Part shown: positions 1 through 64,000 of the stretch, in pieces
Layout: each line of letters opens with the position of its first letter
Position numbering within the stretch: the first letter of the stretch is position 1
NCBI GenBank assembly: GCA_900019385.1
Contig: FIZJ01000011.1
Span: forward strand, 68,006-132,005
Direction: 5' to 3'
Source of the DNA: an uncultured Clostridia bacterium
GTDB taxonomy: Bacteria > Bacillota > Limnochordia > Darwinibacteriales > DTU012
Length of the DNA: 64,000 nt
Translations under genes and position numbers: made by a program
The notes under the pieces: model-generated
The model's database searches: none
Told to the model about the DNA's origin: nothing
What the model saw: the letters and a program-made list of their open reading frames with translations, nothing else

Positions 1-362
1 GGACAGTCATTGCCGATCCGGATCAACTCAGCAAGATCATCGAGCAAGAGCGGACGCTGCTCGCCAGCCTGGAAGAGGCGGAACGGGAGCGCAGTCGGCT
101 CTTTGATGTCCTTGCCCCCGGAAAGAGCGTGAGCGAGTGGCTGGAAACAGTCACCGACGCTGAGCTGGCGGATCAGATCCATGATTTGGGAGCCAAGTTC
201 CACAGGCTGCGGCAGATCAATCAGCTGAACCAGCAGCTGCTTCAGGAATCGTTGAATCTGGTCCAATACAGCTTGAATCTGCTGGTGGCAGAGCCTCCTT
301 TGACATACGCGAAACCGAAGACAAAGGCATCAAACAAGCAGATAATCGATCGAAAGGTGTAG
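1..362 (+). CDS. flgN: FlgN-type flagellar export chaperone, 3' part
   Basis: The open frame enters from the left edge (first full codon at base 3) and ends at the TAG at 360-362, so the true start lies outside the window. The visible 119 residues are charged, helical and rich in Glu, Gln and Leu. This is what is expected of FlgN, the cytosolic chaperone that keeps hook-associated proteins FlgK and FlgL soluble for export. The gene sits 7 bases before flgK, the usual place of flgN in Firmicutes. The call rests on position and composition, because FlgN proteins are poorly conserved. Confidence 0.75.
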   Translation, partial: TVIADPDQLSKIIEQERTLLASLEEAERERSRLFDVLAPGKSVSEWLETVTDAELADQIHDLGAKFHRLRQINQLNQQLLQESLNLVQYSLNLLVAEPPLTYAKPKTKASNKQIIDRKV

Positions 363-369
363 TCAGATC

Positions 370-1836
370 ATGCGAGCGACATTCAGCGGCATTGAAATCG
401 CCCGGCGGGCGCTCCAGGCCCAGCAGGCATCCCTTGACACCGTTGGCCAAAACATCGCCAACGCCAATACACCCGGTTATTCCCGCCAGGTGGCGGTTCA
501 CCGTGCCAGCCAACCTTATGCCATGCCTCAGTTCACCCACAATCCCGTCAACGGCATGATGGGGACCGGTGTCGAAATTGCCAAGATGAGCCGGATGCGG
601 GATGAATTCGTGGAAATGCGCCTGCGCCAAGAACTGTACAACAAGAACTACTGGGAAATGATCAGCGACGGTTTGGAACAAGTCGAACTTATTTTCAACG
701 AACCTGGCGACAACGGCATTCACCGCGCCCTGGAACATTTTTGGGATGCGTGGCAGGAACTGAGCATCAATCCCCAGAGCGAAGCGGTGCGTTCAGTTGT
801 GCTCGAGCGGGGCAAGGTAGTGGCTTCCGCCATTAGTCATGTGCGCTACCAGTTGGGCAAGCTCCGGGATAATTACAATGGCCTGGTCTCTATTAAGGTG
901 GATGAGATAAACAATTACGCGGAACGGATCGCGGCTTTGAACCGGGATATCGTGAAAGTGAACGCCCAAGGATACCAGCCCAACGACTTGCTGGATCAAA
1001 GAGATCAGCTGCTGAAGGAACTGTCGGAGATAGTTAACATAGAAGTGGTCGTGGATCAGTACGGCGCGGCCAGCGTCAGCATCAGCGGCGCCACCCTCGT
1101 GCAGCGGACCGAGGTGTTCAAACTGGCGGTCCGCCCGGTAGATCCTGACTCCATGCCCAGCCCTCCCTATGATCAGGTCGAGGTGGTGTGGGAAGGATCC
1201 AATGTCAAGGCAGAGATCAGAGGGGGAGAGCTTGGCGGCATCCTGCAGTTCAGGGACACTTACATCCAGGAGTACATCCAGGATCTCAATCAGTGGACCG
1301 CTGACCTGATGAACACTGTGAATGAGATTCACCGCCGGGGTTATGACTTGGAAGGCGAAACCGGCCAGCCGTTCTTTATCTTGGCCAATGGCCCGGACGG
1401 CGTGATTCAGGCTGGTGATGATCCGAGCCTGCATATAGAAGTCGCTGTGCGGACTCCGTCGGCAATTGCCGCCAGTTCGCAAGTGGACGGAGACGGCAAT
1501 GTGGTCGTGGGCAACGGCGAGATCGCCTTAGAGCTGGCACAGCTGCGCCACACCAAGATCAACAACACAGAAAACACCATCGGCTCCCTGTTTAACGCCA
1601 TCATTTCCAAGATCGGTGTCGATGCCATGGAGAGCATTTCCATGGTGGAGAACGGCGAAGCCTTGATCAACCATCTGGAGAACATGCGGGAGGCCGTTTC
1701 AGGGGTCAACCTCGATGAAGAAATGGCGGACATGATCCGGTACCAGCACGCTTATTCCGCCGCCGCCAGAATGATGACGGCGCTGGATGAGATTCTGGCG
1801 ATCATCGTCAACCGCCTCGGCCTCTTCGGTAGGTAG
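370..1836 (+). CDS. flgK: Flagellar hook-associated protein 1 (FlgK)
   Basis: This 488-residue protein forms the first junction ring between hook and filament. The N-terminus carries the basal-body rod motif (IANANTPGYSRQ, about residues 28-39). The C-terminus has the matching helical segment (GVNLDEEMADMIRYQHAYSA, then ALDEILAIIVNRLG), which packs as a coiled coil with the N-terminus. The middle 300 residues are the variable exposed domain. It follows flgN and precedes flgL by 14 bases with a good AGGAGG site between, so the genes are probably co-transcribed. Length is typical for a short FlgK. Confidence 0.96.
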   Translation: MRATFSGIEIARRALQAQQASLDTVGQNIANANTPGYSRQVAVHRASQPYAMPQFTHNPVNGMMGTGVEIAKMSRMRDEFVEMRLRQELYNKNYWEMISDGLEQVELIFNEPGDNGIHRALEHFWDAWQELSINPQSEAVRSVVLERGKVVASAISHVRYQLGKLRDNYNGLVSIKVDEINNYAERIAALNRDIVKVNAQGYQPNDLLDQRDQLLKELSEIVNIEVVVDQYGAASVSISGATLVQRTEVFKLAVRPVDPDSMPSPPYDQVEVVWEGSNVKAEIRGGELGGILQFRDTYIQEYIQDLNQWTADLMNTVNEIHRRGYDLEGETGQPFFILANGPDGVIQAGDDPSLHIEVAVRTPSAIAASSQVDGDGNVVVGNGEIALELAQLRHTKINNTENTIGSLFNAIISKIGVDAMESISMVENGEALINHLENMREAVSGVNLDEEMADMIRYQHAYSAAARMMTALDEILAIIVNRLGLFGR

Positions 1837-1850
1837 GAGGAGGGCAGCCA

Positions 1851-2795
1851 ATGCGGGTTACCAACAATACATTGATTAACAACATGCTGCGGCACCTGAA
1901 CAGAGGCTTGAGCCGCCTTGACCGTCACCAGCAGCAGCTGGCCAGCGGCAAGCAGATTCTGAGGCCGTCGGACGATCCCGCCGGAGTGATCAGCGTCATG
2001 GAGCTCCGTTCTTCGCTCGCGGAGAACGACCAGCTCTTGAAGAATGTAACCGGCGCCCTTTCCTGGCTTGAATCGGTTGATACAGTATTGGGGTCTGTCA
2101 CCAGTGTGCTGCACCGGGCTAAGGAATTGACGGTTTATGCCGCCACCGGGACTTTGAACAGCGATGATCGCAACGCCATCCTCAAAGAAGTGGAACAGCT
2201 GTTTGCCAATGTTCTGGAACTGTCCAACGCCAGCCACGGCGGCCGCTACCTGTTCGCCGGCCAGAAAAGCACCACCATGCCGTTTCAGCGGGCAAGCGAC
2301 GACCCGGACAGCCCGGACTACTGGGTAATCAAGTACCACGGCGGCCTTGCCAACCAAGAGACAGCCGCGTTGAATGTGGAAATCAACTCCAATACAGTGA
2401 TAGATCTGAACATTATTCAGGCCAGCGGCACCAACGCCGAAGACGCGGAAGATCAAGTGTTCCTGCCGATCTTCAATGTTCTGTCAGGCATCATCCAAGA
2501 CATCAAAAACGATGATCCAGGTGCTTTGAACCAGCGCCTGGGAGAACTGGAGGACGCCCTGGACGGCCTGTTAAGCGTCAGGGCTGAAGTCGGCGCCAAG
2601 CTCCATCGGGTCGCGCTGGCGGAAGAACGGCTTAAGGATTTGCATTTGAATCTCAACAAAATGCTCAGCAACATCCAGGATATCGATGTCGCGGAAGCGA
2701 TCGTGAACCTGAAGAACGAGGAAAACGGCTACCGGGTGGCCTTGGCTGTAGGCGCCAGGATTATCCAGCCGACTTTGGTCGATTTCCTCAACTAG
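1851..2795 (+). CDS. flgL: Flagellar hook-associated protein 3 (FlgL)
   Basis: This 314-residue protein is the second hook-filament junction protein and is related to flagellin. The N-terminal helix (RVTNNTLINNMLRHLNRGL, followed by LASGKQILRPSDDPAG) and the C-terminal helix (AEAIVNLKNEENGYRVALAV) are the conserved D0/D1 regions of FlgL. The start is ATG at 1851 after an AGGAGG-type site. It directly follows flgK and precedes the DUF6470 gene by 13 bases. No flagellin gene lies in the window, so the filament gene must be elsewhere. Confidence 0.95.
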   Translation: MRVTNNTLINNMLRHLNRGLSRLDRHQQQLASGKQILRPSDDPAGVISVMELRSSLAENDQLLKNVTGALSWLESVDTVLGSVTSVLHRAKELTVYAATGTLNSDDRNAILKEVEQLFANVLELSNASHGGRYLFAGQKSTTMPFQRASDDPDSPDYWVIKYHGGLANQETAALNVEINSNTVIDLNIIQASGTNAEDAEDQVFLPIFNVLSGIIQDIKNDDPGALNQRLGELEDALDGLLSVRAEVGAKLHRVALAEERLKDLHLNLNKMLSNIQDIDVAEAIVNLKNEENGYRVALAVGARIIQPTLVDFLN

Positions 2796-2808
2796 GGGTC
2801 GAGTTTAA

Positions 2809-3315
2809 ATGCATCTTAGGATCACTACCGTCTACCCTCAGCTTCGGATCGATATTCAGTGGCCCAGGCTGCAGATCAATCAGCAGGTGGGGCATTTTGA
2901 GTATGAATATGAAGGGCCTGCGATCCATATCGATCAGCGGCAGCCCCGCAATGAACTGGGAATGGGAGATCTCGACTATTTCATGCGGAACGCGGCCGCC
3001 GCGGGGCACCAAACGGCAATCCGGGGCATAGCCCGGAGAGCTCAAGAAGGTGACCGGTTTGCCCGGGAAATGACCACTCAGAATACAGTGGCCCAATTGG
3101 CCAAAGAGCAGAGTTTTGAGGAGCTCCCGGAAATAAACGTTGATATCATGCCCAAGACCAGGCCGGCGATCACCGCGGTTTACCGAGTGAACATCCGCTG
3201 GATCGACGGAGGCGCGGACATAAGAGCTGATATCCATCCGCCGCGGATAGATGTTATCAAGGGTAGAGTGGACGTTCATTTCGATAAAGGCAATAAACTT
3301 TATCTAAAAGGGTGA
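2809..3315 (+). CDS. DUF6470 family protein in the flagellar operon
   Basis: The product has 168 residues and no signal peptide or membrane segment. The N-terminus (LRITTVYPQLRIDIQWPRLQ) and the alternating charged and aliphatic pattern match the DUF6470 (YviE-like) family, found between flgL and fliW in Bacillota flagellar operons. Its biochemical role is not established. The position (flgL 13 bases upstream, fliW 4 bases downstream) supports a flagellar role. The family call is from recognition of sequence and context only. Confidence 0.8.
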   Translation: MHLRITTVYPQLRIDIQWPRLQINQQVGHFEYEYEGPAIHIDQRQPRNELGMGDLDYFMRNAAAAGHQTAIRGIARRAQEGDRFAREMTTQNTVAQLAKEQSFEELPEINVDIMPKTRPAITAVYRVNIRWIDGGADIRADIHPPRIDVIKGRVDVHFDKGNKLYLKG

Positions 3316-3319
3316 CAAA

Positions 3320-3787
3320 ATGGTGAAAATCGAGACAACACGTTTTGGATCGATTGAGATCGATCCGGAGCAGATTATTGAGTTTCCCGACGGAATTCTC
3401 GGTTTTGAGGAGTATCATCGCTATGTAGTGGTCGAGCCGCCCGGGCACATCTTTAGTTTTCTGCAGTCTGTGGACGAGCCTTGGCTCAGTTTTGTGGTGA
3501 TCATGCCCGAACTGCTCCGAAGCGATTATTACGTCGATCTCGAGCCCCAGTTGGTCAAGGAACTCGGTTTTGAGGATCCCAAAGACGGTAAAGTGTTCGC
3601 GATTGTCACTATCCCTGAGGACATCGCAGAAATGACTGCCAATCTGCAGGCGCCGATTGTCATCAATCTCAAGACCAAACTGGCCAAACAGATTGTACTG
3701 ACAGATGGAGCATACAAAATCCGGCACAACGTTTTGGCAGAACTGCAGCGGAATGTGTTTCTAGCTGCCAAAACCGCATCCAAGTGA
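3320..3787 (+). CDS. fliW: Flagellar assembly factor FliW
   Basis: This 155-residue protein is the CsrA antagonist of Gram-positive flagellar systems. It binds either flagellin or CsrA, so CsrA is freed to repress flagellin translation when cytosolic flagellin accumulates. The sequence shows the family landmarks IEFPDGILGFEEYHRYVVVE near residues 18-37 and the NLKAPIVIN-like stretch (here NLQAPIVINLKTKLAKQIVL) near 112-131. It lies immediately upstream of csrA, the classical pairing. Confidence 0.96.
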   Translation: MVKIETTRFGSIEIDPEQIIEFPDGILGFEEYHRYVVVEPPGHIFSFLQSVDEPWLSFVVIMPELLRSDYYVDLEPQLVKELGFEDPKDGKVFAIVTIPEDIAEMTANLQAPIVINLKTKLAKQIVLTDGAYKIRHNVLAELQRNVFLAAKTASK

Positions 3788-3847
3788 GAACCGGGCGAGT
3801 CTAATTCCAGCGTTTCCGGGAAAGCTAAAGTCCAGGGAGGGACACCA

Positions 3848-4132
3848 ATGCTTGTGCTGACAAGGAAAGTTAATCAAAGCATTATGATCGGCGATCATAT
3901 TAAAATTGTCGTGGTCGATGTCCGCGGAGATCAAGTCAAGCTTGGCATTGAGGCTCCAAAAGAGATCAGTGTCCATCGGGAAGAGGTATACAGCGAGATC
4001 CAGGATGAAAACAAGCGCGCTGTTTTGACAAAGGATCTCGATCTGAAACAATTGGATGAGCTACTTAAGCCGGCAAAGCCCACCGAGGGTGGAACAGTCG
4101 ACAAGGGAGATAAAGGGGTGAATCGGTTGTGA
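3848..4132 (+). CDS. csrA: Translational regulator CsrA
   Basis: CsrA is a small dimeric RNA-binding protein that represses translation by covering GGA-containing ribosome-binding sites, classically that of flagellin. The N-terminus [20 protein letters not shown] and the [19 protein letters not shown] segment are canonical and contain the RNA-binding Arg and the EAP core. At 94 residues it is about 20 longer than the usual 60-75. The extra tail is a charged, probably disordered extension with no assigned role. It starts after AGGGAGG and its stop overlaps the flaG start, indicating translational coupling. Confidence 0.96.
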
Positions 4133-4494
4133 TTCGGACTGACGGTATCAAGAACCATGCGCCTGTCCAAATGACCATGCGTGTCCAGCAAAACCAAGAA
4201 CAGGCTCATAACAAAAAGGCGGAGGAGTGCGATCCTTTCACCCAGCAGGCACTGAGCGAGAAAGACATGGAAAAAGTCACCACCGCACTGGAGTATCTCA
4301 ACAAGACCATGACCGTCTTTGACCGCAGCCTGGAATTCAGCGTCCATGAAGACACCAATCGGATCATAGTCAGAGTAATCAATCGGCTGCCGGAAGGGGA
4401 CGAAGTGATTCGGGAAATACCGCCTGAGCGTATCCTGGATTTGGTTGCCGCACTCATGAATATCGTCGGGTTGCTAGTTGACCAACGCGCATAG
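4129..4494 (+). CDS. flaG: FlaG family flagellar protein
   Basis: This 121-residue protein has the FlaG pattern in its second half: [18 protein letters not shown], a strand pair, then [19 protein letters not shown] and GLLVDQRA. FlaG proteins affect filament length, but the mechanism is not settled. Translation probably starts at GTG 4129, overlapping the csrA stop by 4 bases. The usual next gene fliD (filament cap) is missing, and fliS follows 14 bases downstream. Confidence 0.9.
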
Positions 4495-4508
4495 AAGGAG
4501 TTGTTCAC

Positions 4509-4877
4509 ATGAGTACACATGCTTTTCAGACTTACAAGCAGGTACAGGTGTCGACGGCGTCTGAAGGTGAATTGATCCTGATGCTGTTCGACGGTGCGAT
4601 CAGGTTTGCCAACCAAGCCCTGAACTGCCTCAAAGAGTCGGAACTGTCGGGTGCCAACGACAAACTGCTCAAGGCTCAGGACATTATCTATGAACTGATC
4701 CTGGCTCTGGATCTCGAGACGGGCGAGATTGCGCAAAATCTCTACCGGCTGTATATGTTCATCAACCGGCTGTTGATTCAGGCCAATGTCTCCAAGAACC
4801 CTGAACTGGTGAAGCAGGCCGTCAGGCTGCTGACAGAGCTGAGGTCAATGTGGCATGAGGTGGTGGCACAAGTTTGA
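4509..4877 (+). CDS. fliS: Flagellin export chaperone FliS
   Basis: FliS binds the C-terminus of flagellin in the cytosol and prevents premature polymerisation. The 122-residue sequence has the family pattern YKQVQVSTASEGELILMLFDGAIRFANQA near residues 8-36 and LYRLYMFINRLLIQANVSKNPE in the second helix region. It follows flaG. The stop overlaps the next start by 4 bases, so the downstream chaperone-like gene is likely translationally coupled. Confidence 0.96.
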   Translation: MSTHAFQTYKQVQVSTASEGELILMLFDGAIRFANQALNCLKESELSGANDKLLKAQDIIYELILALDLETGEIAQNLYRLYMFINRLLIQANVSKNPELVKQAVRLLTELRSMWHEVVAQV

Positions 4878-5374
4878 CCGCAGACATCCGCGATCAGCTG
4901 GGTGAACTGATCGACAGCTATAGACAGTTGACCCGCCACTACCAGAGCATCGCCGAATTTGGCCAGGAAGAAGTGGTTCTCATCGACCAGGGCGACATGG
5001 AGTCGCTTATGGACATCCTGCGCCAAAAAGAAGAGATCATGGCTGATGTCGGCAAGTGCCAAGAACAGATCGGCACGCTTCAGGATCAGATTGTCAGCCA
5101 TTACCAGCTGGAGTATTTCTCCTTGAACAAATTGGCGGCAGTGATCGACAGCGCCCACAGTGATTTACTGGAAAACCTCCGCAAAGTGATCAAGCAGCTG
5201 ATCAAGGAATTGGAGATCCTGGAAAAACAGGAGCGGATTCACGAGTCGATGCTTAAGAACCTTGCCAGAGAGGTGAGCAAGAGTCGGGCCCGCAAACAGG
5301 CCAAGGCAGGGGCGAAGGCCTATGAGAAGAACATCGGGCCCAAGTCGGGCAGTGACATTGATCTCAAGCGTTGA
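4874..5374 (+). CDS. FlgN/FliT-like flagellar chaperone
   Basis: The product has 166 residues, is entirely soluble, strongly helical and probably coiled-coil, with a basic C-terminal tail (KSRARKQAKAGAKAYEKN). A pattern of the type VLIDQGDMESLMDILRQKEEI resembles the FlgN family helix. The position directly after fliS, where fliT usually sits, supports a flagellar chaperone. It starts with TTG at 4874, overlapping fliS. Sequence identity is too weak to decide between FliT and a second FlgN. It is the last gene of the flagellar run. Confidence 0.6.
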   Translation: MTADIRDQLGELIDSYRQLTRHYQSIAEFGQEEVVLIDQGDMESLMDILRQKEEIMADVGKCQEQIGTLQDQIVSHYQLEYFSLNKLAAVIDSAHSDLLENLRKVIKQLIKELEILEKQERIHESMLKNLAREVSKSRARKQAKAGAKAYEKNIGPKSGSDIDLKR

Positions 5375-5418
5375 ACCGGGGGCAAATTCTCAAAATTACT
5401 ACTGGTCTAGCAAATTCC

Positions 5419-5447
5419 TTGACAATGCCCAAGGAGTGTGTTAGGGT
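5419..5447 (+). promoter_or_regulatory. Sigma-A type promoter of the cold-shock gene
   Basis: A perfect TTGACA (5419-5424) is followed after 17 bases by TAGGGT (5442-5447). The transcribed leader contains two copies of ACCGGT (about 5455-5470) before the AGGAGG site at 5481-5486. Cold-shock genes often have regulated leaders, but no role can be read here. Confidence 0.65.
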
Positions 5448-5496
5448 AGAGGTAACCGGTCGGCACCGGTAAGAATCTTTAGGAGGAATGTGTTTA

Positions 5497-5694
5497 ATGC
5501 TAGGCAAAGTAAAATGGTTTAACGCTGAGAAAGGCTACGGATTCATTGAGCGCGAAGACGGCGGCGATGTATTTGTACACTTCTCAGCAATCCAGGGGGA
5601 AGGATTCAAGACCCTGGAAGAAGGACAGGCAGTGCAGTTCGACATTGTCGAAGGTGAAAGAGGCCCACAGGCTGCCAATGTTGTGAAACTCTAA
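5497..5694 (+). CDS. csp: Cold-shock protein (CspA/CspB family)
   Basis: This 65-residue single cold-shock domain protein binds single-stranded RNA and DNA and acts as an RNA chaperone. Both RNA-binding motifs are present: KGYGFIE (RNP1) and DVFVHFSAI (RNP2). The start was placed at ATG 5497 because AGGAGG at 5481-5486 is 10 bases upstream. The in-frame ATG at 5488 is too close to that site. It is a single-gene unit with its own promoter and a terminator at 5705-5732. Confidence 0.96.
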
Positions 5695-5704
5695 ACATGC
5701 GGAC

Positions 5705-5732
5705 AAGAACCAAGGCAACTTGGTTCTTTTAG
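5705..5732 (+). terminator. Terminator after csp
   Basis: A perfect 10-bp stem AAGAACCAAG / CTTGGTTCTT with a GCAA loop (5705-5728) is followed by a short T-rich stretch. It closes the csp transcript. Confidence 0.8.
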
Positions 5733-5843
5733 TTATTTGGAGGGTTTTCCGGCAGGCCTTGATGAGCCGCCTTGCCAGAGGAGGATTTTTTTGGGGCTGC
5801 TGGAATTATAATAATAGAGATAGACCAAAGGGGAGTGACAGAC

Positions 5844-6407
5844 ATGGCCGCAATGAAGATTGATGTCAAAGGCAAAAATCTCGAGATTACTCCTGCTTTA
5901 CGCGCTTACGCGGAAAAGAAGATCAGCAAGTTCGAGAAGTTTTTCAGCGACGGTAACGGAGAGCATCAGTCGATTGCAGTGATGATGATGCGCACAGAAC
6001 GGGAAGTTCATATCGCGGAGCTGACGATTGAGTATAGAGGCTTGGTCCTCCGCGGCGAAGGCCGCACAGTGGACATGTACAATTCGATTGACGAGGCTGT
6101 TGATCGAATCGAGCGGCAGTGGAACAAGTTCAAGACCAAGATCCAGAGGCGGTTCCAAGGCCCAAAACTTGGCGAAATGGCACCTCCAGCCGATGACGGA
6201 CTCGGAGCCGGCGCCGCCGATCGGGATTTCAGGATTGTCAAAGTCAAGCGCTTTCCCTACAAGCCGATGGCTGTTGAGGAAGCTATTATGCAGATGGAGC
6301 TTTTGGGCCACGATTTCTTTGTTTTCACCAATGCTGATGATGACCAGATCAACGTGGTCTACAAGCGCAGCGACGGCAACTATGGGTTGATTGAACCTGA
6401 GTTTTAG
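5844..6407 (+). CDS. hpf: Ribosome hibernation promoting factor, long form
   Basis: The 187-residue protein inactivates ribosomes by sitting in the 30S decoding region and joining two ribosomes into 100S dimers. The N-terminal S30AE domain (about residues 3-105) begins MKIDVKGKNLEITPALRAYAEKK after the first three residues. The C-terminal dimerisation domain begins IVKVKRFPYKPMAVEEAIMQM and ends with GNYGLIEPEF, so this is the long HPF of Firmicutes. ATG 5844 was chosen because GGGGAGTGA lies just upstream, and the longer frame lacks a site. A TATAAT-like -10 sits at 5807-5812. Confidence 0.94.
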   Translation: MAAMKIDVKGKNLEITPALRAYAEKKISKFEKFFSDGNGEHQSIAVMMMRTEREVHIAELTIEYRGLVLRGEGRTVDMYNSIDEAVDRIERQWNKFKTKIQRRFQGPKLGEMAPPADDGLGAGAADRDFRIVKVKRFPYKPMAVEEAIMQMELLGHDFFVFTNADDDQINVVYKRSDGNYGLIEPEF

Positions 6408-6428
6408 ACATTGGAAAGTAGGAGCGGC

Positions 6429-7554
6429 ATGAGTTCTTCACCAGTCTTGGTCCTCTTTGAAGGCGGCAGGGTCGAAAGTGAATTGGAAGAGTTGATGCGG
6501 CAGGTCCGGAAAGCTGTAGTGATCGATCAAATCCTGAAGGCTAAAGCGGGAGGATTTGAAAGAATAATACTGGCAACCTCCTATATGGACTTGGCCGAAG
6601 CGGCGGCAAAACTAGAAGTGGATGTGGATTACCAGCCGCAGGGAGCAGAGGAGTTCCACTTCGGCGAGCAACTCCTCAGGATTGTGACTCGGCGAAAGGT
6701 AGGAAAGGTGTTGTACATGGGGGGAGCGGCGGCTCCCCTTATTTCTGCTCAGGAACTGGGCTATGTCCGTACCCTGTTGGAGCGTCATGAGCAGGTGGTG
6801 ACAGCCAACAATTATTTCTCCGCCGATTTGGTGGGGTTCGCGCCTGCCTCGGCGCTGGCGTCCGTCGCCCTGCCGGCAATTGACAATTCCCTGCCCCAGA
6901 TTTTGGTCCGCGAGGCCAACCTCAAGTTTATTCCCCTGCAGCGCTCTTTAGGCCTGCACTTCGATCTGGACACTCCAGCCGATTTGGTGATTCTTGCCAA
7001 CCACCCAGGCGCCGGTGCCCACACCAGAGAAGCGATCGCCAAGACGGGAATTGACTCAGGGCAGTGCCAGAGAATCAAGCAGGTGATGCAGGACTTTCAA
7101 GCCGATTTGGTTGTGTTTGGGCGGGTCAATTCCTCTTTGTTCCAGCTTTTGGATCAGCTTACCCACTGCCGGATCCGCCTTTATTCGGAAGAGCGTGGGC
7201 TCAAAGCCCTAGGCCGGGACACCCGGGGCGAAGGGCGCTCCCTTGTGGGGGAAATGATCTCAGCTTACGGTTACGAACGGTTTTTCCAGTTCTTAAGCCA
7301 GATCTGCCGGGGAGCAGTGCTTGACACCCGGATCCTCTTCGCTCACTGGCAGTGGGAATTGTCCCAGACAGATCGGTTTTATTCCGATCTAGGCTTCATT
7401 GACAAGATCACCCATCCCGGCCTGCGTGAATTTACCGCTGCAGCGATCAACGCGGCAATCCCGGTGATGCTGGGAGGCCATTCGCTGGTCACGGGAGGGT
7501 TATGGGCTCTGCTTGACGCAGCTTATGTGGAATGGCAAGAAAGGATGACGATGG

Positions 7555-7583
<29 letters not shown>
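6429..7583 (+). CDS. Uncharacterised nucleotidyltransferase-like protein
   Basis: I do not recognise this 384-residue protein with certainty. The N-terminal 200 residues look like a MobA/CofC-type NTP-transferase fold: a first strand VLVLFEGG, an [22 protein letters not shown] helix-strand unit, and [19 protein letters not shown], typical of that fold's metal-binding or lid region. The classic GG-x-S-x-R-M-G loop is absent, so catalytic activity is uncertain. The C-terminal half contains [23 protein letters not shown] 6429 follows AGTAGGAG. The gene overlaps secA by 29 bases, so it is co-expressed with it. Confidence 0.45.
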
Positions 7584-10065
<2,482 letters not shown>

Positions 10066-10079
10066 AAGGAGTGAGGCGA

Positions 10080-11193
10080 TTGCTGTTTGATGTCAAAGAG
10101 TTTGCGGATCAAGTGGAGCAGCTGAAAACCAAGGTCGATGAACTGAGGGAATATCTTTGAGGTCGATGAGAAAAAGGATGAGATCGAGAGGTTGAACCAC
10201 CTCATGGCCGAACCTGGGTTCTGGGATGATCCGGAGACGGCCCAGAAGCATGTCCAGGCCATCAAGCGGCTGAAAGGGTCCGTCGAGGAGTGGGAACAGA
10301 TCGCGGGCGAACTGGAAGACGTTTTGGTGCTGGTGGAACTTGTTGCGGAAGAGCCCGATGCCGGGCTGGCAGAAGAACTGTCCGCCAGTGTCAGAGCCCT
10401 GCAGAAAAAGATCGAGCAGCTGGAGCTGAGTACGCTCCTTAGCGGCGAATACGACAGGAACAATGCCATTTTGACCATCCATCCCGGGGCAGGCGGCACC
10501 GAAAGCCAGGATTGGGCCTCGATGCTGCTGCGCATGTACAGCCGCTGGGCCGAAGACCACGGCTACCAGGTGGAAATCCTGGATCTGTTGGCAGGGGAGG
10601 AAGCGGGCATCAAGAGCGCGACCCTGCTGATCAGCGGGCTGAATGCATTTGGCTATCTGCAGGCAGAAAGAGGCGTTCACCGCTTGGTGCGGATCTCCCC
10701 GTTCGATGCCTCAGGCAGGCGGCACACATCGTTTGCTTCGGTGGAGGTCATGCCGGAAATCGATGACGATGTCGAACTGGAGATTGATCCCGCCGATCTG
10801 CGCATAGACACCTACCGGGCCAGCGGCGCCGGGGGGCAGCATGTGAACAAGACAGAGTCGGCGGTTCGGATCACCCATGTCCCCACCGGAATCGTGGTCC
10901 AATGCCAAAGTGAAAGGTCTCAGCATCAAAACCGGGAATCGGCCATGAAGATTCTCCGGGCCCGGTTAATGGAACTGAATCTCGCCAAACAGCAGGAAAA
11001 GATCGCACAGATTAAGGGCGAACAGCAGGAAATCGCCTGGGGAAACCAAATCCGTTCGTATGTCTTTTGCCCCTACACAATGGTGAAAGATCACCGGACC
11101 AATGTGGAGGTCGGTGATGTGAACGCAGTCATGGACGGTGAGCTGGATCAGTTTATCGAAGCGTACCTGAAGTCGAAAGCCAGGGGACAATAA
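10080..11193 (+). CDS. prfB: Peptide chain release factor 2, with programmed +1 frameshift
   Basis: RF2 recognises UAA and UGA stop codons. The first 26 codons run from TTG 10080 (AAGGAG just upstream) to CTT 10155-10157, followed in frame by TGA at 10158-10160. An internal Shine-Dalgarno-like AGGGAATAT precedes CTTTGA, matching the classical autoregulatory slip site. After skipping T10158, reading resumes at 10159 (EVDEKKDEIERL) and continues to 11193, giving about 370 residues. The anticodon-mimic SPF motif (RISPFDASGR) and the peptidyl-hydrolysis GGQ motif (GAGGQHVNKTES) are both present. Confidence 0.96.
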
Positions 11194-11212
11194 CCCTCGA
11201 GGAGCTAAGGCC

Positions 11213-11917
11213 GTGGGCGCAAAGGTCAAAGGTTGGCTGATGACAATCACTCTGATCAGCTGTGTGGTGCTGCTGGTGATCCCCCACTACCTGCTGCCGC
11301 GGACCGCCGCTTGGATTATCGGCGGCGCGCTCCGTTCCGAGTTGGGCGGCACGGTGGATGTCCAAATTGGGGCCAATTTCGGCTGGGAACTGGTCTTCGG
11401 CCGGTTTCCAGTGATCGAGATTGCCGGGTCAGACTGGAACCTGGACGGGCTGCCCATAGACAGCTTCCACCTTCAGGGCAGGAATGTCCGGGTTGAGCTG
11501 GTAAGCCTGGTGAAGCACCGGCAGTTCGTCTATCTCAGCGCGGCCGATCTCCAGGTCAGGTTGGCCATCACAGAACAGGGTCTGAACCAATACTTCTGGG
11601 GCCGGAGCGATCCGGAGCAGCGGTTCCGCATCGATTTGGCGAAAGACCAAGCGGTGCTCCACGGTGCCTTTGAACTGTGGCAGACAAAGTGGGACGTGAG
11701 CCTGGCGAGCCAATTCAGCATCCGCAGGCCGGCGGCGATTGTCATCACTCCGGTGGAACTCATGATTTTCGACACAAGGGTTCCAGATATCTTGCTCGAA
11801 CTTATTAATCAGCAATACCAGTTCCAGTTCAACCTGGACCGGCTGCCGATCCCCATCAATCTGGAACGGCTTGAACTGGGCGACGAATACTTGGTGCTGT
11901 ATGGAAGCGGCGCTTAG
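11213..11917 (+). CDS. DUF2993 / LmeA-like lipid-binding envelope protein
   Basis: The product has 234 residues with one N-terminal membrane segment (about residues 8-28), followed by a beta-rich extracytoplasmic domain. The overall pattern, including ITEQGLNQYFW and the terminal LPIPINLERLELGDEYLVLYGSG, matches DUF2993, a family that includes mycobacterial LmeA and has a lipid-binding tubular fold. The start is GTG 11213 after GAGGAG. It heads a group of envelope genes, with DUF5693 18 bases downstream. The substrate is unknown. Confidence 0.7.
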   Translation: MGAKVKGWLMTITLISCVVLLVIPHYLLPRTAAWIIGGALRSELGGTVDVQIGANFGWELVFGRFPVIEIAGSDWNLDGLPIDSFHLQGRNVRVELVSLVKHRQFVYLSAADLQVRLAITEQGLNQYFWGRSDPEQRFRIDLAKDQAVLHGAFELWQTKWDVSLASQFSIRRPAAIVITPVELMIFDTRVPDILLELINQQYQFQFNLDRLPIPINLERLELGDEYLVLYGSGA

Positions 11918-11934
11918 AAGTGGGGCTAAACAGC

Positions 11935-13641
11935 ATGAAGCAGACGTTGGCCGTCGCACTGGCACTGGCGCTGGCGGCCGCCGCGTTAATGGCGGTGGAG
12001 CGGCTGGGATACGAACAGCGGAACAACACGGTGGAAATTGTCGCGGACCTGCAGGGGTTCATGCAGTTTGTCCAGGCGGACTTTCCTCTGGAGGAAATAC
12101 TGGCGGAGTTAAGCAGGCTCGGTATCGAAAGCGTCGGCCTGCGGGAATGGGCTTTGGCCGAAAAAATGGCTTTTGGCTACGCCCAACCGGATCTGCTCCT
12201 GTATAAGCAGGAGGATTGGCCGCAGCTATTGGCGGAACCAGCCGGGCTCAACCCTTGGGAGGTTGACATGGTTGCCGCAGCCGGGATGCGGCCTGTGCCG
12301 TTTCTGGCGCCAAACCGGCTTTTGCCCCTTTCTGTCGGGGAGAAGCTCCTTCACCTGGAACCTCATTTGGTCATTCTCACCGGTGATGTGGTGGTGGGCT
12401 TTCCCGACCGGCTGGATCAAGCCAGGGAGGCCTTGGCGGGAATAGACGCCACCCTTGGCTTGCCGGAATTTCTTGCGCAGCAGGGAACCGGCAGCGTCGC
12501 TTCAGCGGAAAGGGCGGTCCGGGTGCATGGGATTACAGCCAAGGAGATGGCGGTCCTTGCCAAGGATCGTGTTATCTCACGCTACATCCGGGCCGTTCGG
12601 GAAAGAAATATCCGCGTCCTGTATCTGCGGCCTTTTCCCGGAGCAGACGGCTGGGCCCGGACTGTCGGCCTGATTGGGGAACTGATTGCTGAACTCGAAG
12701 CCAACGGGTATCAACTTGGCACTGCCGCCCCGTATGACAAGTGGCGTCCGTCCCGGCTGCATCTTTGGATCATCGGCCTCGGCATTTTGGCTGGAGCCGG
12801 TTTGCTGTGCCAGTATTGGTTCGCCTTTCCGGCAAGGGTTCTTGCAGCGCTGCTGCTGATTGGCGCAGCAGCCGGCGGCGTTCTGGCGGCTGTCCGCCCG
12901 CTGCTGATGCAGCAGGCGTTTGCTTTGATCGCTGCCGTTGTCTTTCCTGTCCTGGCCGTTGCCGGTGTGAGGAAAAGCAGAGGGACAGGCTGGAACTATC
13001 TTTTCTGCACCCTGTGGTCAGGGGCAGGGACTTTGCTGATCATCGGAATTCTGAGCGGGACGCCGTTTTTAATAAAGCTTGCGGAATTCCGGGGCGTCAA
13101 GCTGATGCACATCGCCCCTGTCGGGCTGGTGTTCGCGATGGGGCTTTTGGAAGGGCAGCTGCCGATCCGATCCCGCCGGCAGCTGGGGGATGTGCTGCAG
13201 GGGCTATACCGTGCCAGTGTCCCCGTGAAGTACCTGCTGCTGCTGGCTTTGGCAGCAGTGGTGGGCGCAGTCTATGTTCTGCGGACGGCCAACTTCATTC
13301 TGCCCATACCACAGCTGGAAATCGCTCTGCGGGAAGGATTGGAGCGGGTGCTTGTGGTCCGGCCCCGCTTCAAGGAAATCTTGATCGGGCATCCGGCCTT
13401 GGTGGCGCTGGCAGCTTCCAAAAAGCGGCATCCTCTGCTGATGAGCCTCGCAGTGATTGGGCAGCTGTCGCTGATCAACACCTTCACCCACACTCACACG
13501 CCGCTATTCATCAGTGCACTGCGCACCGTCTACGGATTGATAATTGGATACATCATCGGGATACTGGTGTGGAATGTTTACCAAAAGCTTAGAAGGAGAG
13601 CAGCAGATGATCCTCGTTTCCGGTTATTACGGCTACCATAA
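11935..13641 (+). CDS. DUF5693 family membrane protein
   Basis: This 568-residue protein has an N-terminal signal-anchor (residues 3-20), an extracytoplasmic domain of about 230 residues (starting ERLGYEQRNNTVEIVADLQG), and seven or more hydrophobic segments in the second half. DUF5693 proteins are typically encoded next to csaB in Bacillota, as here, where the stop overlaps csaB by 35 bases. The function is not established. A role in building or modifying a secondary cell-wall polymer is an inference from the neighbourhood. ATG 11935 is preferred over GTG 11920 because the N-terminus then starts MKQTLAVALALAL. Confidence 0.75.
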   Translation: MKQTLAVALALALAAAALMAVERLGYEQRNNTVEIVADLQGFMQFVQADFPLEEILAELSRLGIESVGLREWALAEKMAFGYAQPDLLLYKQEDWPQLLAEPAGLNPWEVDMVAAAGMRPVPFLAPNRLLPLSVGEKLLHLEPHLVILTGDVVVGFPDRLDQAREALAGIDATLGLPEFLAQQGTGSVASAERAVRVHGITAKEMAVLAKDRVISRYIRAVRERNIRVLYLRPFPGADGWARTVGLIGELIAELEANGYQLGTAAPYDKWRPSRLHLWIIGLGILAGAGLLCQYWFAFPARVLAALLLIGAAAGGVLAAVRPLLMQQAFALIAAVVFPVLAVAGVRKSRGTGWNYLFCTLWSGAGTLLIIGILSGTPFLIKLAEFRGVKLMHIAPVGLVFAMGLLEGQLPIRSRRQLGDVLQGLYRASVPVKYLLLLALAAVVGAVYVLRTANFILPIPQLEIALREGLERVLVVRPRFKEILIGHPALVALAASKKRHPLLMSLAVIGQLSLINTFTHTHTPLFISALRTVYGLIIGYIIGILVWNVYQKLRRRAADDPRFRLLRLP

Positions 13642-14668
13642 CAGCGGCGATGAGGCTATCCTGGCCGCTTTGTGCCGGGACTTGGCCGCTTTGGGTGTCC
13701 CGGGCCGGGAGATCACTGTTATCTCCGGCAATCCTGCCCACACCGTGAAGACCCACCAAGTGTCCGCCGTTTACCGCTATAACCCACTGGCAGTGATCGA
13801 TGCCATGGGCAACAGCCGTGTCTTGATCAGCGGCGGCGGATCTCTGCTGCAGGATGCCACCAGTTGGCGCACCATCCCTTATTACCTCGCCGTGATTCAA
13901 GCAGCGCTGGCTTTTGGGCTGAAAGTGATGGTCTACGGACAGGGCATCGGCCCTGTGAAAAACCGCCTTTACCAGCGGTGGATCGCCGAGGTCCTCAACC
14001 GGGCCGATGTGATTACTCTGCGCGATTCCGGCAGCGCCGAGCTTCTGCAGGGCTGGGGGGTCGACGCTGGGCGCCTGACAGTCGCCGCAGATCCAGTTTT
14101 CGGCTTGGATTTGGAACCCGATCATCCAGTTCTGGAGCCCGTCCCAGGGATCACCGTCAACCTGAGGCCTTACAGCCATTGGGAACGGGACTATCCCCAG
14201 TGGATCAGCCTGATCAGAAGTTGGTTGGCCGATTTTCAGCTCCCAGTGGCCTTTGCCGCTTTGGGCCCGGGCGATCTGAAGATTGGGCTGGCTTTGAAAC
14301 GGGCTGTGCCGCAGTTGGAGGTGTCCGCTGCCGAGGATTGGCGCCATGCTTTTCGGTTGATGGGGCAGAGGGAAATATGTGTCTCGATGCGTCTGCACGG
14401 CCTTATTTTCGCCGCCCGCGGCGGCAGCGTCCCGGTGGGAATCAGCTCTGATCCGAAGGTGACGGCGCTTTGCTCGCTGTTGAACTTACCAGCGTGCCAG
14501 CCGAAGCCGGATGTGCGGTTGACCGACACCGTCCGAAGCCTGCTTGCCGCCCAGACATCCCGCCGCGGGCAGTTGGCCCGGGATGTGGAGGCACTTCGTG
14601 TCAAGAGCGGACAAAACCGCAGTGCCCTGGCGTCGGTACTGCAGTCACTGGAGCCCACCAAGCCTTAG
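13607..14668 (+). CDS. csaB: Polysaccharide pyruvyl transferase CsaB
   Basis: This 353-residue protein belongs to the family that adds ketal-pyruvate to cell-wall polymers. Pyruvylated polymers anchor SLH-domain proteins, and in diderm Firmicutes they tether the outer membrane. Characteristic segments are GYYGYHNSGDEAILAAL at the N-terminus, LISGGGSLLQDATSWRTIPYYL near 75-96, YGQGIGPV near 115, and SMRLHGLIFAARGG near 262. ATG 13607 is preceded by AGAAGGAG. The wecG/tagA gene follows 33 bases downstream, as in many Bacillota. Confidence 0.92.
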   Translation: MILVSGYYGYHNSGDEAILAALCRDLAALGVPGREITVISGNPAHTVKTHQVSAVYRYNPLAVIDAMGNSRVLISGGGSLLQDATSWRTIPYYLAVIQAALAFGLKVMVYGQGIGPVKNRLYQRWIAEVLNRADVITLRDSGSAELLQGWGVDAGRLTVAADPVFGLDLEPDHPVLEPVPGITVNLRPYSHWERDYPQWISLIRSWLADFQLPVAFAALGPGDLKIGLALKRAVPQLEVSAAEDWRHAFRLMGQREICVSMRLHGLIFAARGGSVPVGISSDPKVTALCSLLNLPACQPKPDVRLTDTVRSLLAAQTSRRGQLARDVEALRVKSGQNRSALASVLQSLEPTKP

Positions 14669-14701
14669 CCTTTCAGCTGCCGTTCGCAATGGAGGAAGAA
14701 T

Positions 14702-15439
14702 ATGAAAAGCAATATTTTGGGAGTAAAAATCGACAGAGTCACCATGAAGGAAGCCGTAGAGAGGATTGCAGAGATGATCCGGCAGCCCAAGCCCCATCTG
14801 GTGGTCACCGCCAACTCAGAGATGGTGATGATCGCCAACCGGGATCCGCTGCTGTACGAAATCATTGAACGGGCGGACTTGGTGGTGCCGGACAGTATCG
14901 GCGTAATCTGGGCAAGCAGGATTCTCAAGCAGCCATTGTCGGAACGTGTGCCTGGTATTGAGCTGATGCAGGCCCTGCTGGCGGAGAGCGCGGCCCGCGG
15001 CTGGCGTGTTTTCCTCCTGGGCGCGGATCCGGGCATAGCTGAACAAGCCGCCCGGGTGATTGCCGCGCAATATAAAGGCATAAACATAGTCGGGACACAT
15101 CATGGATTCTTCACCCAAGCGGAACTGCAAAGCGTGTTGGATAAAATCAAAGCGTCCCGGCCGGACATTCTGTTCATCGCTTTGGGTGTCCCCAAGCAGG
15201 AGAAGTTTGCCGCGGCGCACCTGGCCAATCTCGGGGTACCGGTGGCTTTGGGTGTCGGTGGAAGTTTCCAGGTTCTGGCGGGCAAGGTGAAAAGGGCGCC
15301 GTACTGGATGCGCCGGATGGGCTTGGAGTGGTTGTACCGGATTGTCAGGCAGCCGGCGCGGATCGGCCGGGCGGCGGTGCTGCCTCAGTTTGTTGTGTGG
15401 GTGCTCTTGGAAAGGTTTATGTCAGGAGGGAAGACATAA
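14702..15439 (+). CDS. tagA: WecG/TagA/CpsF family glycosyltransferase
   Basis: The 245-residue protein transfers an N-acetylmannosamine-type sugar onto a lipid-linked intermediate, the committed step of linkage-unit synthesis for wall polymers. Family motifs are TANSEMVMIANRD near 36, DLVVPDSIGVIWASR near 58, LFIALGVPKQEKFAA near 156 and LGVGGSFQVLAGKVKRAPYW near 181. It follows csaB and ends exactly where the yitT-family gene begins. Whether the product is teichoic-acid-like or an SCWP linkage cannot be told from sequence. Confidence 0.92.
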   Translation: MKSNILGVKIDRVTMKEAVERIAEMIRQPKPHLVVTANSEMVMIANRDPLLYEIIERADLVVPDSIGVIWASRILKQPLSERVPGIELMQALLAESAARGWRVFLLGADPGIAEQAARVIAAQYKGINIVGTHHGFFTQAELQSVLDKIKASRPDILFIALGVPKQEKFAAAHLANLGVPVALGVGGSFQVLAGKVKRAPYWMRRMGLEWLYRIVRQPARIGRAAVLPQFVVWVLLERFMSGGKT

Positions 15440-16282
15440 ATGCGGAAAATAGGCCGGGTGGTCCGGGAGTATCTCGGGGTACTGATTGGTGTGGCTGTCA
15501 CTGCCTTTGGACTGACATGGTTTTTGATTCCCGGCCGCATTGCCGCGGGAGGTGTCAGCGGGCTGGCCACTGTCGGCTATCATTTGTTTGATCTGCCGGT
15601 GGGGCTGACCATGCTCGTTTTGAACATACCTCTTTTTGCCGCCAGCATTACTGTACTGGGAGCGGTGTACGGCGCCAAAACCTTTATCGGCACCATTGTC
15701 CTGTCTGTGCTGGTTGATGTGTTTCAGCGGTGGGCTGTGCCTTTGACTTCCGATCCCCTGCTGACGGCGGTCTACGGTGGTGTGATTACCGGTATTGGCT
15801 TGGGAATCACATTCCGCTCCGGCGGCAGCACCGGGGGCACAGACATGGCGGCCCAACTGGTGGCTCATTTTCTGCCCACCACCGTGGGCAGGGCGCTTCT
15901 GTTTGTAGATGGTTTCGTCATTCTGATGGCGGGCTTCGCGTTTGGCCCTGAACTGGCCTTGTATGCCCTGTTGGCCGTATTTATCTCCACGAAGACGGTG
16001 GACCTGGTCCAAGAAGGGCAGAGCTATGCCAAAGCGGCATTCATCATCTCCGATCATTCCGACAAAGTGGGAGAGCTGATCCTAAGCCAATTGGAGCGGG
16101 GTGCCACCGCGTTGGCGGGCAAGGGCGTTTATACCGGCACTGAGCGGGAGGTTCTGTTTGTCATTGTATCCCGTTCGGAAATCCGAACCCTGTGCCGTCT
16201 GGTGAGCGAGATCGACCCCAAAGCGTTTGTCGTGATCAGTGATGTCCACGAAGTCTTGGGTGAAGGCTTCAAGAAATTGTAA
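15440..16282 (+). CDS. YitT family membrane protein (DUF2179)
   Basis: This 280-residue protein has about five to six membrane helices in the first 190 residues, including GLTWFLIPGRIAAGGVSGLA near 25 and the conserved FRSGGSTGGTDMAAQL near 122. A cytoplasmic DUF2179 domain (about 195-280) contains ERGATALAGKGVYTGTEREVLF, which follows the family pattern. The transported substrate of YitT proteins is not known. The gene abuts tagA and is followed by a new promoter at 16313. Confidence 0.9.
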   Translation: MRKIGRVVREYLGVLIGVAVTAFGLTWFLIPGRIAAGGVSGLATVGYHLFDLPVGLTMLVLNIPLFAASITVLGAVYGAKTFIGTIVLSVLVDVFQRWAVPLTSDPLLTAVYGGVITGIGLGITFRSGGSTGGTDMAAQLVAHFLPTTVGRALLFVDGFVILMAGFAFGPELALYALLAVFISTKTVDLVQEGQSYAKAAFIISDHSDKVGELILSQLERGATALAGKGVYTGTEREVLFVIVSRSEIRTLCRLVSEIDPKAFVVISDVHEVLGEGFKKL

Positions 16283-16312
16283 CCGCTGCGAGCTATTGCC
16301 AGCCTGGAATCC

Positions 16313-16341
16313 TTGTGTCACTGGGATGATTGTTCTATAAT
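16313..16341 (+). promoter_or_regulatory. Promoter of the FtsX-like/M23 fusion gene
   Basis: TTGTGT (16313-16318), 17 bases, then a consensus TATAAT (16336-16341). The expected transcription start is near 16348, so the palindrome at 16361-16376 falls just inside the transcript, a typical repressor position. Confidence 0.7.
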
Positions 16342-16360
16342 GGGTATGTCCTTTTCCGTA

Positions 16361-16376
16361 ACTAACATAAGTTAGT
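16361..16376 (+). promoter_or_regulatory. Palindromic operator candidate, copy 1
   Basis: ACTAACATAAGTTAGT is an inverted repeat with ACTAAC and GTTAGT arms around ATAA. Its exact reverse complement is found at 34946-34961 ahead of the outer-membrane protein gene. It lies about 13-28 bases after the predicted transcription start and about 7 bases before the ribosome-binding site. The cognate regulator is unknown. Confidence 0.55.
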
Positions 16377-16391
16377 GAAAGGAGTTAGATT

Positions 16392-18008
16392 ATGAACCTC
16401 AAAAAGGACATTCCAGTGTTGGTATTCCTTATTCTGATCATGGCCACTGCCGCCGCGGCGGCTTTCATATTGAACGTGATCACCGGGAAAATGCTTGAAC
16501 AAAGTATGATCCGGGCCTTTGCCGAGCCTGGCCGATCCGCCGGCGGTATAGCCCGGCAGATCGAAGGGCTTGACGGTGTGATCAGAACTGAAACTATCGA
16601 GCAGGATCAGGCGGCAGCCGAATTCGAAGCCGCCTTGGGATATCCCTGGCCGGGAGCAGATCCGCTGCCCGGCTATGCGGACGTGATTGTGGAACCGGGA
16701 CAGGCGGCAGCGGTCTTGGAACACATGGAGAAGATCTCGGGAATCGAGTATGCCGCTTATCATCGGGACAGGATGGAACAGCTTGCGGATCTTGTCGAGA
16801 ACTTGCGCCTGGTTCAGAGCCTGCTGCTGCTGTTGGGTGCAGGCGCGGCTGTTGGATTGGCCTGGAGGGCGGCTGCTTACTGGAAGCGGTTCCGCCTCGG
16901 CCGAGCCCGGCTTGTTATGGCTGTGATCCTGTCCACAGTGTTGATCATGTCCCAAGCCGCAGCGGCCCAGTCCCCCACCGAACTTAGACAGGCCTATCGG
17001 GAAGCGGAAAATGCCCTTGCCGAACTGCAAAAAGAATACACTCAGCTGGAAAAAGAGGCCGGCGGCCTGGAGGCAGAGATTGCGGCGGAAGAAGAAAACC
17101 ACGCCGGCAAGCTGTCTGAGCAAAAGCAGGTTGAAGCGGCCTTGATACAATCTGATGACGAGATCGACCGGCTGCAGCAGCGGATCGCCCGCATCCAGCA
17201 GGAGAACCGCGAGCAGTCGCGGCACTCTGGACATGCCTTGACACGGCTGCAGGAAGCAGCCAGACTGGCGGCTCAAGGAATGGTGCAGCATGACGCCGAA
17301 GCCGCCTTGTTTCTGGATTATTTGGTTCTTGCCAGCGGAAAAGCATACGCGGCCGCCGATGCCGGTTTGAGAAATCGTCAGATCCAGGAACAGGAACTGG
17401 CGCGGCAGCTCAAAGCGGTGGAACAGGAGCGGGAACAGCTGAGGGGGCAGCTTGCACAGCTGAAACAGGAAGCGGGGCAGATCGCCAAGGCTCTGGCGGA
17501 CCAAAAAGAAAAGCTCACCCAGGTGCGACAGAAACTCTCCGCCGTACAGCGAATGATTTATACACAGGAAAGCAGAGTCTGGCGTGGAAAAAGGGAGCTC
17601 AGGCAAAAACTCGGCTTCACTGATTTTGTCTGGCCGCTGGCGGTGAAAGGTGTGGTCTCCTCCGACTACGGCCTGCGGTTCCATCCCATCTTCAATGAAG
17701 AACGCTTTCACACAGGTGTGGATCTGGCCTGTGAATCTGGTGTTCCCATCAAGGCTGCGGCGGACGGCACCGTTGTTCTCAGCGAGGATCATGGGGGATA
17801 CGGCCTGGCAGTGATCATTGATCACGGTGGAGGTGTAAGCACACTGTACGGCCATGCTTCCCGACTGCTGGTCCAGGCCGGAGATCGAGTCAAGGCCGGT
17901 GAAACCATTGCCCTTGTCGGTTCAACCGGTTTGAGCACAGGCCCCCATTTGCATTTTGAAGTCCGGCAGGATCAACAGCATGTCGATCCTTGGATTTGGT
18001 TGAGTTAA
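16392..18008 (+). CDS. FtsX-like extracellular domain fused to EnvC-like M23 murein hydrolase (activator)
   Basis: The 538 residues have three parts. Residues 1-170 resemble the first half of FtsX: a TM helix (8-28), an extracytoplasmic domain with ISGIEYAAYHRDRMEQLADL near its end, and a second TM helix (about 138-155). Residues 175-195 form a third hydrophobic segment (LVMAVILSTVLIMSQAAAAQ) like the signal peptide of a free EnvC-type protein. Residues 197-405 are a long coiled coil. The C-terminus is an M23 domain with HTGVDLACE, STLYGHAS and GPHLHFEV, so the zinc ligands look intact. Normal genomes have ftsE-ftsX-envC here, and no ftsE is visible. The ctpA and minJ-like neighbours support a divisome role. 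AAAGGAG precedes ATG 16392. Confidence 0.8.
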   Translation: MNLKKDIPVLVFLILIMATAAAAAFILNVITGKMLEQSMIRAFAEPGRSAGGIARQIEGLDGVIRTETIEQDQAAAEFEAALGYPWPGADPLPGYADVIVEPGQAAAVLEHMEKISGIEYAAYHRDRMEQLADLVENLRLVQSLLLLLGAGAAVGLAWRAAAYWKRFRLGRARLVMAVILSTVLIMSQAAAAQSPTELRQAYREAENALAELQKEYTQLEKEAGGLEAEIAAEEENHAGKLSEQKQVEAALIQSDDEIDRLQQRIARIQQENREQSRHSGHALTRLQEAARLAAQGMVQHDAEAALFLDYLVLASGKAYAAADAGLRNRQIQEQELARQLKAVEQEREQLRGQLAQLKQEAGQIAKALADQKEKLTQVRQKLSAVQRMIYTQESRVWRGKRELRQKLGFTDFVWPLAVKGVVSSDYGLRFHPIFNEERFHTGVDLACESGVPIKAAADGTVVLSEDHGGYGLAVIIDHGGGVSTLYGHASRLLVQAGDRVKAGETIALVGSTGLSTGPHLHFEVRQDQQHVDPWIWLS

Positions 18009-18118
18009 CTGATCATGGTTGCAGGACTTTGGCTTTCGAATGAGAAATGATTAGAAAGCAGCACTGTAATATTGGCTGCAGCTGACTGAATATAATTGGT
18101 GGTAAAGGCGGTGGTCCG

Positions 18119-19318
18119 ATGAAACGCCGAATCGCAATCCTGGGCGCAGCCACGATACTTCTGGTTGCGGCATTGATATATGGATCAGTCCTGTTCACTG
18201 TTGGCGGTGAACAGACAGCAAGAGCCGGAGACTTGGAAAACTTGCTGGAAGTGGTGGCCTTGGTCCGGTCGCGCTTCTACAGGCAGGTTGAGGTGGCGGA
18301 TCTTCTCGACGCCTATGCCCGCACCGGGAGTATTCAAGGTATGCTGGCGGAAGCGCTGGAAGACCCTTACACACGGCTGATGGATCAGCATGCCTATGAG
18401 AGCCTGATGAGCGACACCAGTGGGGTGTTCGGCGGAATCGGCATCGTGATCGGGATTCGCGACAGCGAACTCACCATTATTTCTCCTATCAAAGGCACGC
18501 CCGGCGAGCGGGCCGGACTGCGGGGAAATGACAAGATTATCAGGATCGGCGAGCGAAGCACCGAATTCATGACCACTGACGAAGCCGCCAGCCTGATGCG
18601 GGGTGAGCCGGGCACGGAAGTGACCATCACCATCCGCCGGGACGACGAAGAGTTCGATGTCACCATTATCCGGGATATCATTAACGTGATGTCCATCGAA
18701 GAAGTAGAAATGATTGGGCAGGGCATCGGCTATATCCGCCTGACCAGTTTTTCCGACCGGACGTATCATGAACTGGTGTCGGCCTTGAATCAGCTGGAAG
18801 CCGAGGGTATGGAAGGACTGATTCTCGATCTGCGCTTCAACCCAGGCGGCACTCTGGGCGCGGCGATCCAGGTGGCTGACGAGTTCATCGCCAGCGGGCC
18901 CATCGTTTACCTTCAGAACCGCAACGGCGACCGAGTCAGCTGGGATGCGTTGGAAGAAGGGACCAGAAAACCGATTCCCATGGTGATCCTGGTCAACGGC
19001 TCGAGTGCCAGCGCTTCCGAGATTGTCGCCGGGGCTCTCAGGGATCACGGCCTCGCTGTGCTGGTAGGGACGCAGACATTCGGTAAAGGCCTGGTTCAGA
19101 CTGTGGTGCCGCTCCGCGACGGAGGAGCCCTCAGCCTTACCGAGCAAGTCTACCTCACTGCCGGAGGGCATGACATCAACCGTTCCGGGATTGAACCTGA
19201 TTATGTGCTGGAAATCAGTGACGAAGAGCTGGAAGCCATCTTCTTGGGCGAGGCCGACGTGGATCGGCAGTTGGAGATGGCAGTGGAAATCATTACCGCT
19301 CAGATTAAAGGAGAATAA
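18119..19318 (+). CDS. ctpA: S41 family C-terminal processing protease (CtpA/CtpB)
   Basis: This 399-residue secreted serine protease has an N-terminal signal-anchor (residues 5-24), a PDZ domain (about 95-180, with GGIGIVIGI and GTPGERAGLRGNDKI), and the S41 catalytic domain. The Ser-Lys dyad is visible as NGSSASASEIVAGAL near 296 and GTQTFGKGLVQT near 320. In Bacillota the homolog often follows ftsEX and an EnvC-like gene, as here. Substrates may include its PDZ neighbour or the fused hydrolase, but that is inference. A TATAAT-like -10 sits at 18091-18096. Confidence 0.95.
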   Translation: MKRRIAILGAATILLVAALIYGSVLFTVGGEQTARAGDLENLLEVVALVRSRFYRQVEVADLLDAYARTGSIQGMLAEALEDPYTRLMDQHAYESLMSDTSGVFGGIGIVIGIRDSELTIISPIKGTPGERAGLRGNDKIIRIGERSTEFMTTDEAASLMRGEPGTEVTITIRRDDEEFDVTIIRDIINVMSIEEVEMIGQGIGYIRLTSFSDRTYHELVSALNQLEAEGMEGLILDLRFNPGGTLGAAIQVADEFIASGPIVYLQNRNGDRVSWDALEEGTRKPIPMVILVNGSSASASEIVAGALRDHGLAVLVGTQTFGKGLVQTVVPLRDGGALSLTEQVYLTAGGHDINRSGIEPDYVLEISDEELEAIFLGEADVDRQLEMAVEIITAQIKGE

Positions 19319-19323
19319 ACGCG

Positions 19324-19346
19324 AACCCCGGCCTCCGGGGTTTTTT
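19324..19346 (+). terminator. Terminator after the S41 protease gene
   Basis: AACCCCGG / CCGGGGTT stem with a CCT loop followed by six T. The MinJ-like gene begins only 20 bases later, so some read-through is likely. Confidence 0.8.
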
Positions 19347-19365
19347 ATAGATGGAGGTTGGATAG

Positions 19366-20619
19366 GTGGGTAATCTGCCAAAAGTACTTGCATTGTTGGT
19401 CCGGCTGCTGCCGTATATCCTCCTTGACCGGTTTTATCTCATGCTCCTGGCGGCACTGGGCTTGATCATTCACAGCCAATACCGGCGGGTCTATCTCATG
19501 CAGCAGCGGCTGTTCGGTCTCAACAGAGGCGTTCCGTGGCGGGAGACCTTGGTCAGTCTCGGCTACGGCCTGCTGGGGGGCATTGTCGCCAGTGTGCTTT
19601 TTGTGATGCTGGGGATCACCCTGTCAACCACCGGGGTTTTCTTTGTGTGGGTGACAGCTTTGCTGTTGATGCTCGTCAATCCCCGCTTTTTATGCTTTGC
19701 ATACGCCGGTTCCATCGTCAGCCTGGCGCATCTGATCACCGGGTATCCGGAAATCAGTGTCACATCGATCATGGGCTTGGTCGCCGTCCTGCATCTGGTG
19801 GAAGCCCTGTTGATCTTCTTGAACGGGCACCGCAACCCCATGCCCATCTACATTCAGGACAGCGAAGGCAAGGTGGTGGGCGGATTCAGCCTGCAGCGGT
19901 TCTGGCCGCTGCCGTTCATTGCCGTCCTGGCCATTGTGGAATCAAGCCCTGCCCTAGAATCGGCCATAACCATGCCTGACTGGTGGCCGCTTCTGAAGCC
20001 GGATCTTCTGGTCCCGGCAGGTTTGGCCTTGGTCTACAGGCTGTCGCCGGTCTTTGCCGGGCTCGGGTACAGTGATCTGGCCATCTCCAGCCTGCCCGAA
20101 ACCAAGGCGGCCCATTCAGCCAGGAATCTGTTTCTGTACAGTATAGCGCTGCTGGGGCTGACGGTGCTGGCAGACCGCCATCCAGGCCTGGAACTGATCC
20201 CCGTCTTGTTCGCCCCCTTGGGGCATGAATTAGTGATCCGACTCGGGCAGCAGCGGGAAAAGAAGCGTGCTTCGGTCTTCACCTACAGCGATGGAGTCAT
20301 GGTCCTGGATACCTATCCCAATTCACCGGCGGCCAGAATGGGTTTGTCGACGGGAGACGTGATCCTTAAGATCAACGACATCGACATCACCAGCCCGCAG
20401 CAGTTGATGGCGGAAATCGGCCCGTGGATCATCGATCCCACCCTTGTGGTCCAGAATGTGATTGAAAAAAGCCCGCCGCGGCGGATCAAGTTCAAAGGCA
20501 AGATCCCGCCTTTGGGGTTTATTCCGGTACCCCAACCGAACCAGCCTGTCTACATGGTCTTCCGTGAAGGCTGGCTCAGGCGCGCCATCAAGCAGTGGTG
20601 GCGGAAGCTGAAGAGGTGA
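19366..20619 (+). CDS. PDZ-domain membrane protein, MinJ-like
   Basis: The 417-residue protein has about eight hydrophobic segments in residues 5-300 and a C-terminal PDZ domain (about 300-385, containing YPNSPAARMGLSTGDVILKINDIDI). B. subtilis MinJ, which links MinD to DivIVA at the septum, has the same layout and lies near ctpB. The homology is suggested by architecture and synteny rather than strong sequence motifs. The start is GTG 19366, with GGAGG 8 bases upstream. The basic C-terminus (WRKLKR) ends just before the deacetylase gene. Confidence 0.7.
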   Translation: MGNLPKVLALLVRLLPYILLDRFYLMLLAALGLIIHSQYRRVYLMQQRLFGLNRGVPWRETLVSLGYGLLGGIVASVLFVMLGITLSTTGVFFVWVTALLLMLVNPRFLCFAYAGSIVSLAHLITGYPEISVTSIMGLVAVLHLVEALLIFLNGHRNPMPIYIQDSEGKVVGGFSLQRFWPLPFIAVLAIVESSPALESAITMPDWWPLLKPDLLVPAGLALVYRLSPVFAGLGYSDLAISSLPETKAAHSARNLFLYSIALLGLTVLADRHPGLELIPVLFAPLGHELVIRLGQQREKKRASVFTYSDGVMVLDTYPNSPAARMGLSTGDVILKINDIDITSPQQLMAEIGPWIIDPTLVVQNVIEKSPPRRIKFKGKIPPLGFIPVPQPNQPVYMVFREGWLRRAIKQWWRKLKR

Positions 20620-20624
20620 AGTGG

Positions 20625-21917
20625 ATGCAGCGCAAATCTAAGCCTGTGCGTTATACATGGTCCGCCGCTTTGATTGCGGCCTGCTGCTTTTTGAGCATTG
20701 CAGCGGTTTGGCTTTCCTGGCAAAGACTGACGGCGGAAACGAACGTTCCCGCTATACTGCCGGCTGAGCCGTCGGAACCTGCCCTGGATAGCCTCCTTGA
20801 GCTCCCTCAGGCTGACGATCCGGAATGGGAATACCATGACTTGATCGAGGACAAGCTTGCCTTTACCAAGGATTACCTGGAACAGTGGGGTTATCTGTTG
20901 TTGAACACGGAGGCTGATCCGGAGCAGCGGTTGGTCAAGCTGCTTGTGGTGCCCACCAGTCTCAATCTGGACTTCATCGATATGGTCATCGGATTGGAAA
21001 CGGAACTGTGGAGGCGCCACGGCTGGGCTTTCCGCACCGATTACGTCACCGACGAGGTTGGTGCCTTGATCCAACTCTGGACAGAGCAGTCAGAGGATGG
21101 TGAAATGTTCACAGCCGCCGATCCCGGCAGTAGTTTCGAACTCTGGGTCAAGCAGCTTGCTCCCGGCGACCAGTGGGTGCAAGGAGGGCCGAAGCTGGCG
21201 CTGGTCATTGACGACTGGGGTTACTCATCCCGGTACACCGAATCGTTCCTGCGCTATCCGTTTCCCCTGACTGTGGCCATCATCCCTTACCTGGCCGAAT
21301 CAACCGCTTTGGCTAGGCAGGCCTTTGCCGGCGGCCACGAGGTTATCCTCCATCAACCCATGGAGGCCCTTGGTTCCGCTGTCGAGTTGGGTGAGGGAGG
21401 CATTCTCACGTCAATGGATCCTGAAGAGATCCGCCGCCGCCTGGAGGAGAACATCGCCCATCTGCCGATGATCGCCGGGGTCAACAATCACATGGGCTCC
21501 AAGGTCACATCCGACCCGGAAACCATGGCGGTGGTTCTGGAAACGTTCAAAGCGAACGACCTGTACTTCTTGGACAGCCATACCACTCCTTTGTCGGTGG
21601 CAGGGGCTGTCGCTTCTCAGGTGGGGATTCCCTACGCGGTCAACAGTTTGTTTATCGACAACGTCAATGAGGTGGAAGCAGTCAAGGCTCAGCTGCGGCA
21701 GATCATCAACCAGGCAGTCCGGGCCGGGTCGGCCATCGCAATCGGCCATGTTCGCTCCGCCACAGCCGCCGCCATCTGGGAGATGATCCCCGAGATCGTG
21801 GCTGCCGGCGTCGAGCTGGTACCCGTGTCTCAACTGCTGATCTATCCTGAGCCCAGCCCTCAACCGGAGGAGGTTGGGGGGACAAACCAAGGCGCGGGCT
21901 GTGGATTGGCGGAGTAG
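20625..21917 (+). CDS. Divergent polysaccharide deacetylase (YibQ-like)
   Basis: This 430-residue protein has one N-terminal membrane segment (KPVRYTWSAALIAACCFLSI), an unassigned 150-residue region, and a deacetylase-like domain from about 195. Motifs match the divergent polysaccharide deacetylase family (formerly DUF610): LALVIDDWGYSSR, GHEVILHQPMEA, AGVNNHMGSKVTSD, YFLDSHTT and AIGHVRS. The Asp-Asp and His residues of the fold are kept. A peptidoglycan or wall-glycan substrate is inferred from the location. The start is ATG 20625, with GAGGTGA upstream. The 3' end overlaps the convergent ppa by 58 bases. Confidence 0.85.
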   Translation: MQRKSKPVRYTWSAALIAACCFLSIAAVWLSWQRLTAETNVPAILPAEPSEPALDSLLELPQADDPEWEYHDLIEDKLAFTKDYLEQWGYLLLNTEADPEQRLVKLLVVPTSLNLDFIDMVIGLETELWRRHGWAFRTDYVTDEVGALIQLWTEQSEDGEMFTAADPGSSFELWVKQLAPGDQWVQGGPKLALVIDDWGYSSRYTESFLRYPFPLTVAIIPYLAESTALARQAFAGGHEVILHQPMEALGSAVELGEGGILTSMDPEEIRRRLEENIAHLPMIAGVNNHMGSKVTSDPETMAVVLETFKANDLYFLDSHTTPLSVAGAVASQVGIPYAVNSLFIDNVNEVEAVKAQLRQIINQAVRAGSAIAIGHVRSATAAAIWEMIPEIVAAGVELVPVSQLLIYPEPSPQPEEVGGTNQGAGCGLAE

Positions 21918-22393
21918 TTGGCCAAGGCTTGCTCAATGACCTGAACAGCCTTTTGACGGGGATGCCAGCTGCCGATCCTGGTTTTCTTTTTTTCCAATTC
22001 TTTGTATACCTGGAAGAAGTGCGTCACTTCGTGGAGCAGGTGCTCCGGCACATCATGAAGGTCGTTGACCCAGTTCCACTGAGGATCGCGGACAGGTACG
22101 CAAAGGATTTTTTTGTCCGGCCCTTTCTCATCCCACATGTCGAAAACCCCGACAGGCTTGCTCCGGATCATGCATCCCGGGAAAGTCGCCTCTCCCACCA
22201 GGACCAGTGCGTCGAGGGGGTCGCCGTCTTCCGCGAGGGTGCCTGGGATGAAGCCGTAGTCCGCAGGGTAATGGACAGCGGAGAAAAGCATCCGGTCAAG
22301 ATAGAACAAACCGTCGTCCGGATTGTACTCGTATTTGTTGCGGCTGCCTTTCGGGATCTCCACCATGACGATGATTTCCTTCAATATCTTCAT
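21860..22393 (-). CDS. ppa: Inorganic pyrophosphatase, family I
   Basis: This 177-residue soluble enzyme hydrolyses pyrophosphate to two phosphates. Family I motifs are [40 protein letters not shown] (the metal-binding Asp cluster) and [14 protein letters not shown] 22393 keeps the full first beta strand. ATG 22366 (MVEIPKGS) with GAAGGA upstream is the alternative. The gene is convergent with the deacetylase, sharing 58 bases of coding sequence at the 3' ends, and divergent from uvrB. Confidence 0.95.
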
Positions 22394-22449
22394 CCTTTCA
22401 TCTGTGGTATAATATCAATTACCCGAAGCAGGAAAACCAGAAACTATGT

Positions 22450-22478
22450 CGAACGTACGTATGGAGAACATATGTACG
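22450..22478 (+). promoter_or_regulatory. Tandem LexA (DinR) boxes upstream of uvrB
   Basis: CGAACGTACGTATG (22450-22463) and AGAACATATGTACG (22465-22478) each approximate the Gram-positive SOS box CGAACNNNNGTTCG. The second differs from CGAACATATGTTCG at only two positions. They lie 32-60 bases before the uvrB start and downstream of a TATAAT at 22408-22413. SOS control of uvrB is known in Bacillota. Confidence 0.8.
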
Positions 22479-22509
22479 GTCTTGCTGTTTTGCAGAAAGA
22501 GGGAAAACG

Positions 22510-24501
22510 ATGGACTTCAAACCTTTTCAAGTGGTTGCGCCGTTTGCGCCGGCAGGCGATCAACCCCAGGCCATCGCCAAGCTCGCCGATGGAATCAGGC
22601 GCGGCCTGCGGGCCCAGACTTTACTAGGGGTGACCGGTTCAGGCAAAACCTACACCATGGCTAAAGTGATCGAAGCAGTGCAGAAGCCCACACTGGTGAT
22701 CGCTCACAACAAAACGCTTGCGGCCCAGCTGTGCAACGAGTTCCGGGAGTTCTTTCCCCACAACGCGGTGCATTATTTTGTCAGCTATTATGATTATTAT
22801 CAGCCGGAGGCCTATGTGCCTCAAAGCGATACCTATATCGAAAAGGACGCGTCGATCAACGATGAGATCGACCGGCTGCGCCACGCCGCCACCAGCGCGC
22901 TGCTGCAGCGCCGGGACGTGGTGATTGTGGCCAGTGTCTCCTGTATCTACGGCCTCGGTTCTCCGGAAGACTACATGGGTTTGACTTTGTCGCTGAAAAG
23001 CGGCGAGTTCCGGGACCGCGATCATATTTTGCGCCGTTTGGTGGGGATTCAGTATGAACGGAACGACATCGGCTTTCAGCGGGGCACTTTCAGGGTGCGG
23101 GGCGACGTGATCGAGATCATTCCCGCCTACAGCGACAACGTGGTCCGCATAGAGCTGTTCGGCGATGAAATCGAGCGGATACTGGAGCTGGACCCCATCA
23201 CAGGGGAAGTGCTGGCGGAAAACGAGGCAATCATGATTTACCCAGCCTCCCACTATGTCACGTCAGAAGAGAAACTGAAGCGGGCCATCAAGTCCATTGA
23301 ACAGGAACTGGAAGAGCAGCTGCGGCAGCTGCGGGCTGAAAACAAACTCTTGGAGGCCCAGCGGTTGGAACAGCGGACCCGGTACGATCTGGAGATGCTC
23401 TCCCAGATGGGCTTCTGCCAGGGGATTGAAAACTACTCCCGCCATCTCTCGGGACGGTTGGAGGGGGAGCCTCCTGCGACTCTGCTGGATTATTTTCCCA
23501 AGGACTTTCTTTTGTTCATCGACGAATCCCACGTGACCATCCCCCAGATCAGGGGCATGTACCACGGAGACCGTTCGCGCAAGGAAACGCTGGTGAAATA
23601 CGGGTTCCGCCTGCCGTCGGCCTTGGACAACCGGCCGCTGACGTTCGCCGAGTTTGAGTCCCACATCAACCAGGTGATCTTTGTCTCCGCCACTCCCGGA
23701 CCGTACGAGATGGAGCATGAGCAGCAGCGGGTGGAACAGATCCTGCGCCCGACAGGCTTGGTGGATCCAGAGGTGATTGTCCGCCCAACCAAAGGCCAGA
23801 TTGACGATCTGCTGGATGAGATCGAGGCCACAGTTGCCCGCAGCGAGCGGGTACTGGTGACGACCTTGACCAAAAAAATGGCGGAAGACTTGACGGATTA
23901 CATGACGGACATGGGAATCAGGGTGCGCTACCTCCACTCGGATATTGAAACACTGGATCGGGTGGAAATCCTAAGGGGACTTCGAACCGGCGAGTTCGAC
24001 GTGCTGGTGGGCATCAATCTCCTGCGGGAAGGCCTTGATCTGCCGGAAGTGTCGCTGGTGGCGATCCTGGATGCGGACAAAGAAGGTTTTCTCCGCTCCG
24101 AGCGGTCTTTGATCCAGACCATCGGCCGGGCCGCCCGGAATGTGAACGGCCGCGTAATCATGTATGCCGACACCATCACCGGCTCGATGGAGGTGGCGAT
24201 AGCCGAAACCAACCGCCGCCGGCGGCTGCAGATGGCCTACAATGAGCAGCACGGCATCATTCCCCAGACGATCAGGAAGGAGATCAAGGATATTGTCCAG
24301 GCGGTGCGGGCAGCGGAAGACAGCGGCGACTACCAGGTGGAACCGATGCCGGACAAAGCCGCCTTCAAAGATATTGTCAGCCATATCAAGGAGCTGGAAC
24401 AACAGATGTACCGCGCAGCAGGCGAATTAGAGTTTGAACTCGCGGCCCAATTACGTGACCGCATCAAAGCATTACGTCAGGAAGCGGGGTTAAAGGATTG
24501 A
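22510..24501 (+). CDS. uvrB: Excinuclease ABC subunit B
   Basis: This 663-residue helicase-like protein verifies DNA damage and loads UvrC. Features are Walker [11 protein letters not shown] (40-49), the strand-separating beta hairpin [12 protein letters not shown] near 94, [10 protein letters not shown] near 338, the QTIGRAARN helicase motif near 537, and a C-terminal UVR domain ([20 protein letters not shown]) that contacts UvrC. Tandem LexA boxes lie upstream. The stop overlaps the uvrA start by 4 bases. Confidence 0.98.
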
Positions 24502-27350
24502 GTTTGGATAAAATCATCATCAAAGGAGCAAGGCAGCACAATCTGAAAAACATCGATGTGGAAATCCCCCGGGACAAGCTGGTGGTGATTACCGGACTGT
24601 CAGGTTCGGGAAAATCGTCTTTGGCTTTCGACACGATTTACGCCGAAGGCCAGCGGCGGTATGTGGAATCTTTGTCGGCTTACGCCCGCCAGTTTCTGGG
24701 GCAGATGGACAAGCCGGATGTGGATTCGATCGAAGGCTTGTCGCCGGCCATATCCATAGATCAGAAATCCACAAGCCGCAATCCCCGCTCCACGGTTGGG
24801 ACAATCACCGAAATCTACGACTACCTGCGCCTGTTGTACGCCAGAGTTGGCAAGCCCCACTGCCCCGAATGCGGCCAACCCATCAGCCGCCAGTCGGTGC
24901 AGCAGATCGTGGATCAGCTGCTGCAGCTGCCGGAGGGTGCCCGGCTGCAGATCCTGGCGCCGGTGGTCAGGGGGCGGAAAGGGGAACACCGCAAAGTTCT
25001 GGAGAGCATCCGCAAAGACGGGTTTGTCCGGATCAGGATCAATGGAGAGCTTCATGAAGTGACCGACGAGTTCAACCTGGACAAGAACAAAAAGCATACC
25101 ATTGAGATTGTTGTCGATCGGATCGTGATCCGCCCCAACATCACCACCAGGCTGACCGATTCTGTCGAAACAGCGCTCCGTTACGGCAGCGGAGTGGTTG
25201 TGGCCGATGTCATCGGCCGAGAAGAGCTGTTGTTCAGCGAGAATTTCGCCTGCCCCGACTGCGGTGTTTCCATGGAAGAACTGACTCCAAGGATGTTTTC
25301 CTTCAACAGCCCTTACGGGGCGTGCCCGTCCTGCGATGGGCTCGGCCGTAAGCTGGAATTGGATCCAGACCTGCTGATCGACTGGGAGCTGTCCATCAAC
25401 ACCGGTGCCTTGATTCCCTGGCGCGACAGCAAGAGCCAATGGCTGGCGGCGATCCTGGCGGCGGTCTGCACAGAACACGGCATTGATCCAGATCAGCCGG
25501 TGAAGGATCTTCCCCAGGAAAAGATGGAACTGCTCCTCAACGGTACGGCCGGCCCGGTGCGTTTCGAATACACCAACCGCGAAGGCCGCAGGCGGATCTA
25601 TGAGGCGGCATATGAGGGTTTGATCCCCTTTTTGAACCGGCGTTACCGGGAAAGCACCTCCGAATGGGTGCGCCAGGAAATGGAGCAGTACATGAGCGAG
25701 CGGGAATGTGCCGCCTGCCGCGGGAAAAGGCTCCGTCCGGAGGTGTTGGGCGTGACCGTTGGCGGATTGAACATCATGGAAGTGTCGGCTTTGCCTGTCA
25801 GCGACATCCTGGCGTTCTTTGACAAGCTGGAACTGCCGCCGCGGGAACAGCTGATCGCCCGCCAGGTGTTGAAGGAAATCAAAGAGCGCCTCAACTTCCT
25901 CAACAATGTGGGTTTGGGGTACCTGACGCTCGATCGGGGCGCCTCAACACTTTCAGGCGGCGAATCCCAGCGGATCCGCCTGGCGACGCAAATCGGCTCC
26001 AGCCTGATGGGAGTGCTCTACATCCTCGACGAACCCAGCATCGGCCTGCACCAGCGGGACAACAAGAAACTCCTGGATGCTTTGAAGCGGCTGCGGGATC
26101 TGGGCAACACCCTTATTGTGGTGGAACATGACCACGAGACGATGCAGGCGGCGGACTGGATCATCGACATCGGCCCCGGGGCGGGGGCCGACGGAGGCCG
26201 GATCGTGGCCGCCGGCACTTACGATACCATCTGCGGGGTGGAGGAGTCTTTGACCGGGCACTACCTGTCCGGGAAGCGGCAGATCCCTGTCCCCAGCTTC
26301 CGGCGGAAGCCGAACGGCAAGGCAGTGAAGGTGATCGGTGCCAGGGAGAACAACCTCAAGGGCATCGATGTGGAGTTCCCGTTGGGGATGTTTGTCTGCG
26401 TCACCGGCGTTTCCGGATCGGGCAAGAGCACCTTGGTGAATGAGATTCTTCATAAAGCCCTTGCTCAGGCGCTGCACCGCAGTGCCGAAAAGCCCGGCGC
26501 CCATGATCGGATTGAAGGAATCGAATTTCTTGACAAGGTGATTAATATTGACCAGTCACCCATCGGCCGCACACCCCGTTCAAATCCCGCTACCTACACC
26601 GGGGCCTTCGACGGGATCCGGGAGCTTTTCGCCATGACTCCGGAAGCCAAGATCCGCGGCTACCGGCCGGGCCGGTTTTCGTTCAACGTCAAGGGAGGGC
26701 GCTGCGAAGCCTGCCGGGGAGACGGGATTATCAAGATAGAGATGCACTTCCTGCCCGACATCTATGTCCCCTGCGAAGTCTGCAAGGGCAAGCGCTACAA
26801 CCGGGAAACGCTGGAAGTGAAATACAAAGGCAAGTCCATCGCCGATGTCCTGGAGATGACAGTGGCGGAAGCGGTGCCGTTTTTCGAGTCGATTCCCAAG
26901 ATCTACCGCAAACTTCAGACCCTGCAGGATGTGGGCCTGGGGTACATCAAGCTGGGCCAGCCCGCAACCCAATTGTCCGGCGGCGAAGCCCAGCGGGTGA
27001 AACTGGCCACCGAACTGAGCCGCCGCAGCAACGGCCGGACATTGTATATCCTGGATGAACCTACCACCGGCCTGCACTTCGAAGACATCCGCAAGCTGCT
27101 GCAGGTGCTTGCGCGGCTGGTGGACGCCGGCGATACGGTGCTGGTGATCGAGCACAATCTTGACGTGATCAAGACCGCCGACTACATCATCGATCTCGGC
27201 CCCGAAGGAGGGGACCGAGGCGGAACGGTGATCGCCACCGGAACTCCGGAGGAGGTGGCAGAAAACCCGAACTCTTACACCGGCCAGTTTCTGAAACCGC
27301 TTCTGGAAAAGCACAGAAAGGAGCAATATGAATTTACGAGAGAAGCTTAG
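24498..27350 (+). CDS. uvrA: Excinuclease ABC subunit A
   Basis: This 950-residue damage sensor has two ABC ATPase modules: Walker [10 protein letters not shown] (33-41) and GVSGSGKST (near 637), with signatures [12 protein letters not shown] and [12 protein letters not shown]. Cys pairs [26 protein letters not shown] and CEVCKG form the zinc modules. It starts at TTG 24498 inside the uvrB stop and overlaps uvrC by 23 bases. All three excision subunits are therefore translated as one coupled unit. Confidence 0.98.
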
Positions 27351-29166
27351 GCAGCTTCCGGCCAAACCGGGAGTATATCTAATGAAAGGTAAAGACGGCC
27401 GCATCCTCTATGTGGGCAAGGCCGTCAATCTCCGCAATCGGGTGCGGTCATACTTTCAGAAGTCGCGTAATCCTTCTCCCCGCATCCGCCTGCTGGTGGA
27501 GCAGATTGCCGATCTGGAGTACATTGTCACCGATTCGGAACTGGAAGCCTTGATCTTGGAGAACAACCTGATCAAGGAGCACACACCCTGGTTCAATGTC
27601 CGGCTGAAAGACGACAAGACCTATCCGTACATCAAAGTCACTGTCAATGAAGACTTTCCCCGGGTGCTGGTGGTGCGGCAGAGGCTGAAGGACGGAGCCC
27701 GCTACTATGGGCCTTATGCCAATGCCGCCGCTGTGCGGGACACGGTCAGGGTCTTGCGCAAACTGTTCCAGATCCGCACCTGCAGCAAGGTGATCAAAGA
27801 AGGCCAGCAGGATCGCCCCTGCCTGAACTACCACATCGGACGCTGCTCCGGGCCCTGCGCCGGCTTGATCAGCAAAGCCGATTACCGGGCGATCGTGGAC
27901 GAAGTGTGCCTCTTTTTGGAAGGCAGGCATGAGCGCCTGATACCCACCATGCGGGAGAAAATGCTTCAGGCCAGCGCCGAGTTGAAGTTTGAACAGGCGG
28001 CTCGGATCAGGGACCGGATTGCCAGTTTGGAACAAATTGCTGCCAAGCAGAAAATCGTATCGGCGCGGGATATCGATCAGGACCTGTTCGGCCTGGCCCG
28101 GGCCGGTGATTTGGCCTGCGCCCAGATCTTTTTCGTCCGCGGCGGCAAGTTGATCGGCCGCGAGCACTTTATACTGGACTGCGGCCCCGATGATACCGAC
28201 GGCGAGATCCTAACAGCTTTCATCAAGCAGTACTACACGGATCAGGCAATGATTCCCAAAGAGGTTGTCACCAGTGAGGCATTGACGGAGACAGAGCTTT
28301 TAAGCCGGTGGCTGAGTGAGCAAAGGGGCAGCAAAGTACATTTCCATCATCCGAAGCGGGGAGAAAAGAAAGATTTAATCGACATGGTCACCGCCAATGC
28401 CCGGGAGGCCTTGGACATGCTCCAGTCTCAGGAAGAGCGGAAGAACCAGGCGATCAGCAGAGGCTTGTGGGAACTAGCGCACCTGGCAGGCCTGGACGAG
28501 CCGCCCCGGCGGATCGAAGCCTACGACATCTCCAACATTCAGGGCAGCCAGATCGTGGCAGCGATGGTGGTGATGATCGACGGCAGGCCGGCCAATGATC
28601 AATACCGCCGCTTCAAGATTCAATCAGTGGCTGGGGCGCCCAACGATTACCTGGCGATGCAGGAAGTGATCCGCCGCCGCTTCACGAGAGGAATCAGGGA
28701 ACAGCAGGGAGAACAGGAGACTACTTCCTTCAGCGATTTTCCCGACCTTGTCCTCATCGACGGCGGCAAAGGGCAGCTGGGCGCCGCAACCGCTGTCCGG
28801 GACGAGTTGGGGCTGATGATTCCCATGATCAGCCTGGCGGAACGGAACGAGGAGATCTACCTGGAAGGCAAGGCCGCCCCGGTGCTTCTGCCCCGGGAAT
28901 CGCCGGGCCTCCATCTCGTCCAGCGGATCCGGGATGAGGCCCACCGCTTTGCCCTGGCTTATCACCGTAAGCTGCGGAGCAAGGCTGGGCGGCAGTCGAT
29001 TCTGGATCAAATCCCCGGTGTCGGGCCTAAACGCAAAAAGGCACTGATCAAGCATTTCGGCAGTGTTAAAAAAATCAAGGCCGCGACCGTCGAGCAGCTG
29101 CAGGAAGTGGAAGGTATCGACCGGAAGCTGGCGGAGGAAATCTATCAGTTTGTGCGTGAACAATAA
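27328..29166 (+). CDS. uvrC: Excinuclease ABC subunit C
   Basis: This 612-residue endonuclease makes both incisions. The N-terminal GIY-YIG domain is seen as [25 protein letters not shown]-type sequence (residues 12 onward). A UVR domain ([20 protein letters not shown]) lies near 213, the RNase H-like domain carries [12 protein letters not shown] and [11 protein letters not shown], and the C-terminus has two helix-hairpin-helix motifs ([17 protein letters not shown]). ATG 27328 with AAAGGAG lies inside the uvrA end. A hairpin terminator follows. Confidence 0.98.
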
Positions 29167-29168
29167 AA

Positions 29169-29206
29169 GACACCCCGGCGGGGAAAAACCCCAGCGGGGT
29201 GCCTGT
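29169..29206. terminator. Bidirectional terminator between uvrC and the OMP gene
   Basis: CACCCCG and CGGGGTG arms (about 29172-29204) enclose a GC-rich interior. T-rich tracts lie on both sides (TGTGTTTT on plus, TCTTTTATT on minus), so it can close both convergent transcripts. Confidence 0.65.
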
Positions 29207-29220
29207 GTTTTAGACGCAGG

Positions 29221-29973
29221 TTAGAACCTATAGCTGAAGCCGACCTGCAGCCCGCCTTGTTTGTAAGTGGCCTTCTTGATCTCGTAGTCGTCCTGAAGCT
29301 TGATCGCGCCCACCGTAGTCCTGCTGCCGCCGTATCCGAGCCGGATCAGCAGTTGATCGTTGATACTGTAGTCAGCGGTCAGCTGGTAGCTGTACACTGA
29401 ACCTCCGGTATCAACCTCATATTGGTTTGCCCTGTAAGTCCAGCTGTACCAGGGAGCAGCCTGGACGAGCGCCTTGATTTCCAAAGCTTCCATCACATGG
29501 AATGTCACCTGTGAGGATGCTATGAATCCGCTTCCGTCCAGGTGCACATTGGGGATGACTTGCCCTTCCTGCTCGACCAATTTCTTGAAATGAGCGGTGG
29601 CGAAATGATAACCCAGACCGGCATGGACTGTCATCGGTTCGATGGTGTAGAACTGATACAGCAGAGATCCCTGTGTATAAGTGGTGGACATGTACGCATC
29701 GTTAGAGAAATCTTCGTTGTTGGAACTGTTGGCCATGCCTAAAGCGTGGTCGATCAACAGCATCAGATCGGGTGTTGGATTGAGCCTCCCCCGAATCACC
29801 AGTTCCCACTGGTTGATTTTTGTCCCCTCATCGGTGTTGTTTAGGAGATGGTCAAAGTAAATGTCGCTGACATGGACATCAGCACCGATCGAAACCTGGT
29901 ATTCGTTTTGGGCCAGAGCGGCGCCCGCGGTCAAAAACAGGCCGACGACTAGACAGATGATGGTTTTCTTCAT
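29221..29973 (-). CDS. Small beta-barrel outer-membrane protein
   Basis: This 250-residue protein has a clear signal peptide (MKKTIICLVVGLFLTAGAALAQ, cleavage near 21-22). The rest alternates polar and hydrophobic residues in short strands with many aromatic residues. It ends GGLQVGFSYRF, with the C-terminal Phe and aromatic periodicity expected of proteins inserted by BamA. No family could be named. It is the second gene of a minus-strand pair with the subtilase lipoprotein, 20 bases apart, with GAGGAGG before the ATG. If exported as predicted, the cell must have an outer membrane. Confidence 0.65.
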   Translation of the reverse strand: MKKTIICLVVGLFLTAGAALAQNEYQVSIGADVHVSDIYFDHLLNNTDEGTKINQWELVIRGRLNPTPDLMLLIDHALGMANSSNNEDFSNDAYMSTTYTQGSLLYQFYTIEPMTVHAGLGYHFATAHFKKLVEQEGQVIPNVHLDGSGFIASSQVTFHVMEALEIKALVQAAPWYSWTYRANQYEVDTGGSVYSYQLTADYSINDQLLIRLGYGGSRTTVGAIKLQDDYEIKKATYKQGGLQVGFSYRF

Positions 29974-29993
29974 TGTGCATCCTCCTCATATGC

Positions 29994-31859
29994 TTACCGA
30001 TAAATATCCAAACGTATCTGCAGGCCAGAAACATGCTTGTCTGGTTCCAGCACGATTTCCGACTCGTAATACCATTCTCCGGGATTGACCATTTGATCCT
30101 GATTGGCGTCTATATGGGCTGTGACCCGGTACAAACCGGGCGGCAGCAGTTTATGGAAATACCGGTCCTGATCCAATTCTACCGCATAGTCGCCTCCTGT
30201 GTCGAGATTGGAAAAAACAACATCCGCCTTCTTAACCGGAGTGTTGGTAACGGCGGCATAGGCATTGACCAAACGCTGACCGGGACGCTCCGGGTCAAAG
30301 ACAATTCCGGTGCTCCACAATAGTTCTTCTAAATCATCCTTGGTTATATTGGGGTAGGTGCTTTTTACAAGGGCCGCTATTGCTGTCACCAGGGGAGTGG
30401 CCATCGAGGTCCCCCGCCCCACGCTGTAGCCGTCGCCGTTTGGTTCAACAAGATCAGTGCTGTAGACACCCTTGCCGGGATCCAATTCTTCACCTCCCGG
30501 AGCGAACAGCCGGACCCCGTCTGCCGCCGAATAATAGGTTATCTGATGTTGGCTGGTTGTTGCTCCGACGGCAATCACCTCATCATACCCCGCCGGGTAC
30601 AGCAGCTTGCCGCCATTTCCGGCAGCCGCCACCATGGTGATGCCTGCGGCGTCAGCCTCTTGAATTTTCGCATACAGCATATGTGTATGCGGCGATGATA
30701 GGTTGGCGCCAAGGCTCATGTTGATCAGATCCACACCCAGCTCGATCGCCTTGTCGATGCCGGCGATCACGTGGCTGAGGCTGCTGCGGTTGTCTTTTCC
30801 CAGAACCACGATGGGAATGATCTCCACATCGGCGCCCCAGACAGCCCCGGCAACGCCTTTGGCGTTGTCCGCTGTCGCTCCGATGATCCCGATGACATGG
30901 GTCCCATGGCTGTAGGGAGGCTTTTCGGGACGGCCGCTGCGGTGGAAATCGTCCCGGACATCACTGCTTTGATCCACTACATTGTATGCATCCTGCAGAT
31001 TAAGGTTTTGCTGCAGGTCGGGATGATCGGCGGAGATGAGAGTATCGAGCACCGCGATTCTTACAGTTGCCCGGCGCTCCACCTGCGGCCAGGCAAAGGG
31101 CAGGTAGACAGCGGCAAGGTTCCACTGCCGATTGTATTCTGGATCGTTGGGGATCGCGGCCAGCTGGAGTTCGGCCGCAGCTGCCAGAGGGAAAACCGGG
31201 TAGTCGATGTCCGCCGCTTTGACGAGCGGATGAGCCCTGGCCTCGCTGAGGAACTGATCGATAGGCACCTCTTCCGGCTTGGAAAAGACGACGATCCCCG
31301 CTTCCAGAAAGAGCCGTGATCCCTCTGCCCCGATGTCTCTGCCGATAGCAAGCGCTGCTTCCTCGCTGCAGACATACGGCTCGACAATGATGTCCCACGG
31401 TTCTTCATCCCAGGCTTCAGCCTCAAGTGGTCCAAAGTGGGCATCAAAGAGGGCCGGAAGCGGGACGGCGGGTATTTCCGGCAGCGCATAATCGACGGTG
31501 CCGGCGGCCACGCAATAGCTCTCGCCCCGGGGTGTGAGCTCGATTGACAAAAACACCTCCCGGTTTTTCCCCAGTGTTATCTTTTGTTCCACAGGCAGGT
31601 AGTCAGGATGCTCAACCTTGACCCGCAGCTTTGACTCAGAACCCCGCAGTGTTATGGAAAAACGCCCCTGCAGATCAGCCCGGAGCGAAAAAACACTTGA
31701 TTCGCCAATGATGGCCACCTCGGCCCCGGCGACAGGAATATCGCTGTTCTCATGGCGGATGATGCCGGCGATGGTGTAGATTCTGGCCAGATGCCAGTTG
31801 ATGCACCCCGCGAGAAGGATCAAAATCAAAAGCGCTGCTACCGGCAGGGTTCTCTGCAT
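29994..31859 (-). CDS. S8 subtilisin-like protease, lipoprotein
   Basis: The 621 residues start at ATG 31859 after GGAGGTG (the longer frame lacks a site). Residues 1-18 are a lipoprotein signal ending LLAGC. A carboxypeptidase-regulatory-like beta domain (about 25-110) and a prodomain-like region follow. The S8 catalytic domain spans about 230-525 with Asp in AVLDTLISADHPD, His in YSHGTHVIGI and Ser in GRGTSMATP, so the triad is complete. Near the C-terminus DANQDQMVNPGEW resembles a calcium-binding EF-hand loop. It is co-transcribed with the small outer-membrane protein gene. The substrate is unknown. Confidence 0.9.
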   Translation of the reverse strand: MQRTLPVAALLILILLAGCINWHLARIYTIAGIIRHENSDIPVAGAEVAIIGESSVFSLRADLQGRFSITLRGSESKLRVKVEHPDYLPVEQKITLGKNREVFLSIELTPRGESYCVAAGTVDYALPEIPAVPLPALFDAHFGPLEAEAWDEEPWDIIVEPYVCSEEAALAIGRDIGAEGSRLFLEAGIVVFSKPEEVPIDQFLSEARAHPLVKAADIDYPVFPLAAAAELQLAAIPNDPEYNRQWNLAAVYLPFAWPQVERRATVRIAVLDTLISADHPDLQQNLNLQDAYNVVDQSSDVRDDFHRSGRPEKPPYSHGTHVIGIIGATADNAKGVAGAVWGADVEIIPIVVLGKDNRSSLSHVIAGIDKAIELGVDLINMSLGANLSSPHTHMLYAKIQEADAAGITMVAAAGNGGKLLYPAGYDEVIAVGATTSQHQITYYSAADGVRLFAPGGEELDPGKGVYSTDLVEPNGDGYSVGRGTSMATPLVTAIAALVKSTYPNITKDDLEELLWSTGIVFDPERPGQRLVNAYAAVTNTPVKKADVVFSNLDTGGDYAVELDQDRYFHKLLPPGLYRVTAHIDANQDQMVNPGEWYYESEIVLEPDKHVSGLQIRLDIYR

Positions 31860-31962
31860 GGACGCACCTCCGCTGTGTGTTACCAAATATATTCGCTGCC
31901 GCGATCATAATCCCTGTTGGCAGGATGGATCTCTAATCGTATTAAAATAATTAAGGTAAACC

Positions 31963-31991
31963 TTGACATTTTCAATATATGGATTTATATT
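31963..31991 (+). promoter_or_regulatory. Promoter of the DUF2089 operon
   Basis: Consensus TTGACA (31963-31968), 17 bases, then TATATT (31986-31991). The surrounding 31900-32040 is markedly AT-rich. The AAGGTGGTGA site at 32036-32045 serves the TTG start at 32047. Confidence 0.8.
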
Positions 31992-32046
31992 ATTTAAGTA
32001 GATGAACAAAATAGCATCGTGTCCTTAATAACATTAAGGTGGTGAT

Positions 32047-32418
32047 TTGAATTTGGAAAGGCGATTGGTAAGCAAGTGTCCGATTTGCGGCGGCCGCATG
32101 CACATCACGCAGCTGCACTGTGGGAGCTGCGATACCTCCTTGACAGGGCGGTTCGCCCCCTGCAAATTCTGTCAGCTCACAGCGGAACAGCAGGAGTTTG
32201 TGGAGGTGTTTTTAGCGTCCCGAGGCAACATCAAGGAGGTGGAGCGGCTTTTGGGTATTTCCTACCCCACAGTCCGCAGCCGTCTTGATCAAATCATAGA
32301 GGCTTTGGGCTACCGGGTCGAGTACCAGGAAACGGACTCCCACCGCAAAGATATTCTCAAAGCCCTGAGCGATGGCGAAATCACGGCGGAAGAGGCCATC
32401 AAGCTTTTAAAAAGGTAA
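32047..32418 (+). CDS. DUF2089 family protein: zinc ribbon, HTH and SHOCT-like tail
   Basis: This 123-residue protein has a zinc-ribbon-like N-terminus (CPICGG ... CGSCD, then CKFC). A helix-turn-helix segment resembling sigma-70 region 4 follows (EVERLLGISYPTVRSRLDQII, about 62-82). The C-terminal hairpin ILKALSDGEITAEEAIKLLK is SHOCT-like. It probably binds DNA and may regulate its own operon. The TTG start at 32047 follows a strong site and a consensus promoter. The next two genes carry the same C-terminal-type hairpin at their N-termini. Confidence 0.85.
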   Translation: MNLERRLVSKCPICGGRMHITQLHCGSCDTSLTGRFAPCKFCQLTAEQQEFVEVFLASRGNIKEVERLLGISYPTVRSRLDQIIEALGYRVEYQETDSHRKDILKALSDGEITAEEAIKLLKR

Positions 32419-32433
32419 GGAGGCGGATCAGGC

Positions 32434-33606
32434 ATGCACGAAGAACGCTTGTTAATCCTGAAAATGGTGGAGTCAGGCAAAATCACGGCGCAAGAAGCGG
32501 CGGAGCTTTTGGAAGCCCTGGAGGAAGAGGAGGCGCCGAAGCAGGCCAAAGGTGACGATGTTTGGCGCAGAATCGAGAAGCAAAGTGAAGAACTGGCCAG
32601 GAAGATCGAGCGGGCGGCTGAACGGTTCAGCCAATCCATTGAAACGAAACTGGAAGATACGGGGATTTCTGAGCAGTTGGGCAATCTTCAGCGCTGGCTT
32701 ACAAAACTTCCGTTCTTAAGCGGTATCGCCAATGATGTCCATGAGTTCGTCCAGGAAGTCGAGGGCAGCTTCGCCCCGGACGCGGAGGGAATTCCGCTTT
32801 TGGTCAAGAACATCAACGGCGCCATCGATGTGGAAGGCTGGGAAGGGGAAGGCTTCAAACTGGTGGTCACACACCGAATCAGGGCCAAAGATCGGGATGG
32901 AGCGCTGGACAAAATGACCCAGATTGATCTGCCGCAGCAAGGGGCGGTCATTGACCGGCTGGAAATAGAAGTGCGTGAGCAAAACGACACCAGCATCTCT
33001 TTTAAGCTTTTCGTACCTCGGAAAGGGCCTTATGTGCTGCGCATGAGATCCAACAACGGCCGGTGTCAAGTGAGCAACATGCTGGCCAAGAGCGTGGAAG
33101 TGGACACCATCAACGGATCGGTGGGCATCAGCCAAGTCAAGGCCGATACCATGCTCACCAAAACCAACAATGGGTCGAACAACCTGAACTATGTCGAAGC
33201 TAACCTGGTTCAGCAGCGCACAGCCAATGGCTCGATCAAATTCGCCGGCAGCGGCCGCAAGATCGCCTGTGGCTCGACGAACGGCAGTGTCCGGGTCTCG
33301 CCTTTGGCCTTTGCCCATGAGCAGAGTGAAATCGATATCCATACCGTGAACGGTTCAGTGCGGTGCCACCTGCCGCAGCTTCCGGATCTCCACGTCAAGC
33401 TCGATGCCGCTTCGTCAGTGGGGAAAATCACTGTCGGCCTGGCGAATTTCGCGGTGGAATCGGAGCAGAAGGGCGGCAGCATGCATAAAGTAGTTGGAGC
33501 AGCCGCAGGTCAAACCGAGGGAGGTAAAACGATCACCATCCGTACCCGCACCGGCTGCGGCTCAATCTATATCGGACATGAGAGGGATCACCATGGCACT
33601 CACTAA
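32434..33606 (+). CDS. DUF4097 beta-repeat protein with N-terminal SHOCT-like domain (YvlB-like)
   Basis: This 390-residue protein begins with a SHOCT-like hairpin (RLLILKMVESGKITAQEAAELL, about 5-26) and a charged helical linker. From about 120 a DUF4097 right-handed beta structure shows repeated NG turns (NNGRCQVSN, TINGSVGIS, NNGSNNLNY, ANGSIKFAG, TNGSVRVSP, VNGSVRCHL). There is no signal peptide or membrane helix. B. subtilis YvlB and LiaG share the DUF4097 fold and belong to envelope-stress regulons. A similar role here is inference. It overlaps the next gene by 14 bases. Confidence 0.85.
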   Translation: MHEERLLILKMVESGKITAQEAAELLEALEEEEAPKQAKGDDVWRRIEKQSEELARKIERAAERFSQSIETKLEDTGISEQLGNLQRWLTKLPFLSGIANDVHEFVQEVEGSFAPDAEGIPLLVKNINGAIDVEGWEGEGFKLVVTHRIRAKDRDGALDKMTQIDLPQQGAVIDRLEIEVREQNDTSISFKLFVPRKGPYVLRMRSNNGRCQVSNMLAKSVEVDTINGSVGISQVKADTMLTKTNNGSNNLNYVEANLVQQRTANGSIKFAGSGRKIACGSTNGSVRVSPLAFAHEQSEIDIHTVNGSVRCHLPQLPDLHVKLDAASSVGKITVGLANFAVESEQKGGSMHKVVGAAAGQTEGGKTITIRTRTGCGSIYIGHERDHHGTH

Positions 33607-33940
33607 AGAACAGCTTCAGATTTTGGAGATGCTGAAGGAAGGCAAGATCAGTGTGGAAGAAAGCGCCAAACTGTTGGAAGCGGTGAATGAACCCAAACCC
33701 GGGAACCGCCCTAAAGCCACCAGAGTGATTGTCACCATCACCGAGTCCGGCAAGGACACGACCAATCTCAGGATTCCCGTTACTTTGGCGACGGTGTTTT
33801 GGAAGTTCGTGCCGAAAGATATTCAGGCTCAGATCAATCTGGATTTGATTCTGGAGCAGATTGAAGCAGGAGCGACGGGGGAGATTATCGAAATAGAGCA
33901 ACCGGCGCAGCAGCGCAAGATCAATATTAGTCTCGCCTGA
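33593..33940 (+). CDS. Small SHOCT-like domain protein
   Basis: This 115-residue protein begins ATG 33593 (GAGAGGG upstream), inside the end of the previous gene. Residues 5-28 (KEQLQILEMLKEGKISVEESAKLL) repeat the SHOCT-like hairpin of its two upstream neighbours. The rest (TRVIVTITESGKDTTNLRIPVTLATVFWKFVP) is a beta-rich domain without a family name I can assign. It is cytosolic and the third member of the operon. It may act as a partner of the DUF4097 protein. Confidence 0.75.
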   Translation: MALTKEQLQILEMLKEGKISVEESAKLLEAVNEPKPGNRPKATRVIVTITESGKDTTNLRIPVTLATVFWKFVPKDIQAQINLDLILEQIEAGATGEIIEIEQPAQQRKINISLA

Positions 33941-33964
33941 GCAGATGCGGCAAAGGGGATCGGA

Positions 33965-34765
33965 ATGATTAGACTGGTGGCGCTTGATATCGACGACACA
34001 CTCATGGACAGCAAGGGAAACATACCACAGGCCAATCTGGAAGCGATTGATCGGGTCAGGAGGCAGGGTGTGGAAGTTGTCCTGGTGACAGGGAGGATGC
34101 ACTGCAGGGCACTGCCGTATGCCCGAATGCTCAAGCTGGATCCGGAACAGGTCTTGATCAGCTACAACGGAGCGATGCTGAGGAAGATCAGCGGTGAGGA
34201 AATAGCGCATATCCCGCTGGAACACCACACTGCCCTGGAACTGATCGAGTACTTTCAAAACAGGAACCGCACAGTCCAGATTTACCATGACGATCAGCTG
34301 TATGTGGCGGAAATCGATGCCAATGTGGAGTACTATATGCGCATGTCCGGGGCTGAAGCCCGGCCTGTGGGGGATCTGTACCGGTTTGCGGCTGATCAGA
34401 GCAAGGCCTTGTCCAAGCTGCTGGTGGTGGGCAGCGAGGAAGAGGTGGCCGAGGAGATCAGCTTGGCGCAGATCCGGTTTGGTTCCATCGTTCAAGTGGT
34501 CCAGTCGAAAAAACGCTATATCGAGATCACTCATCTCGATGCCACGAAAGGCAAAGCCCTGGCCTATCTCGCCGGGCGCCTCGGTTATCGCCGGGAGGAA
34601 GTCATGGCGGTGGGCGACGGCGGCAACGATCTGGGAATGATTGAATGGGCGGGGGTTGGTGTGGCTGTAGGCAACGCTCCGGAGCATGTCAAAGCCGCAG
34701 CCGATTTTGTCACCAAGACTCATGACGAAGCTGGAGTGGCATACGCCTTGGACCGGTTTGTCTAG
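33965..34765 (+). CDS. Cof-type HAD-IIB family phosphatase
   Basis: This 266-residue cytosolic hydrolase of the haloacid dehalogenase superfamily has motif I LVALDIDDTLMDS (nucleophile Asp 8), motif II VLVTGR, and motif IV AVGDGGNDLGMIEWAGVGVAVGNA. The C2b cap lies between (about 80-190). Family members dephosphorylate sugar phosphates or cofactor phosphates, but the substrate cannot be predicted. It lies 24 bases after the SHOCT operon and ends at a strong hairpin (34789-34822). Confidence 0.93.
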   Translation: MIRLVALDIDDTLMDSKGNIPQANLEAIDRVRRQGVEVVLVTGRMHCRALPYARMLKLDPEQVLISYNGAMLRKISGEEIAHIPLEHHTALELIEYFQNRNRTVQIYHDDQLYVAEIDANVEYYMRMSGAEARPVGDLYRFAADQSKALSKLLVVGSEEEVAEEISLAQIRFGSIVQVVQSKKRYIEITHLDATKGKALAYLAGRLGYRREEVMAVGDGGNDLGMIEWAGVGVAVGNAPEHVKAAADFVTKTHDEAGVAYALDRFV

Positions 34766-34788
34766 GGTTTGGAGCAGAAGCATGAGCT

Positions 34789-34822
34789 GGGTGCGTGTCC
34801 CGGTTAACCCGGGTGCGCACCC
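34789..34822 (+). terminator. Terminator after the Cof phosphatase
   Basis: A strong two-part hairpin: GGGTGCG / CGCACCC outer arms and a CCCGG / CCGGG inner stem. It is followed by ATTTCATT, a weak T tract. Confidence 0.7.
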
Positions 34823-34944
34823 ATTTCATTAGCAGGAAGTCCCAGATCTGGGAACAAATCCATAACGGCTTCTAGCAGGACTTATGTTGGACAACGAGAA
34901 TATCTTAAGCGAAAGTTGTAACGAGCCGGGCTTCGTTACAGCTG

Positions 34945-34962
34945 AACTAACTTATGTTAGTT
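34945..34962 (+). promoter_or_regulatory. Palindromic operator candidate, copy 2
   Basis: AACTAACTTATGTTAGTT contains the exact reverse complement of the 16-base palindrome at 16361-16376 and extends it by one pair on each side. It lies about 270 bases before the outer-membrane protein start, directly after a 10-bp hairpin. Confidence 0.55.
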
Positions 34963-35107
34963 ATGGTTGCGCCGGCACAGTATTCCTGCGGCAATGCAGG
35001 AAAGGAGGTGACAGTTCCCCCAAGGCAGACAACCGGGGAGTATTGGAATGGCCGCAGCCGGAGCTTCATGCCCAGACAATCGAATGAACACGGCACCATC
35101 CGCACAC

Positions 35108-35161
35108 GAAGGGAATATAGCAGATGAGGAAACATGGACACTCACCTGCGGTGATTCCTTC
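35108..35161 (+). ncRNA. Candidate leader stem-loop (composite 17-bp stem)
   Basis: Outer arms GAAGGGAAT / ATTCCTTC (one bulged G) and inner arms GCAGATGAG / CTCACCTGC (one mismatch) enclose a 12-base loop. It ends about 70 bases before the outer-membrane protein start. It could stabilise the mRNA or be the expression-platform part of a larger leader element. It is not a terminator, because no T tract follows. Confidence 0.4.
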
Positions 35162-35232
35162 AGACGCACCAGATATCAAGACCAAAGTCTGTTCAAGCAT
35201 GGAATAAACAGATTAAGGGGGATCACAAACGA

Positions 35233-36591
35233 ATGAAGAAATCAGTGATGATTCTTACACTAGTGCTTGCAATGACAATTTCCGGTTCGGTTCTCGCCGC
35301 CGGAATCAAGTTCGACGGTTCGCTGAAATCCAATCTCGAGTGGTACAGAGATCTGGAAGGCACCATCGAGACTCGTCCATCTTCCGAGCTGAGCCTGAAC
35401 TTCGGTTTGGACACAGCCGGTGAGAAGACCAGAGCTGTTGTGGAATTCGGCATCGGCCACAAGAACAATCAAGGCTTGGATCTTGACCTGGATCCCAGCA
35501 ACCTGGTTCTGAAGAAGGCCTATATCGAGACTGACGGTGCCTTCTGGCACGGCGGCCCTGAGGCCACCACCCGTTTTGGCAGCCTGGACATCGATTACGG
35601 CCCGTTCAGCGTGGTCAAGAACCAATACGGCATCAGCGTGAGCAACATGAACATCGGGCCGGTTTCAGTCAAAGGCTTCTACGGCATCCCGACCCAAGAG
35701 CGCAAATCGATTCAAGGCTTGCGGGCTGACATGCTCATGGACAACATCGCCGCCGGCGCAGCCCTGGTTCACGACTGGGATGCACTGCATGTGGCAGTGG
35801 ACGGCGCGATCCGGCCGATGGAGGATCTGATTCTCGGCGCTTCAGTGGCTACAGAAATCGATCTGAGATCAGAAGATGTTGAAGAACAAGAAGAAGGCCA
35901 AGAGGAAGAGAGCGCACTCAGGCACATGTTCGCAGTCGGAGCTCAATACCAGGTAATGGACAACCTGACTGTCCGCGGCGGTTACAAAGCTATTTCGGAA
36001 GGCTGGAAGCCGGAATACCTGGCTGACAAGGCCAAGAAAGCATCCGACGACCGCGGCCAGAATTGGATCCACGAAAGCGAACGGAGAAACAGCGGTTTCT
36101 ATGCTGGCATCGCCACCAACCAAGCTGGCATCCAGCTGACAGCCGACTACGATCAGATCTTTGACGAGGCAGTGCTGAGCGCTGCGACCGATGTGGAAGG
36201 GTACAACCTCAACGTTGAGACCGTGCTGGCAGTAGGCGGCGAGGAAGGCATCAAGACCCAGAGCACCAAACTGGGAGTGGAAAAAGCGTTCGCAGTGATG
36301 GACGGCCTGGATGTCACCGCCAACTACAGCGGCCAATGGACTCCCGATACTGGGCTGGTGCACACTGTAGGCGCCAAGACAAAGGTAGGCTTCATCCCTG
36401 CAGTGAAAGGGCTTGAGCTGAACAGCGAAGTGACTGTTTCCGATCTGGAAACCATCGGCTACCAGGTTGGGGCTGCCTTCAAGGCACCAAACGGTATTGA
36501 TCTAAGCATCAAGCACGTAGGCGGCAACTTTGCAGACGAATCGATCAAGACCGGTACCACAGCCAAAGCAGGTATCGCAGTCAAGTTCTAA
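35233..36591 (+). CDS. Large beta-barrel outer-membrane protein (porin-like)
   Basis: This 452-residue protein has a signal peptide (MKKSVMILTLVLAMTISGSVLAA, cleavage near 22-24). The mature part is strand-rich with regular alternation (KFDGSLKSNLEWYRD, AVVEFGIGHKNN, ATTRFGSLDIDYG, AGIQLTADYDQI) and ends KAGIAVKF with the terminal Phe of BamA clients. An acidic run near 214-226 may be a loop. It carries no SLH domain, unlike OmpM-type proteins. Porin function is inferred. It is a single-gene unit behind a long structured leader and ends in a strong terminator. Codon choice is biased to frequent codons, hinting at high expression. Confidence 0.72.
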   Translation: MKKSVMILTLVLAMTISGSVLAAGIKFDGSLKSNLEWYRDLEGTIETRPSSELSLNFGLDTAGEKTRAVVEFGIGHKNNQGLDLDLDPSNLVLKKAYIETDGAFWHGGPEATTRFGSLDIDYGPFSVVKNQYGISVSNMNIGPVSVKGFYGIPTQERKSIQGLRADMLMDNIAAGAALVHDWDALHVAVDGAIRPMEDLILGASVATEIDLRSEDVEEQEEGQEEESALRHMFAVGAQYQVMDNLTVRGGYKAISEGWKPEYLADKAKKASDDRGQNWIHESERRNSGFYAGIATNQAGIQLTADYDQIFDEAVLSAATDVEGYNLNVETVLAVGGEEGIKTQSTKLGVEKAFAVMDGLDVTANYSGQWTPDTGLVHTVGAKTKVGFIPAVKGLELNSEVTVSDLETIGYQVGAAFKAPNGIDLSIKHVGGNFADESIKTGTTAKAGIAVKF

Positions 36592-36611
36592 TTGTAAACC
36601 GAGACTCATAA

Positions 36612-36643
36612 ATAAAGCGGCCTGTCCCCACAGGCCGCTTTAT
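36612..36643 (+). terminator. Terminator after the large outer-membrane protein gene
   Basis: A perfect 14-bp stem ATAAAGCGGCCTGT / ACAGGCCGCTTTAT with a CCCC loop. Confidence 0.85.
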
Positions 36644-37034
36644 CGTTGCAGGAGTGAAATATCCGGCGGTTAAGGCAGGAATTCAGAGAATTGCGGTGAA
36701 TATTAATTGAGAATCCGCCTGTTGCTGCCGCAGGCTTTAACAAGTCATTAAAAATGTATTAATTAAAAGAAGGATATTTATTTCGGTTGTGGAATAGTCA
36801 GAGTAAGAGAGATACCGAGTGCACTGTGTTTCAGCATGTAATGTCGGTTTTTTCAGGAAAATGCCGTAGACTCTCAGTTGGTTCAGGCAGCTTTTTGTGA
36901 TCTCTCTACTGACAATGGAAAAGTAAAATATAATCGAAATGTTTCCGGGAGGTGTTACACAGGTAATTTTATCAATCACTCGTAAGATACCCAATAAGCC
37001 AGCACGCTAAATTTTATATAGAGGAGGGTAATTA
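36644..37034 (+). other. AT-rich intergenic region ahead of the sugar-ABC ATPase gene
   Basis: These 391 bases hold no convincing gene. A TATAAT lies at 36929-36934 with a CTGACA at 36909-36914, but the 14-base spacer is short for a sigma-A promoter. The GAGGAGG site just before 37035 serves the ATPase gene. No repeat, tRNA or clear riboswitch was recognised. Confidence 0.5.
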
Positions 37035-38195
37035 ATGGCCAGGGTATTGCTAGACGGTGTTACCAAGCGTTTTGGTAACGTCGTGGCAGTAAACGATGTA
37101 GATTTGGAAGTCAAAGATAAAGAGTTTGTAGTATTGGTAGGCCCGTCCGGCTGCGGAAAATCCACCACACTGCGGATGATCGCCGGACTGGAGGAAATCA
37201 CAAAGGGAACTATCACTATTGGGGACACTGTTGTCAACGACATTCCTCCCAAAGACAGAGACATTGCCATGGTATTCCAAAACTATGCTCTGTATCCCCA
37301 CATGGATGTTTATAATAACATGGCTTTTGGTTTGAAACTGCGCAAGTTCCCCAAGACCGAGATCGATCGCCGCGTTAAAGAAGCGGCCCGGATGTTGGGA
37401 ATCGAGAACTTGCTCGACAGAAAGCCGAAGCAGCTCTCCGGCGGTCAGCGTCAGCGTGTCGCTGTAGGCCGGGCGATTGTGCGGGAACCAAAAGTATTCC
37501 TGATGGACGAACCGCTGTCCAACCTCGACGCCAAGCTGCGCGTGCAGATGAGGGCTGAGCTCAGCAAGCTGCATCAAAGGCTGCAGGCCACAATCATCTA
37601 CGTTACCCACGACCAGATCGAAGCTATGACCATGGGTGACAGGATTGTGGTTATGCGCGACGGCCTCATCCAACAGGTGGCCAGCCCGCTGGTAATCTAC
37701 AACCATCCGAACAATGTGTTCGTAGCCGGGTTCATCGGCAGCCCGCCCATGAACTTCATCAATATGATCTTGACCCGCGAAGATGACCGCTACTTCGTGG
37801 AGACCATCGAAGGCCGGGTCAAGCTGGAGATTCCACGGGAACGTGTAGCCTACTTCGACAATATCGACGCGTATGTTGAAAAAGAAGTGATCTTCGGTAT
37901 CCGTCCAGAAGACATCGAAGACTTCGATGTGTTCAAGGCCCAGTACGGAGATGCAGCCGAATCAATGAACAACTCTTTCACCGCCATGGTGGACGTGATC
38001 GAGCCGATGGGCGCCGAAACATACCTCTACCTGTCGCTGGATGAAGAGATTCCACAGCTGATTGCCCGTGTTGATGCCCAGACAACAGCCGTCAGCGGCG
38101 AGCAGCACAAAGTGGCGCTCAACATGAACAAGTGTCAGCTGTTTGACAAAGAGACCGAGAAATCGCTCCGGAAAGAAAACGTGCGCTTGAGATAA
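37035..38195 (+). CDS. ugpC: Sugar ABC transporter ATP-binding protein (MsmX/UgpC type)
   Basis: This 386-residue ATPase powers carbohydrate uptake permeases. It has Walker [10 protein letters not shown] (37-45), signature [14 protein letters not shown], Walker [16 protein letters not shown] and switch His in [12 protein letters not shown]-terminal regulatory/OB domain (about 240-386) is typical of MalK/MsmK proteins. No permease or binding-protein genes are next to it, so it is probably a shared ATPase serving several sugar transporters, as MsmX does in B. subtilis. A strong terminator follows. Confidence 0.95.
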
Positions 38196-38225
38196 GCATC
38201 TTTCGAAGCTGAGGAATGAGAGCAC

Positions 38226-38256
38226 AAGAGGGACGTGCTGACGTCCCTCTTTTTTA
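38226..38256 (+). terminator. Terminator after the ABC ATPase gene
   Basis: AAGAGGGACGT / ACGTCCCTCTT stem with a GCTG loop followed by a T run. Confidence 0.88.
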
Positions 38257-38294
38257 TTCCACTAGCATATTCCCTCTTGGCCCGCTGCCTGCGG

Positions 38295-38996
38295 TTACCG
38301 GCCGAACCGGTCCAGAATCTGCTGAAACTGGGCCCCGTAATGCACGGATTGGATGAACATGGCGAGATAAGCGCTGCGCACCGGATCGGCTTCGTATCTC
38401 AGCTCGTTGATCAGCTGCCGCTCCAGTTCCTGGACAGTGTGGGCGGACTCCGCCAGGCCTTCCAGTTCTGTCTCCGCCTTTGCGAGAGCCTCACCGTCGT
38501 TTTGCTGTTCATAGATCAAACAGAGTTGATTAAGATACAGCATCCGCCAGAGCGAGTCAAAGAGCCTTACCCCTCTCTGCAGGACCTCTTCTGCCTGTGG
38601 ATATTTTTTCATAAAAGTGAGTACCCTACCAGTTAGGTAATAAAGCTCTGGATTTGGCGGCAATTGGCAGTCAAGGTCATTGTTAGTCAGCAGGGAATTT
38701 GTTAACTGCTCTAGAAATATAACCGTAGGTGTTTTCGGCAGCTGTGCCAAATATTGTTTGCAGACATCCGGTTGGAGAATCGACGCTTTGGCTTTGGCCA
38801 AGGTAGTTTGGTCGCCGACCAGTTCGGCGACGGTTGTGTCAAGCTTGTTGGCGATCTGGGAAAGTGTTTGGAGTGATGGCAGGATGCGGCCGCGCTCGAT
38901 CTGACTGACATAGCTTCGGGTCCAATTGCCCTTGGCCAAGGCTTCCTGGCTTAGTCTCATTTTTTTTCGCCGCAGTCGGATATTGTCGCCGATCAT
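38295..38996 (-). CDS. XRE-family regulator with TPR-like C-terminus
   Basis: This 233-residue protein has an N-terminal HTH_3 domain (IGDNIRLRRKKMRLSQEALA ... SYVSQIERGRILPSLQTL, about 2-58). A helical C-terminal region resembles tetratricopeptide repeats (PELYYLTGRVLTFMKKYPQAEEVLQRG). This layout is shared with peptide-sensing Rgg/PlcR-like regulators, but no signal peptide gene is visible nearby. ATG 38996 is preferred because AAGAAGGTG lies 6-14 bases upstream. It is divergent from mazEF and faces the ABC ATPase gene. Confidence 0.85.
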   Translation of the reverse strand: MIGDNIRLRRKKMRLSQEALAKGNWTRSYVSQIERGRILPSLQTLSQIANKLDTTVAELVGDQTTLAKAKASILQPDVCKQYLAQLPKTPTVIFLEQLTNSLLTNNDLDCQLPPNPELYYLTGRVLTFMKKYPQAEEVLQRGVRLFDSLWRMLYLNQLCLIYEQQNDGEALAKAETELEGLAESAHTVQELERQLINELRYEADPVRSAYLAMFIQSVHYGAQFQQILDRFGR

Positions 38997-39118
38997 ATCA
39001 AACACCTTCTTTTTAAAAATTGCCTGATCCCACAAGCATGGAAATATGAATCAGCGCTATCTATATATTACCATATTTCGTGGATGAGTTCAATTTTTCT
39101 GTAAAGAGGTGAGCGGTC

Positions 39119-39388
39119 GTGGCTCAAAACAAGCGCATCGTGGTCTCTGTGCCAAACAAGCTGCTGCAGGAAGTAGACCGTGTCGTGCAGGAAGGAAACG
39201 GCAACAGGAGCCAGTTTATCCGGGAAGCGGTACAGATGTACATCCTGCACAGGAAACGCTCCGTGCTGCGGGAACAGCTGAAGAAGGGCTATCAAGCCAT
39301 GGCGGGCCTGAACCTGCTGCTGGCTGAGGAAGGAAGCGACGAACAGCTGCTCGACTATTACGAAAGACAGTTGGCGGAGGCGGAATAA
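39119..39388 (+). CDS. mazE: MazE/NdoAI-type antitoxin, ribbon-helix-helix
   Basis: This 89-residue protein has an RHH DNA-binding N-terminus ([20 protein letters not shown] ... [15 protein letters not shown]). An acidic C-terminal tail normally wraps the toxin. GTG 39119 follows AGAGGTGAG. The stop lies one base before the toxin start. The pair is chromosomal and similar to NdoAI/NdoA of Bacillus. Confidence 0.92.
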
Positions 39389-39389
39389 T

Positions 39390-39746
39390 GTGCAAGAACC
39401 GATAAGGCGTGGGGATATTTTCTATGCCAACCTCAATCCGGTGATTGGCTCGGAACAGGGTGGTGTGCGGCCTGTCTTGATTATCCAGAACAATATCGGC
39501 AACAAATACAGTCCCACCACGATAATCGCGGCGATCACATCCAAGATCAAAAAAGCCAAGCTGCCGACACATGTGGAATTGTCGGCGGCCGAGTTCAACC
39601 TGGAAAAAGATTCGGTTATTCTGCTGGAGCAGCTGCGGACCATTGACAAACGGCGCTTGAAGGAAAAAATAGCGCACCTGGACGATGAGATTATGAGCGA
39701 AATCGACCGGGCTTTGATGATCAGCCTCGGTTTGGTCGATTTGTAA
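39390..39746 (+). CDS. mazF: MazF/NdoA-type endoribonuclease toxin
   Basis: This 118-residue PemK/MazF-family mRNA interferase has [29 protein letters not shown] at the N-terminus (catalytic Arg region) and the [15 protein letters not shown] and [10 protein letters not shown] segments conserved in NdoA. It cleaves single-stranded mRNA at a short U-rich pentamer in Bacillus; the specificity here is not known. It starts with GTG 39390 and ends at a terminator hairpin. Confidence 0.95.
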
Positions 39747-39748
39747 GG

Positions 39749-39773
39749 CACTCACTTCGCTGAGTGTTTTTCT
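39749..39773 (+). terminator. Terminator after mazF
   Basis: CACTCA / TGAGTG stem with a CTTCGC loop followed by TTTTTCTTTTT. The 6-bp stem is short but has a good T tract. Confidence 0.7.
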
Positions 39774-39792
39774 TTTTGAGGGAGGTGCGGTA

Positions 39793-40500
39793 GTGAATCC
39801 GCTGATTGGCATCACCTGCAGCCATGACTGGACAGAACCGCAGCGGTTCTTCGTCAACACAGCCTATGTCCGGGCTGTGGCCGCTGCCGGCGGGATCCCG
39901 ATCCTAGTCCCTTACCAGGAGGAGGCGGGGTTAGAACACATTTTGAGCCGGATAGACGGACTTTTGGTCACGGGCGGTGTTGATCTCGACGCGAAATATT
40001 TTGATCAAGCACTGCATCCAAAAAGTGGTATAATTGATCCTTGGCGGGATCAGCTGGATCTGTTCATGATCCGGGGTGCCTTGGCCAGGCAACTGCCGAT
40101 TTTGGCTATCTGCCGCGGCTGCCAGGTTTTGAATGTGGCCTGCGGCGGCAGCCTGATCCAGGATATCGAGAGCCATTACCAAAATCCGCTCAAGCACCGG
40201 CAGGAAGCGCCCAGGTGGTATCCCACCCATCCTGTCGCTGTCGCCCCCGGCAGCTTGCTGGCGGATATTTACGGGACTGCCTCTCTCTGGGTCAATTCAT
40301 TCCACCATCAGGCGTTGGATCGGATCGCTCCCGGATTCCGGGTTACAGCGTCAGCAGCTGACGGAGTGGTGGAAGCCATTGAGAGTACCGACGGCAGGTT
40401 TGTCCTGGGGGTACAGTGGCACCCTGAGTTGATGATTGATCATGATCCCGGTGTGGGCAGCTTGTTTGCCCATTTCACAGCAGCAGCGAGAGAGCGCTGA
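39793..40500 (+). CDS. Gamma-glutamyl-gamma-aminobutyrate hydrolase family protein (class I GATase, C26)
   Basis: This 235-residue protein has the Peptidase C26 pattern: GIPILVPYQEE, DGLLVTGGVDLD, the nucleophile Cys in LAICRGCQVLNVACGG, VNSFHHQALD, and the His-Glu pair in GVQWHPELM. PuuD-like enzymes cleave gamma-glutamyl amide bonds, and the substrate here is unknown. The start is GTG 39793 with GGGAGGTG upstream. The next gene is an asparaginase-family protein, so the two may act on related amides. Confidence 0.9.
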   Translation: MNPLIGITCSHDWTEPQRFFVNTAYVRAVAAAGGIPILVPYQEEAGLEHILSRIDGLLVTGGVDLDAKYFDQALHPKSGIIDPWRDQLDLFMIRGALARQLPILAICRGCQVLNVACGGSLIQDIESHYQNPLKHRQEAPRWYPTHPVAVAPGSLLADIYGTASLWVNSFHHQALDRIAPGFRVTASAADGVVEAIESTDGRFVLGVQWHPELMIDHDPGVGSLFAHFTAAARER

Positions 40501-40526
40501 AGGCGCACCGGGAATGGGGGAAAATA

Positions 40527-41543
40527 ATGGCAAGCATTGTGGCAAAAGTATTCCGAGGTCAAATGGTGGAAAGTGTGCATTACGGGGATTGGGTGATCGT
40601 GGATCAAGCAGGCCGGATCATTGCCTGCCAAGGCGATCCACAGCTGAGGACTTATTTTCGTTCCGCCGCCAAACCAATCCAGGCCCTGCCCGTTGTGGAA
40701 CAGGGAGCAGCCGATCATTTCGGCTTCACCGACGCCGAACTGGCTGTCACCTGCGCATCCCACAGCGGTGAGCCGGAACACTTGGCGGCAGTCAGTTCCA
40801 TGCTGGCCAAGATGGGGCTGGATCACACAGCGCTTCAGTGTGGAATCCATCCGCCTAAAGATCCCAATCAGCAGCGGCTGTTGGCCGTTACCGGCGCCGA
40901 ACCGACTCAACTTCACAACAACTGCTCCGGCAAGCACGCAGGCATGCTGGCTTTATGCCTATACAACGGGTGGGACCGGGACAAATACACCGATCCGGAC
41001 CATCCCCTGCAGCGGCTGCTGATTTCCTACATCAGCGAGTTTTGCGGCACCCCGGCGGACAAAATATCCTTGGGAATTGACGGCTGCGGTGTGCCGGTGT
41101 ATGGGGTGTCCATAGCGGCAATGGCCCTGGCATGGGCCCGCCTGGCAGATCCCAGCCAGTTTGGGCAGCAGCGGATCCAGGCAGTCAAACGGATCATGGG
41201 CGCCATGAGCGGTTATCCCCGCCAGGTGGCAGGAACCAACCAGTTTTGCACGGACCTGATGATTGCCTTCCACCACCACGGCCTCGTGGCCAAATCGGGG
41301 GCTGAAGCCGTGTACTGCCTTGCCCTGCCGGATCGGGGCTGGGGCCTTGCTTTGAAGATCGCCGACGGCGGCAGCCGAGCGGTGGCCCCGGTGGTGCTTG
41401 CCATTTTGAGCCAACTGGGCTATAGTGGTGACAGAAATGTCTTGAGCCACTACCTTCCGGCAGTGATCAACAACCACCATCGACAGCCGGTGGGCGAGAT
41501 TGTGCCTGACTTGTCTGAAGCCATATTTGAGAGGGTTGTTTAG
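40527..41543 (+). CDS. Asparaginase family protein (Asparaginase_II, PF06089 type)
   Basis: This 338-residue cytosolic protein of the rhizobial-type L-asparaginase family has FRSAAKPIQALPVVEQGA, TCASHSGEPEH, the signature NNCSGKHAGMLALC near 130-143, DGCGVPVYGVS near 189 and KIADGGSRAVAPV near 278. It hydrolyses asparagine to aspartate and ammonia if active. The stop is immediately followed by the tsaE start at 41544, which suggests co-transcription with the t6A genes. Confidence 0.9.
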   Translation: MASIVAKVFRGQMVESVHYGDWVIVDQAGRIIACQGDPQLRTYFRSAAKPIQALPVVEQGAADHFGFTDAELAVTCASHSGEPEHLAAVSSMLAKMGLDHTALQCGIHPPKDPNQQRLLAVTGAEPTQLHNNCSGKHAGMLALCLYNGWDRDKYTDPDHPLQRLLISYISEFCGTPADKISLGIDGCGVPVYGVSIAAMALAWARLADPSQFGQQRIQAVKRIMGAMSGYPRQVAGTNQFCTDLMIAFHHHGLVAKSGAEAVYCLALPDRGWGLALKIADGGSRAVAPVVLAILSQLGYSGDRNVLSHYLPAVINNHHRQPVGEIVPDLSEAIFERVV

Positions 41544-42008
41544 ATGAAATACACCGCCGCATCACCCCGGGAGACAATGGAACTGGGCATAGCCTTGGCC
41601 AAGCTTCTGAGACCTGGGGATCTGATCAGCCTTGAGGGAGATCTAGGCGCTGGGAAGACACAGCTGGCCAAAGGAATCGGCGCCGGCCTGGGTATTGAGG
41701 AAAACACAATCACCAGCCCCAGCTTTACGCTGATCAACCAATACGAAGGCAGATATCCCCTGTACCATTTTGATGTCTATCGGATCGAACCGGTTGATCT
41801 CGAGGAGCTCGGTTACGAGGAGTTCTTCTTCGGTAAAGGCGTCTGCTTGGTGGAATGGGGTGATCGAGTCCGGGATTATCTGCCTGATGAATATCTGCAG
41901 ATTGTCATTCAGCAGGCAGGTGCCCAAAAGCGCGAACTGACTCTCACAGCCCATGGAGAGCGTTATCAAGAACTGTTATCCCAACTTAAAGTGGTGGTCC
42001 AGGCATGA
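41544..42008 (+). CDS. tsaE: tRNA t6A synthesis ATPase TsaE
   Basis: This 154-residue P-loop ATPase is required for the threonylcarbamoyl-adenosine modification at tRNA position 37. Walker A is LEGDLGAGKTQLAKGIG (about 32-48). The family segments SPSFTLINQYEG and LYHFDVYRI, and GVCLVEWGDRV near 108, are present. It heads tsaE-tsaB-rimI-tsaD with a 4-base overlap to tsaB. Confidence 0.96.
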   Translation: MKYTAASPRETMELGIALAKLLRPGDLISLEGDLGAGKTQLAKGIGAGLGIEENTITSPSFTLINQYEGRYPLYHFDVYRIEPVDLEELGYEEFFFGKGVCLVEWGDRVRDYLPDEYLQIVIQQAGAQKRELTLTAHGERYQELLSQLKVVVQA

Positions 42009-42706
42009 ATATTCTGGGAATCGACACATCAGCAGCAATGGGCGGCGCCGCCATTGTCAGCGAGGATGGGCTCGCGGCGGAGTACACCCTTAAGATCCAC
42101 AACGGCCATTCCGAGCGGATCATTCCCGCAGTGGAACAGCTTCTCGCCGATTCCGGCCTGAAGCTGGAGGATATGGCGGCTTTCGCGGTGGTTACCGGCC
42201 CCGGGTCGTTCACCGGGATTAGAGTGGGGCTGGCAACCATCAAAGGCTTTGCCTACAGCCTGGGCAAACCAATCATACCTGTGACGGCCATAGAGGCCTT
42301 GGCCTGGCAGTTTCAAAACTTTCCCCACCTGATCTGCCCGATCATCGACGCCCGGCGCCGTGAAGTCTTCACACAGCTGTTCCGGGGCGGCATGCCGGTT
42401 CAAGCAGCGGTCAACTGTAAACTGAGCGATCTCCTTAGGGATCTGGCGGCTGTTGATGAGCCGATCTTGTTTGTGGGCCAAGGTGCGCTGGATTTTCAGG
42501 AAGACCTGGCTCAGCTGCCGCAGGCTGTTTTCCCCACCAGCGAACAGATTGGGCTTAGGCCGGGCAGTGTCGCCGGTTTAGGCCTGAACCGGCTGCGGCA
42601 GGGAGCGGGGCAAACCTGGTACGAAGTGCTGCCGTTTTACATGCGCAAAAGCAGCGCCGAATACCAATTCGACGCGGTGGAGAGTAAACATGAAGCTGGA
42701 GAATGA
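42005..42706 (+). CDS. tsaB: tRNA t6A synthesis protein TsaB
   Basis: This 233-residue ASKHA-fold partner of TsaD has LGIDTSAAMGGAAIV at the N-terminus, HSERIIPAVEQLL near 35 and VVTGPGSFTGIRVGLATIKGFAY near 62-84, all family hallmarks. TsaB dimerises with TsaD and recruits TsaE. It overlaps tsaE by 4 bases and rimI by 17 bases. Confidence 0.95.
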   Translation: MNILGIDTSAAMGGAAIVSEDGLAAEYTLKIHNGHSERIIPAVEQLLADSGLKLEDMAAFAVVTGPGSFTGIRVGLATIKGFAYSLGKPIIPVTAIEALAWQFQNFPHLICPIIDARRREVFTQLFRGGMPVQAAVNCKLSDLLRDLAAVDEPILFVGQGALDFQEDLAQLPQAVFPTSEQIGLRPGSVAGLGLNRLRQGAGQTWYEVLPFYMRKSSAEYQFDAVESKHEAGE

Positions 42707-43214
42707 ACGAATCCCCGACCAGTTCAAAATCGATGTCATGACTGTGAACGACATCCCCGGCGTCCAGGTGATTGAAAGATATTCGTTCCCCACACCCTGG
42801 TCGATGCGGGCTTTTGTTTCAGAGATAACGGAGAACGACTGCGCCCACTACCTGGTGATGCGCCGGGGCAGGCAGGTTGTCGGTTATGTAGGCATGTGGC
42901 TCATCATCGATGAAGGCCACATCACCAACATCGCCGTGCATCCCGCCTGGCGCCGCAGAGGCATCGGCACTAGGCTGCTCAACGCCATCGCGGCCCACGC
43001 CTATAGGCTCGGCGCCCGCAGGATGACCCTGGAAGTGCGCCGCTCCAACCATCAGGCCCAGGCGCTGTATCACAAACTGGGCTACACAGTTGCCGGCGTC
43101 AGGCCCAGATACTACTTGGACAACGGCGAAGACGCACTGATTATGTGGAAGGAATTGAACAGCGATGACTGCCAAGCCATTTCTGACATTGGGAATAGAG
43201 ACGAGCTGCGATGA
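42690..43214 (+). CDS. rimI: Ribosomal protein alanine acetyltransferase RimI family (GNAT)
   Basis: This 174-residue GNAT protein has the acetyl-CoA loop HPAWRRRGIGTRLLNAI (about 88-104), the FPTPWSMRAF N-terminal segment typical of RimI, and ARRMTLEVRRSNHQAQALYHKLGY toward the end. RimI acetylates the N-terminus of ribosomal protein S18 in E. coli. Location between tsaB and tsaD is standard. The C-terminus overlaps tsaD by 50 bases, longer than usual. Confidence 0.93.
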   Translation: MKLENERIPDQFKIDVMTVNDIPGVQVIERYSFPTPWSMRAFVSEITENDCAHYLVMRRGRQVVGYVGMWLIIDEGHITNIAVHPAWRRRGIGTRLLNAIAAHAYRLGARRMTLEVRRSNHQAQALYHKLGYTVAGVRPRYYLDNGEDALIMWKELNSDDCQAISDIGNRDELR

Positions 43215-44184
43215 AACAGCCGCGGCGGTGATTGCCGGCGGGACCCGGATTCTCTCGAACATTGTCACGTCTCAGGTGGATCTGCACCAGCGTTTCGGCG
43301 GTGTAGTCCCGGAGATCGCCGCCCGCAAACATATAGAGGCGATCTTTCCTGTCATTGACAAGGCCCTTAAGGACGCAGGCGCCGCCGCGGCCGACATTGA
43401 TCTGATCGCCGTGACACACGGGCCGGGATTGATCGGCGCCCTGCTGGTCGGGCTTCAAGCAGCGAAAGCACTGGCTTTTGCCTTGGGCAAACCATTGATC
43501 GGGATCAATCATGTCGAAGGGCACATCTATGCCAATGTGCTGGCCCATCCCGGGCTTGAGCCGCCCTTTGTCTGCCTCACCGCGTCCGGAGGCCATACTG
43601 ATCTGCTGTACGTGCCTGAGTTCGGCCGCTATGAACTGTTGGGCCGCACCAGGGATGATGCGGCAGGGGAAGCTTTCGACAAAATCGCCAGGGTGTTGGG
43701 CCTGCCATACCCGGGAGGCCCCCAGATCAGCCGGCTCGCTGAGACAGGGGACCGGGAAGCGATCAGTTTCCCCCGGGGCCTGAGCGGTGAAGACACCTTT
43801 GATTTCAGCTTCAGCGGGTTGAAGACTTTCGCCCTGTACTACATCAATAACGCCCGGCAAAGCGGGGAAGAGATCAACCTTCCTGATTTCGCCGCCAGTT
43901 TCCAGTGGGCGATTGTGGATGTCTTGGCGACGAGGCTAATCCGAGCCGCCCAGTTTAAAAAAACCAGGCAAGTGGTCCTCTCCGGCGGTGTTTCCGCCAA
44001 CCAGAGCCTGCGCAGGGAGGTGGCCGCGTTGGCCGAGCCCTTGGGGATTTCCGTCTACTTTCCTCCGCTGGATTTATGCACCGATAACGCGGCGATGATC
44101 GCCAGCGCCGGGTACTTCAAGCACCAGGCGGGCTGCTCCCACAGTTGGGATCTTAATGCCGTCCCCAATCTGCGTTTGATTTAG
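43165..44184 (+). CDS. tsaD: tRNA N6-adenosine threonylcarbamoyltransferase TsaD
   Basis: This 339-residue catalytic subunit of t6A synthesis begins LTLGIETSCDETAAAV. It contains the iron-binding His pair in AARKHIEAIFPVI and GINHVEGHIYAN, the ASGGHTDLLYV and GRTRDDAAGEAFDK motifs, and GGVSANQSLRREV. It is complete and of normal length. It ends the t6A operon, and the groESL promoter lies about 100 bases downstream. Confidence 0.97.
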   Translation: MTAKPFLTLGIETSCDETAAAVIAGGTRILSNIVTSQVDLHQRFGGVVPEIAARKHIEAIFPVIDKALKDAGAAAADIDLIAVTHGPGLIGALLVGLQAAKALAFALGKPLIGINHVEGHIYANVLAHPGLEPPFVCLTASGGHTDLLYVPEFGRYELLGRTRDDAAGEAFDKIARVLGLPYPGGPQISRLAETGDREAISFPRGLSGEDTFDFSFSGLKTFALYYINNARQSGEEINLPDFAASFQWAIVDVLATRLIRAAQFKKTRQVVLSGGVSANQSLRREVAALAEPLGISVYFPPLDLCTDNAAMIASAGYFKHQAGCSHSWDLNAVPNLRLI

Positions 44185-44291
44185 GGTGCCGGATGCGGGA
44201 GCTAGAGGGAAGATGAGCGAGGAAAGCGAAGATAATCGGGAAAAGGTGGCAATAAATGCCGAAAACGTCATATTCTGGGCTGAAAAGATAT

Positions 44292-44320
44292 TTGCATTTA
44301 AAAAAGCGGTTTTATATCAT
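44292..44320 (+). promoter_or_regulatory. Promoter of groESL
   Basis: TTGCAT (44292-44297), 17 bases, TATCAT (44315-44320), immediately upstream of the CIRCE element. Confidence 0.82.
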
Positions 44321-44330
44321 TAGGTATAGG

Positions 44331-44357
44331 TTAGCACTCGCCTGTGTCGAGTGCTAA
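44331..44357 (+). promoter_or_regulatory. CIRCE element (HrcA operator)
   Basis: TTAGCACTC, 9 bases, GAGTGCTAA: a perfect match to the consensus inverted repeat bound by the heat-shock repressor HrcA. It overlaps the transcription start of groES. Confidence 0.98.
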
Positions 44358-44400
44358 CAAGTGTCAAAGAGCATGAGATCACAAAAGGAGGTACTCACAA

Positions 44401-44688
44401 ATGAATCTCAAACCATTAGGCGACCGAGTAATACTTAAAGTATTAGAGGCAGAAGAGAAAACAGCCAGCGGCATTTTCCTTCCGGACAACGCTAAGGAAA
44501 AGCCACAGCAGGGGAAGGTTCTGGCAGTTGGCCCCGGCAAGTACAACGACAAGGGTGAACTGATCAAGGTACAGGTGAAGGAAGGCGATGTGGTCATTTT
44601 CGCCAAATACGCCGGGACCGAAGTGAAGTACCAAGGTGAAGAATACTTGATTGTGAAAGAATCTGACTTACTGGCAGTAGTAGGATAA
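44401..44688 (+). CDS. groES: Co-chaperonin GroES
   Basis: This 95-residue heptameric lid of the GroEL chamber begins [20 protein letters not shown]. The mobile loop with [24 protein letters not shown] and the [15 protein letters not shown] strand are present. It lies 43 bases after CIRCE with AAAGGAGG upstream of the ATG, and is transcribed with groEL. Confidence 0.98.
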
Positions 44689-44707
44689 CATAACCAAAGG
44701 AAGGTGA

Positions 44708-46330
<1,623 letters not shown>

Positions 46331-46347
46331 GGATACGGCGGTTAAGT

Positions 46348-46384
46348 AAGGGGAATCCTGTCAAAGTCAGGATTCCCCTTTTTT
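46348..46384 (+). terminator. Terminator after groEL
   Basis: A 13-bp stem AAGGGGAATCCTG / CAGGATTCCCCTT with a 7-base loop and a T run. Confidence 0.92.
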
Positions 46385-46472
46385 CATGTTTATTCAGCCA
46401 TTTAAAGGAAATCATTGGTGGGCAGCGAATTATAGTAAGTTATAAACTTGAATGTGATTGGAGTGCACGTCG

Positions 46473-47030
46473 ATGGACCTGGATTCGGTACAGGAAGTTT
46501 TGCTGACAGAAGCGCAGATAGCGGAACGTGTGCGGCAGCTGGGCCAGGAGATTTCCAGAGATTATGAAGGGAAGGACCTGGTTGTGGTGGGGATTCTTAA
46601 AGGCGCCATCTGCTTTTTCTCAGACTTGATCCGGCAGGTGGAAATCCCGGTCAATATCGATTTCATGGCTGTATCCAGCTACGGCAGTTCCTCCCAGACA
46701 TCGGGAGTGGTGAAGATCCTCAAAGATCTGGATATGCCGATTGAAGGCCGCCACATACTGCTTGTGGAGGATATTGTAGACACGGGGCTGACCTTGAACT
46801 ACCTGAAGACCAACCTCCTCTCCCGGAACCCCGCCAGCCTCAAGGTCGCGGCGCTTTTGGACAAGCCGGAACGGAGGCAGATCGATATCCACGCGGATTA
46901 TTTGGGTTTCTCGATTCCCGACCATTTCGTGGTCGGATATGGGATCGATTACGCGGAGCAGTACCGATCCCTGCCCTATGTGGCGATTCTGGACCCTGCG
47001 GCTTACCAAAGCCAGGCCAAGGAGGAGTGA
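46473..47030 (+). CDS. hpt: Hypoxanthine phosphoribosyltransferase
   Basis: The 185-residue salvage enzyme converts hypoxanthine or guanine with PRPP to IMP or GMP. The PRPP-binding motif HILLVEDIVDTGLTLNYL (about 92-109) and VVGILKGAICFFSDLIRQ near 37 match the family. ATG 46473 with TGGAG upstream is preferred over TTG 46458. It is followed 9 bases later by guaA, forming a guanine-nucleotide pair at the head of the histidine operon. Confidence 0.95.
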   Translation: MDLDSVQEVLLTEAQIAERVRQLGQEISRDYEGKDLVVVGILKGAICFFSDLIRQVEIPVNIDFMAVSSYGSSSQTSGVVKILKDLDMPIEGRHILLVEDIVDTGLTLNYLKTNLLSRNPASLKVAALLDKPERRQIDIHADYLGFSIPDHFVVGYGIDYAEQYRSLPYVAILDPAAYQSQAKEE

Positions 47031-47039
47031 ACCTCTATT

Positions 47040-48302
47040 ATGGAGACCATTCTCGTCATTGATCTGGGCACCTATTTCAGCCAGGAAGCGGCTAGATTGG
47101 TGCGGGCCTTACGTGTCTACAGCGAAATTGTCCCGGGGACAGTCTCGGCTGCGGAGGTCAGAAAGAAAAACCCGATTGGAATCATCATCGCCGGCCCGTC
47201 TGAAACAGAAGGAAAACAGGGGCTGAGCCCGGATCCGGAGATCATGCGGCTGGGAATTCCTGTCCTGACACTGACAGAATCGCGGAAATCAGATGTGGAA
47301 GGCTTAAAGGAACAGCTTGTAGGCTTTTTGGACCAAGACTGCCGCGCAAGCCGCGACTGGACAATGGCGCAGTTTGTCAATGCCGCAGTGGAGGAGATCC
47401 GGTCACAAGTCGGCAGTAGGAAGCTTGTCTGCGGGTTGAGCGGCGGAATCGACTCGTCTGTTGCGGCACTGCTGGTCCACAAAGCCGTGGGCGATCAGCT
47501 GACCTGTATTTTTGTGGATCACGGTTTCATGCGCAAAAACGAGCCCCAGGAAGTGGTCGAAACCTTCAGCAGGTTCGGCATCAACCTGGTTGCCGTTGAC
47601 GCCGCTGATCGGTTTTTGGCCAAGGTCAAAGGCATCGCCGATCCGGAACAGAAGCGAAAGCTGATCGGTACGGAATTCATCAGGGTATTTGAGGAGGAAG
47701 CCCGCAAGCTCGGCACGGTGGACTTCCTGGTCCAGGGGACCATCTATCCTGACGTGATTGAAAGCGGGCTGGGACAGCACGCAGTGATCAAGTCCCATCA
47801 CAATGTGGGGGGCTTGCCTGATAATCTTGAGTTTGAGCTTGTCGAACCAGTGCGGCAGCTGTTCAAAGATGAAGTGAGGGAAGCGGCCCGGGTACTGGGG
47901 CTGCCTGAGTCCATCATTGAACGCCATCCGTTCCCTGGCCCGGGGCTGGCGGTGCGGGTGATCGGTGAAATCACCGCCGAAAAACTGGCGGTATTAAGGG
48001 AAGCGGATGCCATCTTCATTGAAGAGCTAAAGCAATCCGGCTGGTACCGGAAAGTGTGGCAGGCCTTTGCCGTCTTGACAGGCACAAAAACTGTAGGGAT
48101 CAGAACGGGCGGCCGCACCTACGATTATGCCGTTGCCCTCAGGGCAGTCCACAGCACCGACGCCATGACCGCCCAGTGGGCGAAACTTCCGTATGAGCTG
48201 CTGGAACAGGTCAGCGCCAGAATCCTCTCCGAGGTGGAAGGTATCAACCGTGTGGTATACGATATCAGTGCCAAGCCGCCGGCAACTATCGAGTGGGAAT
48301 AG
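47040..48302 (+). CDS. guaA: GMP synthetase with truncated, catalytically dead glutaminase domain
   Basis: The 420 residues compare with about 510-520 usually. The synthetase part is intact: the PP-loop [14 protein letters not shown] (about 132-145), [24 protein letters not shown] and the C-terminal dimerisation domain ending [18 protein letters not shown]. The N-terminal class I glutaminase domain begins normally ([20 protein letters not shown]) and reaches [13 protein letters not shown]. It then jumps to a short helix and [15 protein letters not shown], losing the nucleophile-elbow Cys and the His-Glu pair. The enzyme should still make GMP from XMP, but with free ammonia or a separate glutaminase. 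Frame and flanks are intact. Confidence 0.93.
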
Positions 48303-48312
48303 GTGATTGGGA

Positions 48313-49518
48313 ATGAACTTGCGGACACCGCGGGGCGTGAAAGATTTCCTGCCCTTGGAGGCGGAATGGAAGCTTGAGCTGGAACGGAAAATCCGCAGCG
48401 TCTTTCACCGCTGGGGGTATCAGGAAGTGATCTCCCCCACATTTGAGTTTTATGATTTGTTCGCCCAGGGCAGCGGTGATCAGCGCCAGGCGTACCGTTT
48501 CTTCGATCAGAACGGGGACCTGCTGGTTTTGCGATCTGATCTGACCACTCCCATCGCCCGGATGGTTGCCACCAGGCTCAAGGATGAAGCGAAGCCGCTG
48601 CGCCTCGGCTACATAGCCAATGTCTTTCGCTATGACGAGGTGCAGGTGGGGTTTCAGCGCGAGTTCTACCAGGCAGGCGTTGAACTTTTGGGCAGCAGTT
48701 CGGCGGCGGCGGATGCGGAAGCTGCCGCTTTGGCTGTGACCATCTTCAACCAGGTCGGCGTGTCCGGCTTCAAACTGGACCTGGGCCATACTGGTTACAT
48801 CCAAGGAGTTCTCAGTGAATGCCCCACCCAGCCTGTCAGAGAGAGAATCTGGCAGCTGCTGCGGAAGAAAGACCTGGTTGGGCTGAAGGCAGCCGTTATG
48901 ACAGGCGATTTGCCAGAGCATGTCAGAGTTCTGCTGTTGAATTTGCCCCATGCCCGGGGCGGAGCCAAACTCCTGGAAGAGGCATACGCCGGCGCCCCGA
49001 ACGAAATGGCCCGGAACGCTGCCGCCAATCTGCGGGAGATTTATGCCCGGCTTCACGATTACGGCCTTGGAGCCCAGACCGAGATCGATCTCGGCATGGT
49101 CAAATCCTTTGGCTATTACACTGGAATGGTCCTGGAGGGGTATGTCCCCCAGGTGGGCTTTACTCTGTGCAGCGGAGGGCGTTATGATCAATTGGGAATG
49201 GGCTTCGGCAGCCATCTGCCCGCTGTCGGGTTTGCCCTTGGCCTGGAGCGGCTGATGCTGGCTTTGGAGCTGCAGGGGCTGCGGCCTGAGGCCAAATCAG
49301 GCGGTGTCCTGATCCTGCCCCGTTCCTGGCCCCACGCTTTGGAATATGCCGCTGGTATGCGGGATCAGGGAATCAGGGTTGAGGTGGATACAGAAAACCG
49401 GACCGAAGCCGAAGCGGCGGCATATGCCCGTCAGCGCCAGTTTGCCCGGGTGGTGGTTGTGGATGCAGCATCCATCAGAGAGCTGCCCCTTGATGGAGAG
49501 GAGGGCTCGCAGTGCTGA
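48313..49518 (+). CDS. hisZ: ATP phosphoribosyltransferase regulatory subunit HisZ
   Basis: This 401-residue HisRS-like protein lacks the anticodon domain. It begins NLRTPRGVKDFLPLEAEWKLELE, with the class II motif GDLLVLRSDLTTPIARM and VQVGFQREFYQAGVELLG. HisZ activates and feedback-regulates the short form of HisG, which follows with a 7-base overlap. ATG 48313 is preferred because AGGTGA lies directly before TTG 48307. It opens the histidine genes after guaA. Confidence 0.95.
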   Translation: MNLRTPRGVKDFLPLEAEWKLELERKIRSVFHRWGYQEVISPTFEFYDLFAQGSGDQRQAYRFFDQNGDLLVLRSDLTTPIARMVATRLKDEAKPLRLGYIANVFRYDEVQVGFQREFYQAGVELLGSSSAAADAEAAALAVTIFNQVGVSGFKLDLGHTGYIQGVLSECPTQPVRERIWQLLRKKDLVGLKAAVMTGDLPEHVRVLLLNLPHARGGAKLLEEAYAGAPNEMARNAAANLREIYARLHDYGLGAQTEIDLGMVKSFGYYTGMVLEGYVPQVGFTLCSGGRYDQLGMGFGSHLPAVGFALGLERLMLALELQGLRPEAKSGGVLILPRSWPHALEYAAGMRDQGIRVEVDTENRTEAEAAAYARQRQFARVVVVDAASIRELPLDGEEGSQC

Positions 49519-50141
49519 GAATCGCCGTGGCCAAGGGAAGGCTTCTGGACTCGTTTTTGGGGCTGCTGGAACAAGCCGGCTTTGAGTGCGGCGCTGTAGC
49601 CCAGGCTTCCCGGAAACTGGTAATCGATGTTGACAGGGCAAATCTCCGCTTCATCCTGGCCAAGCCGGCGGATGTCCCCACATATGTGGAGTATGGGGCC
49701 GCCGATTTGGGAGTTGTGGGCAAAGATATCCTCGTGGAAAGCGATAAAAACGTGGCCGAACTCGTCGATCTCAAATACGGGTTGTGCCGGCTGGTGGTGG
49801 CGGTGCCTAAAGCTTCAGGTATCAGCAAAGTGCAGGAATTGGACTTCAACAGCCGCGTCGCCAGCAAATACCCCCGCACTGCCGAGGAATTTTTCAACAG
49901 CCGCGGCATTCAGGTGGAGATCATACCCCTTGCCGGCTCCATTGAGCTTGGGCCGATGGTGGGGTTGAGCGAGGCCATTGTAGATATAACCGAAACCGGC
50001 CGCACGCTGGCTGAAAACGGGCTAGTAGTGATCGAGACAATCATGCAAAGCACAGCGCGGCTTGTGGCCAACCGGATCAGCCTCAAAACACAGCGGGAAG
50101 CCATCGCGGCGCTGGCCGGCGCTCTGGAAAGGGTGATCTGA
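49512..50141 (+). CDS. hisG: ATP phosphoribosyltransferase, short form HisG
   Basis: The 209-residue enzyme condenses ATP and PRPP, the first step of histidine synthesis. It begins LRIAVAKGRLLDSFLGLLEQAG and carries the PRPP-binding segment EAIVDITETGRTLAENGL near 155. The short form lacks the C-terminal regulatory domain and therefore depends on HisZ, encoded just upstream. The stop overlaps the hisD start by one base. Confidence 0.97.
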   Translation: MLRIAVAKGRLLDSFLGLLEQAGFECGAVAQASRKLVIDVDRANLRFILAKPADVPTYVEYGAADLGVVGKDILVESDKNVAELVDLKYGLCRLVVAVPKASGISKVQELDFNSRVASKYPRTAEEFFNSRGIQVEIIPLAGSIELGPMVGLSEAIVDITETGRTLAENGLVVIETIMQSTARLVANRISLKTQREAIAALAGALERVI

Positions 50142-51493
50142 TGCGGATCGTCAATGTCAAAGACTATAAGTCGCTCGAGGAAGTAAGGCAGTTGGTGACT
50201 AGGCCCCATCTAGAACAGGTGGAAGTCAGCGAGGCAGCCATGGAGCGCACCAGGCAGATTTTCGGCCGGGCGCTGACACCGCAGGAGGCCGTAGCCCAGA
50301 TCCTTTCCGACATCGAAAGGGATGGGGACCAAGCCCTGCTGCGGTACATCGCCAGGATCGACGGGCAGGAATTGACAGCTGAGGAGCTTTTTGTCAGTGA
50401 AGCCGAGTTCGAGGAAGCGGAGTCCGCGGTCAGCCCGGAGTTTAAAGCAGCGCTGGCGGCGGCTGTCGCGAATGTCCGCCGCTATCACCAGAACCAAATA
50501 GAACAAAGCTGGTTTGATTTCGGGCCTGACGGTGTCATCCTCGGCCAGAAAGTGACACCCCTCGAGCGGGTGGGGATATATGTTCCCGGCGGCAACGCCC
50601 CTTTGATTTCATCAGTGGTGATGAGTGCCGTCCCCGCACGGGTGGCGGGGGTTGGGCAGATTATCATGGCTACGCCCCTGAGAGGCCGTGTGTTGGACCC
50701 ACATCTTTTGGCGGCCGCCCGGTATTGCGGTGTCGATTATGTTCTCAAGGCCGGAGGCGCTCAGGCTGTCGCCGCATTGGCCTATGGGACCGAGACTGTG
50801 CCCAAGGTGGACAAGATCGTGGGGCCGGGGAATTTGTACGTCAGCCTGGCCAAAAAGATGGTCTACGGGCGGGTCGGAATCGAGGCAATCGCCGGGCCCA
50901 GCGAGATCCTGATTGTGGCCGACTCTTCAGCTCCTCCGGAATATGTGGCGGCTGATCTGCTGTCTCAGGCGGAGCACGACTGGGAAGCGTCTGCCGCCCT
51001 GATCACACCCAGCCTTGGACTCGCCTCTGAAGTGCAAAAACAAGTTGCCGAGCAGCTTGAAAAGCTCAGCACTGCTGATATTGCCGCCGCCGCTCTTGAG
51101 CGCTGGGGCCTGATCGTGATCACTGAAAATCTGGATCAGGCTTTGGAACTTGCCAACGTTTTCGCCCCGGAACACCTGGAACTGCTGGTGGATTCACCCT
51201 GGGATTGTCTCGGGAAAATCAGGCACGCCGGAGCGATCTTTTTAGGCAAGCACGCCCCGGAACCGATTGGAGATTATATCGCCGGGCCGAACCATATTCT
51301 GCCTACCAACGGCACAGCCAGGTTTTCGTCTCCTTTGTCAACCCATGATTTTGTCAAGCGTTCGAGCGTGATTTATTACACTGCGGCTGGACTTCGAAAA
51401 CATGGGCCGGCGGCAGTGGAGATCGCCAACCGGGAAGGGTTGTCGGCCCACGCCAAGGCTATTCAAATCCGACTCGAGGGGGAGATAAAGTGA
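50141..51493 (+). CDS. hisD: Histidinol dehydrogenase
   Basis: This 450-residue zinc enzyme makes the last two oxidations from histidinol to histidine with NAD. Motifs are LERVGIYVPGGNAPLISSVVM, GAQAVAALAYGTETVPKVDKIVGPGN, GIEAIAGPSEILIVAD and the catalytic region APEHLELLVD ... GPNHILPTNGTARFSSPLS. Length is slightly above the usual 430 because of a short N-terminal extension. It overlaps hisB by 4 bases. Confidence 0.97.
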   Translation: MRIVNVKDYKSLEEVRQLVTRPHLEQVEVSEAAMERTRQIFGRALTPQEAVAQILSDIERDGDQALLRYIARIDGQELTAEELFVSEAEFEEAESAVSPEFKAALAAAVANVRRYHQNQIEQSWFDFGPDGVILGQKVTPLERVGIYVPGGNAPLISSVVMSAVPARVAGVGQIIMATPLRGRVLDPHLLAAARYCGVDYVLKAGGAQAVAALAYGTETVPKVDKIVGPGNLYVSLAKKMVYGRVGIEAIAGPSEILIVADSSAPPEYVAADLLSQAEHDWEASAALITPSLGLASEVQKQVAEQLEKLSTADIAAAALERWGLIVITENLDQALELANVFAPEHLELLVDSPWDCLGKIRHAGAIFLGKHAPEPIGDYIAGPNHILPTNGTARFSSPLSTHDFVKRSSVIYYTAAGLRKHGPAAVEIANREGLSAHAKAIQIRLEGEIK

Positions 51494-52095
51494 GCGACAT
51501 GGACAGAACGCGCAGCGCCAGTGTTTCTCGTACCACGGCCGAAACAGATATCTCCATCAGCCTGGCCTTGGACGGATCAGGGCAAGCGTCGGTAAAGACG
51601 GGCATCGGTTTTCTGGATCATATGCTTGCCGCCTTTGCCCGGCACGGCGGCTTTGATCTGACCGTTGAATGCCGCGGCGATCTGGAAGTGGACGGGCACC
51701 ACACTGTCGAAGATATCGGAATCTGCCTGGGGCAGGCTCTGCGGCAGTGCCTCGGGGACGGGTCTGGGATCGCCCGTTACGGAAACGCGTTTATTCCCAT
51801 GGACGAAGCCTTGGTCCAGGTTGTGGTGGATCTTTGCGGCCGCAGTTTCGCCGCCCACAACTTAAGTTTCCCTCAAGAAAGGGTAGGGGATCTGGACAGC
51901 TGCCTGATTCCCGAATTCCTTAGAGCTTTTGCCGTCCATGCCGGCATCACCGTTCATGTCCGGCAGCTGGCGGGGTTTAACGCCCACCATCTGATCGAAG
52001 CCTTTTTCAAAGCCTTCGGCCATGCCTTGAGGCAGGCCGCGGCAGCTGCCGATCCCGGCGGCATCCTGTCCACCAAAGGCAAGTTGGACTTTTAG
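51490..52095 (+). CDS. hisB: Imidazoleglycerol-phosphate dehydratase
   Basis: This 201-residue monofunctional dehydratase has the two His-rich metal motifs GFLDHMLAAFARHGGFDL and DGHHTVEDIGICLGQAL, and the second repeat HAGITVHVRQLAGFNAHHLIEAFFKAFGHALR. The start is GTG 51490 overlapping the hisD stop. The following gene is hisA, so the hisH normally found between them is absent. Confidence 0.97.
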   Translation: MSDMDRTRSASVSRTTAETDISISLALDGSGQASVKTGIGFLDHMLAAFARHGGFDLTVECRGDLEVDGHHTVEDIGICLGQALRQCLGDGSGIARYGNAFIPMDEALVQVVVDLCGRSFAAHNLSFPQERVGDLDSCLIPEFLRAFAVHAGITVHVRQLAGFNAHHLIEAFFKAFGHALRQAAAAADPGGILSTKGKLDF

Positions 52096-52110
52096 GGAGC
52101 GGAGCAGGTT

Positions 52111-52833
52111 ATGCTGATTATTCCGGCGATAGATTTGATCGAAGGTAAATGCGTCCGCCTCGAGCAGGGAGATTATGCTAAAAAGACGGTGTACAGCGGC
52201 GATCCGGTTAAGGTGGCGGAAGAATTCGCCGCTGCCGGAGCAGAGCTGATCCACATTGTCGATCTTGACGGCGCCCGAGCGGGAAGCCCGCAGAATTTGG
52301 ACGTGGTAAAAGCGATTGCCAGAACTGTTCCCGCCGCCGTTGAATATGGAGGCGGGCTGAGGGATCTGGCCGCCGTGGAGGCGGCTTTTGCCGCCGGCGC
52401 CGAGAGAGTTGTCCTTGGGACAGTTGTACTGGACGTGCCGGCCTGGTTTCTTAAGGCGGTTTCCAGATACGGTGAACGGATTGTGGTGGGGATCGATGCC
52501 CGGGAAGGGAAAGTGGCGGTCAAAGGTTGGCGGGAAACCACAGATGTTTCTGCTTTGGATCTTGCTCTGCGCATTAAAGAGCTGGGAATCCAAGAGATCA
52601 TTTATACGGACATCGCCAGAGACGGGATGCTTAAGGGGCCTAACCTGAACGCTCTGCAGGGATTGGGCCGGGCTCAGCTCAAGATTGTGGCTTCCGGCGG
52701 GGTTTCTTCTCTGGCGGATATCGAGAACCTGAAGCGTCTGCGCTCCTTTGGGGTTTACGCGGCGATTATCGGCAAAGCCCTTTACACCAACCAGATCGAT
52801 CTGGCGGAAGCGATCAGGCTTGCTCAAGCTTAG
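52111..52833 (+). CDS. hisA: ProFAR isomerase HisA
   Basis: This 240-residue TIM-barrel enzyme has LIIPAIDLIEGKCVRLEQGDY with the catalytic Asp near residue 8. The phosphate-binding loops follow (EYGGGLRD near 78, VASGGVSSLADIE near 194), and the second catalytic Asp lies in YTDIARDGMLKGPN. It is HisA rather than HisF, judged by the N-terminus and the RLEQGDY segment. No hisF follows, and hisIE comes 15 bases later. Confidence 0.96.
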   Translation: MLIIPAIDLIEGKCVRLEQGDYAKKTVYSGDPVKVAEEFAAAGAELIHIVDLDGARAGSPQNLDVVKAIARTVPAAVEYGGGLRDLAAVEAAFAAGAERVVLGTVVLDVPAWFLKAVSRYGERIVVGIDAREGKVAVKGWRETTDVSALDLALRIKELGIQEIIYTDIARDGMLKGPNLNALQGLGRAQLKIVASGGVSSLADIENLKRLRSFGVYAAIIGKALYTNQIDLAEAIRLAQA

Positions 52834-52848
52834 CATGGAGTGGTGGAA

Positions 52849-53505
52849 ATGGAACTTAAATTCAACGATCAAGGTTTGATTCCGGTGATTGTCAGGGACC
52901 AGGAGGGCGAGGTCCTGATGCTGGCCTACATGAACCAGGAAGCGCTGGATCGGACACTGGCCACGGGATACACCTGGTTCTACAGCCGCAGCCGGCAGCG
53001 CCTGTGGCAGAAAGGCGAGAGCTCAGGCCACCGGCAGCGGGTAATCGGGATCGCGGCCGACTGCGATTACGACACGCTTTTGATTACCGTCGACCAGTTC
53101 GGCCCCGGCGCCTGCCATGAAGGGTACAAGTCGTGCTTCCACAATCCCATCAGAATAGAACTGGAGGCAGCTCCGGAGACAGGCGGCGAGCATCCTCCCG
53201 CGTTTGATCCGGAAGCGGTTTACGGCTCCCAGATTTTAAATGAACTTTACCAGCTGATTCGGGATCGCAAGGAACACCCACAGGACGGATCATACACCAA
53301 TTACCTGTTTGAGCACGGCATCGACAAGATCCTGAAAAAAGTCGGCGAGGAAGCAGCCGAAGTGATTATTGCCGCCAAAAATGAGGAGCAGGGGCAGTTG
53401 GTCTATGAAGTGAGCGATCTTGTGTACCATCTACTGGTCATGATGGTGGAGAAAGAGGTCACGCTCGGCCAGATCTGGCAGGAGCTTGCCTCTCGGAGAA
53501 AATAG
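52849..53505 (+). CDS. hisI: Bifunctional PR-AMP cyclohydrolase / PR-ATP pyrophosphohydrolase
   Basis: The 218-residue fused enzyme (HisIE) performs steps two and three of the pathway. The cyclohydrolase part (1-105) contains [35 protein letters not shown] and the metal-binding [20 protein letters not shown] with GYKSCF. The pyrophosphohydrolase part (about 125-218) contains [34 protein letters not shown] 52849 is preferred over GTG 52840 because GGAG lies 8 bases upstream. It ends the operon. Confidence 0.96.
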
Positions 53506-53509
53506 AGTG

Positions 53510-53539
53510 AAAAAGCCGCCCGAGAAAAACCCGGGCGGC
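53510..53539 (-). terminator. Terminator of the SleB-like gene (minus strand)
   Basis: GCCGCCCG / CGGGCGGC stem with a T run on the minus-strand 3' side (plus-strand AAAAA before the stem). It mainly ends the minus-strand transcript. The hairpin may also slow the plus-strand his transcript. Confidence 0.7.
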
Positions 53540-53555
53540 CATGCGGAAGGTGGAA

Positions 53556-54365
53556 TCATCTGAAGAAGCTGTGATTGCCGATCCTGATTTTTAACGGATC
53601 TTTATACCACTGCTCCCACACCCAGGGGACTTTGCCGCCTGACCACTGCGGCACTTTGGCATGGGCAAAGAACCCGATTGCCCCTTTTGTGGGATCCCAG
53701 CCTGCCAGTGCGTTCCTGACTGCCCGCCGGGAGGTGTCGGTTGCCGGTTCATTGATTGTTCCGTTTTTGACCGGTTCAAATTGGTAATACTTGATACCGT
53801 TGACAACCGTGACCTCATGAATCACATCCCAAATCGAGTTCGGATAACGGTGATCCAAAACTCTGTTGAGGACGACAGCCGCGACCGCCACTTGGCCTGT
53901 GAAACTCTCGCCTTGCGCTTCGGCCCGGACCAGTTGGGCCAAGCGCTCAAGCTCTGTGAAGGAGATGTCCGGGACCATGGCGATGTTTTGAATAGTCGGG
54001 CCGCTGACGATCACTTTGCAAGTCACAGTCTTGTACCAGCGTTTAGTGACGCGCATGGTGTAGATGCCGTCTGGAAGGTTTTTCACCTCGTAGGCGCCGT
54101 TTTTGATCGGGACAACCCGGCCGGCGATTTCCACTTGCCCTGATTGGAGCTTCACTTCTGGGAACCCCGCATCGTAGACTTCACCGACGAGAGTGCCGTA
54201 AGTAGGGACTGGTTCTTCGTCATCGGGTCCGCCGGGATCGTCATTGGGATCACCGGTCTCGTCAGGTGGTGTGAGATCAGGAAGCCCCAAGAGCGAGCAT
54301 CCGGAAACCAAGACTGCGAGTATAAGTACGAAAAGCATTAAGAGAAACAAGTGCTTTTTGCCCAA
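53556..54365 (-). CDS. Lipoprotein with SleB/CwlJ cell-wall hydrolase domain
   Basis: The 269 residues begin at TTG 54365 (GGAAGG upstream), giving MGKKHLFLLMLFVLILAVL and a lipobox LVSGC. An acidic Pro-rich linker follows, then a carboxypeptidase-regulatory-like beta domain (about 48-115). The SleB/CwlJ hydrolase domain (about 130-269) carries LVRAEAQGESFTGQVAVAAVVLNRV with the presumed catalytic Glu. Family members cleave spore cortex or vegetative peptidoglycan. The lipid anchor suggests a vegetative envelope role. It is divergent from pcrA. Confidence 0.88.
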   Translation of the reverse strand: MGKKHLFLLMLFVLILAVLVSGCSLLGLPDLTPPDETGDPNDDPGGPDDEEPVPTYGTLVGEVYDAGFPEVKLQSGQVEIAGRVVPIKNGAYEVKNLPDGIYTMRVTKRWYKTVTCKVIVSGPTIQNIAMVPDISFTELERLAQLVRAEAQGESFTGQVAVAAVVLNRVLDHRYPNSIWDVIHEVTVVNGIKYYQFEPVKNGTINEPATDTSRRAVRNALAGWDPTKGAIGFFAHAKVPQWSGGKVPWVWEQWYKDPLKIRIGNHSFFR

Positions 54366-54470
54366 ACAATTCACTTCCTTCCACCGCTGTAAAAAATTAT
54401 AATCTAAGTCAAGATTTCGCATTTGCCCAGCTAAACCCTGCTGGGAATTGATGACAGAAAGGAGCATGGC

Positions 54471-56600
54471 ATGGATTTTCTGCAAACCCTCAACCCACGC
54501 CAAAAAGCGGCCGTGACTCATGGCGACGGGCCGCTGTTGGTGATTGCCGGCGCCGGCAGTGGGAAGACCAGGGTGCTCACATACCGGATCGCCTATTTGA
54601 TCAGGCAGGGAATGGCCAGGCCGGATCAGATTCTGGCGGTCACCTTTACAAACAAGGCCGCTCAGGAGATGAAAGACCGGGTGGCCGGGCTTATCGGCGG
54701 CATTGCCAAAGGAGTCTGGGTCAGCACCTTTCACTCTGCCTGTGTCCAGATCTTAAGGGCACACAGCGATCGCATCGGATACAGCCGCAATTTCCAGATC
54801 TTCGACACCGCCGACCAATTGGTGGTTGCCAAAGAGGCTCTGCAGGAATTGAATCTGGACCCGAAACATTTCGATCCCAAGGCCATTTTGGCAAGTATCA
54901 GCAGTGCCAAAAACGAGCTTATCGGCCCTGCTGCCTATGAAGACCGGGCTGCGGATTTCTGGCAGCGCCAGGTCAGCCGGGTGTACCAGCTCTATCAGCA
55001 GAAGCTGGTTCAAAACAACGGCATGGATTTCGACGACTTGCTCATGCAGGCAGTGCATTTGTTCCGCACTCATCCTGATGTGCTGAAGACATACCAGGAT
55101 CGTTTCCGCTATGTGCTCGTGGATGAGTACCAGGACACCAACCATGCCCAGTATGTGCTGGTAAGCCTCCTGGTGGCCCGGCACGGCAACCTGTGCGTGG
55201 TAGGCGACGACGACCAGTCGATCTATGGGTTCAGAGGGGCGGACATCCGCAACATCCTCGATTTCGAAAAGGATTTCCCCAACGCAGTGGTAATCAGGCT
55301 GGAACAGAATTACCGCTCGACCCAGAACATCCTCGACGCCGCCAACAACGTGATCGCCAACAATGTCGGGCGCAAAGGCAAGAACTTGTTCACCGAGAAC
55401 GGCCCCGGAGAGAAACTCAGGCTCTACCAGGCCTACGATGAAAAGCAAGAAGCAGCCTTCGCGGCCAACACGATCGCCCGGGACACTTTTGCGTCCAAAC
55501 GGCAGTACCAGGACTTCGCGATTTTGTACCGCACCCATGCCCAATCCCGGAGTTTTGAAGAGGAGTTCATGCGCCGAGGCATACCCTACCGGATTGTGGC
55601 GGGACTGCGGTTCTATGAGCGGAAAGAAATCAAGGATCTCTTGGCGTATTTGCGTCTCTTGGCCAATCCTTTGGACAACTACAGTTTCAAGCGGATTGTC
55701 AATGTCCCCAAGCGGGGCATCGGGCCCGGGACTTTGGCCAAGCTTGAGCACTTCGCCCAATCCCGGGGTTTGAGCCTTCTTCAGTCTTTGGATCAGATCG
55801 ATTCCGCCGGGCTCACGGAGAAGTACAAACGGGAACTGACGGCCTTCGGCGAACTATACCAAAGGTGGCGCCGGGAACTGGCCGGCCGGCCGGTGACGGA
55901 GATCGCCGCCAGAATTCTGGAAGATACAGGTTACCGCAAAATGCTGATGGATGAGAGGTCGGTGGAGGCAGAGGCGCGTTTGGAGAACCTCAATGAGTTC
56001 ATGAGTGTCACCAGGCAGTTTGATGAGGCGGAGGAAAACCAAGGCCTTGAGGAGTTCTTGGAGCAGATTGCCCTCATGTCCGAGGTGGACAATTATGATC
56101 AAGAGGCCAATGCCGTCAGCCTGATGACTCTTCATGCGGCAAAGGGGTTGGAATTCCCTGTGGTTTTCCTGGTGGGGATGGAAGACGGGGTGTTCCCCAG
56201 CGCCCGCTCGATCTGGGAGCCGGGGCAGCTCGAAGAAGAACGCCGCCTGGCTTATGTGGGCTTGACCAGGGCAAAAGAAGAGGTTTATCTTACCTGCGCC
56301 TACCGGCGCACCTTATTTGGCACTACCAGCGAGAACCCTGTATCCTTGTTTGTCAAAGAGATTCCGGAAGAACTGCTGGACCCTGCGGCTGACCGGCCGG
56401 CAGCACCCGAGCCGGTTGAAATGTGGGATGCGGCTCCGGCCGTGGACATTCCCGATTTCCACGTGGGTGATCGGGTCTACCACAAGCACTTCGGCGAGGG
56501 GATCATCGTCGATATCAAGGCAGACATGATCAAGATCACCTTCGCCAACCGCCAGACCAAGCTGTTCGCGGCGTCCATCGCCCCGATTGAGAAGCTATGA
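54471..56600 (+). CDS. pcrA: ATP-dependent DNA helicase PcrA (UvrD/Rep family)
   Basis: This 709-residue 3'-5' helicase acts in repair and in clearing replication obstacles. Motif Q LNPRQKAAV, motif I GAGSGKT (about 27-33), TFTNKAAQEMKDRV, DEYQDTN (motif II), GDDDQSIYGFRGA (motif III), LEQNYRST (motif IV), LMTLHAAKGLEFPVVFLVGMEDG (motif V) and AYVGLTRAKEEVYL (motif VI) are all present. The C-terminal segment FHVGDRVYHKHFGEGIIVDI is the RNA-polymerase-binding module of PcrA. A terminator follows within 20 bases. Confidence 0.98.
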   Translation: MDFLQTLNPRQKAAVTHGDGPLLVIAGAGSGKTRVLTYRIAYLIRQGMARPDQILAVTFTNKAAQEMKDRVAGLIGGIAKGVWVSTFHSACVQILRAHSDRIGYSRNFQIFDTADQLVVAKEALQELNLDPKHFDPKAILASISSAKNELIGPAAYEDRAADFWQRQVSRVYQLYQQKLVQNNGMDFDDLLMQAVHLFRTHPDVLKTYQDRFRYVLVDEYQDTNHAQYVLVSLLVARHGNLCVVGDDDQSIYGFRGADIRNILDFEKDFPNAVVIRLEQNYRSTQNILDAANNVIANNVGRKGKNLFTENGPGEKLRLYQAYDEKQEAAFAANTIARDTFASKRQYQDFAILYRTHAQSRSFEEEFMRRGIPYRIVAGLRFYERKEIKDLLAYLRLLANPLDNYSFKRIVNVPKRGIGPGTLAKLEHFAQSRGLSLLQSLDQIDSAGLTEKYKRELTAFGELYQRWRRELAGRPVTEIAARILEDTGYRKMLMDERSVEAEARLENLNEFMSVTRQFDEAEENQGLEEFLEQIALMSEVDNYDQEANAVSLMTLHAAKGLEFPVVFLVGMEDGVFPSARSIWEPGQLEEERRLAYVGLTRAKEEVYLTCAYRRTLFGTTSENPVSLFVKEIPEELLDPAADRPAAPEPVEMWDAAPAVDIPDFHVGDRVYHKHFGEGIIVDIKADMIKITFANRQTKLFAASIAPIEKL

Positions 56601-56616
56601 TACTGTCGCAGCACTG

Positions 56617-56667
56617 CGGCACTACGCCGGTGAGGAATCGCTCACGCGGCGGAGTGCCGTTTTTTTA
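56617..56667 (+). terminator. Terminator after pcrA
   Basis: CGGCACT / AGTGCCG outer arms with inner CGCCG and TGAG pairs, then TTTTTTTT (56660-56667). Confidence 0.9.
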
Positions 56668-56732
56668 TGCATACTGTTAAACAAGATCAAAGAATTATTA
56701 CCAGTATTTAACCAAAGGGTCAAAAAAGAGTG

Positions 56733-56762
56733 TTGCAATTATATACACCATGGTGGTATAAT
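56733..56762 (+). promoter_or_regulatory. Promoter of the arg-car operon
   Basis: TTGCAA (56733-56738), 18 bases, TATAAT (56757-56762). The spacer contains the palindrome CACCATGGTG. Expected transcription start is near 56769. No textbook ArgR box was recognised. Confidence 0.72.
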
Positions 56763-56802
56763 TATCCCAATATATTCCACTGCGGCCAGGAGGCCGAAGG
56801 GA

Positions 56803-57849
56803 GTGAGACAGTTGATTAGAGCGGGTATTGTCGGAGCGTCGGGATATACGGGCGGTGAGCTGATCAGGCTGCTTCACGCCCATCCTGAGGTGGAGTTGAC
56901 TGCTATTTCCTCCCGCACCTTCAGCGGCAAACAAGCCGGCGAGGTGTTCGGTTCACTAACGGGGTCGGGCTATAAGTTCGAGGATCTTTCCCCAGAGGAG
57001 ATTGTCGCCAGGACGGACGTGATCTTTGTGGCGGCGCCCCACGGAGTGGCCATGGAGTATGCGCCGATAGCCTATGCGGCAGGCAAGAAAATGATCGATT
57101 TGGGCCCGGACTTCCGGTTCAGGGACGCGTCCCTGTATGAGCAGTGGTACAAGATTCCCCACAGCTGCCCCCAGCTTTTGGCCGGAGCTGTGTACGGGCT
57201 GCCGGAGATTCACCGGCACGAGATAGCCGATGCCAAGATTATCGGCAACCCTGGCTGTTACCCTACCAGCATCATTCTGGCGCTGGCACCTCTTTTTGAA
57301 GCGGGCGCGGTGGCGGACAGCTTTGTGATCGCCGATTCCAAGTCCGGTATCAGCGGAGCCGGTAGAAAGGCGGATCCCGCCTACAGCTTTTGTGAACTTA
57401 CAGGTGAAGTGCGGCCGTATGGGGTTTTGCAGCACAGGCATGTGCCCGAGATCGAACAGGAACTGTCGCTTTTGGCCGGTGCCCCGGTCAAAGCCTTGTT
57501 CACGCCTCATCTTGTCCCCGTGATCCGGGGGATCGTCAGCACCATCTACGCCTGGATCAAGCCCGGCTACTCGGAGGAGTTGATCCGCGGCCTGTATGAG
57601 GAGCGGTACAAGGATGAGCCGTTCATCATGCTGCTGGAACCAGGCCTCCACCCCGGCACCAAAGCTGTGGCCGGATCCAACCACTGCCACATATCGGTCG
57701 ACTTCGATCCGGCCACCTCGACGGCAGTCATTGTTTCCGCCATAGACAATCTGGGGAAGGGAGCGGCATCCCAGGCGGTCCAGTGCATGAACATCATGTT
57801 CGGGCTTGATGAGACCGCGGGGATCTCCGGGTATCCACCCTTCCCGTAA
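56803..57849 (+). CDS. argC: N-acetyl-gamma-glutamyl-phosphate reductase
   Basis: The 348-residue NADPH enzyme catalyses the third arginine step. The nucleotide-binding start is IRAGIVGASGYTGGELIRLL, and the catalytic Cys lies in IGNPGCYPTSIILAL near 145. PHLVPVIRGI and SNHCHISVDFD also fit. GTG 56803 is preceded by AGGAGG at 56788-56793. TTG 56812, with GGGAG upstream, is an equally plausible start. The upstream in-frame extension covers the promoter and is not coding. It heads argC-argJ-argB-argD-carA-carB. Confidence 0.95.
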   Translation: MRQLIRAGIVGASGYTGGELIRLLHAHPEVELTAISSRTFSGKQAGEVFGSLTGSGYKFEDLSPEEIVARTDVIFVAAPHGVAMEYAPIAYAAGKKMIDLGPDFRFRDASLYEQWYKIPHSCPQLLAGAVYGLPEIHRHEIADAKIIGNPGCYPTSIILALAPLFEAGAVADSFVIADSKSGISGAGRKADPAYSFCELTGEVRPYGVLQHRHVPEIEQELSLLAGAPVKALFTPHLVPVIRGIVSTIYAWIKPGYSEELIRGLYEERYKDEPFIMLLEPGLHPGTKAVAGSNHCHISVDFDPATSTAVIVSAIDNLGKGAASQAVQCMNIMFGLDETAGISGYPPFP

Positions 57850-57885
57850 GACTACTGCCTAGGATCCACGACAGGAGGTATTCAT

Positions 57886-59106
57886 TTGAAACGCGATGTC
57901 ATTGTGCTTAAACAAATACCAAAAGGCATAACCGCAGCCAAGGGGTTTCGGGCGGCGGGGCTGCACTGCGGCGTCAAGCGCACCAAAAAAGACATGGCGC
58001 TGGTGGTGTCGGAAATCCCGGGGAGCGCCGCGGGTGTCTTCACTCAAAACCGAGTCAAGGGCGCCCCAGTAATCGTCTGTCAGGAGCGGGTGAAAGGAGG
58101 CAGCCTCCAGGCGATTCTGGTCGTAAGCGGCAATGCCAATGCCTGCACCGGCAAAAAGGGGCTGGAGAACGCCTATGAGCTGACCCGGATGACAGCCCGA
58201 GGCCTCGGCATCCCAGAAGAGGTGGTGGCCGCGTCCTGCACCGGGGTGATCGGTGTGCAGCTGCCCATGGATGTCATCGCCTCCGGAATCCACCAGATCG
58301 CCGCCGCTGTGTCGGAAGACGGTCATGATGATGCGGCGGAAGCGATCATGACCACAGACACCATCACCAAGCAGATTGCCTTCGAGGTGGAGATCGGCGG
58401 CTGCACGGTGAGAATCGGGGGGATGGCCAAGGGTTCGGGCATGATCCATCCCAATATGGCCACCATGCTGGCCTTTATCACTACGGACGCGGCGATCAGC
58501 CCGCCGGTGCTCCAGGTTGCCCTGTCAGCTGCCGTCGACAAATCATTCAACATGATTTCAGTCGACGGTGACACCAGCACCAACGACAGTGTCCTGGTGA
58601 TCGCCAACGGCATGTCCGGCTGCCCCGAGATCACCCTGGACACGCCGGAATTCGAGGCTTTCAGCGCTGCCCTGGACGCAGTGTGCGTCGAGCTTGCCAA
58701 AATGATCGTCAGAGACGGCGAAGGCGCCTCCAAACTGATTGAGGTCAACGTCACCGGCGCCCGGACAGATCAAGATGCCGCAGTTGTGGCCAAGGCAATC
58801 GCCGCGTCGAATCTGGTCAAAACAGCGGTGTTTGGCGAGGATGCGAACTGGGGGCGGATTGTCTGCGCCGCCGGCTACTCAGGCGCCGAGATCGATCCTG
58901 ACTGCATCAGTGTGAAAATCGGCAGCATCAAGATGTGCGAGAACGGCGAGGCCCTGGCGTTTGATGAAGCGCTGGCCAAAGAGATCCTGAGAGAGCAGGA
59001 TGTCGTGATCCAAGTGGACCTGCATCTCGGTGAAGGCAGGGCGCGGGTGTGGACCTGCGATTTGACATATGACTATGTAAAGATCAATGCCAGTTACCGT
59101 TCGTGA
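57886..59106 (+). CDS. argJ: Glutamate N-acetyltransferase / amino-acid acetyltransferase ArgJ
   Basis: This 406-residue enzyme recycles the acetyl group between acetylornithine and glutamate and may also use acetyl-CoA. It self-cleaves before the Thr in MATMLAFITTDAA near 195, giving two chains. GVFTQNRVKGAPV, GNANACTGKKG and GMIHPNMATM are typical. TTG 57886 follows AGGAGG. The distinction between mono- and bifunctional forms cannot be made from sequence. No separate argA was seen. Confidence 0.96.
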   Translation: MKRDVIVLKQIPKGITAAKGFRAAGLHCGVKRTKKDMALVVSEIPGSAAGVFTQNRVKGAPVIVCQERVKGGSLQAILVVSGNANACTGKKGLENAYELTRMTARGLGIPEEVVAASCTGVIGVQLPMDVIASGIHQIAAAVSEDGHDDAAEAIMTTDTITKQIAFEVEIGGCTVRIGGMAKGSGMIHPNMATMLAFITTDAAISPPVLQVALSAAVDKSFNMISVDGDTSTNDSVLVIANGMSGCPEITLDTPEFEAFSAALDAVCVELAKMIVRDGEGASKLIEVNVTGARTDQDAAVVAKAIAASNLVKTAVFGEDANWGRIVCAAGYSGAEIDPDCISVKIGSIKMCENGEALAFDEALAKEILREQDVVIQVDLHLGEGRARVWTCDLTYDYVKINASYRS

Positions 59107-59163
59107 GGGCCCAAATAGAGCTCTGGCGGCAGAAGAAAGCGGCAGGATGGGAGATGAGTGAAG

Positions 59164-60078
59164 ATGACGCGCATGGGTGAAGCCATGAATTCGGTGATCG
59201 CTAAGGCAGAGGTCTTGGTGGAAGCTCTGCCGTACATGCGGACTTTTGTAGGGAAGACATTCGTGATCAAGTACGGCGGCAGCGCCATGGAGGATGAGGC
59301 GCTCAAGCGATCGATCTGCCTTGATCTTGTCCTCCTCAAGTACATCGGGATTCATCCGGTGATCGTCCACGGCGGTGGGCCGGAGATCACCCGGTTCATG
59401 CAGAAACTCGGCAAGCAGCCGACATTTGTCAACGGGCTCAGGGTGACGGACGCAGAGACCATGGAGATCGCGCAGATGGTCCTCGCCGGCAAGGTGAACA
59501 AAGAGATCGTGACGCTGCTGAACCAGCACGGCGGGAAAGCGGTAGGGCTTACTGGCAAAGACGGAGATATGATCATCGCCCGGAAGCGTCCGGCGGAAGT
59601 CTGTGTCGATCCCGGCACCGGTGAGCCCGTGACAGTGGATCTCGGCTATGTGGGTGACATCGACCGGGTGGAAACCTCGCTTGTGGCCACCCTCAGCAGC
59701 GAAGGGTACATCCCTGTGCTGGCTTCGATCGCGGTGGGCTACGACGGTGAGAGCTACAACATCAATGCGGACTATGTGGCCAGCGAAGTGGCCCAGGCCT
59801 TGAAGGCGGAAAAGTTAATCGTCCTTACCGATGTGGAGGGAATCCTCGAAGACCCGAAGCGCGAAGACTCGATCATCTCGTCCCTGACTGTGGAGAAAGC
59901 AAGGCAGATGGTTGCGTCCGGCCAGATCGACGGAGGGATGATTCCCAAGGTGGAAGCGTGCATCCGCGCTGTCGAGGGCGGCGTGACCAGGACCCACATC
60001 ATTGACGGCAAGCTTCTACATTCGATGCTTCTGGAGATCTTCACCGACGAAGGCATCGGCACCATGGTGATCCCATAA
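59164..60078 (+). CDS. argB: Acetylglutamate kinase
   Basis: The 304-residue kinase phosphorylates N-acetylglutamate. Motifs are FVIKYGGSAMEDE, IGIHPVIVHGGGPEI, FVNGLRVTDAETMEIAQMVLAGKVNKEI and INADYVASEVAQALKAEKLIVLTDVEGI. The N-terminal helix that begins near residue 5 is typical of arginine-inhibited hexameric forms. ATG 59164 is used. GTG 59158 and ATG 59173 are alternatives. Confidence 0.96.
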   Translation: MTRMGEAMNSVIAKAEVLVEALPYMRTFVGKTFVIKYGGSAMEDEALKRSICLDLVLLKYIGIHPVIVHGGGPEITRFMQKLGKQPTFVNGLRVTDAETMEIAQMVLAGKVNKEIVTLLNQHGGKAVGLTGKDGDMIIARKRPAEVCVDPGTGEPVTVDLGYVGDIDRVETSLVATLSSEGYIPVLASIAVGYDGESYNINADYVASEVAQALKAEKLIVLTDVEGILEDPKREDSIISSLTVEKARQMVASGQIDGGMIPKVEACIRAVEGGVTRTHIIDGKLLHSMLLEIFTDEGIGTMVIP

Positions 60079-60113
60079 AGCCTTAAGGCTGCCGCAAGCA
60101 GGGAGGTTTACTT

Positions 60114-61313
60114 ATGCAAACCGGCGAGATTATCGCTATGACTGACAAATATGTGATGAACACCTACTCAAGGATTCCCATCGCTCCGGTGACGGGCGCG
60201 GGAGCGCGGCTGTACGATGCCGACGGGAAAGAATACCTGGATTTCACAGCCGGGATCGCTGTCAATTCCACCGGCCACTGCCATCCCAAGGTGGTGGAGG
60301 CGATCTGCCGGCAGGCTGCGGAACTGCTGCACGTTTCCAACCTTTACCACATCCAGCGGCAGGCGGAGCTTGCCCGGGTGCTGGCCGAGGCGTCCGGCCT
60401 CGACAAGGCCTTCTTCTGCAACAGCGGAGCGGAAGCCAACGAAGCGGCGATCAAACTCGCCCGGCGGTACTCTCGAGTAAGCGGGCGTTCTGAGGCATAT
60501 GAGATTATCACCGCCTCCGGTTCGTTTCACGGCCGGACGCTTGGAGCGCTGACCGCAACCGGGCAGGCCAAATACCACGAAGGGTTCGAGCCGCTTGTCC
60601 CCGGGTTCGCCTATGTGCCTTTCAACGATTTGGCAGCCCTCGAGGCGGCGGTGACTGAAAAGACTTGCGCTGTGATGCTGGAACTGATCCAAGGCGAGGG
60701 CGGCGTCCATCCCATCGATCCCGAATATCTGGCGGGACTGAGCCGCCTGTGTAAAGAGGCCGGGATCTTAATCATCATCGACGAAGTCCAAACAGGAATC
60801 GGCCGGACGGGAACTCTGTTCGCCTTCCAACAGTATCCAGGCTTCAAACCGGATATTGTCACGCTGGCTAAAGGCTTGGCAAGCGGTGTTCCTATCGGCG
60901 CGGTCCTGGCGACGGCGGAGGCCGCCAAAGGCTTTGCCCCCGGCAAACACGCCTCTACTTTTGGCGGAAATCCCCTGGCCTGCGCAGCGGCTTTGGCAAC
61001 CCTGGATGTGATCGTGAACGACGGGATTCTGTGCAATGTCCGGGAAGTCGGTGCATACATGCAGCAAAGGCTGGAGGAGCTGCAAGCGGCTTCAGGTTTG
61101 ATCGCGGAGGTCCGCGGCTGTGGTTTGATGTTGGGGATTGAACTGAAGGAAGCCAAAGGAGCGGCTGTGGTGGGGGCCTGCCGTGATCGGGGGCTGCTGA
61201 TCAACTGTGTAGGTGATAAGACCCTGCGGTTTGTGCCGCCGCTCATTATCCAGAAATCCGACGTGGACGAGGCAGTGCAGATTCTCGCCAGTGTCCTTTT
61301 GGAGGCGCTTTAG
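60114..61313 (+). CDS. argD: Acetylornithine aminotransferase
   Basis: This 399-residue PLP enzyme of class III begins DKYVMNTYSRIPIAPVTGAG. It contains FCNSGAEANEAAIKLARRY, the cofactor pocket IIIDEVQTGIGRTGTLFA, and the PLP lysine in TLAKGLASGVPIGAV near 254. Position between argB and carA and the N-terminal pattern support ArgD over ornithine aminotransferase, though the two share a fold. Confidence 0.95.
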   Translation: MQTGEIIAMTDKYVMNTYSRIPIAPVTGAGARLYDADGKEYLDFTAGIAVNSTGHCHPKVVEAICRQAAELLHVSNLYHIQRQAELARVLAEASGLDKAFFCNSGAEANEAAIKLARRYSRVSGRSEAYEIITASGSFHGRTLGALTATGQAKYHEGFEPLVPGFAYVPFNDLAALEAAVTEKTCAVMLELIQGEGGVHPIDPEYLAGLSRLCKEAGILIIIDEVQTGIGRTGTLFAFQQYPGFKPDIVTLAKGLASGVPIGAVLATAEAAKGFAPGKHASTFGGNPLACAAALATLDVIVNDGILCNVREVGAYMQQRLEELQAASGLIAEVRGCGLMLGIELKEAKGAAVVGACRDRGLLINCVGDKTLRFVPPLIIQKSDVDEAVQILASVLLEAL

Positions 61314-61327
61314 AGGGAGGCAAGTGT

Positions 61328-62425
61328 GTGAAAGCGTGGCTTGTGCTTGAGGATGGAACCGTCTATCAGGGAGATGCCTTGGGGGCGACAGGGATTAAAT
61401 CCGGAGAGGTCGTTTTCACCACCGGAATGACCGGTTACCAAGAGACTTTGACTGATCCGACTTTTGTCGGTCAGATCGTTGTGATGACATATCCCCTGAT
61501 CGGCAACTGTGGGACCAATGCCGACGATATGGAGGCAGGGAAGCCTTTTCTTCACGGCCTTGTGGTCCGGGAAGCAAGCAGATGGCCCAGCAATTGGCGG
61601 AGCCAGGAAGATTTGAACAGCATGCTCACCCGCTGCGGTGTCATCGGCATAGAAGGCATTGATACCCGCTCTCTTACCCGAAAGCTTCGTTCCCAAGGAA
61701 CGCTGAAAGGTGTGATCTGCTCGCCGCCCGAGGGATCCAAGAATGTCCCAACCACGGCTGAACTCACTGCCATGGCCAGACAGTGCCCGCATGTGGACCG
61801 AGCGAGCCTGATCAAGCAGGTGACCACTGCGCAGCCGTACCAGATCGGCTGCGGCAGCGTACGGGTAACCGTAATCGACTATGGAGTCAAACAGAGCATC
61901 CTCAAATGCCTGGTGGATAAAGGCTGCCTCGTCACCGTCGTGCCCGCCACCGCTTCAGTGCAAGAAATCCTGGCAACAGAGCCCCACGGCATTCTTCTGT
62001 CCAACGGGCCCGGCGACCCGCGTGACGCCGGTTTCGCCGCAGATACGGTGAAGAAGCTCATTGGTCTTAAACCCCTTTTTGGCATCTGTCTGGGGCACCA
62101 GCTGCTGAGCTTGGCTTTGGGAGCGGATGTTTTTAAGCTCAAGTTCGGCCACAGGGGCGGGAATCACCCGGTGAAAGATCTCAGGACTGGAAGAGTCCTC
62201 ATCACATCACAAAACCACGGCTATGCGGTGGATGCCCAGTCGATCGATCCCCGCGCAGCCTATGTGACTCATGTCAGCCTGAATGACGGGACGGTTGAGG
62301 GGCTGCGGCACCGTTCGCTCCCGATCGCCTCAATCCAGTACCATCCTGAAGCGTCGCCGGGGCCTCATGACACAAGGTTTATCTTTGATGAGTTCATGGC
62401 TGCCATTGTCCAGTCTGCGTCTTAG
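61328..62425 (+). CDS. carA: Carbamoyl-phosphate synthase small (glutaminase) subunit
   Basis: This 365-residue class I glutaminase feeds ammonia to CarB. The N-terminal domain contains DPTFVGQIVVMTYPLIGNCG. The glutaminase part has the nucleophile Cys in PLFGICLGHQLLSLALG near 254 and the His-Glu pair in QYHPEASPGPHD. It is intact, in contrast to the guaA glutaminase domain earlier in the window. GTG 61328 follows GGGAGG. Location with arg genes indicates the arginine-linked copy. Confidence 0.97.
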   Translation: MKAWLVLEDGTVYQGDALGATGIKSGEVVFTTGMTGYQETLTDPTFVGQIVVMTYPLIGNCGTNADDMEAGKPFLHGLVVREASRWPSNWRSQEDLNSMLTRCGVIGIEGIDTRSLTRKLRSQGTLKGVICSPPEGSKNVPTTAELTAMARQCPHVDRASLIKQVTTAQPYQIGCGSVRVTVIDYGVKQSILKCLVDKGCLVTVVPATASVQEILATEPHGILLSNGPGDPRDAGFAADTVKKLIGLKPLFGICLGHQLLSLALGADVFKLKFGHRGGNHPVKDLRTGRVLITSQNHGYAVDAQSIDPRAAYVTHVSLNDGTVEGLRHRSLPIASIQYHPEASPGPHDTRFIFDEFMAAIVQSAS

Positions 62426-62440
62426 GAGGAGTGACGAGCT

Positions 62441-64000
62441 TTGCCGCTGAAGCGTGGCATCAATACAGTGATGGTAATAGGATCCGGGCCGATCATTATC
62501 GGTCAGGCAGCCGAGTTTGATTATGCCGGGACTCAGGCTTGCCGCGCATTGCGAGAGGAAGGGATCAAGGTAGTCTTGGTGAACAGCAATCCGGCGACCA
62601 TTATGACTGATCCCAACCTGGCCGACCGAGTGTATCTTGAGCCGCTGACTGCGGAGATTGTGGCCCGGATCATCGAACGGGAGAGGCCAGACGGCCTGCT
62701 GCCCACCCTCGGCGGCCAGACAGGGTTGAACCTTGCCGTTGAGCTGGCTGAAGCGGGAATACTGGATCAGTACGGAGTGACGCTTCTGGGCACTCCGCTG
62801 GAAGCGATCCGCAAGGCCGAGGACCGGGAACTGTTTAGGGCAACCATGCAGGAGATCGGCGAGCCAGTCCCAGAGAGCACAATTGCCCACAACCTGCAGG
62901 AGGCTCTGCAGTTTGCCCGCGCTATCGGATATCCGGTGATTGTGCGGCCGGCCTACACCCTCGGCGGGACAGGAGGAGGCATTGCCGAAAACGAGGAACA
63001 GCTGGTGGATATCGCGATCCGGGGTTTGAAAAACAGCCGCATCCATCAGATTCTGCTGGAACGGAGTGTGGCAGGCTGGAAAGAGATCGAATATGAAGTG
63101 ATGCGGGATGGGGCCGGTAACTGTATCTCAATCTGCAGCATGGAAAACATGGATCCGATCGGTATCCATACCGGTGACAGCATCGTGGTGGCTCCGACCC
63201 AGACCTTGACGGACAAGGAACACCAACTGCTGCGGGGCGCCGCTTTCAAGATCATCAAAGCTTTGGGCATCGAGGGCGGCTGCAATGTTCAATTCGCCCT
63301 GAACCCCAACAGCCTCGATTACTATGTGATAGAAGTCAATCCGCGTGTGAGCCGGAGCAGCGCGCTGGCGTCCAAGGCCACGGGGTACCCGATTGCTCGA
63401 GTGGCGGCGAAGATTGCCGTCGGCATGCACTTGGATGAAATCGTCAATTCGGTGACCGGAGAGACGCTGGCCTGCTTAGAACCGGCACTCGACTATGTAG
63501 TGACCAAAATACCGCGCTGGCCGTTCGACAAGTTCAACTCCGCCGATCGGGCGCTTGGCACTCAGATGAAGGCCACCGGCGAGGTCATGGCTATTGACCG
63601 TACATTCGAAGGCAGCCTCCTGAAGGCGGTGCGGTCGCTGGAGACCGGTATTGACTGCCTTACCCTCAAAGGGATCGAAACATGGTCAGACGCGCAGCTG
63701 ATGTCCAGGCTGCGCAAGGCGGATGATCAGCGGCTTTTCTGCATTGCGGAATGTCTGCGCCGGGGATACTCCGCGGCTGACGTAGCCAGAGAATCCCAGG
63801 TCGACCGCTGGTTCATTCAGCGGATCCAGAGCATTGTCGAGCTGGAGGCGGCTTTGGCGGAGCGGTTCAGGCAAAGGCCTTTACAGCTGCCTCTGGATGC
63901 GGAAACCATGGAATTGGTCCGCCTGGCCAAGGCCAAAGGGATTGCCGATGCCCACATCGCCCGCATGGCCGGCCTTTCTGAGCTTGAGTTCCGTTCGCTC
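62441..64000 (+). CDS. carB: Carbamoyl-phosphate synthase large subunit, 5' part
   Basis: The frame starts at TTG 62441 after AGGAGGAGTGA and stays open to the window edge, giving 520 of about 1070 residues. The N-terminal ATP-grasp domain is visible: [73 protein letters not shown], and [22 protein letters not shown]. The start of the oligomerisation domain is also present. It would use ammonia from CarA plus bicarbonate and two ATP. The rest lies outside the window. Confidence 0.97.

Follow-up and report, generated by a model that had tools for sequence, protein, structure and literature searches.

Gene content of the locus

The window, a stretch of 64,000 nucleotides from an uncultured Clostridia bacterium, harbors a gene in which an FtsX-derived N-terminal part is fused to an EnvC-like M23 hydrolase (Table 1). 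A single frame is open without interruption from the ATG at 16392 to the stop at 18008 (538 codons). The parts named in the original prediction, an FtsX half, a third hydrophobic segment, a coil and an M23 domain, were all matched within this frame, and the three hydrophobic segments were located by hydropathy. A sequencing error hiding a stop codon was rejected, as two other species carry the same open fusion. The M23 domain (PF01551) comprises residues 438-533 (E 2.4e-36) and contains the HxxxD motif (H440-D444), the catalytic histidine (H488) and the HxH motif (H519-H521). The predicted metal ligands are all present. An intact M23 domain is normal at this gene position in Bacillota, so that an active enzyme would not in itself be unusual. 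The position of the signal peptide, the antiparallel hairpin and the LytM domain after ftsX correspond to the layout of EnvC/PcsB-type partners. The best structural match of the hairpin and LytM region was EnvC (8tzl_E, Z 17.8). Downstream, the ctpA and minJ-like genes (starting at 18119 and 19366) follow in the usual order, in agreement with the prediction.

Table 1. Features of the fused gene and its neighborhood in the window.
Feature	Position	Strand	Basis
YitT-family gene, upstream; left boundary of the slot (empty in most class genomes)	15440..16282	+	
AGGAG ribosome-binding site, 7 nt 5' of ATG	16380..16384	+	sequence reading
Fused gene, half-FtsX and EnvC-like M23 hydrolase, 538 aa	16392..18008	+	same fusion in two other species
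TM1, residues 9-27; scarcely any cytoplasmic N-terminus, no FtsX elbow helix	16416..16472	+	hydropathy
FtsX extracellular domain, residues 37-124	16500..16763	+	profile, profile-profile and structural matches
X-lobe region, residues 71-94; shortened, best-conserved part of half-FtsX	16602..16673	+	conservation
TM2, residues 140-158	16809..16865	+	hydropathy and profile-profile comparison
Third hydrophobic segment, residues 174-192; former M23 signal peptide	16911..16967	+	hydropathy, comparison with relatives
Putative signal peptidase site AAA192/Q193, end of third hydrophobic segment		+	motif; cleavage inferred
EnvC-type coiled-coil hairpin, helices 195-294 and 302-407	16974..17612	+	AlphaFold2 model; EnvC matches 8tzl_E, 6tpi_A
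Conserved motif ALFLDYLVLASGKAYAAA, start of second coil helix	17304..17357	+	model and conservation
M23 peptidase domain with H440, D444, H488, H519, H521	17703..17990	+	profile match, alignment
CtpA, S41 C-terminal processing protease; follows M23 in the ancestral operon	18119..19318	+	profile match
PDZ membrane protein, MinJ-like	19366..20619	+	profile match

The FtsX-derived half

Residues 1-170 are derived from FtsX. The NCBIfam FtsX models NF038347 and TIGR00439 match residues 13-148, with E 1.4e-4 and 4.5e-4 in the whole protein and E 4.6e-5 and 2.5e-5 in residues 1-195 alone. The Pfam model FtsX_ECD remains below threshold in the window protein (16.4 bits, cut-off 23.5 bits) and exceeds the cut-off in seven relatives (25.5-38.4 bits). 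Profile A1, comprising eight family members, matched the solved FtsX structures 8ymc and 8hd0 across TM1, extracellular domain and TM2 (E 2.7e-8) and all 30 full-length FtsX sampled from other Bacillota (28-69 bits). A profile-profile comparison with full-length FtsX (hhalign) yielded 99.3% over residues 22-168. The structure prediction suggested for this region gave the same assignment: FtsX chains are the first Foldseek matches of the AlphaFold2 model (pLDDT 84), which aligns with the EnvC-bound FtsX domain 6tpi_B over 89 residues at 2.6 Å (VIA-align Z 10.6) and with 8i6o_A over 172 residues (Z 9.1). An FtsX-type extracellular domain thus lies between TM1 and TM2 of the window protein. The NPLP-type motif of the X-lobe is present as DPLP in the window and as NPLP in two relatives (L026 and L027). 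Sequence identity of this part, here termed half-FtsX, to the window is low overall among family members (25-52%).

The homology to FtsX stops about ten residues past TM2 in the profile-profile comparison, and the TM2-TM3 loop, TM3 and TM4 of full FtsX have no counterpart in half-FtsX. The TM3-TM4 permease half (PF02687) of a four-TM FtsX is missing; the third segment is the M23 signal peptide. TM1 begins at residue 7-9 in half-FtsX, versus mostly 25-36 in full FtsX. E. coli FtsX touches FtsE with its N-terminal elbow helix and with the coupling helix that links TM2 to TM3; the core of the FtsX dimer is built from TM1 and TM2 (PMC11491553). Experiments on the pneumococcal FtsX support the coupling loop as FtsE-binding site (PMC7468199). 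Neither elbow nor coupling helix was found in half-FtsX. The comparison with full FtsX shows a loss of both FtsE-contacting elements; the truncation has thus taken away the contacts to the motor and left dimer core and docking domain in place.

FtsE and full-length FtsX in the host and its class

The host genome (2.17 Mb, 97.7% complete) yielded neither an FtsX_ECD match nor an FtsE above the curated cut-off in profile searches, and no FtsE ATPase is encoded with or near the fused gene. The absence of ftsE and of the remaining ftsX, predicted from the window, thus extends to the genome. Four PF02687 matches were rejected as FtsX because they belong to MacB/BceB-type permeases. The best matches to the FtsE model were rejected as well: they represent MetN (adjoining MetI), a MacB-type pair, a BceA-type gene next to a sensor kinase and a GlnQ-type gene. 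The original prediction had named two findings that would speak against it, a complete ftsE-ftsX-envC set elsewhere together with a missing structural match, and a hidden stop; neither was encountered. The predicted control without FtsE is supported by the FtsX identity of residues 1-170, the loss of ftsE and of the rest of ftsX, and the intact M23 ligands.

Among 73 genomes of the host's class, none yielded an FtsE above cut-off or a full FtsX. FtsX_ECD exceeds the cut-off in seven of them, always in the half-FtsX of the window's family; in the wider phylum, 355 of the 398 genomes sampled have the domain. Weak FtsX_ECD matches in f3 genomes (L056, L057) were identified as CheA-like proteins and rejected. 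The host's class as a whole appears to manage division without FtsEX. Nearly all class genomes (loci L088-L127) still keep CtpA and the PDZ/MinJ-like gene together despite the loss of ftsE, ftsX and M23; for this reason, the pair probably functions independently of FtsEX.

Descent of the operon and the fusion event

In other Bacillota, the order of genes is ftsE, ftsX (about 300 aa), M23 protein (375-400 aa), ctpA and PDZ gene. In all 12 sampled loci in which the M23 gene is complete, ftsX lies immediately 5' of it; in most of them, a Walker-A gene precedes ftsX and ctpA-PDZ follows the M23 gene. Gene order and homology show the window locus to be an ftsE-ftsX-M23-ctpA-PDZ operon that has lost ftsE and half of ftsX. 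In the rest of the class, the slot between YitT (or WecG) and CtpA, checked through the PDZ gene, contained no ftsE, ftsX or M23 gene in the readable loci, G022 excepted. Outside the family, the best M23 matches of the order were rejected as genes of this slot, as they are mostly other M23 genes and not at the locus.

Half-FtsX has kept its open frame in eight genomes, which belong to four genera. Five of the family's genomes encode half-FtsX (~172 aa) and the M23 protein in separate genes, overlapping by about a dozen bases of the form ATG...TAA, e.g. ATGCGCCGCTTAA in L013. A tblastn match had suggested L013 as a third fusion, which was rejected on the basis of its two separate overlapping open reading frames. 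The fusion occurs only in the window, G006/L014 and G009/L020; the proteins of the two other species have 538-539 aa and share 59% and 57% identity with that of the window. In a tree of YitT and CtpA, the three fused genomes form one clade (support 1.0), which shows the fusion as a single later event, secondary to the half-FtsX state. The fusion had originally been put forward as the surprising step; as five relatives keep separate genes, the motorless half-FtsX takes this place.

In a neighboring family, G022 carries in the same slot an open reading frame of 279 aa on the reverse strand (L062, G022:C81), in which M23 is fused to upstream TM segments. This M23 gene lacks the FtsX extracellular domain and has a short coil, representing one joint loss. 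A family member with a strongly shortened coil was observed in L076 (G011:C108), where the contig starts just upstream, so that any half-FtsX would lie outside. Extant genomes display a series from full module via half-FtsX, fusion and domain loss to the empty slot.

Docking interface

E. coli FtsX uses its X-lobe (residues 145-171) to grip the EnvC hairpin where helix I ends and helix II begins (PMC7668044). The best-conserved stretch of half-FtsX is the X-lobe region (residues 73-96, mean BLOSUM 2.8-3.9 per block); apart from residues 113-120, which reach 3.0, no other block exceeds 2.2, and the lowest lie below 0. In the coil, conservation is highest at residues 303-312 (2.9), followed by 313-322 (1.9), at the start of the second helix of the model; none of the other blocks between residues 203 and 402 exceeds 1.7. 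By analogy to EnvC, the motif ALFLDYLVLASGKAYAAA occupies the position of its second FtsX-binding site (PMC7668044). The coincidence of the conservation peaks on both partners with the positions of the EnvC-FtsX interface suggests a maintained interface. Most full FtsX proteins have a longer X-lobe than half-FtsX, and the canonical binding motif of the coil (SYLEVLL..F.DF..R) has changed, so that the binding between half-FtsX and hydrolase may be altered.

Translation product and probable cleavage

The third hydrophobic segment corresponds to the signal peptide of those M23 proteins that are encoded by separate genes, in agreement with its predicted origin. It ends in AAA/Q, AHA/Q and VQA/Q in the three fusions. 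The fusion junctions of L020 and L021 contain neither an ATG nor a pair of Shine-Dalgarno sequence and start codon; an ATG is present in the window (Met176), with no Shine-Dalgarno sequence evident for it. Most likely, translation yields one primary product. In an uncleaved chain, helix I of the coil would start right behind TM3 and extend over ~100 residues, corresponding to ~150 Å by helix rise. EnvC docks to FtsX by the tip of its hairpin, while N-terminus and LytM domain are located at the opposite end (PMC7668044). At ~150 Å from TM3, the tip of an uncleaved chain could reach its own docking domain only with the hairpin lying flat. The sole stretch of the model with pLDDT below 50, residues 184-190, is situated beside the putative cleavage site.

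The gene probably encodes a polyprotein that is cut by signal peptidase into half-FtsX and hydrolase. This reading is drawn from the retained signal peptidase-type site, for which the argument uses three fused genomes and motif reading, and from the docking geometry favoring cleavage. Cleavage would suit docking better and restore the two-protein state of the relatives. The view of receptor and hydrolase as one polypeptide holds for the open frame; the mature state probably comprises two chains, as indicated by the AxA-type site and the tip geometry. A precedent for such a polyprotein is the fbcH-encoded cytochrome b/c1 precursor of Bradyrhizobium.

Proposed mechanism and alternatives

The locus as a whole is best explained, with a probability of about 0.6, as the reduced remnant of an ftsE-ftsX-hydrolase module with ATP-free docking and a probable polyprotein. 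The comparison of genomes shows that the ancestor of the family lost ftsE, and that its ftsX was trimmed at both ends to TM1, extracellular domain and TM2. Half-FtsX retains the dimer-core helices and the docking domain, without the elbow and coupling helices used in the drive by FtsE. Its dimers most likely still anchor the hairpin of the M23 endopeptidase to the membrane with no use of ATP, and docking in place perhaps biases the autoinhibition of the hydrolase. On-off control would come from elsewhere, e.g. from CtpA encoded next door. CtpA is a candidate regulator because CtpA of Pseudomonas aeruginosa controls wall hydrolases via their degradation (PMC6050968). In the window clade, an indel in the gene overlap would have joined half-FtsX and M23 in frame, turning the M23 signal peptide into a third TM segment with retained signal peptidase site. 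Cleavage would then provide half-FtsX and hydrolase in a ratio of 1:1. ATP-independent membrane docking of an M23 endopeptidase is the most likely function. The module may be drifting toward loss, since most of the class does without it.

The fused protein could also persist uncleaved, as a membrane-tethered receptor-hydrolase with three TM segments that is gated without ATP. The single frame without an obvious internal start in two of the three fused genomes agrees with this unlikely reading, and so does the hydropathy, as three hydrophobic segments describe an in-out-in-out path with M23 outside. Against it, small residues at -3 and -1 before the glutamine are kept in all three fusions, and the docking tip is separated by ~100 helical residues from TM3, with EnvC-like tip docking demanding a flat hairpin. 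That a motorless FtsX domain gates its covalently linked M23 endopeptidase, uncleaved and without any ATPase, is somewhat more doubtful still; if true, it would show that wall hydrolysis can be under FtsX-type control with no need for ATP. It is improbable that the gene represents a degenerating relic, in which half-FtsX drifts without a docking role and the M23 enzyme acts alone. The absence of the whole module from most of the class, the low identity of half-FtsX and the situation in G022, where M23 is kept but the extracellular domain and part of the coil are gone, would fit a relic, but the open frame is maintained throughout eight genomes of four genera and conservation is focused at the presumed interface of both partners. 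A drive of half-FtsX by another ABC ATPase of LolD/MacB or BceA type in place of FtsE is very improbable. The host genome encodes many ABC ATPases, yet the best matches to the FtsE model sit with their own systems (MetN-MetI, MacB-type, BceA-type with sensor kinase, GlnQ-type), and half-FtsX lacks both elements for a contact to FtsE.

Comparison with known systems

The window protein shares with FtsEX-EnvC of E. coli, Vibrio cholerae and P. aeruginosa the extracellular FtsX fold with X-lobe and a partner composed of hairpin and LytM domain. It differs in the missing FtsE, elbow helix, coupling helix, TM3 and TM4, in the gene fusion and in its intact M23 ligands, whereas E. coli EnvC is inactive. 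The Bacillota operon ftsE-ftsX-M23-ctpA-PDZ has the same gene order apart from ftsE and a homologous M23 protein of similar length; in the window family, ftsE is absent, ftsX is cut to about 172 aa, and ftsX and M23 overlap or are fused. Direct binding of an active hydrolase to FtsX by a coiled coil is known for PcsB (Streptococcus pneumoniae), CwlO (Bacillus subtilis) and RipC (mycobacteria) (PMC7668044). The window protein resembles these systems in the coiled-coil hydrolase partner of FtsX, its binding being predicted by analogy. PcsB, CwlO and RipC are CHAP or NlpC/P60 enzymes and require the FtsE ATPase, in contrast to the M23 enzyme without FtsE in the window. SweD and SweC of B. subtilis are likewise small membrane proteins of an FtsX-hydrolase pathway, but have a single N-terminal TM and intracellular functional domains and are not described as FtsX homologues (PMC6705773).

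A search mainly of open papers found no prior description of a half-FtsX or of its fusion to a hydrolase. The motorless half-FtsX kept with its hydrolase, and fused to it in one clade, appears to be new as far as the open literature shows. In the current view, FtsEX acts as a mechanotransmitter powered by ATP. A lineage with the docking half only separates docking from motor action and offers a natural direct test of the contribution of the FtsE ATPase.

Flanking sequences

Between the PDZ gene and uvrB (window 20595-21917), a divergent polysaccharide deacetylase-like protein is predicted, assigned from its own sequence only; such a gene is absent from the canonical uvrB-containing operon sampled (L158). 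A promoter scan upstream of the fused gene gave no supported promoter. An inverted repeat around ACTAAC-ATA-AGTTAGT is located at 16361-16376, between a TATAAT box (16336-16341) and the ribosome-binding site of the fused gene, and is possibly an operator.
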